NCBI GenBank assembly: GCA_031263125.1
Contig: JAISGL010000180.1
Span: forward strand, 1 to 36,401
Direction: 5' to 3'
DNA length: 36,401 nt
Source of the DNA: Opitutaceae bacterium
Lineage (GTDB): Bacteria; Verrucomicrobiota; Verrucomicrobiia; Opitutales; Opitutaceae
The translations under genes were made by a program, and so were the position numbers. Numbering within the stretch: position 1 is the first letter of the stretch; each line of letters opens with the position of its first letter. Below the pieces are notes generated by a model that had not been told where the DNA came from, searched no databases, and saw nothing but the letters and a program-made list of their open reading frames with translations. Positions 1-36,401 of this stretch are shown one piece after another.

Positions 1-29
1 ATAAAATTGAAAAATACCCATAATTTGTG

Positions 30-139
30 AGTTTTTTTGGTTGGGCGGGCGCCCCGAGACCGCCTTCAGCCAGGTGCGCCTACCCCGGGGGTCTCGGGGA
101 GACCGCCCTACCAAAAAACCTCTTCCGCGTAACATCAGT
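30..139. repeat. Palindromic intergenic repeat (GGTCTCGGGGAGACCGCCCTACCAAAAAA family) ending in CGCGTAACATCAGT
   Basis: GGTCTC-GGG-GAGACC hairpin at 90-104 plus CGCCCTACCAAAAAA, the same family as 7072-7112. Right terminus CGCGTAACATCAGT (126-139) matches termini of other elements in the window. Confidence 0.7.
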
Positions 140-147
140 CAGTCATT

Positions 148-215
148 CACTCCCTCACTCCCGCACTCCCTCACTCCCTCACTCCCGTCCTCCCTCACGC
201 ACTCCCTCACTCATC
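148..215. repeat. 8-bp tandem repeat (CACTCCCK)
   Basis: Consecutive units CACTCCCT CACTCCCG CACTCCCT CACTCCCT CACTCCCG TCCTCCCT (CACG) CACTCCCT, directly 3' of the prepilin-like gene stop. Confidence 0.85.
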
Positions 216-216
216 C

Positions 217-720
217 TCAGAGCGGCTTGCCTTCTTCGTCGAATTGCACGGGGGAGCCGAGCGTGGCGCCGGTGTTCACGGTCGACTTCGGCGCGATGTC
301 GTTTGGCGTACAATGCGGATGCGACATCGAGAACGCCTTTTCACCACTGCCCGCGCCAAAGGTGTACGTGATCGGGCTGCCGGTGCCGGGGCTTACTTTG
401 CGCACGTATTGCGTGATGCTGTCCGGCTTGATGGCATCGTCGCCATCGCCAAGTCCGGCGCTGGCAAGCGTGCCGTCACTCGAAACGGAAATCGCAAAAA
501 TCTCGCCGGGACGCGCGGCTCGCGGGTGCTCCAGCGCGATCTGCTGCATTGCGAGGCCGATGTTGCGCGCGTCGAGCGCAAGCGCCTTGCCCGCGGAATT
601 GCGCCGGAGTTTCTGATACGCGGGCGCCGCCAGCATCGCGAGCAGGCCGACGATCACGACCACAATCATGACCTCAACGAGAGTGAAGCCTTTGCGAGGG
701 GGAGGCAGTGTGTGTTTCAT
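217..720 (-). CDS. Type II secretion/type IV pilus pseudopilin-like protein (prepilin-type N-terminal methylation domain)
   Basis: MKHTLPPPRKGFTLVEVMIVVVIVGLLAMLAAPAYQKLR: class III signal peptide G|FTLVEVMIVVVIVGLLA. Start set at the internal Met at 720. Confidence 0.9.
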   Translation of the reverse strand: MKHTLPPPRKGFTLVEVMIVVVIVGLLAMLAAPAYQKLRRNSAGKALALDARNIGLAMQQIALEHPRAARPGEIFAISVSSDGTLASAGLGDGDDAIKPDSITQYVRKVSPGTGSPITYTFGAGSGEKAFSMSHPHCTPNDIAPKSTVNTGATLGSPVQFDEEGKPL

Positions 721-1004
721 GGCGCGTGTTGTGTGTTTCCGCAACGAACGCGGCACTTTGTGAAAGGCAAACGTCGTCGGAGTATTTTGCCCCTGTTCGA
801 CCAACCGGTGACGCTTCGGTGCCCGACTTATTCCAATATGCGTTCACGTCGGGACTGGCGCGCGGCGGCGGGTGTTTTTCGAGCGCGGGGAGTTTCCGCG
901 TCGGAGCCGGCGAGAGCGAGGGCGGGGGCGAGGGTGGGCGGGTTCGGCGCCGCGCGCGCGAAGACGTCCGGCAAGCGCCGCGTGTCCGCCGCCTGCATAT
1001 GTTT

Positions 1005-2252
1005 TCATCGCGCATCCCGGCGACGGCGTCGCGGAGCTTCGCCCGCCATTTCCACCGCCTGCCCTTCGCCATTCTCGCCGCCTGTTTTTTGCCTGCGCTG
1101 TTTCCGGTATGCGCCGGGCGCCAGGCCCATGAGGCGTTTGAAAACGACGCACAAATATTCGACGTGTTCGAAGCCGGTCAGGCCGGCGATTTTTTTCAGC
1201 GGGAAATCCGTCTCCTGGAGCAACTGGCTGATTTTCGCCACCTGCACGCGGCGAATCTCGGTCTGCGGCGAACATTTCAAATGCGCGCGGAATTTTTTCT
1301 CCAGCACGCTGCGCGACGTGTAAACCTGCCTGAGCACCTGCCCGACCGTAAGCCCGTGGCACGCGTGTTCGCGGATGTGGTGGATCGCGGCGGCGACGAT
1401 CCTGTCGTTGATCGCAAAGGTGTCCGTCGATTGGCGGCAGACAACGCCGGCGGGAGCCACGCGCACGTCGCCCGCCTCCGGCTGGAGGCCGTTCATGAGG
1501 CCGCCGTCCATGAGGCCGGCGAGGCATTCGGCGGCGAGATAGCCGGATTGGAACGCATTTGTCGCCACGCTCGAAAGCGGCGGCGCGCCCAAGTCGCAGC
1601 GAAGCGTGTCGTTGTTGACGCCGAGCACGGCGACCTCCTCCGGCACGTGCAGGCCGGCTTCCCGCGCGGCGGCGATTACGAGTTGCGCCTGCATGTCGCA
1701 GCACGCCATGACCGCGACGGGCCTGGGCATGCGGCGCAGCCACTGCGAAATCGCGGCGGTCTGGCGCGCCTCCCACGCGGGCGTGGGATCGCCGGGATAT
1801 TCGACGTCGAGCACTTCGCATTTTTTGCCCGCCAGTCGCGCGGCCTCCGCAAAACCGTCGCGTCGCTCGCGCGACCACGCCTCGTTTTCGTAGCCGTTGA
1901 AACCGAGCGTGCGGAAGCCGCGCTCCATGAAGTGCGCCGCGCCGAGGCGTCCGATGGCGGTGTTGTCGGGGCGGATTTTCGGGACGCCGGCAAACGGCGC
2001 GGTGTCGTTGAGATCGACGAGCGGGATTTTCAGTTGCGCGCAAATCCCGGCGAACGCGGGCGTGGTGTGGCGGCTGATGACGCCGTCCCATTTTCGATCG
2101 CGCAACCAGGCGTCGTCCGTCGCGGCGCGCGCCTCGCCGTCGAGAAAAAATGCCCACGGGTGATGCAGCCTCGCATAGTGCGCGACGCCTTTGAGCATCG
2201 CCGTTGATTCCTCAAAACGCAGGCTGAAAACAAGCAGGACGTGGGGTTTCAT
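1005..2252 (-). CDS. XylR-type transcriptional regulator: LacI-like periplasmic-binding domain plus C-terminal AraC HTH
   Basis: N-terminus MKPHVLLVFSLRFEESTAMLKGVAHYAR; DNTAIGRLGAAHFMERGFRTLGF; AVMACCDMQAQLVIAAAREAGLHVPEEVAVLGVNND; C-terminal AraC HTH with ...FKRLMGLAPGAYRKQRR. Confidence 0.9.
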   Translation of the reverse strand: MKPHVLLVFSLRFEESTAMLKGVAHYARLHHPWAFFLDGEARAATDDAWLRDRKWDGVISRHTTPAFAGICAQLKIPLVDLNDTAPFAGVPKIRPDNTAIGRLGAAHFMERGFRTLGFNGYENEAWSRERRDGFAEAARLAGKKCEVLDVEYPGDPTPAWEARQTAAISQWLRRMPRPVAVMACCDMQAQLVIAAAREAGLHVPEEVAVLGVNNDTLRCDLGAPPLSSVATNAFQSGYLAAECLAGLMDGGLMNGLQPEAGDVRVAPAGVVCRQSTDTFAINDRIVAAAIHHIREHACHGLTVGQVLRQVYTSRSVLEKKFRAHLKCSPQTEIRRVQVAKISQLLQETDFPLKKIAGLTGFEHVEYLCVVFKRLMGLAPGAYRKQRRQKTGGENGEGQAVEMAGEAPRRRRRDAR

Positions 2253-2471
2253 GTGGATTGCGGGATGACCAGGGCGAGGTTGGATAAGTTATGAATGACA
2301 CGCGAAACACTCGAACAAACGCGTGCAGTCTGGACGCGGACCGCGCGCGGGCAAAACTTATTTTGCCCGGCCGTTGCCCGGCCGTATTTCGTCATTTCGT
2401 CCGACCTCGATTTGGCGCCGCACCGGCACAATGGTCATGTCTCCCGTGCGCGATTCCCATGCGTAATTCCT

Positions 2472-2525
2472 GTCCGTGTCCGCGCCTGTGTCTGCGTCTG
2501 CGTCCGCGCCCGCGTCCGCGTCCGC
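2472..2525. repeat. Degenerate hexanucleotide tandem repeat (GTCCGC)x9, immediately 3' of the DUF167 gene
   Basis: GTCCGT GTCCGC GCCTGT GTCTGC GTCTGC GTCCGC GCCCGC GTCCGC GTCCGC. Confidence 0.85.
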
Positions 2526-2529
2526 ATGG

Positions 2530-2871
2530 TCACACCTTCAGGCGCGCCCGCGTTTCATCGAGGGAAAGACCGTCGATTTGAATGACTTTTTGACGCGATT
2601 TGTCGCCGTGCGCGATCGAGACCGCGCGCCTGGGCAGCCCGAGCGCACCGGCCAGAAATTCGCACAACGCTTCGTTTGCCCGCCCTTCGAGCGCGGGCGC
2701 GCGCACCTTGACCTTGAGCGCGTCGCCGAGCCAGCCGGCCACCGCGTTGCGTGGCGCGTTCGGGACGGCCCTGATGGCGAGTTTGCAGGAGGCGGCTGGC
2801 GCGGGTGCGGGTGCGGATGCGGATGCGGGTGTGGGCGCGGATGCGGATGGAGCGGGTTGGCGGGCGGACAT
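2530..2871 (-). CDS. DUF167 / YggU-family protein with low-complexity Ala/Pro/Ser N-terminus
   Basis: CKLAIRAVPNAPRNAVAGWLGDALKVKVRAPALEGRANEALCEFLAGALGLPRRAVSIAHGDKSRQKVIQIDG is DUF167-like. Start at MSARQPAPSASAPTPASASAPAPAP. Confidence 0.82.
   Translation of the reverse strand: MSARQPAPSASAPTPASASAPAPAPAASCKLAIRAVPNAPRNAVAGWLGDALKVKVRAPALEGRANEALCEFLAGALGLPRRAVSIAHGDKSRQKVIQIDGLSLDETRARLKV
2801..2848. repeat. Hexanucleotide tandem repeat (GCGGRT)x8 inside the 5' end of the DUF167 gene
   Basis: GCGGGT GCGGGT GCGGAT GCGGAT GCGGGT GTGGGC GCGGAT GCGGAT. Confidence 0.85.
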
Positions 2872-3118
2872 TTCTTTTTGCGGCGTGATTTGACGGTGAA
2901 ATAAAATCACGTCCCGGCCCGCCCGCAAGAATATCAGCCGGCATTTCGTCCGCAAAAACACACTGTGAAATCCAGTGCAGCGAAATCCGGAGCTGTGAAT
3001 TCGGAACTGAAGTTCCGCAGCCAAAGGGATGCAGGATGCAAAAGGCACTGGTGCGCTGTTCCCCCATCATCCATCAAACAAACCCGAAACCCACAATTGA
3101 GTGAATGCCGTGCGAATG

Positions 3119-3240
3119 CCTGTCCTGGGAGTGCGGGCATCTCTGCCCGCAATGCGTGTTTGAAATACACCAAGCGGGCGCACGGTGTTTCGCGGGCAGA
3201 GATGCGCGCGCTCCCAGGACAGGCCGGTCGCGTAACATCA
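3119..3240. repeat. Long inverted-repeat element (CCTGGGAGTGCGGGCATCTCTGCCCGC family), copy 1
   Basis: Left arm TGTCCTGGGAGTGCGGGCATCTCTGCCCGC (3121-3150) pairs with GCGGGCAGAGATGCGCGCGCTCCCAGGACA (3192-3221). Ends with CGCGTAACATCA (3229-3240). Homologous copy in opposite orientation at 6623-6722. Confidence 0.85.
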
Positions 3241-3256
3241 ATTCGGAAAAATGAAA

Positions 3257-3284
3257 AGCGGGTCGCCAAGCCAAGCGACCCGCT
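3257..3284 (-). terminator. Rho-independent terminator for the DUF4097-like gene
   Basis: Minus strand: AGCGGGTCGC-TTGGCTTG-GCGACCCGCT followed by TTTCATTTTTCC; lies 45 bp 3' of the stop. Confidence 0.75.
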
Positions 3285-3328
3285 CCGGTTGGAGGCGCGG
3301 CAATGAATTGCCACGCGTTCCAAAAAAT

Positions 3329-4276
3329 TCACCGCGCCCTCACGTCGATATTGCCGCCCGAGGCGCGCAACTTCACCAGCGGGCCGCCGCCGTTGACCTT
3401 GCCGGACAGGCGGTTTTTCCCGTGGCCGCCCGCGAGCGTGTCAATCCGCACATTGTCGCCGGCCCACACGCGGCCTCCGTTTGTCACCGCGTCGAGCAGC
3501 AGCGTGCTCGATTTGTCAAACTGCACACTCACCTCGCCGCCCGACGTAATCAGCACGCACTCGTTGGAAATCTGCGCGAGGTTTGCGTTGATCGTTCCGC
3601 CGCTCGTGCGCGCATTCACCGCGCCCCCGACGCCGTTGATCCTGATGTTGCCGCCGCTGGTCGTGATTTGCAAATCGCCCGCCGCGGGTCCCGCCTCCAC
3701 GTTGCCGCCGCTTGTTACGAGCGCGGCGTTTTGCGCGCAACCCGCAAGCGTGACATCGCCACCGCTCGTGCGCGCATCGACCGGGCCGCCGATGCGCCCG
3801 AGTTTCACATCGCCGCCGCTCGTGCGCGCATGCACCGCGCCCGCGATATCGCCCACGATCACATCGCCGCCGGAGGTCGTGAGCGTCGCGTCACAGGAGC
3901 GCGGCACGGTCACGTCGAACTCCACATAACCCGACGCGCGGCCCCAGGCGCTCCTGACATATTTCGCGGACGCGCTCACGGAATTGCCCGACTGTTCCAT
4001 CACCAGGTCGAGCGACTTCGCAATCGCATCGGCATCGGCGTCCGTGTTTGCCTTCGGGAAAATTTGCCGGGCGACGATTCGCACACTTTGAACATCGCCC
4101 GGTTCGACGCGCACCTTGCCGCCGGTTGTCCTGACGGAAAGTTTCGCGCCAGATTGCACCTGAAATGTCTTTTCGACCGTCCGCTCGATTTTTGCCGCCG
4201 CTGTCGCGGGGAAAAAAACGGCGGAGGAAGCCGCCGCGAAAACGAGCATTGTTTTTGAAAGCATGAAAAAGTTCAT
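3329..4276 (-). CDS. DUF4097-like beta-strand-repeat protein, secreted
   Basis: Signal peptide MLSKTMLVFAAASSAVFFPATAAAK; repeated ARTSGGDVxxG / TTSGGNIRING motifs. Confidence 0.8.
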   Translation of the reverse strand: MNFFMLSKTMLVFAAASSAVFFPATAAAKIERTVEKTFQVQSGAKLSVRTTGGKVRVEPGDVQSVRIVARQIFPKANTDADADAIAKSLDLVMEQSGNSVSASAKYVRSAWGRASGYVEFDVTVPRSCDATLTTSGGDVIVGDIAGAVHARTSGGDVKLGRIGGPVDARTSGGDVTLAGCAQNAALVTSGGNVEAGPAAGDLQITTSGGNIRINGVGGAVNARTSGGTINANLAQISNECVLITSGGEVSVQFDKSSTLLLDAVTNGGRVWAGDNVRIDTLAGGHGKNRLSGKVNGGGPLVKLRASGGNIDVRAR

Positions 4277-4319
4277 GCCATATCAACACGACGGCATCGC
4301 GAAAAGTTACACGCCCCGT

Positions 4320-4349
4320 GGAAAAAATTTTCCCCGGAAAATTTTTCCC
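4320..4349. promoter_or_regulatory. AT-rich inverted repeat in the divergent intergenic region DUF4097 / heparinase-like
   Basis: GGAAAAAATTTTCC CC GGAAAATTTTTCC. Confidence 0.4.
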
Positions 4350-4392
4350 GCGCGCTTGGCAAAAAACAACATTTGCGATTCTGTGTCCCTGC

Positions 4393-6372
4393 ATGAAAAC
4401 GCTCCTCGCCGCCCTCCTCGCCTGCCTTTTCATTTTTTCCGCGTCCGTTTTTTCCGCGGACGCCGCGCGCGCGTCCGGCGCCGATTCGCCCGCCGCCGAT
4501 CCGCTCGCCACGCTTCGCAAGGAACACCCGCGCCTGCTCTTCACCGCGCAGGACTGGACGGCTTTCGACAAACGCGTGCGCTACCGCGCCGCCGATCCGC
4601 AATTCGACGCGCTCATGTCGCAGCTCGAAAAAAACGCCCGCGCCATTCTCGACGCGCCGCCGCTCGAGCGCGTCATGACCGGACGGCGCCTGCTCCACGT
4701 TTCGCGCGAGGCGCTCCGCCGCGTGCTCACGCTCGCCGTCGTTTGCCGCGCCACGGGTGACGATGTGTTTTTCCGCCGCGCCGAAAAAGAAATGCTCGCC
4801 GTCGCCGCGTTCGGCGACTGGAACCCGGCGCATTTTCTCGACGCCGCCGAAATGACCGCCGCGCTCGCCATCGGCTACGATTGGTTTCACGAAAAACTTT
4901 CCACTGGCTCACGCGCCGTCATCCGGCGCGCCATGATCGAAAAAGGACTGCGCGAAGGCATCGACCCCAAGTTGAAACGCAACAGCTGGCACCGCTCTGA
5001 AAACAACTGGAACCAGGTCTGCCTCGGCGGCCTCGCGCTCGGCGCGCTCGCCATCGCGGAGGACGAACCCGAACTCGCGCGCGCGATGCTCGCCGCCGCC
5101 CGCGCCGGCATTGTCCACGGACTCAAACCCTACGCGCCCGACGGCGTTTATCCCGAAGGCCCCGGCTACTGGAGTTACGGCACCTCGTATCAAGTGCTCA
5201 TGATCGCCGCGCTCGAATCCGCGCTCGGCGACGATTGGAACCTCTGCGCCAGCCCCGGTTTTCTCGCGAGCGCCGACGCGCAGCTCCAGCTCTGCGGCCC
5301 CTCCGGCTTCATGTATAATTTTTCCGACTGCGGCAACGGGCGTCTCTTCGATCCCGCGCTGTTTTGGTTCGCGAAAAAACGCAACAACCCCGCGCTCGCC
5401 ACCCCGCCCCATCCCACCGGTGAAAACGCACGCTTCCTTCCACTGATCGCGCTCTGGTGGCCGGAGGACGACCTCGCGCCGGAACACCCTATGCTTGATC
5501 TACCTCTCGCGTGGAAACCGTCGCGATTAAGGATGCTGACGGAACATTCCGCGCCCTCCGTGCCCGATTTGCCTCTCGCGTGGAAAGGCGCGGGCGCGAA
5601 TCCCGTCGCCGTTTTCCGCAGTTCGTGGACTGATCTGAACGCACTCTACCTCGCCTGCAAAGCTGGCGCGGCGAACATAAGCCACGGACACATGGACGCC
5701 GGCTCGTTTATTTTCGAAGCCGACGGCGTGCGCTGGGCGTTCGACCTCGGAATGCAGAATTACGAATCGCTCGAATCAAAAGGCATGCAAATTTTCGGAC
5801 GTGCGCAGGACGCGCAACGCTGGACGATTTTCCGCCTGAACAATTTTTCGCACAACACGCTCACAATCGGCGGCCAGCCGCACCGCGTGGACGGGCGGGC
5901 GGAGTTTTTGCGCTTCTGGCATGATGAAGACATCACGGACAGCACCGGCAAATCAAGCGGCGCCGAGATCGACCTCTCGCCCGTATTCGCGGGGCAGGCC
6001 GGACGCGTGCGCCGCACTTTTGAGTTTCTCCCGCAAGCGCGAATGGTGCGCGTCATGGACACAGTGGAAGGCTCCGCGCCCGGAGCCGAAATACGCTGGG
6101 CGATGGTGACAAGGGCGAAAATCCAACTCAGCGAGGACAACAGCGGCAGTCACGCGTTGCTCACGCAATATGGAAAACAACTGCGCGTCTGGACGGACAA
6201 CGTGAACGGCGAAAAACGCGTGTTTGAAGTGATCCCTGCCGAGCCATCCGTGAAGAACGATTACGACGCATCCAATCCAGACATGCGCATTCTGATCGTC
6301 CGCGCCCGAGCGTCAGCCGATGGCAAGGCGACAATCGCCGTGCAGCTCGCCGCCGGCGAAAAAAACGATTAA
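4393..6372 (+). CDS. Heparinase II/III-like polysaccharide lyase, secreted
   Basis: Signal peptide MKTLLAALLACLFIFSASVFSADA; HPRLLFTAQDW, AIGYDWFH, NNWNQVCLGGLALGALA, PEGPGYWSYGTSYQVL, ISHGHMDAGSFIFEADGVRWAFDLG, FSHNTLTIGGQPHRVDG motifs. Confidence 0.88.
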   Translation: MKTLLAALLACLFIFSASVFSADAARASGADSPAADPLATLRKEHPRLLFTAQDWTAFDKRVRYRAADPQFDALMSQLEKNARAILDAPPLERVMTGRRLLHVSREALRRVLTLAVVCRATGDDVFFRRAEKEMLAVAAFGDWNPAHFLDAAEMTAALAIGYDWFHEKLSTGSRAVIRRAMIEKGLREGIDPKLKRNSWHRSENNWNQVCLGGLALGALAIAEDEPELARAMLAAARAGIVHGLKPYAPDGVYPEGPGYWSYGTSYQVLMIAALESALGDDWNLCASPGFLASADAQLQLCGPSGFMYNFSDCGNGRLFDPALFWFAKKRNNPALATPPHPTGENARFLPLIALWWPEDDLAPEHPMLDLPLAWKPSRLRMLTEHSAPSVPDLPLAWKGAGANPVAVFRSSWTDLNALYLACKAGAANISHGHMDAGSFIFEADGVRWAFDLGMQNYESLESKGMQIFGRAQDAQRWTIFRLNNFSHNTLTIGGQPHRVDGRAEFLRFWHDEDITDSTGKSSGAEIDLSPVFAGQAGRVRRTFEFLPQARMVRVMDTVEGSAPGAEIRWAMVTRAKIQLSEDNSGSHALLTQYGKQLRVWTDNVNGEKRVFEVIPAEPSVKNDYDASNPDMRILIVRARASADGKATIAVQLAAGEKND

Positions 6373-6393
6373 CTTTTATCCGGAGCGCCTTCC

Positions 6394-6416
6394 GTAGCGC
6401 AGGCTGCCAAGCCTGC
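6394..6416. repeat. Short palindromic repeat GTAGCGCAGGCTGCCAAGCCTGC
   Basis: Identical 23-mer at 35966-35988; GCAGGCTGCCAAGCCTGC hairpin. Confidence 0.85.
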
Positions 6417-6424
6417 TTACTGAT

Positions 6425-6736
6425 CTGATGTTACGCGGACGGCAGGATTTTGTAGGGCCTGACCTTGTGTCAGGCCGCGCATGCGTAGGAGGCCGCACAG
6501 TAATTCGCAGCCTGACACAAGGTCAGGCCCTACGCGGAGGCCGATTCAAAAGGCGCCGCTGTGTTCTTTCGCCACCAACCAAACTCGAACCCTGCGATTG
6601 GGCGAGGACAACGCGAAGTCCGTTCCTGGGAACGCGGGCATCTCTGCCCGCGAAACGCCATGCGGCCTGCCTCTTGTATTTCGAAAATGCATCGCGGGCA
6701 AAGATGTCCGCACTCCCAGGAACCGCGTAATCAGTT
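6425..6736. repeat. TIR-bounded composite palindromic element
   Basis: Left end CTGATGTTACGCG (6425-6437), right end CGCGTAATCAGTT (6724-6736). Contains 23-bp perfect inverted repeat GTAGGGCCTGACCTTGTGTCAGG (6452-6474) / CCTGACACAAGGTCAGGCCCTAC (6511-6533), and the CCTGGGA..GCGGGCATCTCTGCCCGC element (6623-6722). Confidence 0.75.
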
Positions 6737-6757
6737 ATCTGGGCAAAATATGAAAAG

Positions 6758-6797
6758 TTCCGAACGGTTGCTGCCCATGTCCAGCAACCGTTCGGAA
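6758..6797 (-). terminator. Strong hairpin, probable Rho-independent terminator (minus strand, likely carB)
   Basis: TTCCGAACGGTTGCTG-(8 nt)-CAGCAACCGTTCGGAA perfect 16-bp arms. On the minus strand followed by CTTTTCATATTTTG; the plus-strand flank is also T-rich. Confidence 0.65.
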
Positions 6798-6866
6798 GGA
6801 TATGGTTTTATTTTTTAAAATCAATCTCCTTTTTTATGTTGAGCTTTTTTATTTTGCGACTGATTA

Positions 6867-7135
6867 AACTGATGTTACGCGACCGGCGGGATTTTGCACC
6901 TGACCTTGTGTCAGGCCGCGAACATGCACGGGCGCTCCCTGGCGAAGTGTCCTCCGCCAATCGCGACGTTTTCGCCAATTGCACCCCCGCCGCCATGCGC
7001 GGCGCGACACAAGGTCGCGCCCTACGCGGCTCCCACCAGAATCGTTTGCCACCGTGTTACGCAGCCGGGGTTTTTTGGTAGGGCGGTCTCGGCGAGACCG
7101 CCCTACCAAAAACCGGCCTTCGCGTAATATCAGTT
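6867..7135. repeat. TIR-bounded composite palindromic element between carB and its putative terminator
   Basis: Left end AACTGATGTTACGCG (6867-6881); right end CGCGTAATATCAGTT (7121-7135). Inside: CCTGACCTTGTGTCAGG (6899-6915) and near-perfect palindrome TTTTTGGTAGGGCGGTCTCG-G-CGAGACCGCCCTACCAAAAA (7072-7112). Confidence 0.8.
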
Positions 7136-10100
7136 ACTTGATTCCCGCGTGATACGTTTGCAGCGAGTGGATCGGGCGGGTGGGGTTCTTGATTTTCACG
7201 GCGATGCCTTTCGCGGCGGCACTCGCGGCGGCGAGGGTCGTCATGTAGGGGACGCGGTGCTGGATCGCGGCTTTGCGGATGTAGGAGTCGTCTTTCTGGC
7301 TCGCGCGTTTGCTGATCGGCGAATTGATGATGAACTGCACGAGGCCGTTCTTGATGTCGTCGGGAATGTCCGGGCGGCCTTCGCCAATTTTGATCGCGAG
7401 GTCGGCGTGGATTCCGTTTTCGGCAAGAAAGCCCCGCGTGCCCACCGTGGCGCGGAGTCTGAAGCCGCTGGCCACAAGGCTGCGCGCGATTTCCAGCACT
7501 TGCGGGGTGCGTTCCCATACGCTTATGAGCACGGCGCCGCTCGTGGGGAGGGGACTCAGCGCGGCTTCCTCGGCTTTGCAAAAGGCGAGGCCGAAGTCGC
7601 CGGACATGCCAAGGACTTCGCCGGTGGAGCGCATTTCAGGCCCGAGTATCGGATCGACTTCGGGGAATTTCTCGAAGGGCAGGACCGCTTCCTTCACGCC
7701 GAAATGGGGGATGGTTTTGGGCGTGAGTTTCATCGAGGGGATCGTCTCGCCGAGCATGAGTTGCGTGGCGATGCGGGCCATCTGCACGTTGCAGACTTTC
7801 GAGACGAGGGGGACGGTGCGGCTGGCGCGGGGGTTGGCTTCGAGGACGTATACTTTGTCGTTCTCGATGGCGTATTGCATGTTCATCAGGCCGACGACTT
7901 TCAACTCCTGCGCAATCTGGCGCGTGTAGGTGTTGATGGTTTCGAGGTGCCTGGCGCTGATCGAGACGGGCGGGAGCACACACGCGCTGTCGCCGGAGTG
8001 GATGCCGGCGAGTTCGATGTGCTCCATGACGGCGGGGATGTAGACGTCCGTGCCGTCGGCGAGGGCGTCGGCTTCGCATTCGAGCGCGCTTTGGAGGAAG
8101 CGGTCGAGGAGGAGCGGGTGTTCGGGCGAGACGTCGATGGCTTTTGTCACGTACTCGCGGAGCATGTCTTCGTCGTAGATGACTTCCATGCCGCGTCCGC
8201 CGAGGATGAACGAGGGGCGGATCATGATGGGGTAGCCGATTCTGGCGGCGACGGTTTTGGCTTCGTCGAGGGTGGAGGCCATGCCGGACTCGGGCATGGG
8301 GATGCCGAGGCGTTCCATTTTCCGGCGGAAGAGGTCGCGGTCCTCGGCGTCGTCGATGGAGTCGATGCTGGTGCCGAGGATGCGCACGCCGTTGGCGGCG
8401 AGTTCGCGGGCAATGTTGAGCGGGGTTTGGCCGCCGAATTGCACGATGACGCCGAGGGGTTTTTCGTTGGCGTGGATTTGCAGGACGTCCTCGACGGTGA
8501 GCGGCTCGAAGTAGAGTTTGTCGGAGGTGTCGTAGTCGGTCGAGACGGTCTCGGGGTTGCAATTGACCATGATGGTTTCGTAGCCGGCGGCGCGGAGGGC
8601 CATGGCGGCGTGGCAGCAGCAGTAGTCGAACTCAATGCCCTGGCCGATGCGGTTGGGGCCGCCGCCGAGGATCATGACTTTTTTCGGGTTCGCGGTGGCG
8701 TGGCAGGGGCGCGTGGCGTCGGGCGTGCCGTAGGTGGAGAAGTAGTAGGCGGCGTCTTTCACGCCGGAGACGGGGACGGCTTCCCAGGTCTCGACGAGGC
8801 CGAGTCGCACGCGGCGGTCGCGTATTTCCTTTTCGGGCGCGGCGAGGATTTTCGCGAGGTACTTGTCGGCGAAGCCGTCGAGTTTGGCCTGCCTGAGCAT
8901 CGTGTCGGGAAGGTCGGCGAACTTGTTTTTGAAGAGGAGGATTTTTTCCTCGAATTGCACGAGTTCGAGCATTTGTTGCACGAACCATTCCTTGACGAAG
9001 GTGATGGCGTTGATTTCCGCGACGGTGGCGCCTTTGCGGAGCGCTTCGTACATGATGTAGTGGCGTTCGCTGCTGGCGGTGCGGAGCATCACGCAGAGTT
9101 CCTGTTTCGAGAGGTTGTTGAAGTTCTTCGCCCAGCCGAGGCCGGAGCGGCCGTTTTCGAGGGCGCGGATGGCTTTCTGGAAGGCTTCCTTGTAGTTTTT
9201 GCCGATGCTCATGACTTCGCCGACGGCTTTCATTTGCGTGCCGAGTTTGTCCTCGGCGCCTTTGAATTTCTCGAAGGCCCAGCGGGCGAATTTAACGACG
9301 ACGTAGTCGCCGCCTGGCGTGTATTTGTCGAGCGTGCCGTCGCGCCAGTAGGGCATGTCGGCGAGGTTGAGGCCGGCGGCGAGTTGTGCGGAGACGAGGG
9401 CGATGGGGAAGCCCGTGGCTTTCGAGGCGAGGGCGGAGGAGCGCGAGGTGCGGGGGTTGATTTCAATGATGACCATGCGGCCGGTTTTGGGGTCGCGGGC
9501 GAACTGGACGTTGGTGCCGCCGATGACGCCGATGGATTCGACGACTTTGAAGGCGAGGCGCTGGCATTCCTGCTGCACGTCGGCGGGGATCGTCAGCATG
9601 GGCGCGGTGCAGAACGAGTCGCCGGTGTGCACGCCGATGGCGTCGACGTTTTCGATGAAGCAGACGGTGACCATTTTGCCGGAGGCGTCGCGGACGACCT
9701 CGACTTCGAGTTCCTCCCAGCCGAGGACGGATTGCTCGATGAGGCACTGGCGGGTGAGGGAGATGTCGAGGCCGCGGGCGACCACGGTGCGGAGTTCCTC
9801 GACGTTGTAGACGAGGCCGCCGCCGGCGCCGCCCATCGAGTAGGCGGGGCGGATGACGACGGGGTAGTTGAGGTCGGCGGCGGCTTGCTCGGCCTGCGCG
9901 ACGGTGTGGATGATGTGGCTGTCGGGGAGGCCGATGCCGAGGGAGCGCATGGTTTCCTTGAAGATTTCGCGGTCCTCGCCGCGTTCGATGGCGTTGAGGT
10001 TGACGCCGATGACTTCGACGTTGTGCCTGGCGAGGACGCCGGCCTTGGCGAGGGCGATGGAGAGGTTGAGTCCGGTCTGGCCGCCGAGGTTGGGGAGGAG

Positions 10101-10355
10101 GGCGTCGGGTTTTTCCTTGGCGATGATTTGTTCGAGGCGCTCGACGTTGAGCGGCTCGATGTAGGTGGCGTCGGCCATGGCGGGGTCGGTCATGATCGTG
10201 GCCGGGTTGGAGTTGACCAGGACAATTTTGTAGCCGCAGGCGCGGAGCGCTTTGCAGGCTTGTGTGCCGGAGTAATCGAATTCGCAGGCCTGACCGATTA
10301 CGATCGGGCCGGAGCCGATGATGAGGACTTTGTGGATGTCGTCGCGTTTCGCCAT
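7134..10355 (-). CDS. carB: Carbamoyl-phosphate synthase large subunit
   Basis: MAKRDDIHKVLIIGSGPIVIGQACEFDYSGTQACKALR, two ATP-grasp halves, ILGGGPNRIGQGIEFDYCCCHAA, C-terminal MGS-like domain. Confidence 0.98.
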   Translation of the reverse strand: MAKRDDIHKVLIIGSGPIVIGQACEFDYSGTQACKALRACGYKIVLVNSNPATIMTDPAMADATYIEPLNVERLEQIIAKEKPDALLPNLGGQTGLNLSIALAKAGVLARHNVEVIGVNLNAIERGEDREIFKETMRSLGIGLPDSHIIHTVAQAEQAAADLNYPVVIRPAYSMGGAGGGLVYNVEELRTVVARGLDISLTRQCLIEQSVLGWEELEVEVVRDASGKMVTVCFIENVDAIGVHTGDSFCTAPMLTIPADVQQECQRLAFKVVESIGVIGGTNVQFARDPKTGRMVIIEINPRTSRSSALASKATGFPIALVSAQLAAGLNLADMPYWRDGTLDKYTPGGDYVVVKFARWAFEKFKGAEDKLGTQMKAVGEVMSIGKNYKEAFQKAIRALENGRSGLGWAKNFNNLSKQELCVMLRTASSERHYIMYEALRKGATVAEINAITFVKEWFVQQMLELVQFEEKILLFKNKFADLPDTMLRQAKLDGFADKYLAKILAAPEKEIRDRRVRLGLVETWEAVPVSGVKDAAYYFSTYGTPDATRPCHATANPKKVMILGGGPNRIGQGIEFDYCCCHAAMALRAAGYETIMVNCNPETVSTDYDTSDKLYFEPLTVEDVLQIHANEKPLGVIVQFGGQTPLNIARELAANGVRILGTSIDSIDDAEDRDLFRRKMERLGIPMPESGMASTLDEAKTVAARIGYPIMIRPSFILGGRGMEVIYDEDMLREYVTKAIDVSPEHPLLLDRFLQSALECEADALADGTDVYIPAVMEHIELAGIHSGDSACVLPPVSISARHLETINTYTRQIAQELKVVGLMNMQYAIENDKVYVLEANPRASRTVPLVSKVCNVQMARIATQLMLGETIPSMKLTPKTIPHFGVKEAVLPFEKFPEVDPILGPEMRSTGEVLGMSGDFGLAFCKAEEAALSPLPTSGAVLISVWERTPQVLEIARSLVASGFRLRATVGTRGFLAENGIHADLAIKIGEGRPDIPDDIKNGLVQFIINSPISKRASQKDDSYIRKAAIQHRVPYMTTLAAASAAAKGIAVKIKNPTRPIHSLQTYHAGIK

Positions 10356-10634
10356 GTGAAGGGAGGTGTGGATTTGTGTGTGTGGATTTGGTGGAATCCG
10401 GGTGGATTCGGGGCGTGAGTGTGGAGAGGTGCGGGCGCGGGGGGCGATTGAAATTTTCGGCGGGGTGATTTTCGTCAAAGCGGTTTAAGTTAATGCGCGA
10501 TGGGGGAAGGCGTGTCTTCCAGCTTTTCAGCTTTCCAGTTTTCCAACCTTCCAGCCTTCTTCAGTCTTTCCAAGCGCCACCGGGTGGATACAGTGTTCGC
10601 AACAACAACTTCGACACCCACAACTTCGACACCC

Positions 10635-11405
10635 ATGAAAACACGTGAGGAAATCATCGAGAACTGGCTGCCACGCTACACCGGCGTGCCGCTCAACGAA
10701 TTTGGCGACTACATCCTGCTGACCAATTTTCAACGCTACGTGCAGCTCTTCGCGGAGTGGCACAACGTCCCCGTGCGCGGGCTTGACAAGGCCATGTCCA
10801 GCGCCACCGCCGGACGCATCACGATGATCAATTTCGGCATGGGAAGCGCCACCGCCGCGACGATCATGGACCTGCTCAGCGGCATCCACCCGAAAGCCGT
10901 GCTCTTCCTCGGCAAGTGCGGCGGCGTGAAACACCGGGCCGGCGTCGGCGAACTGATCCTGCCCATCGCGGCCGTCCGCGGCGAGGGCACGAGCAACGAT
11001 TATTTTCCACCCGAGGTCCCCGCCCTGCCCGCCTTCGCGTTGCAAAAAGCCATCTCGACCACGATCCGCGACTACGCGCGCGACTACTGGACGGGCACCG
11101 TCTACACAACCAACCGCCGCGTATGGGAGCACGACGAGGAGTTCAAAAAATATCTCCAGAAAATCCGCGTCATGTGCGTGGACATGGAAACGGCGACGAT
11201 TTTCACGGTCGGATTTTTCAACGACATCCCCACCGGCGCGCTTCTCCTCGTGAGCGACCAGCCCATGACGCCCGAGGGCGTGAAAACCGCCGAGAGCGAC
11301 CAGCGCGTGGATGCCGATTACGTGAGCGCGCACATCAAGATCGGCATAGATTCGTTGAACCAGCTCATCAACAAAGGCGTCACGGTAAAACACCTGCGGT
11401 TCTGA
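10635..11405 (+). CDS. amn: AMP nucleosidase (short form, phosphorylase-like fold)
   Basis: MKTREEIIENWLPRYTG..FGDYILLTNFQRYVQLFAEW..INFGMGSATAATIMDLLSGIHPKAVLFLGKCGGVK..VDMETATIFTVGFFNDIPTGALLLVSDQPMTPEGVKTAESD. Confidence 0.9.
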   Translation: MKTREEIIENWLPRYTGVPLNEFGDYILLTNFQRYVQLFAEWHNVPVRGLDKAMSSATAGRITMINFGMGSATAATIMDLLSGIHPKAVLFLGKCGGVKHRAGVGELILPIAAVRGEGTSNDYFPPEVPALPAFALQKAISTTIRDYARDYWTGTVYTTNRRVWEHDEEFKKYLQKIRVMCVDMETATIFTVGFFNDIPTGALLLVSDQPMTPEGVKTAESDQRVDADYVSAHIKIGIDSLNQLINKGVTVKHLRF

Positions 11406-11412
11406 ATTTGAG

Positions 11413-11500
11413 ATCGCCGATTTATCGCCGAATCATCGCCGATTTATCATCGAATCATCGTCGACTTATCGCCGATTTATTGTCGATTTATCGTCGATCC
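11413..11500. repeat. 11-bp tandem repeat x8
   Basis: ATCGCCGATTT ATCGCCGAATC ATCGCCGATTT ATCATCGAATC ATCGTCGACTT ATCGCCGATTT ATTGTCGATTT ATCGTCGATCC; starts 8 bp after the amn stop. Confidence 0.9.
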
Positions 11501-11836
11501 ACCCCGTTTTTCTATCGCTTGCCTATACTCCCTTCATCGAAACCATCAGCAACAAATCCGGTCAACGGACTGCTTGTCACGGTCTCCTATGCGATTTCCT
11601 GCAAAAGTCTGTTGAGTGATCGCATGTAAATACGCGCAATCCTTTGGTTTCCCGCTTTCCCACGCGGACTCATTACCGCCTTTGCCGCTGCTTTCCCGGA
11701 GATTGGCATCGGTTTTGCCGGCTGGAGACAGACGCTGCGCCGCCTTGTCGGTGTCGGAGCCAGATTCGCGCGCCCTCGCGCCCTCGTGGGCTGCGCGTCC
11801 AGAGATACGGAAAATAATAAAAATGCGCCAAACGCA

Positions 11837-12010
11837 ATGCGCTACCCGAATCGGTATATTATTGTTTCCATTATTGTTTCCATTGTTGGTTTAATTGTTG
11901 GTTTAATTGTCATTTTTGTGGGAGGGAAAGGGTTTGCATGGCCATGCTCATATAATCATTTTTCATCACTGGTGTTCCGCAACCGTCGGATATTCCCTCC
12001 CCTTGATTGA
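11837..12010 (+). CDS. Possible small single-TM membrane protein with tetrapeptide-repeat helix
   Basis: MRYPNRYIIVSIIVSIVGLIVGLIVIFVGGKGFAW...; in-frame 12-bp repeats encode IIVS-IIVS-IVGL-IVGL. No clear ribosome-binding site. Confidence 0.3.
   Translation: MRYPNRYIIVSIIVSIVGLIVGLIVIFVGGKGFAWPCSYNHFSSLVFRNRRIFPPLD
11858..11905. repeat. 12-bp tandem repeat (2+2 units)
   Basis: ATTATTGTTTCC x2 then ATTGTTGGTTTA x2. Confidence 0.9.
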
Positions 12011-12378
12011 ACCGCGATATTCAGGACCTCCCTGCCTGGCCGCTCTTGCGGATTGTCCGTCATTGTCCAGGTACACTTCACTGGGCGTCTTCTTTTGATG
12101 ATATCATGAGTTGTTTATCAATGTTTATACAATATGCCAGATTGGGGGGAATGGGGCAATGAAGAATTTGTGGAATATATATTCGTGTTCCGGGAAAAAC
12201 CTCAAAATCAATAATTTTTTTCTTAATATATATAGCTTTGTCGCGTTGAGCGGCCGGGCTGCGCCCGCTGGAATTTAATCATTCACCAAACACTCCGGCC
12301 TGTCTCTTTACAAACCTCATGCCTCCATCTTCACAGCTCTCTTTTGCTCCGGATTTCCAGCCGGGATGCGAATGGGCG

Positions 12379-13281
12379 TCAATCCTCGGCCATGCCGCGC
12401 TTTCGGAACACGGAGGGCGTGCATTTTTCGAATCGCCGGAACCACGCGCAGAAATGCGATTCGTAGCGGAAACCGAGCGTGAACGCCGTGGACTTCACGC
12501 TGGCCGAGGTGTGGGCAAGCGCGTGTTTTGCGGCGTCCCGGCGGCGGTTTTCAAAATAACATCTCGGGGTGACACCGTATTCCTTGCAAAAAAGCTCCAC
12601 GAGGTGCCGCGTGGTCAGGCCCAGGCGCCGGGCAAAACCGTCAAGGTCGAAGGCTTCGGAGAGCGGGTGCCGGTCGAGCGCAATCACCAGTTGCGTCGCC
12701 CGCTCGTCCATGCCGACAAGCCGGAGCGGCGTGTGTCCGCGCGCCAGCATGCACTCGACATAGGCGCGCAGCCACGCCGGGAGGAGTTCCTGGGTTCGCA
12801 AAAAGACCTCGAAGGAGCATTTTTCAAACCGGAGATTGGCGTCCACTTTGTTTATATTGCGCCGCACAAATTGCAGCAATCGCATGGCGGGGGCTTCCAG
12901 GTAGGGAAACTGCGAGGCGGGGAAAACCTCGGTCTTTTTCCGCTCGAAAAGCGGCTCGTTTCCGGGCCATGCAAGATGGAAATAAATCGACAGGATTTCC
13001 GCGTCGGCGCTGAAAGACTGCCTTCGGGTCGGCGCCTCGACAAAAACCCACTGGCCGGGCCTGATCGTGATGCACTGCCTGCCGGTGGTCACCTCGACGC
13101 ATCCTTTGCGCACGAGCCAGCAGGTGATCCCCTTGTGCGTAAACTCCCCCTTGCGCGCATAGGGAAGCACCGGCCCTTCATAAATCCATATCAGGTGAAA
13201 TTGAAGGCTGGACCAGTCAATGAAGCGCATCGTGCCGGATGGCAGAGATGTCAGTTTTTGGATTTTGGGCGCATCACACAT
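12379..13281 (-). CDS. AraC-family transcriptional regulator
   Basis: N-terminal cupin-like sensing domain; C-terminal LDGFARRLGLTTRHLVELFCKEYGVTPRCYFENRRRDAAKHAL..STAFTLGFRYESHFCAWFRRFEKCTPSVFRKR. GGAGG Shine-Dalgarno upstream of ATG. Confidence 0.9.
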   Translation of the reverse strand: MCDAPKIQKLTSLPSGTMRFIDWSSLQFHLIWIYEGPVLPYARKGEFTHKGITCWLVRKGCVEVTTGRQCITIRPGQWVFVEAPTRRQSFSADAEILSIYFHLAWPGNEPLFERKKTEVFPASQFPYLEAPAMRLLQFVRRNINKVDANLRFEKCSFEVFLRTQELLPAWLRAYVECMLARGHTPLRLVGMDERATQLVIALDRHPLSEAFDLDGFARRLGLTTRHLVELFCKEYGVTPRCYFENRRRDAAKHALAHTSASVKSTAFTLGFRYESHFCAWFRRFEKCTPSVFRKRGMAED

Positions 13282-13313
13282 GTCGCCTCCAAATTAATAT
13301 TTTCAAACGCACC

Positions 13314-15812
13314 ATGAAAATAAAAAATAATACGAATAAATATACACATCTGTTGTCCCGGCTGCTGTTGTCCCGGCTGCTGTTGTCCGGGCTGGCGGGA
13401 TTCGTCCTTTGCGCGATGAAGGCGCCGCTTGCCGCGCAGGGAAGGGATGCCGTGCTGAAGGCGGCGACCGATGGTTCGACGGTGTTTGTCGAAGCCGAAA
13501 GTTTCACAACAAAGGGCGGCTGGGTCACCGACCAGCAATACATGGACCAGATGGGTTCGCCGGTCATGCTGGCGCATGGCGCGGGCAGGCCGGTGGCCGA
13601 CGCAACGACCGAGGTCGCGTTTCCGAAAAGCGGCGCCTACCGGGTTTTTGTGCGGACGCGAAACTGGGTCGCCAAATGGACGCCGCAATATGCACCGGGT
13701 GTTTTCAAACTCATTATAAACGGCGGGGAACTCGAAACGACCTTCGGCGACAAGGGGGCCGAATGGCACTGGCAGGCAGGGGGCACGGTTGTGATTTCCT
13801 CGCCCAAGGTGCAACTGGCGTTGCGCGATCTGACCGGTTTTGACGGGCGGTGCGATGCGATTTTATTCATTGCCGATTCCCAATTCACGCCCCCGGATGG
13901 CGAACTGCTGACGGCGTTTCGCCGGAAGGTCCTCGGTCTTTCCGCCGATCCGGCCAATGTGCCGGACGCCCCTGAAGGCCCCTTTGACCTTGTGGTGGGC
14001 GGCGGCGGCATGGCCGGCATTTGCACGGCCATCTCGGCGGCCCGCCTCGGCGTAAAAGTGGCCTTGCTCCAGGACCGTCCCGTGCTCGGCGGCAACAACA
14101 GCAGCGAAGTGCGCGTGCATCTGCAAGGGCGCATCAATTATCCTCCCTATGAGAATATCGGCAACCTTGTGGGCGAGCTGGACCCGATGCAGACCGGGTC
14201 GATGCTGACAGGAATAGCGGCGGAGGCCGGAAAATACAGGGACGACAAAAAACTCGCCGCCGTGCTCGCCGAGAAAAACATCACGCTTTATCTTTCGACG
14301 CATGTGATGGCGGTCGAAATGGAAAAGGACGTTTCCACCGGCCACGATAGGCCCGCAATCAAGGCGGTCGTTGCGAAAAACATCGAGACGGGCCGGGAGC
14401 TTCGCTTCAAGGCCGGGCTGTTTGCCGACTGCACGGGCGACGCCACGCTGGCATATCTTGCCGGCGCCGAGTGGCGCATGTGGCCGGAGACCAAGGCCGA
14501 GACCGGCGAGTTCACCGCGCCCGAGAAAAAAATCAAGCAGACCATGGGTGCCTCAATGCCTTGGAACACCAAGGACACGGGCCGGGCCACCACCTTCCCG
14601 AAGCTGCCCTGGGCGGTGCGGTTCACCGACGAGTCCTCCATCAAAACCGATGAAGGCGGCATCAAGGAAGTCACCAAGGGCACCTGGCGCTGGGAGACCG
14701 GCCTTGATACCGACCAGGTCGAAAAGGCCGAGGAAATCCGCGACCATCTCTTCCGCGCGGTTTACGGGCACTGGTCATACCTGAAAAACCAAAGCCCGTC
14801 CAAAATGCGCGAAAAGGTCGCCGGCCTCGATCTCGACTGGGTGCCGTTCATCGCGGGCAAGCGCGAGTCGCGCCGCATCATGGGCGATCACATCCTTTGC
14901 GAGCAGGATTTTGACAATGGGAAGACTTACAACGACGGCTGCGTGATGACGACGTGGACGATCGACCTCCATGTGCCGACCGAGCACAACGCGAAGCATT
15001 TCCCCGGCGAGGAGTTCTACACCGTCGCCAGGCACAAAAAGATAAAATCCTACCTTGTGCCGTATCGATGTTTTTATTCGCGCAGCGTGCCGAATCTTTT
15101 CATGGCGGGCCGCAATATTTCCGTGACCCGTGTCGCGCTCGGCACCATCCGCGTGATGCGCACGACCGGAATGATGGGCGAGGTTGTGGGCATGGCCGCG
15201 TCGCTCTGCAAAAAACACAACACCTCGCCGCGCGGCGTTTACCGGGAGCATCTGCCGGAGCTGATCGGGCTTATGAAAAAAGGCGTGGCGGAAAAGCCGC
15301 AGAAATACGGCGGCGGGGCGGCTCCGCAACTGGCGGCGCTGAACGCCATGAAGGAACCGGCATGGCTGAAAACCGCCGGGAAAAACCTTGCGCGGGGCGC
15401 GCAGGTGTCGGTTTCGAGCATTTATCCGAACAAGCGGTATCCCGCCAAAAACATCAACGACGGCAAACATGACTACAACGACAACCGCACCCGCTGGGCC
15501 AGCGCGCGGCAGCCGGGTGAACATTATGCGATATTAAAATTCCCCGCGCCCGTGACGGTCAACGCCGCGCGCATCATCAGCGGGGAAAAACCCGGCATCA
15601 ACCCCAACGGCGATTTTGTATTGCAATACAAGAAGCCGCGCGGACGCGACTGGACCGACATCAAGGGAACCGCGAGGAAGAATAACAAGCAGGTCGATCT
15701 CGGCCTGGAATTCCCGGATGTCACCGCCTCGGAATTCCGGCTGTTGATAACAAAGACACCCGGCGACATCGCACGGCTCTGGGAGTTGGAACTCCATGAA
15801 TTGAAGAAATAA
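13314..15812 (+). CDS. Secreted FAD-dependent oxidoreductase (PF12831-like) with N-terminal accessory domain and C-terminal discoidin/F5_8C-like domain
   Basis: Signal peptide MKIKNNTNKYTHLLSRLLLSRLLLSGLAGFVLCAMKAPLAAQ; Rossmann FDLVVGGGGMAGICTAISAARLGVKVALLQDRPVLGGNNSSEVRV; LFADCTGDATLAYLAGAEWR; GRNISVTRVALGTIRVMRTTGMMGEVVGMAASLC; C-terminal NLARGAQVSVSSIYPNKRYPAKNINDGK...RWASARQPGEHYAILKF. Confidence 0.88.
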   Translation: MKIKNNTNKYTHLLSRLLLSRLLLSGLAGFVLCAMKAPLAAQGRDAVLKAATDGSTVFVEAESFTTKGGWVTDQQYMDQMGSPVMLAHGAGRPVADATTEVAFPKSGAYRVFVRTRNWVAKWTPQYAPGVFKLIINGGELETTFGDKGAEWHWQAGGTVVISSPKVQLALRDLTGFDGRCDAILFIADSQFTPPDGELLTAFRRKVLGLSADPANVPDAPEGPFDLVVGGGGMAGICTAISAARLGVKVALLQDRPVLGGNNSSEVRVHLQGRINYPPYENIGNLVGELDPMQTGSMLTGIAAEAGKYRDDKKLAAVLAEKNITLYLSTHVMAVEMEKDVSTGHDRPAIKAVVAKNIETGRELRFKAGLFADCTGDATLAYLAGAEWRMWPETKAETGEFTAPEKKIKQTMGASMPWNTKDTGRATTFPKLPWAVRFTDESSIKTDEGGIKEVTKGTWRWETGLDTDQVEKAEEIRDHLFRAVYGHWSYLKNQSPSKMREKVAGLDLDWVPFIAGKRESRRIMGDHILCEQDFDNGKTYNDGCVMTTWTIDLHVPTEHNAKHFPGEEFYTVARHKKIKSYLVPYRCFYSRSVPNLFMAGRNISVTRVALGTIRVMRTTGMMGEVVGMAASLCKKHNTSPRGVYREHLPELIGLMKKGVAEKPQKYGGGAAPQLAALNAMKEPAWLKTAGKNLARGAQVSVSSIYPNKRYPAKNINDGKHDYNDNRTRWASARQPGEHYAILKFPAPVTVNAARIISGEKPGINPNGDFVLQYKKPRGRDWTDIKGTARKNNKQVDLGLEFPDVTASEFRLLITKTPGDIARLWELELHELKK

Positions 15813-15851
15813 AAACAAACCCAATGCAGGCCAATAAATCCCCCCTTCCTT

Positions 15852-18800
15852 ATGAAAAGCATAATGATTTCCCCCGGATGGCAACGCTTCCATTTATCAT
15901 CCCGCCGCATGCGGATGCGTGACTGGCTGGCCGGGGCGGTGGCGGCGGTGGCGGCGATATTAATCGCTCCCGCCGCGTCAGCCCAGTTTGTACTAACCGG
16001 CACGCGCACACTCAACGCAGCCGACGGCGTCAGCTACACGGTGGCGGCGGACACAAACATCAGCGCGGCGGGCATGACGATCAGGGACGCCAGCACCGGG
16101 GAAACCGCTTCGTGGACGATTGCCAATTCGGGAACGATCAACGCGACCGGGAACGCGTCGATAGGAATAAACCTCTATACGACCGGCTCGTCGTATATAA
16201 TCAACGAGGCCACCGGCTATATCAAGGGCGTCGGCAATACGGTCAGTTACGCCGCGGTCAAGTTTGCCAGTTGGGGCGGCCTTGTGAACAGGGGATATAT
16301 TGAGGGCAACACCAACGGGGCGCTTTTTCTCACCGGGGGCAGCATCACCAACCACGGAACCATAAAGGCGAATCAAAATGCGATCAGGAACAATGGCGGG
16401 TGGCTTGTGCTTTCCAACCTCGGCGTGATTGAAGGCGGCAACAGTGGCATGTATCTTGTCTCCGGGGCCGCCATCGAAAACTCCGGCACGATTTATGGGA
16501 GCGGAGCCGACCGTTATGGCATATGGACCGCGGCGGCTGCCGGGGCGGCGGCGACCATACGCAACAATACCGACGGCCTCATCAAAGGTGGCTATACAGG
16601 CATCATGCTCGACTTTTCAGGCACCGTGGAAAACCACGGCGAAATCATCGGACTGGGAACAAGCGGAAGCGCGGCGGGCATCCATGTGAACACGAACGCC
16701 GCGTCGTCCGTCATTATTAACGAGGCAGACGCCTCCATCACCGGACGCGCGGGGATTCAGATCAGCGGCGGCTTGGTGGAAAACTCCGGGACCATTATTG
16801 GGCAAAGCGGGCAGGGTGTTTATTACAACGGCACGGTGGCGGGCGCGACCGTGAATAATATCGGCGGACATATCATCGCCAGCTCCCACGGGGTGCATTT
16901 GATCAGCGGCGGCGTCGCGGAATTGTACAATACCGGGGGCGCGCTTGTAAGGAGCGAGGGAAATGACCACGGCGTGCATTCAGGCGCGAGTTTGTTTTTA
17001 TTAAACGATGCCTCGATTATGGAAAGCACCGGCGGGCGCGGCGTAAACCTGACCGCCGGGTCAGGGACCGTGACAAATATCAACGGCGCGTCAATCACCG
17101 GGAGCACTTCCGGTCTCTATTCCAGTGTGTTTGTCAGTGTTACAAACGGAGCCGGTTCCCTTATCCAGGGGGATGGCGCGGCAACGGGGCAGGCAGGTGT
17201 TTATATAACGAATAACGGGCGGGTGGAAATAATCAATTCGGGCGCCATCATCGGCGGGATGAAGGCGATCCAGCTCGGGACCGGCGACGCGCATGTGATA
17301 ATAAACACCAGCGGCGGCATCATCAGCGCGACGCTGGAATACGGTCCGTCGGGCGGGGCGACGAGCGGGGATGTGAGCGGGGGCATCACGCAGACCGGTC
17401 ATGCAACCAATGTCCGGACGGCGATAATCGACAATGCGGGCCTCATCTCGGGCGGCAACCACGGCATTTATCTGGGCAACGGCGGCATCGTCACCAACAC
17501 GGGCACCATCCGGGCCACGGGCGCGCGGATTGCGGCGGTTTATTTTGCCGCGCTGAACTCCGCCACCAGCACGCTCACGCTCGGCGCCGGCTCCGTGCTC
17601 GACGGCGACGTGCTCAGCGCCAAGGCGGCGGGCAACAAGATCATTCTCGAAGGCGCGGGCGCGGAAGACGCCGGCTTCATTGGCGACGGCATCGACGCCG
17701 GCGCGGGTTTTGAGCAGCTTGCGATGAACGGCGCGGATTGGACATTGAGCGGCCCGGTCACGCTGACCGGTTCGGGCGCCGGCGCCATCGCGGTGAATTC
17801 CGGCACGCTCACGCTCGGCGGCGACCTCGCCATGCTGAACGGCGGCGGCGCGACGATTGCGGCGGGCAGCCGGCTTGCATTCGGATTTGGCGATGCCGTC
17901 TTCGGCGGCACGATCAGCGGCGAGGGCGATTTTGCCTATATCGGCAGCGGATCGCTGGGGCTGGGCGAGGGCAACACCTACACGGGCGACACGCTCATCA
18001 AAAGCGGCACGCTCACCGGCAGGATTGGCCCCGGCGCGCTCCGGCTCGATGAAACCACGGCGACTTACATCGTGAATCCGGCGGCGACGAGCGTGTCTTT
18101 TGCAAACGTTTCAGGCTCCGGCGTGCTGGACATCCGGAACGCCGATCTCGCCTTCGGCGTGGGCGCGGGCCAGACGCAGGTTTATAATTTCGCGGGCACA
18201 ATCGACACCGCCGGCGGCGGCAACAAACTCGTCAAAACCGGCGAAGGCACTCTCGTGCTCGAAAAATCCCTGGCGGCTCTCGGCGGCGGCGCGTTTGTCG
18301 AAAACGGTGTTCTCAGTCTGTCCGATGTTTCGCATGTCAACAGCGGCACGCTCGTGCTCGGCGGCGCCGCCGGAATGGGACTGCTCGAATACACGGGCGC
18401 GGGCAGCTGGACGACGGATGTCACGCTCGCGGGCATGGGCGGCGGTTTCCACGTTTCCTCCGGCGTGGGAACCGGCACGCAGACACTCGGCGCGATTACC
18501 GTGGACGGCTCGGGCCTGTTTGCGAAAGGCGGCGATGGCGCGCTGGACATCACGAACGTCACACTCGACGTGGGCGTGGTCGGCCTGCAAGTGCGCGACG
18601 GAACATTGATCGCGGGCACGGACGCCTTCAAGGGCGACATCGAACTGACCGCCGCGACAAGCACGCTGGTCGCGAATCACAACGGCCCGGACCATGATTA
18701 CGCCGGCGCCATTTCCGGATTGGGCAATCTCGTCAAGCAAGGCGGCGGTTTGCTGGAACTGACCGGGAACAACACCTACGCGGGCGACACGACAATCCTG

Positions 18801-21800
18801 GAAGGCACGCTGCAAGGCAAAGTCGGCGCGGGAACGTTGCGCGTCGAATCCTCCGGCACCTACAAGGTCGCCGACGGCGTGACCGACTTCGTGGTCGCCG
18901 GCATCGAGGGCGATGGAACCGTGAACCTCAACCAATCAAGCCTCACGCTCGACGCGGCGGCGGGCGTGACGGGATCGTTCGGTTTCAGCGGCCAGCTCAC
19001 GAGCGACAACGCCGCTTCCAAACTTATCAAAACGGGCAGGGGCACGACAAAACTGCTGAGCCGCGTCGCCCTCGACGGCGGCGCCGAGATTCAGGAAGGC
19101 GTCCTCTGGCTCGACGATCAGGACAACATTGGAAACAACATCCTCCTCGGCACGGAAAGTTCGACCGGCTTGATCGAGTATGCGAATTCTGGCGCGGCGT
19201 GGACAAAAAATATCACGCTCAACGGCTCGGGCGGATTCAACGTGGACAGCGCGTCGGGCACGCAAACCCTCGCGATCACGATTGGCGGCACGGGCGCGTT
19301 TGTGAAGGGCGGCGCGGGTGCGCTCGACATCAGGAATGTCACGCTCGGCGCGGACGTGCAAAACGCCGCCGTGCTCGACGGCATGCTGATCGGCGGCGCG
19401 GATTCGCTCAGGGGCGACATCGCGCTCGCGGAAGCCGGCAGCACGCTCGTCTTTCATCATGACGCGGCGGCGGGGCACGCGTTTTCCGGCGTCATCTCGG
19501 GCAACGGCAGCCTGGTCAAGGACGGCGGCGGCTTGCTCAACCTGACCGGCGGCAACACCTACGCGGGAGACACCGTGATCCGCGGCGGCACGCTTCAGGG
19601 AAACATCGGCGCGGGCACGCTCACGGTCGAGGCGCCCGCGACGTACATGGTCGCGGACGGCGTTTCCTCGTTCACCGTCACGGGCATCGGGGGCGCGGGC
19701 ACCGTGCATCTCAACGCGGCCAATCTCATGCTCCACGCGGACGCCGGGGTGACGGGGACGTTCAGCTTTGGCGGCCAGCTCGCCGGCTCCGGTTCCTCCG
19801 CGTTGATAAAAACCGGCGCGGGCACGGTGGAGCTGCGAAGCGTGGCGCGGTTGCAAGGCGGCGCGCTCATCGAAGAGGGCACGCTGTGGCTGGAAGATCA
19901 GGATTTCATCCAGGCTCCGATTGTCCTGGGCACGGCCACCACGGGCGGCCTGATCGAATACACCGGCACGGCGGCTTGGGCGCATGACATCACGCTCGCG
20001 GCTGGCGGCGGCGGCGGATTTTCAATCAACGGCGGCACGCTCGCGCTGACCGGTGCGTTTGCAATCAACGGAGCGGGCAATTTCGTGAAAGGCGGCAACG
20101 GCACGCTCGACATCATCGCGGCAAACATCACCGGCACCGCCGATGGCAAAACCGTCGTGCTCGACGGCACGTTGCGCGGCGACAGCACGCAATTCAAAGC
20201 CGGCGGCATCGCGCTGGCCGGCGCGGACAGCGTGATCGAGTTCCATCAGACGGCTGATGGCGTTTACTCCGGCCTCATCGAAGGCGCGGGCACGTTGCTC
20301 AAAACCGGTGACGCCCTGCTCGACCTCGGCGCGGCGGCGCACACGTATGCGGACACCGTCATCCGCGCCGGCGTGCTCACCGGCAACACCGGCATGGGCA
20401 CGCTGACCGTGGAGGCGTCCGGCACCTACCGCGTCGCCGCGGACAGGACGGAGTTCCCGGTCGCGGGCGTCCTCGGCAACGGCGTCATCGACATGGCAAA
20501 CGCGAATCTGGTGCTCAACGTCGCCAGCGGCACGGCGGAGTTTTCGTTCGCGGGCAGCCTCACCGGCGGAAAACAATTCATCAAGACTGGCGCGGGCACG
20601 CTTGAGCTTCTCAGCGGTGTCGCGCTCAACGAAGGCGCGGCCATCCGGGAGGGCGTGCTCAAACTGGCCGACCAGTCCTTCCTCAAGGCGCCCGTCGTCA
20701 TCGGCGATGCGACCACGTCCGCCATGATCGAATACACCGGCACGGACGCGTGGGAACACGCTCTCGCGCTGCAAGGCATGGGCGGCGGTTTTGTCGTCGC
20801 GAGTGGCGGGATTGTCATCACCGCCGCGATCAGTTCTTCCGACAACGCCGTGTTCGCCAAGGGTGGCGCGGGCACGCTCGACATCACCGGCGCCACGACC
20901 GGCGGCCTCGGCGGCGCGAAAATCCTCGCGGGTGTTTTGCGCGGTGACGCCGCCTCGATGCCCGGCGCGGGCGTGGACATCTCGGCGGGGGCCGCCGCTG
21001 AGTTTTATCAGATTGCCGACGCGGTTTATGCCGGCGCGGTCAGCGGCGCGGGCGCGCTGGTGAAAACCGGCGCGGGCGCGCTCACGCTGGGCGGCTCACT
21101 CACGCACACCGGGGCGACTGTCATCAATCAAGGCGTGCTCGGACTGGCGGCGGCCAACGCGTTGCCGGCGGCCTCGCAACTCTCAATCGGCGCGGACGGC
21201 GCGTTCGACACAAACGGCTTCAACCACAACATCGCGACGCTGGCCAACGACGGCGTGATCTATCTCGACGCCAGCGTGAATTCCGGCAACGGCCTGATCA
21301 AAACCGCCGGCAAACTGACCGTGACCAGCTCGGCGTCGGGCACGGGACAGGTGTTGGTGCGCATCAGCGAAAGCGAGACAATCACCGGCGGCACGACCGC
21401 GACGGTCATGGAAATCACCGGCGCCGACACCTCCGATTACACCGCGCGCCTGGCCGCACGCGCCGTGACGGGGTCATATGACTGGACAGTCATGAAAGAC
21501 GGCGGGCAAATCGTGCTCGCCACCGGGGACCTTTCGCCTGAAGTGGCCGCGGCGGGCGGACTCGACGCGGCGGGCCACCTCACCGGCAAGGCATCGCTTG
21601 CCGCAATCAGCCAGCGCCTGCTTGCCGGGCGCACGGCCAGCCAGAAAAACGAATTCCAAATGTGGGCCGGCGGCATGCGCCGCGAAAACACGATGACCTC
21701 GGATTTGTATGACGGGGCGGAGGTGCGCACAAACGTCACCCAGGCCGGCGCGGATTGGAATTTCGGAAAAATGTCCAGGCGTCCGCTCACGCTCGGTGTG

Positions 21801-22457
21801 TATTATGATCATGCCGCCTCCGACATGGAAATGCGGGCCGGCGCATCCCGGTCGCGCACGACCTCCCACGGCGTCGGCGTGTATGGCTCCTATCGCACGA
21901 AGCCGCTTTACGTGGACGTGATCCTCCGCGGATCGCGCGAGGATTTCGAGGTGGACGTGCCCTTCGCGGCGCGCTTCACGACCAAGGGCGCCAGCATGGC
22001 CGCCTCGGTCGAGATCGGCGGCGTGCTCCCCGGCGGCTCCGCGTGGAACGTGGAACCGCAGGCGCAGATCACTTATCAACGCCACCAAATCGACGACGCC
22101 ACCGACGGCTTCGGACGCGGAATCTCGGTGGACGGCGACGCTTCCGTCGAGGCCCGCGCGGGCGTGCGTGTGTGGCGCGAGTTTGCCGCCGCCAAACGCG
22201 AAATTGCCTTCACGCCCTGGCTGCGCGCCAGCCTGGCCCACGAGACCAACGGCAGGGGCGCCGTCACGATGCTGGGGCGGGGCAGGGGACCGGATGCGGT
22301 TTTCGACAACAAGTTCGACGGCTCCGTCGGAATGATCGACGGCGGTTTCGGCCTGGACTGGAAGGGCGGCTTCCGTCTTCAGGTCGAGGGCGCGTGGTAT
22401 CACGGCGACAGGCTGAAAGGTTTCGGGGGCAGCTTCGGCGCGGCCTATGCGTGGTAG
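15852..22457 (+). CDS. Giant autotransporter (type V secretion), beta-helix passenger with autotransporter-associated (PATR-like) repeats and C-terminal beta-barrel
   Basis: Signal peptide ...DWLAGAVAAVAAILIAPAASAQ; many ENSGTI/VENHGEI repeats; GGNTYAGDTVIRGGTLQG and FVKGGAGALDI motifs; C-terminal barrel ending FGGSFGAAYAW. Confidence 0.92.
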   Translation: MKSIMISPGWQRFHLSSRRMRMRDWLAGAVAAVAAILIAPAASAQFVLTGTRTLNAADGVSYTVAADTNISAAGMTIRDASTGETASWTIANSGTINATGNASIGINLYTTGSSYIINEATGYIKGVGNTVSYAAVKFASWGGLVNRGYIEGNTNGALFLTGGSITNHGTIKANQNAIRNNGGWLVLSNLGVIEGGNSGMYLVSGAAIENSGTIYGSGADRYGIWTAAAAGAAATIRNNTDGLIKGGYTGIMLDFSGTVENHGEIIGLGTSGSAAGIHVNTNAASSVIINEADASITGRAGIQISGGLVENSGTIIGQSGQGVYYNGTVAGATVNNIGGHIIASSHGVHLISGGVAELYNTGGALVRSEGNDHGVHSGASLFLLNDASIMESTGGRGVNLTAGSGTVTNINGASITGSTSGLYSSVFVSVTNGAGSLIQGDGAATGQAGVYITNNGRVEIINSGAIIGGMKAIQLGTGDAHVIINTSGGIISATLEYGPSGGATSGDVSGGITQTGHATNVRTAIIDNAGLISGGNHGIYLGNGGIVTNTGTIRATGARIAAVYFAALNSATSTLTLGAGSVLDGDVLSAKAAGNKIILEGAGAEDAGFIGDGIDAGAGFEQLAMNGADWTLSGPVTLTGSGAGAIAVNSGTLTLGGDLAMLNGGGATIAAGSRLAFGFGDAVFGGTISGEGDFAYIGSGSLGLGEGNTYTGDTLIKSGTLTGRIGPGALRLDETTATYIVNPAATSVSFANVSGSGVLDIRNADLAFGVGAGQTQVYNFAGTIDTAGGGNKLVKTGEGTLVLEKSLAALGGGAFVENGVLSLSDVSHVNSGTLVLGGAAGMGLLEYTGAGSWTTDVTLAGMGGGFHVSSGVGTGTQTLGAITVDGSGLFAKGGDGALDITNVTLDVGVVGLQVRDGTLIAGTDAFKGDIELTAATSTLVANHNGPDHDYAGAISGLGNLVKQGGGLLELTGNNTYAGDTTILEGTLQGKVGAGTLRVESSGTYKVADGVTDFVVAGIEGDGTVNLNQSSLTLDAAAGVTGSFGFSGQLTSDNAASKLIKTGRGTTKLLSRVALDGGAEIQEGVLWLDDQDNIGNNILLGTESSTGLIEYANSGAAWTKNITLNGSGGFNVDSASGTQTLAITIGGTGAFVKGGAGALDIRNVTLGADVQNAAVLDGMLIGGADSLRGDIALAEAGSTLVFHHDAAAGHAFSGVISGNGSLVKDGGGLLNLTGGNTYAGDTVIRGGTLQGNIGAGTLTVEAPATYMVADGVSSFTVTGIGGAGTVHLNAANLMLHADAGVTGTFSFGGQLAGSGSSALIKTGAGTVELRSVARLQGGALIEEGTLWLEDQDFIQAPIVLGTATTGGLIEYTGTAAWAHDITLAAGGGGGFSINGGTLALTGAFAINGAGNFVKGGNGTLDIIAANITGTADGKTVVLDGTLRGDSTQFKAGGIALAGADSVIEFHQTADGVYSGLIEGAGTLLKTGDALLDLGAAAHTYADTVIRAGVLTGNTGMGTLTVEASGTYRVAADRTEFPVAGVLGNGVIDMANANLVLNVASGTAEFSFAGSLTGGKQFIKTGAGTLELLSGVALNEGAAIREGVLKLADQSFLKAPVVIGDATTSAMIEYTGTDAWEHALALQGMGGGFVVASGGIVITAAISSSDNAVFAKGGAGTLDITGATTGGLGGAKILAGVLRGDAASMPGAGVDISAGAAAEFYQIADAVYAGAVSGAGALVKTGAGALTLGGSLTHTGATVINQGVLGLAAANALPAASQLSIGADGAFDTNGFNHNIATLANDGVIYLDASVNSGNGLIKTAGKLTVTSSASGTGQVLVRISESETITGGTTATVMEITGADTSDYTARLAARAVTGSYDWTVMKDGGQIVLATGDLSPEVAAAGGLDAAGHLTGKASLAAISQRLLAGRTASQKNEFQMWAGGMRRENTMTSDLYDGAEVRTNVTQAGADWNFGKMSRRPLTLGVYYDHAASDMEMRAGASRSRTTSHGVGVYGSYRTKPLYVDVILRGSREDFEVDVPFAARFTTKGASMAASVEIGGVLPGGSAWNVEPQAQITYQRHQIDDATDGFGRGISVDGDASVEARAGVRVWREFAAAKREIAFTPWLRASLAHETNGRGAVTMLGRGRGPDAVFDNKFDGSVGMIDGGFGLDWKGGFRLQVEGAWYHGDRLKGFGGSFGAAYAW

Positions 22458-22528
22458 AAAGAAGGTCCCTTTGTATTATTTTATATAAACAATCGCAAAC
22501 GAGAGAACCCGGCATCCTGAGAATCATC

Positions 22529-25500
22529 ATGAATAATATAATCTCCAATCGTGCCCTGCACCGCCTTCCGCGCGTCCGCCGCCTGCTGCCGGCGGCGGCG
22601 CTCCCCGTCGTGTGCGCCTTGTCCGCGGGACTGTTCGCGCAAAGCCCCGTGCAGGTGACGGGCACCCGCACCGGCGGCCTCGCGATCACCACGGCATACG
22701 GCCTGTCCTATGAAATCGCCGGGGACGCCGTGGTCACCTGGAGCAGCGTCACCAACGCCGACTACGCCGTGTATGATCTCTATTCCGACACCTGCTCGTG
22801 GATGATCGTGAACCGCGGCACCGTGGGCGCGCCCGCGAATGGCGCGTCGCCTTACAATGGCATTTATCTGAAAACCACGGGGTCCTCCACGATTATAAAC
22901 GAGACCACCGGTTATATAACCACCGGGCTGGTCACGGGCGATTCCCGTGCGGCGGTGAATTTTGAGCGGGGATGGGGTTATTTTATAAACAAAGGCTCCG
23001 CCATCGGCGCCTCCACCGGAGCCATCCTGGGCGTGGGCGGGGTCGTGGAAAACACGGGGACAATCATCGGGCAGAATGCCAGCAGGAGCGGGATATGGTT
23101 TGTCATGGGAAGTGGCGCCGTCCGCAACACGGGCGGATATATCGAGGGCGGCGCTTATGGCATCCGGATGTCAGCCGGCGCCGGCGCGGAAATCTGGAAT
23201 ACCGGTGGCGGCGTGATCAACGCGGTGGCCCCGTCGGGAGCCGGCATCATCGCGGGAAATGCCAGCCTGTCCGTGACAAATGACGCGTCCGGCATCGTGG
23301 CGTCCCAGCGCGGCATTTATTATAATTCAAGCGCAGGCCCCGGTGTCGTGAATAATATTAACGGCGCGGTGATAACAGGCTCCGACAGCGGTGTATATTC
23401 CTACGGCGCCCTCAGCCTCTCCAATGACGCCACATCGCTGATCGAGGCATTCAGCGCGGCAACCGGCAACGCGGGCATCTACATGACGAATTCGGGCCTG
23501 CTCACGCTTACCAACGCGGGCGTCATTTCCGGCGGCGTGAAAGGCATCAGCCTCGGCACGCTCACCGGCCACTCCATCGTGAACGAAGCCGGCGGCGTTA
23601 TAAAAAGCATTTATGATTATGGCGCGCCGGGCACGCTCACCAGCGGCCAGATGGGCGCCGCCATCAGCCAGTCCGCCGCTTCGGGCGTGGCCGGCGTGAC
23701 GATTTCCAACGCGGGGCTGATCGAGGGCCTGCGGCATGGCATTTTTATAGGCAACGAGGCGGTCATTATTAACACCGGCACCATTCGCGCCACGGGCGCA
23801 ACCATCGTGGCCGCGATTTATCTTTCGGCGACCAACGGCGCGGACAGCCTCATCACGCTCGACACCGGCTCGGTGCTCGAAGGCGGCGCGGTCAGCGCCT
23901 CCGTGAACTCGAACCGCCTCGTGCTCCGTGGCTCCGGCGCGGAGGCCGGCAATTTCATCGGGAGAACGGACACCTCCGGCTTCAAATCGCTGACGATGGA
24001 AGGCGACGACTGGACGCTCTCCGGAACGATTTCGCTCACGGGAACGGACGCCGCCCTGCGCGTCGCCACCGGCACGCTTTCAATTGCCGGCGATGTATTC
24101 TTTCGCAAAGCCGGCGGCGCCGCCGTGGTGGATGCGGACGCAACGCTCAGGATTGCCGACGGCGCCAACCTCGCCTCGGCGACGGCAGACAAACATGCCG
24201 CCATCGCAACCGCCGGCTCCGTGCTCTTCGACCTCGCCGGCGACTTTGACTACAACGGAAACATAAGCGGCTCCGGTTCGGTGATAAAAAACGGCGCGGG
24301 CACGGTGACACTTTCAGGCTCCAACACCCACGGCGACACCACGATCAACGCCGGCACGCTCCAAGGCGGCATCGGCGCCGGCATTCTCACAGTCAACGCG
24401 GGCGGCGCTTACGACGCGGGCGCGCTGACGGCAGTGACAGTCGGCGGGCTGGCAGGCGAAGGCGTCGTGATGCTCGGTTCCGCGGACCTAGTGTTCAACA
24501 TCGCGGGCGCCGGCGCTGTGTTTGATTTCGCGGGCACAATCACCGGCGGCGGCCAGTTTATCAAAACCGGTTCCGGCGCGCTCGACTTGCGGCAAACGCT
24601 CACCTTCGCCAGCACGCACATCAAGGAAGGTTCGGTGAAACCCGGCGACGCTGCAAAATTCGGCGCGGGCACGCTTCTGCTCGGCGGCGTCACCACGCAC
24701 GGTCTGATTGATTACGACGGAGCTGCGGACTGGACAAAGGACATCGGGCTTACCGGCGCGGGCGGCGGTTTTATCATTGGCATTGACGGCAGCGCAAACT
24801 TCATCGCGACAGCGACGGGCGCGGGCGATTTTATAAAGGCGGGAAGCGGCACGCTCGACATCACGGGTGCCACGATGAACAACACCGGCAACACCGTGGT
24901 CGAAGCCGGCACATTGCGCGGCGACACAACCACGATAAAAGGCGATACCAGCGTGGCGGCGGGCGCGACCGTTGAGTTTTATCAAACCAGCGACGGCGCC
25001 TACGCCGGCGCTATCACCGGCGCGGGTGCGTTGTATAAAACCGGCGCAGGCTCACTCACCCTGACGGGAGCCAACACCTACGGCGACACCGTCATCAGCG
25101 CGGGCTTGATCGAGGGCAACATCGGCGCGGGCACGCTCACGGCGGAAAGTTCCGGCACGTATAAAATGGGCGCGGGTTCAAGTGTCACCTTCACCGGCAT
25201 GCTCGGCAACGGCACGGTTGATATGAACGGCAACGATCTGGTGTTCGACGTGGCCGATGGCATCACGGGCACGTTCGGCTTCCAAGGCGCGCTGGGCAAC
25301 GGCAGCGATTTTATAAAAACCGGCGCGGGCACGCTCGACTTGCGGCAAACACTCGCCCTCGCGAGCACGCACATCAAGGAAGGCTCGGTGAGGCTCGACG
25401 ATGCCGCAAAACTCGGTGCGGGCACGCTTCTGCTCGGCGACACCGCCACGCACGGCCTGATTGACTACACCGGAGTCGCGGACTGGACAAAGAATACAGG

Positions 25501-28500
25501 ACTCACCGGCGCGGGCGGCGGTTTTATCATTGGCGTTGGCGACAGCGCAAACTTCACCGCGACAGCGGCGGGTGCGGGCGATTTTATAAAGTCGGGAGGC
25601 GGCACGCTCGACATCACGGGAGCCACGATGAACAATACCGGCAACACCGTGGTCGAAGCCGGCACGTTGCGCGGCGACGCAACCACGATCAAGGGCGATA
25701 CCAGCGTGGCGGCGGACGCGACCGTTGAGTTTTATCAAACCAGCGACGGCGCCTACGCCGGGGCGATCACCGGCACGGGTGCGTTGCACAAAACCGGCGC
25801 AGGCTCACTCACCCTGACGGGAGCCAACACCTACGGCGACACCGTCATCAGCGCGGGCTTGATCGAGGGCAATATCGGCGCGGGCACGCTCACGGCGGAG
25901 AGTTCCGGCACGTATAAAATGGGCGCGGGTTCAAACGTCACATTCACCGGTATGCTTGGCAACGGCACGATTGATATAAACGGCAACGATCTGGTGTTCG
26001 ACGTGGCCGATGGCATCACGGGCACGTTCGGCTTCCAAGGCGCGCTCAACAACGGCAACGATTTTATAAAAACCGGCGCGGGCACGCTCGACTTGCAGCA
26101 AACACTCGCCCTCGCGAGTACGCACATCAAAGAAGGCTCGGTGAAACTCGACGATGCCGCAAAACTCGGCGCGGGCGCGCTCCTGCTCGGCGACACTTCC
26201 GCGTGCGGCCTGATTGACTACACCGGAACGGCGGACTGGACAAAGGACATCGGGCTGACCGGCGCGGGCGGCGGTTTTATCATTGGCGTCGGCGGCAGCG
26301 CAAACTTCACCGCGACAGCGGCGGGCGCGGGCGATTTTATAAAGTCGGGAAGCGGCACGCTCGACATAACGGGAGCCACGATGAACAACACCGGCAACAC
26401 GCTGGTCGAAGCCGGCACGCTGCGCGGCGACGCAACCACAATAAAAGGCGACACCGGCGTGGCGGCGGACGCGATCGTCGAGTTTTATCAAACCACCGAC
26501 GGCGCCTACGCCGGGGCGATCACCGGCGCGGGCACGTTGCGCAAAAGCGGCTCAGGCGCGCTCACTCTCACCGGGGCCAACGCCCACGGTGACACCGTCA
26601 TCGAGCAGGGTTTGCTCACCGGCAACATCAGCGCGGGCCGGCTCGATATAAAGACCGGCGGCACCTACAAGGTGCGCGACGGCCAGCAGGCTTACACCAC
26701 AACGGGCATCGTCGGCGACGGCATGCTCGACCTGAACCAGGCCGATCTCGTGTTCGACATCGCGGGTGGCTCCAGCGTGTTCAACTTCAGCGGCAGCTAC
26801 ACCGGCGCGGGCGGCAATCAGCTCATCAAGACCGGCGCGGGCACGCTCGACTTGCAAACGCGCGCGGCGCTTCCCGGCGGTGCCGTGATCGGGGAAGGCG
26901 TCGTGCGACTGGCAAGCGAGGATTTTCTCGGCGCCGGCGTCACGCTCGGCGGCACGACCACCACCGGTTTGCTCGAATACACCGGCTCCACCGCATGGGC
27001 CGGGGCGCTCAAGGTCGCGGGCGCGGGCGGCGGCTTCACCGTGGCCGGCGGCGACGGCGCGCAATTCACCGGCACGCTTTCGGGTGACGCACTTTTTATC
27101 AAGGAAGGCGCGGGACGCCTCGATGCAACCGGCGCGACCTTTGCCAACACCGGCGGCATGTCGGTGCGCTCCGGCACGCTCGCGGGCGCCGCGCACAACA
27201 TCGCCGCGGCCACCGAGGTGCTTGCGGGCGCGGTGCTGGAGTTTGCCGAGGCGGGCGACGGCGTCTACGCGGGCGCGCTCACCGGCGCGGGTTCCCTGCT
27301 CAAGACGGGCGCGGGCACGCTCACGCTGTCACAAGCGGTTGGATACGGCGGCGCGACCACCGTGCGCGAAGGCATTCTCAGGGCGGGTGCGGCCAGTCTC
27401 TGGCTTAATACATCGAAGGTCGTCACCGAGGCCGCCGGCGCGATCGACATGGGCGGTTTTGACCAGAGGATCGTCAACCTCGCCAACGACGGCGCGATTA
27501 TATTCAACGCAAAGGTCAACGGCGTCGCGGGTGTTATATATGAAATGGATAGCCTGCAAATTACCGGCAGCGCGACTGGCCTGGGAAAAATCCGCGTTAA
27601 TATATACGAAACTTCCATCGACGGCGCGGCATGGACGCGGGAAGCCGTGTTTTTCGAGATCAGCGGAAGCGATGCGCCGCATTATATAGCGGAGACAGCC
27701 GGGCGTCATGTCAGCGGCGCCTACGACTGGGTTGTCACGCCTTCCGATGATCGCAAAAAATACACGCTCTCCGCCGACCAGCTTTCGCCGGAGGTGCCCG
27801 CGGTCGGCGGAATCGACGCCGCGGGTTATCTCGCGGGCAAAGCCTCGGCGTCCGGTCTCAGCCGGAGGCTGCTGGCGATGCGCGCGGAAAACGGCCCGCA
27901 CGATTTTCAATTCTGGAGCGGCGGACTCTGGCGCGAAGACCGTCTGAACGACGCGCTTTATAATCACGCGCAGGCGAGGACACGCGGCATCCAGATCGGC
28001 GCGGATTGGAACAATAAAAAGGGAAGCGACAGGCCCGCCACCATCGGCGTGTTTTATGATTATGCGGAAACACACATGGATATGGACGGCAAAACCTCCT
28101 CCACCAAGTCCGGTTCCAACGGCGCCGGTTTCTACGCCTCGTACCGCCCGGCCCCGCTTTATATAGACCTGCTCATCCGCGGCTCGCGGGAGAATTACGA
28201 CATCATCGTGCCCGGCATGCCCGCGTTCAGCACCGAAGGCACGGGCATCGCCGTTTCCATCGAGACCGGCGGGGTGCTTCCGGTTGACTGGAGCTGGAAT
28301 ATTGAACCGCAACTGCAGGCCATGCTGCAAAAACACAAAGTGGACGCCGTGTCTGACGCGTTCGACCGCGAATATACAATTGATGGCGCTGGCACGATCG
28401 AGGGCCGCTTCGGCGTGCGGCTCTGGCGAGAGTTTCCGATGTGGAACGGCAGAGGCCGGCTCGCCCCATACATCCGCCCCAGCCTCATTTATGAATGGGA

Positions 28501-28690
28501 AGGCGAGGGCGTGGTGAGCGTCGGCGGCAGGAGTTTCAAAAACCACATGGGAGGTTCTTACGGCGCGCTTGATGCCGGCGTGTCGCTCATGCTCGGCGGA
28601 CACCTCCTCGTCAGCGTGGATGGAGGCTGGTATGCCGGAAGCAAGATGAACGGATACGCTGTCAACGCCGGCCTCAGCCTTCTCTGGTAA
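22529..28690 (+). CDS. Giant autotransporter, paralogue of the preceding gene
   Basis: Start at MNNIISNRALHRLPRVRRLLPAAALPVVCALSAGLFAQ (signal peptide). The listed ORF start at 22043 lies inside the upstream gene. PATR-like repeats; barrel ending VNAGLSLLW. Confidence 0.92.
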   Translation: MNNIISNRALHRLPRVRRLLPAAALPVVCALSAGLFAQSPVQVTGTRTGGLAITTAYGLSYEIAGDAVVTWSSVTNADYAVYDLYSDTCSWMIVNRGTVGAPANGASPYNGIYLKTTGSSTIINETTGYITTGLVTGDSRAAVNFERGWGYFINKGSAIGASTGAILGVGGVVENTGTIIGQNASRSGIWFVMGSGAVRNTGGYIEGGAYGIRMSAGAGAEIWNTGGGVINAVAPSGAGIIAGNASLSVTNDASGIVASQRGIYYNSSAGPGVVNNINGAVITGSDSGVYSYGALSLSNDATSLIEAFSAATGNAGIYMTNSGLLTLTNAGVISGGVKGISLGTLTGHSIVNEAGGVIKSIYDYGAPGTLTSGQMGAAISQSAASGVAGVTISNAGLIEGLRHGIFIGNEAVIINTGTIRATGATIVAAIYLSATNGADSLITLDTGSVLEGGAVSASVNSNRLVLRGSGAEAGNFIGRTDTSGFKSLTMEGDDWTLSGTISLTGTDAALRVATGTLSIAGDVFFRKAGGAAVVDADATLRIADGANLASATADKHAAIATAGSVLFDLAGDFDYNGNISGSGSVIKNGAGTVTLSGSNTHGDTTINAGTLQGGIGAGILTVNAGGAYDAGALTAVTVGGLAGEGVVMLGSADLVFNIAGAGAVFDFAGTITGGGQFIKTGSGALDLRQTLTFASTHIKEGSVKPGDAAKFGAGTLLLGGVTTHGLIDYDGAADWTKDIGLTGAGGGFIIGIDGSANFIATATGAGDFIKAGSGTLDITGATMNNTGNTVVEAGTLRGDTTTIKGDTSVAAGATVEFYQTSDGAYAGAITGAGALYKTGAGSLTLTGANTYGDTVISAGLIEGNIGAGTLTAESSGTYKMGAGSSVTFTGMLGNGTVDMNGNDLVFDVADGITGTFGFQGALGNGSDFIKTGAGTLDLRQTLALASTHIKEGSVRLDDAAKLGAGTLLLGDTATHGLIDYTGVADWTKNTGLTGAGGGFIIGVGDSANFTATAAGAGDFIKSGGGTLDITGATMNNTGNTVVEAGTLRGDATTIKGDTSVAADATVEFYQTSDGAYAGAITGTGALHKTGAGSLTLTGANTYGDTVISAGLIEGNIGAGTLTAESSGTYKMGAGSNVTFTGMLGNGTIDINGNDLVFDVADGITGTFGFQGALNNGNDFIKTGAGTLDLQQTLALASTHIKEGSVKLDDAAKLGAGALLLGDTSACGLIDYTGTADWTKDIGLTGAGGGFIIGVGGSANFTATAAGAGDFIKSGSGTLDITGATMNNTGNTLVEAGTLRGDATTIKGDTGVAADAIVEFYQTTDGAYAGAITGAGTLRKSGSGALTLTGANAHGDTVIEQGLLTGNISAGRLDIKTGGTYKVRDGQQAYTTTGIVGDGMLDLNQADLVFDIAGGSSVFNFSGSYTGAGGNQLIKTGAGTLDLQTRAALPGGAVIGEGVVRLASEDFLGAGVTLGGTTTTGLLEYTGSTAWAGALKVAGAGGGFTVAGGDGAQFTGTLSGDALFIKEGAGRLDATGATFANTGGMSVRSGTLAGAAHNIAAATEVLAGAVLEFAEAGDGVYAGALTGAGSLLKTGAGTLTLSQAVGYGGATTVREGILRAGAASLWLNTSKVVTEAAGAIDMGGFDQRIVNLANDGAIIFNAKVNGVAGVIYEMDSLQITGSATGLGKIRVNIYETSIDGAAWTREAVFFEISGSDAPHYIAETAGRHVSGAYDWVVTPSDDRKKYTLSADQLSPEVPAVGGIDAAGYLAGKASASGLSRRLLAMRAENGPHDFQFWSGGLWREDRLNDALYNHAQARTRGIQIGADWNNKKGSDRPATIGVFYDYAETHMDMDGKTSSTKSGSNGAGFYASYRPAPLYIDLLIRGSRENYDIIVPGMPAFSTEGTGIAVSIETGGVLPVDWSWNIEPQLQAMLQKHKVDAVSDAFDREYTIDGAGTIEGRFGVRLWREFPMWNGRGRLAPYIRPSLIYEWEGEGVVSVGGRSFKNHMGGSYGALDAGVSLMLGGHLLVSVDGGWYAGSKMNGYAVNAGLSLLW
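24554..26600 (+). repeat. 753-bp (251-aa) near-identical in-frame tandem repeat, about 2.7 copies, inside autotransporter 2
   Basis: Anchor CACGATGAAC at 24871, 25624 and 26377 (753-bp spacing); (D/Q)FIKTG anchors at 24554, 25307 and 26060, also 753 bp apart. Confidence 0.95.
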
Positions 28691-28735
28691 AACCGCGCAC
28701 CGCACAATCACCCGCTCCTGATTATATATAATATT

Positions 28736-31111
28736 ATGAAAACAAATCCCCGCAATGTGCCCGCCCTTCCGTGCCTGACGCGCGCCGCGGCGCTGTTTCT
28801 CCTCTGCATGCCTGCCGCGCTGGCCGCGCAAACAGCCGCGCCAGCCGTGCCACCCGACGAGGAAATTGTCGTGATGGAGCAGTTCAACATCGTCGAGTCG
28901 GCCAATGACAATGACTGGGTGTCAACGCAGGCGATGAGTGGCACGCGCACCTCCGAACTCATCGCCAACCTTCCTTATCAAATGCAGGTGGTGACCGCCG
29001 AGTTCATGGAGGATTTCGACATGGTCTCGGTCATCGACCAGCTCTCATCCATCAGCGGCCTCGCCCTCGACGGGGATTCCGCCGATCCGGTCGCCGGCGC
29101 CACGCCGAGCGAAAATGCGACTTTCCGTGGATTCAAAATATCAAAACTGCGCGATGGCTTCAGGAACGCCCCGCCGCCCCAGCTCGGCAACACCCGGCAG
29201 GTCGAGGTGATCAAAGGCCCCATGTCCACGCTTTACGGCATGGCGCAGCCGGGCGGCGTGATCAATTATATCTCCCGGAGGCCGAGGGCGCGTCCGCAAT
29301 ACACGGCCGGTTTTTCGGCGGGCAATTATGACCGCGTGCGCGGCAGCGTCTCCATCAACACGCCCATTTATAAAAAGAAACTCTATCTTTTGGGCGTTGC
29401 ATCGTATTCGTCGGGGAAGGGCAATATTGAATATTCACAAAATGAAACCCTCACCTATTTCGCCCGCCTTCTATACAAACCCACCCGCACGACTGACATA
29501 ACGGTTTCATATGAACTACAGAAAGCCGAGGGCCGCCGGGGTGACACGGTGCCGCGATGGACGACGGGGAACACCGTGACCGGACAAAATTGGAGCACGA
29601 CCACCGGCACGCTCATGGGGCCTTATTGGGACCTTGCGACGTTTAACGCGACCGGCGGCCCCAATGAATGGTATAATCGCTCTTACGCGGGGATAAATTT
29701 TCTTTTGGAGCAGAGGCTCGGAAAAAATTGGAAGTTTCGTGTCGCTTATCAATGGCAGGAAAAGAAATGGGATCAAAATCTCTACACCGATTCCAACTAT
29801 TGCGTGGATATTCCGGATGGCGGAATGAGGGCCATTTACCCGCGTGTATGGTATCAGGATTACGATTATCCCTACGCGGTGCAGGCGGATTTGCTGGGCC
29901 ATTTCAAGACGGGAAAGATTGGTCACGCCCTGCATTTTCTATTCGATACCGCCAAGATTGACCTGGACCGCTCCTATTGGGAATTGCCAAGCGCGCAAAA
30001 CAGGCCGGTTTCCGGCGGCGGCGTCATCCCCGATTCCGTGTATTACATGGACCCGCTCAACCCGGATTGGAGCACGGACTGGTTCAGCTTCGGAGACATA
30101 AGAAGCCAGGACCGGCAGGGGGGACTTTCCCGCCTGGACAGCCAGCGTTATGAGTATGAAAGAATGACCGGCTATTGCGTCACCGAGCGCATGTATATGT
30201 TCGGCAACAAACTGATTTTCATGGGCAGTCTGCGCTACGACGAGGTTTATAATAAAGTCTACAGCGGCACCCGCCTCATGAGTGACGCGGACTGGCAGGG
30301 ATGGAGGCGCGCGCTCAAGGATGACGACATCACATATAGCGCCGGCTGCAACTGGAATCCGTATGGCGACAACCGTTTGATTGTGTTTGGAAACTACAGC
30401 ACGTCCTATAACACCGAGATCGTCGTGGATGGCGGAACGGGCGAGGTGATGCCGAACGAGACCGGACGGGGATTCGAGGGCGGAATCAGGGTGGGCGCGT
30501 TTCACGGCAAAATGAACATGGCTGTCACGGGATTTCAGATCGAGAAGCACAATATAGCGCAGACGAATCACGAATATTACGTGGCGGGGGATGGAACGCC
30601 TGAATATACAAGCACGGGCACGCATCGTGTCCGGGGCGCGGACATGGACCTGGACATCAGGCCGTTCCAGGGGTTCGTGGTGAGCCTGGCGGCTTCGTAT
30701 ATTGACGCGAAGGTCATCGAATCCAGCGATCCCCGTTATCCGGTGGGTTCGCGCAAAATAAAAACCCCCGACAAAACCCTGCACATCGCGGCGAAATACC
30801 GTTTTCCGGGCATGTTCAGGGGATTCACCATCGGCGCGCGCATGGGTTACCGGTCGGGTTACGTGAACGCGAATTATATAGCAAGGAATTCACTGGTGCC
30901 GGGATCGAACAACGCCGAGCAGCCTTATTATGAAGCGCCGTCGCTGACTGTTTTCGGAGGATTTCTCAAATATGAATGGAGGCGGAAAAAAACCAGCCAG
31001 TCCCTCACGCTCAGCGGAAAAAACATTATGGACAAACTGTATGTGGGGGCAAACCGGAAGGTGAGCCTCGGGCGGCAGGTCACGCTTGCATACGGCATTT
31101 CGTTCAGATAA
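28736..31111 (+). CDS. TonB-dependent outer-membrane receptor
   Basis: Signal peptide ending AALAAQ; EEIVVMEQFNIV TonB-box-like region; plug motifs VEVIKGPMSTLYGMAQPGGVINYISRRP; beta-barrel to LAYGISFR. Confidence 0.93.
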   Translation: MKTNPRNVPALPCLTRAAALFLLCMPAALAAQTAAPAVPPDEEIVVMEQFNIVESANDNDWVSTQAMSGTRTSELIANLPYQMQVVTAEFMEDFDMVSVIDQLSSISGLALDGDSADPVAGATPSENATFRGFKISKLRDGFRNAPPPQLGNTRQVEVIKGPMSTLYGMAQPGGVINYISRRPRARPQYTAGFSAGNYDRVRGSVSINTPIYKKKLYLLGVASYSSGKGNIEYSQNETLTYFARLLYKPTRTTDITVSYELQKAEGRRGDTVPRWTTGNTVTGQNWSTTTGTLMGPYWDLATFNATGGPNEWYNRSYAGINFLLEQRLGKNWKFRVAYQWQEKKWDQNLYTDSNYCVDIPDGGMRAIYPRVWYQDYDYPYAVQADLLGHFKTGKIGHALHFLFDTAKIDLDRSYWELPSAQNRPVSGGGVIPDSVYYMDPLNPDWSTDWFSFGDIRSQDRQGGLSRLDSQRYEYERMTGYCVTERMYMFGNKLIFMGSLRYDEVYNKVYSGTRLMSDADWQGWRRALKDDDITYSAGCNWNPYGDNRLIVFGNYSTSYNTEIVVDGGTGEVMPNETGRGFEGGIRVGAFHGKMNMAVTGFQIEKHNIAQTNHEYYVAGDGTPEYTSTGTHRVRGADMDLDIRPFQGFVVSLAASYIDAKVIESSDPRYPVGSRKIKTPDKTLHIAAKYRFPGMFRGFTIGARMGYRSGYVNANYIARNSLVPGSNNAEQPYYEAPSLTVFGGFLKYEWRRKKTSQSLTLSGKNIMDKLYVGANRKVSLGRQVTLAYGISFR

Positions 31112-31126
31112 TCACATTATTACAGC

Positions 31127-32371
31127 ATGTCATTTCTTACGCCCACCCGCCGCCGCTGGATCATCGTCGCAATCATATTCGGCGCGATGGTGCTTAACTA
31201 TATAGACCGCGTGACGCTTTCCTTTCTCGAAAAGGAAATCAAGACGCTGTTCGGCCTGAACAATATTGGCTATGCCTGGGTTGCCAATGTGTTTATCTTT
31301 TTCTATGCGGTGATGTATCCGGTTTCGGGCTGGCTCGTCGACCGTTTCGGGCGGGGCGACGGCGTGCGCCGGATGATGTTCGGCGGCATCGTCGTGTGGT
31401 CCGCCGCGTGCATCGGGGCCGCCTTCACGCGGGTGGCGTGGACGTTCGGCGCGTGTCGCGCGATGCTCGGCGCCGCCGAGCCGATGGCCTACGCCGCGCA
31501 GTTGCGCGTGGTCACGGAGTGGTTTCCCAAGAGGCTTCGCGCCACCGCCAACAGCCTGTGCGTGGCCGGCGGCACCATCGGCATGGTCATCGCCGCGCCC
31601 CTGCTTGTGGGGCTGAAGGAAAACTTCGACTGGCGCGCCGCCTTCCTCGTGCCCGGCGTGCTCGGGCTGGTCTTCGGCGCGCTTTGGCTGGCGTTCTACC
31701 GCAACCCGCCGCCGGAAGTGCTGGCGGAAAACACCGGCTCTGCCTCCACCGCGCGGGAGCCGGCTTTCACCTGGCCTCAATTATGGAAAACCCGCACGCT
31801 TTGGGGTGTCATCCTCGTGCGTTTTATCAGCGATCCGGTGTGGTATTTCTGCCTGTTCTGGCTGCCCGGCTACCTGAAAACCGCCGGTCTTTCCGAGAAA
31901 CAAATCGGCTTGTTCGGCTGGATTCCGTTCCTGTTTGCCGCCGTCGGCGGCATCGCCAGCGGCATCGTCTCCGACCGCATGGTGCGCGGCGGCATGGCCC
32001 CGCTGCACGCCCGCAAACTCATGCTCGCCGCCACCGCCGTCCTCATGCCCGTCTTCGCGCTCACCCCGCACATCGCAAGCCCGTCCCTCGTCATCGCCAT
32101 CTTCAGCCTCGTGTGCGCCATCTGCCTGAGCTGGCTGTTCACCGTGCCGGTGATGATGACGGAGACCTTTCCCACCCGCAATGTCAGCGGCGTGCTCGGC
32201 ATCGCCGCCGGCTGCGGCGCCTTCGGCTCCGTCCTCTTCAACCTTTTTGTCGGCAAGCATCTCGACGACGCCAACCCCGCCGTCATCTTTACCGTGATGG
32301 GCGGCCTGCATCTGCTGGCCTCGGTGGTTCTGTGGACCATGGCAAGAAAGGAGACGCCCCGCGCGGCGTGA
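31127..32371 (+). CDS. MFS transporter, ACS (anion:cation symporter)-like
   Basis: RRRWIIVAIIFGAMVLNYIDRVTLSFLEKEIKTLFGLNNIGYAWVANVFIFFYAVMYPVSGWLVDRFGRGDGVR; 12-TM pattern; AEWFP-like VTEWFPKRLRATANS motif. Confidence 0.9.
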   Translation: MSFLTPTRRRWIIVAIIFGAMVLNYIDRVTLSFLEKEIKTLFGLNNIGYAWVANVFIFFYAVMYPVSGWLVDRFGRGDGVRRMMFGGIVVWSAACIGAAFTRVAWTFGACRAMLGAAEPMAYAAQLRVVTEWFPKRLRATANSLCVAGGTIGMVIAAPLLVGLKENFDWRAAFLVPGVLGLVFGALWLAFYRNPPPEVLAENTGSASTAREPAFTWPQLWKTRTLWGVILVRFISDPVWYFCLFWLPGYLKTAGLSEKQIGLFGWIPFLFAAVGGIASGIVSDRMVRGGMAPLHARKLMLAATAVLMPVFALTPHIASPSLVIAIFSLVCAICLSWLFTVPVMMTETFPTRNVSGVLGIAAGCGAFGSVLFNLFVGKHLDDANPAVIFTVMGGLHLLASVVLWTMARKETPRAA

Positions 32372-32404
32372 TTTTTCCATCAACAATAATAAACAAATAT
32401 AATC

Positions 32405-33784
32405 ATGAAACCCGAAAATAATATTATCATCGAACCATCCCGCGAAACGCCGGTTTGCAAGGAGGCGGACGTGCTCGTGGTCGGCGGCGGTCCCGCCGGC
32501 ATCATGGCCGCCCTGGCCGCGGCGGAAAGCGGACGGCGCGTGGCGCTGGTGGAAAGCCGCGGCCACGTGGGCGGCAATCTCACCCTCGGGCTGCCGATAC
32601 TCGGCTTTCTCAGCCAGAAAAAGGAACTGATTATAAAAGGGCTTCCTCAAAAATTCATGGAACGCCTCAAGGCCAGGGGCGCGGCCAGCGACCATCAGCC
32701 GTGTCCGTTGCATGTCAGCCTGACCATCGTCGATCCCGAGATTATAAAAACCGAGGCGATGAACATGCTGCTCGAGGCGGGCGTGGAGATTCTCCTGCAC
32801 ACGATGTTTGCAGACGCGATTGTGGAGGACGGAAAAATCAAAGGCTGCATTTTTCAGGGCAAGGGCCGCCGCGAGGCGATTCTGGCCGGGCAGGTTGTCG
32901 ATTGCACGGGCGATGGCGACGTGGCGTTTCAGGCGGGCGCGCCCTGCGAAAAGGGCGATGCAGACGGCGGCATGCAGCCGCCCACGCTCATGTTCCGCCT
33001 CGACAACGTGGACACCGACAAACTCCGCAAAAGCATCGCCGCCCAGCCGGACATGTATCAAATGGATTTTATCCCGCCTGATTATTTCGGGCGGAACAGC
33101 CGCTTTATCACGGTCGGCCTGCGCAATCTTATTAAAAAGGCCCGCGCCGGTGGCGTGGAGATTCCCACCGACCGGACGATTATAATAACCGGCATCCGCA
33201 AGGGCGAGGCGTGGATTAATATGACACGGGTCAGGGAAATCGACGGTTCGGATTCGCACAGCCTCACCGACGGCGAGATCATCGCGCGGCGGCAGATCGA
33301 CGGCATTATAAAATACCTGACCGGTTACGTTCCGGGATTTGAAAACGCGTGGCTCTCCATGTCCCCGCCTTTCCTCGGCATCCGCGAATCGCGGCGTGTC
33401 ACCGGGCAATACATGCTCAACCGTGACGATATTCTGGGCTGCCGCAGATTTGACGACGCCATCGCTGTGGGCAGCTATCCGATTGATATTCACCGCCCGG
33501 ACGACAACGGCTGCACGCTCGAATGGTGCGGCGATTGTTATGATATTCCCTACCGCTCGCTCGTGCCGCGGAAAATGGAAAACCTGCTCATCGCGGGGCG
33601 CTGCATCGGTGTCACGCACGAGGCCATGGCCGCCACGCGCGTGATGTCCACCTGCATGGCCATCGGCGAGGCTGCCGGACGGGCCGCGGCCCTGTGCGCC
33701 GCCGCCGGCATCACGCCGTCCGCGCTCGACATCAAAAAACTCCGGGAGGCGTTGCGCGCAAGCGGGGCGTATCTGCGTTCTTGA
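32405..33784 (+). CDS. Cytoplasmic FAD-dependent oxidoreductase (PF12831-like)
   Basis: EADVLVVGGGPAGIMAALAAAESGRRVALVESRGHVGGNLTLGLPILGF; VVDCTGDGDVAFQAGAP; FLGIRESRRVTGQYML; LLIAGRCIGVTHEAMAATRVMSTCMAIGEAAGRAAALC. No signal peptide. Confidence 0.9.
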   Translation: MKPENNIIIEPSRETPVCKEADVLVVGGGPAGIMAALAAAESGRRVALVESRGHVGGNLTLGLPILGFLSQKKELIIKGLPQKFMERLKARGAASDHQPCPLHVSLTIVDPEIIKTEAMNMLLEAGVEILLHTMFADAIVEDGKIKGCIFQGKGRREAILAGQVVDCTGDGDVAFQAGAPCEKGDADGGMQPPTLMFRLDNVDTDKLRKSIAAQPDMYQMDFIPPDYFGRNSRFITVGLRNLIKKARAGGVEIPTDRTIIITGIRKGEAWINMTRVREIDGSDSHSLTDGEIIARRQIDGIIKYLTGYVPGFENAWLSMSPPFLGIRESRRVTGQYMLNRDDILGCRRFDDAIAVGSYPIDIHRPDDNGCTLEWCGDCYDIPYRSLVPRKMENLLIAGRCIGVTHEAMAATRVMSTCMAIGEAAGRAAALCAAAGITPSALDIKKLREALRASGAYLRS

Positions 33785-33872
33785 AAGGCGTTCCTGAAAG
33801 CCGCGGCCATCGTGGCGGGGGCGGGAGTTGATTTTGCAACAATTCACCACAAGGAAAATATATAATTCCATT

Positions 33873-35798
33873 ATGAAACCGACCAAATATAAACATCAGA
33901 TCAAATACAACCATCCACTCCGCGCCATGATGGTCGCGGTGTTCTCCGCATTATTGTTCTCCACGGCTTACGCTGTCACGAACAAGGATGACAGGACACT
34001 CGTCTTCCAAAACGGACTCGACGGCTATGCCGGCGCCCTTGAAGTTGGCATTGACCAAAACAAGCCCGGCAAACTCAGCACCAAGCCGGTCAACCTCTGG
34101 ATCGAGCGCGGCGTGAAGGACGGCAGGCAAACGTCGGCGAAGCAGGCATTGATACGTTTCGACGGCATTTTCGGACGGGGCGCCTCCCAAATTCCGCCCG
34201 GCGCGAATATTTCCCGGGCGACACTCCGCCTTTGCACCGGCTCGTTGAAAGATGCGCCGACCTACCACCGGATTTTTCTCAACCGCGTATTGGTTCCCTG
34301 GGACAAAAACGCCGCGTGGAAATACAAGGCATGGGGGGACGATGGCATTCAGGCCGACGGACGCGAGGCTGCCGCCGATTCCGACGCCCACTTTGTCCCC
34401 AACCTTAATAATACTGCCTATGAGATTGATGTAACCGAGTCCCTGCGCGCATGGGCGCGCGGCGAACCCAATCATGGCTGGGTCCTTCACAATATCCGGG
34501 TGCATCTGGAAGCAGCCGCCTTTATCAGTTCGCGAGTACAAAAGCAGGACCAGCGCCCTCTCCTGCGCGTCATCTTCGACGCCAATCCCGCCAACCTCGC
34601 CCCGCAGGCGGACAAGTTCACCGCAAGCTCCGCCGGTGACGCGGCGGCCACCCTCTCCCTGCACGCGACGGACGCCAACAAAGACCAACTGGACGTGATT
34701 TTCCACGGGCGCAAGCAAGCCAAATCAGGCCCGGATTTCCAAGTGGTTCTGCTCCCTGACACGCAATATTATACAATGAAAAAACACGGCGGCACTCCGG
34801 AGATGTTCAACGCCCAGACCGAATGGATCGCCCGCAACGCCAGGGCGCGCAACATCGCCTTCGTCCTCCACCTCGGCGACATCACCGACACCGGCGACGT
34901 CTACGAGGAGGAGTGGCAAATCGCCAGCAAGGCGCTTTACCGGCTTGAGGACCCCGCCCTGAGCGGGCTGCCCGAAGGCGTGCCCTATGCCGTTGCCGTC
35001 GGCAATCACGACCAGCGCAAGAAGGGCACGGATGGGAAATTATTCGAAAGAGGGGGCGGCGCATTATTATATAATAAATATTTTGGCGTTAATCATTTTT
35101 CCGGAAAAAGCTATTACGGCGGTCATTACGGCGACGATAATAACAACTACTATGCGCTTTTTGATGCCGGCGCGGAAAAGTTCATTGTCCTCAGCCTTGA
35201 ATACGGGCGTCCCGCCAGGGATTCCGCCCTGCTCGAATGGGCCGCCGGCCTGTTGCAAAAACACGCGGACCGGCGTGCCATTGTCATCACCCATGCGACG
35301 ATTTTTCCGGGAGTGCCGGGAGCGTTCCAAGCCGATGGTGGCGCCGTCCATGAGGCGCTGAAAGCCTGCAAGAACCTCATGCTTATTGTCGGCGGCCACA
35401 CCACCGGCGAGGGCCATCGCACGGACACCCACGACGGCGCCACTGTACACTCCATTGTCCAGGATTTCCAGTTCGACCGGCAAGGTGGCAACGGCTTCCT
35501 CGGCATCCTCACTTTCTCCCCGCGCGACAACCATATCCGCGTCGTCACCTATTCGCCCTTCGCCGACCGCTGGCGCACCGATCCCGCCGCCCAATACACA
35601 CTCGAATACAATTTCGGCACACATATCGAACCATTCGCCAAAATCGGCACGGCAAAGGCCCGTTCCGGCGACACGCCAGCCTGCCGCTGGGAGGGTCTCG
35701 CGCCGCACGCTGATTACGAGTGGTTCGCCGAGATTTCCGATGGCGGCAAAACCACCCGCACCGGGACCCAATTGTACAAACCCGCCGCCCCAAAATAA
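33873..35798 (+). CDS. Secreted DNRLRE-like domain plus calcineurin-like metallophosphoesterase
   Basis: Signal peptide MMVAVFSALLFSTAYA; DNRLRE-like N-terminus (IRFDGIFG..ANISRATLRL..YEIDVTESLRAWARGEPNHGWVL); phosphoesterase motifs VVLLPDTQYY, HLGDITDTGD, AVGNHDQR, AIVITHA, LIVGGHTTGEGH. Confidence 0.85.
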   Translation: MKPTKYKHQIKYNHPLRAMMVAVFSALLFSTAYAVTNKDDRTLVFQNGLDGYAGALEVGIDQNKPGKLSTKPVNLWIERGVKDGRQTSAKQALIRFDGIFGRGASQIPPGANISRATLRLCTGSLKDAPTYHRIFLNRVLVPWDKNAAWKYKAWGDDGIQADGREAAADSDAHFVPNLNNTAYEIDVTESLRAWARGEPNHGWVLHNIRVHLEAAAFISSRVQKQDQRPLLRVIFDANPANLAPQADKFTASSAGDAAATLSLHATDANKDQLDVIFHGRKQAKSGPDFQVVLLPDTQYYTMKKHGGTPEMFNAQTEWIARNARARNIAFVLHLGDITDTGDVYEEEWQIASKALYRLEDPALSGLPEGVPYAVAVGNHDQRKKGTDGKLFERGGGALLYNKYFGVNHFSGKSYYGGHYGDDNNNYYALFDAGAEKFIVLSLEYGRPARDSALLEWAAGLLQKHADRRAIVITHATIFPGVPGAFQADGGAVHEALKACKNLMLIVGGHTTGEGHRTDTHDGATVHSIVQDFQFDRQGGNGFLGILTFSPRDNHIRVVTYSPFADRWRTDPAAQYTLEYNFGTHIEPFAKIGTAKARSGDTPACRWEGLAPHADYEWFAEISDGGKTTRTGTQLYKPAAPK

Positions 35799-35843
35799 AC
35801 AAAACGTCATGCCCGGTATCCCATAACGAATCTTTCTTCGGAC

Positions 35844-36060
35844 AACTGATATTACTCACCCCGTAGGGCCTGACCTTGCGTCAGGCCGCGAATTCCCTGT
35901 GCGGCCTCCCACGCGAGCGCAACCTGACACAAGGTCAGACCCTGCAAAATCCACCGGCTGCGTATGTAGCGCAGGCTGCCAAGCCTGCCGACGGGCCGAA
36001 GGCCCGCCTCGCGTAGCGCGGGCATCTTGCCCGTGGACGGCGCGAAGCGCCGCCCACCCA
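35844..36060. repeat. Composite palindromic intergenic repeats with left terminus AACTGATATTAC
   Basis: AACTGATATTAC (35844-35855) is the reverse complement of 7124-7135. Then GTAGGGCCTGACCTTGCGTCAGGCCGCG, CCTGACACAAGGTCAGACCCTGC (35923-35945), GTAGCGCAGGCTGCCAAGCCTGC (35966-35988) and GCGGGCATCTTGCCCG/GGCGCGAAGCGCC hairpins. Confidence 0.75.
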
Positions 36061-36193
36061 TGCCGTCTCCAACGCGGGATGGATTCTGACTGTATGAAAA
36101 ATTCATGCAAACGAACGCTTGCTTAATACACAAATATATTCTAACTATACTACATTACTTCACTTTTCTTTTTAACATTGGAGAACTCCTGCA

Positions 36194-36283
36194 ATGAATA
36201 TTCCTCGATTCGTTTTACAAGCCGGCATATGCCTTTTTACGACGCTTGCATTTCATCACGCTGGCAGACAGCTGAAGGGGTAG
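36194..36283 (+). pseudogene. Possible truncated gene start (signal peptide only)
   Basis: GGAGAACTCCTGCA-ATG, then MNIPRFVLQAGICLFTTLAFHHAGRQLKG*; the frame runs into a 16-bp direct repeat and stops. Confidence 0.35.
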
Positions 36284-36297
36284 ACAGCTGAAGGGGT
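36266..36297. repeat. 16-bp direct repeat x2 (AGACAGCTGAAGGGGT)
   Basis: AGACAGCTGAAGGGGT AGACAGCTGAAGGGGT followed by CAGGACGTTTTTTG. Confidence 0.9.
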
Positions 36298-36401
36298 CAG
36301 GACGTTTTTTGCCACTTTTCCTCATATGCGCTCGCCTTTTCACCATTTTTCCATTGCTGTTCACCAAATCGTTTGTTCACCTAGTTGCATGAATCTACGT
36401 C

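Follow-up and report, generated by a model that had tools for sequence, protein, structure and literature searches.

The 36,401-nucleotide stretch of DNA studied here, referred to as the window, encodes an autotransporter, AT2, whose passenger contains three long tandem units of high sequence identity. When a surface protein carries repeats of this kind, the usual interpretation is that its length switches, and the question raised by the locus is whether the AT2 units are recent duplicates, vary in number, or are old copies that have been kept alike. The comparisons described below indicate that AT2 probably holds an old three-unit array, with the same layout in four lineages, whose units are kept alike by intragenic exchange, mainly gene conversion. 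A literature search found no report on the repeats of these Opitutaceae autotransporters.

The window and its relatives

The window spans contig C154, from end to end, in an Ereboglobus-like Opitutaceae MAG (G000; 3.9 Mb, 489 contigs, 66% complete). The rpoB gene was not found in this 489-contig, 66% complete MAG; the carB gene of the window had its closest match in genome G002, and the closest named relative of the same genus was Ereboglobus sp. Reactor_metabat.82 (family Opitutaceae).

Three further full-length AT2 genes were identified by searching 252 genomes of the family and scanning genome contigs. These were L034 of Ereboglobus sp. Reactor_metabat.82 (labelled R82), L035 of Nm470_bin120 (G245:C448; labelled Nm) and a locus on a 7.8-Mb contig of G243, so that the AT2 comparison covered four lineages including the window (Win); MAGs account for at least two of its three relatives. 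The encoded proteins were 2053 aa in the window, 2046 aa in L034, 2052 aa in L035 and about 2052 aa in G243.

Nm470_bin120 has two AT2-like genes, the window-like L035 (86–89% aa identity) and a G243-like fragment, L052 (G245:C371; 80%). As this MAG is placed with G243 and its second fragment is 80% identical to the G243 gene, L035 may have been misbinned or acquired by transfer, which would affect its label and leave the comparison of units unaffected.

AT2 and its passenger

The features of the locus on which the analyses rest are as follows.

15852–22457, plus strand: AT1, the adjacent autotransporter, 2201 aa, four diverged units, TIGR01414 barrel; used as internal control
18228, 19023, 19803 and 20577, plus strand: starts of the AT1 units
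22529–28690, plus strand: AT2, type Va autotransporter, 2053 aa, with PF12951 stretches and a PF03797 barrel
24557–25309, plus strand: AT2 unit 1, 251 aa
25310–26062, plus strand: AT2 unit 2, 251 aa, 91% nucleotide identity and dS 0.19 to unit 1
26063–26644, plus strand: homogenised core of AT2 unit 3, about 190 codons
26645–26821, plus strand: unhomogenised tail of AT2 unit 3, dS 0.81 to unit 2 and 0.04 to the Nm orthologue
26822–27345, plus strand: AT2 unit 4, an old, diverged and unhomogenised module, dS about 1 to units 1–3
27923–28621, plus strand: C-terminal beta-barrel of AT2 (Autotransporter domain match, PF03797, residues 368–600 of 26822–28687)
28736–31111, plus strand: TonB-dependent receptor, adjoining AT2 here and in the relatives

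AT2 comprises, in order, a signal-like sequence, an N-terminal passenger, the repeat array, unit 4 and the beta-barrel. Mechanical ORF calling placed the start at GTG 22043, which appeared to be too early; the ATG at 22529, with a sequence that is signal-like by eye (MNNIISNRALHRLPRVRRLLPAAALPVVCALSAGLFAQ), is the likely start. The barrel was identified in the C-terminal piece (PF03797, 98.8 bits), the domain being unlisted for the full-length protein. PATR motifs scored above the curated cut-offs (PF12951, 114.9 bits, eight stretches; TIGR02601, 100.3 bits, five stretches), and by eye there were about three PATR-like motifs in each unit. Based on this domain content, we assign AT2 to the type Va (classical) autotransporters with a PATR passenger.

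A PATR passenger is expected to form a right-handed beta-helix. The AlphaFold model of units 1 and 2 was all-strand and of low confidence (mean pLDDT 62); a fold search with this low-confidence model returned several autotransporter passengers among its top matches, none with E below 0.2, and a PDB sequence search with AT2 gave a single weak match, to IcsA, in the C-terminal part. We infer that the array would form a beta-helical stalk or spacer of conserved length between the N-terminal part and the barrel.

Layout and identity of the array

Direct repeats in AT2 begin at 24547, 25300 and 26053 (start-to-start spacing 753 and 753), and the array extends from 24547 to about 26644. The original prediction of an in-frame 251-aa module at 753-bp spacing was confirmed (unit starts 24557, 25310 and 26063), and its estimate of some 2.7 copies was close to the roughly 2.8 copies of the 753-bp unit that we measured. 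Its description of the copies as near-identical was too strong, as nucleotide identity was 91% between units 1 and 2, about 90% between units 2 and 3 (core) and 85–86% between units 1 and 3 (core). The maximal lag-753 segment (24547–25849) had 90.5% identity and the lag-1506 segment 85.4%, compared with about 25–40% at the same lags outside the array. Tandem Repeats Finder missed the array because the longest period it considered was 500.

The longest exact run shared among units was 83 bp in the window, 70 bp in Nm and 47 bp in R82, and exact runs of such length suffice for RecA-type recombination. The self-match of the array far exceeded all other genome matches of the region, and no silent donor cassettes were found among those other matches.

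Synonymous divergence of the units

Synonymous divergence (dS) was estimated by NG86. Within the AT2 array of the window it was 0.19 for units 1 and 2, 0.24 for units 2 and 3 (core) and 0.30 for units 1 and 3 (core), compared with 0.98–1.10 between units 1–3 and unit 4, and 0.71–1.14 among AT1 units and AT1–AT2 pairs. The original prediction would have been undermined by copies no more alike at silent sites than other passenger repeats, and this was not the outcome (0.2–0.3 in the array versus 0.7–1.1 for other passenger units).

Core paralogue dS was 0.21–0.30 in the window, 0.16–0.31 in Nm and 0.32–0.43 in R82, all lower than the values between Win and R82 orthologues at equal unit position (0.55–0.73). 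The Win–Nm orthologue values were sometimes no higher than the paralogue values (e.g., 0.20 for the unit 2 core). Core dS was not low in G243 (units 1 and 2, 0.54; units 2 and 3, 0.63), in which unit 2 is less homogenised. In the region comprising the unit 3 tail and unit 4 (window 26618–27345) silent dS was 0.04–0.11 to Nm and about 0.28 to R82; this region has the highest GC3 (0.86), with silent divergence to relatives that is low compared with 0.2–0.7 in the array.

Grouping of units by species and by position

Under concerted evolution, the copies in one genome resemble each other more closely than they resemble their positional orthologues in other species, and gene conversion leaves mosaic tracts. 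By the first of these signs, AT2 paralogues were clearly closer than orthologues in the comparison of Win with R82, and partially so for Win with Nm. A maximum-likelihood tree of the 16 AT2 unit cores from the four lineages recovered one clade of R82 units (support 100/99, bootstrap first) and one of G243 units (93/99), and position clades were rejected for unit 1 (p-AU 8.5e-5), unit 2 (9.5e-58) and unit 3 (5.7e-54). Units 1–3 of Win and Nm were not strictly monophyletic by species, which, together with the occasionally low Win–Nm orthologue dS, indicates that exchange has been partial or that DNA has also been exchanged between lineages.

Elsewhere in the two passengers the grouping was positional. 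Unit 4 of all lineages formed one clade (100/100), as did the tail of unit 3, past the homology limit (100/100), which the tails of units 1 and 2 did not, and the four AT1 units, from the same locus and genomes, were grouped by position with support of 99–100. Based on these groupings, exchange appears to be confined to the high-identity AT2 array.

Mosaic tracts

At the start of unit 3 of the window, agreement was with unit 2 of the window, and not with unit 3 of Nm, at 23 successive informative sites (permutation p 0.0002). The first ~100 nt of this unit resemble unit 2 and differ from unit 3 as found in the other lineages, and Nm and R82 retain a different sequence there (ELxxAxxLAxAFI); the head of window unit 3 was therefore most likely, judging from this pattern, overwritten from unit 2 or 1. 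Other mosaic tracts, of up to about 600 bp, were observed in R82, Nm and G243. In addition, a two-codon deletion was present in all three R82 units, in unit 3 only of Nm and in none of the three window units, the distribution expected if it had spread between units. Along the window array, the odd unit among the differences shifted from unit 1 on the 5' side to unit 3 on the 3' side, an edge effect expected when the outer ends exchange less.

AT1 and the surrounding locus

AT1 (TIGR01414 barrel, 94 bits) has four units in the window, L034 and L035, and its G243 counterpart (L067) is without one 260-aa module (unit 2; window 19014–19794). The head of the single G243 unit at this place is unit-1-like and its tail is ambiguous, which fits either loss in G243 or gain elsewhere.

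AT2 is followed by the TonB-dependent receptor, an MFS transporter, a FAD-dependent oxidoreductase and a calcineurin-like phosphoesterase. The gene order AT1–AT2–TonB receptor is kept in the relatives, which suggests, from gene order, a joint cell-surface role for the three proteins, perhaps in attachment to or use of gut substrates. The TonB receptor (28736–31111) was 87% identical (aa) to that of R82 and 83% to that of Nm, the reverse of the AT2 relationship; with the receptor closer to R82 and AT2 closer to Nm, the history of the autotransporter–TonB locus seems to be reticulate.

On either side of the autotransporter–TonB–MFS cluster lies a FAD-dependent oxidoreductase (PF12831; 13317–15812 and 32405–33784), one of the two carrying an F5/8 type C domain, and an AraC-type regulator is encoded at 12379–13281. 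With these flanking genes the region looks like a substrate-use locus. A DUF4097 toastrack protein is encoded at 3332–4276 on the minus strand.

Age of the array and mode of exchange

Three similar units and one diverged unit made up the AT2 passenger array in all four lineages, and no difference in AT2 copy number was seen in any of them (0/4, species-level comparison). As this 3+1 layout is common to the four lineages, the duplication must be old, and the recent duplication that the original prediction offered as one of two readings is not supported. Between genera (window versus G243) the array was the best conserved part of AT2, with 74% aa identity; the stretch running from unit 4 to the C-terminus had 67% and the N-terminal region 47%. 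To judge from these sequences, the AT2 array is old and stable, with no visible length switching across the four lineages. The predicted RecA-dependent changes of length in steps of 251 aa were not seen in AT2 (0/4 lineages, species level), the one related change being the 260-aa difference in AT1 between genera.

The gene conversion or other intragenic exchange that had also been proposed is supported by the species-wise clustering of units, the mosaic tracts and the AT1 control. By these comparisons the AT2 units have evidently exchanged sequence within the gene at constant unit number in the lineages compared. We infer that non-reciprocal homologous recombination (gene conversion) was the main mode, because sequences changed while unit number did not. 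The passenger would carry an array of three supermodules of ~251 aa, with about three PATR beta-strand repeats in each; the diverged module and then the barrel come after the array. Unit copies would overwrite one another by gene conversion, their number staying at three, and exchange would reach as far as homology does, from the beginning of unit 1 to roughly codon 190 of unit 3. Dependence on RecA is presumed.

The main rival to gene conversion remains unequal crossover with selection for three units, in which crossover or replication slippage would repeatedly delete and duplicate units and thereby homogenise them, selection on passenger length would keep three as the usual number, and AT2 would be a Periscope-like protein of variable length. 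The units, about 90% identical, share exact runs as long as 83 bp that offer a substrate for such recombination, a whole 260-aa AT1 module does differ between G243 and the others, and PATR repeat number in ShdA varies from 4 to 6 (PMC9704523). We nevertheless consider this turnover unlikely, as AT2 unit number was equal in 4/4 lineages, one of them on a 7.8-Mb contig, and positional marks persist at both ends of the array (S6 of unit 1, the unit 3 head in Nm and R82, and the unit 3 tail). Repeated loss and regain to three AT2 copies is possible.

Recent duplication from fewer units, having taken place separately in the window lineage and in the other lineages, would account for units clustering largely by species. 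It is improbable given that the layout is common to four lineages, that unit 3 heads (Nm and R82) and tails (all lineages) are orthologous across lineages, and that the limits of the array are similar in the window and R82. More doubtful still is an assembly artefact, a chimeric or collapsed repeat. G000 is a fragmented MAG (489 contigs, 66% complete), a contig of G245 ends within unit 3 of another AT2-like gene, and any extra copies that were fully identical could be collapsed in short-read MAGs, but the longest exact repeat was just 83 bp and the same layout recurred on the 7.8-Mb contig and in two other MAGs. Strong protein or codon constraint acting alone on an old array, to which the conservation of the array between genera (74% versus 47% for the N-terminus) might point, is scarcely credible, as synonymous sites are alike within species and differ between species at equal position, dS is about 0.7–1.1 for AT1 units and for unit 4, which are modules of this same kind with similar codon usage, and position clades for units 1–3 were rejected.

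Comparison with known repeat proteins

Periscope Proteins (SasG, Rib, Sgo_0707 and CdrA) are proteins with variable numbers of high-identity repeats, for which intragenic recombination has been proposed (PMC8201768), and the PATR repeats of ShdA of Salmonella enterica, in 4–6 copies, are an example of variable repeat number in surface proteins (PMC9704523, PMC8201768). AT2 resembles Periscope Proteins in being a cell-surface protein with tandem repeats of >50 residues (251 aa) and high DNA identity (85–91% nt), and the mechanism proposed for them is also intragenic recombination. It differs in its predicted fold, which is of the PATR type and not one of separately folded globular domains, and in the length variation that defines those proteins, which was unseen in AT2 (four lineages, species level). 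Based on the absence of length variation in the available comparisons, we do not file AT2 as a Periscope Protein.

AT2 and ShdA are both autotransporters with high-identity PATR tandem repeats, in a passenger that is beta-helical in ShdA and predicted to be so in AT2. However, the weak match of AT2 to the NCBIfam ShdA model (residues 761–1133, 39.7 bits) was far under the cut-off of 2249, each AT2 unit is a supermodule of 251 aa, and unit number was constant (3 in 4/4 lineages) compared with the 4–6 reported for ShdA. A further parallel is concerted evolution by gene conversion, with paralogous AT2 units nearer to one another than to orthologous positions and with mosaic tracts, the difference being that it occurs among tandem units within one gene. 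On this sequence evidence we describe AT2 as an autotransporter of the PATR kind whose repeat array is homogenised from within the gene.

We speculate, tentatively, that these Opitutaceae may have a pair of autotransporters working as one system, in which AT2 would supply a stalk of fixed length that homogenises itself: gene conversion would keep its three modules alike at a constant number, and selection would preserve the homogeneity of the repeats and not variation in length. High identity and constant number occur together in AT2 across lineages, and the neighbouring, non-homogenising AT1 provides a built-in control. AT2 thus offers a specific example of repeat identity that, taken by itself, is no predictor of changes in copy number.
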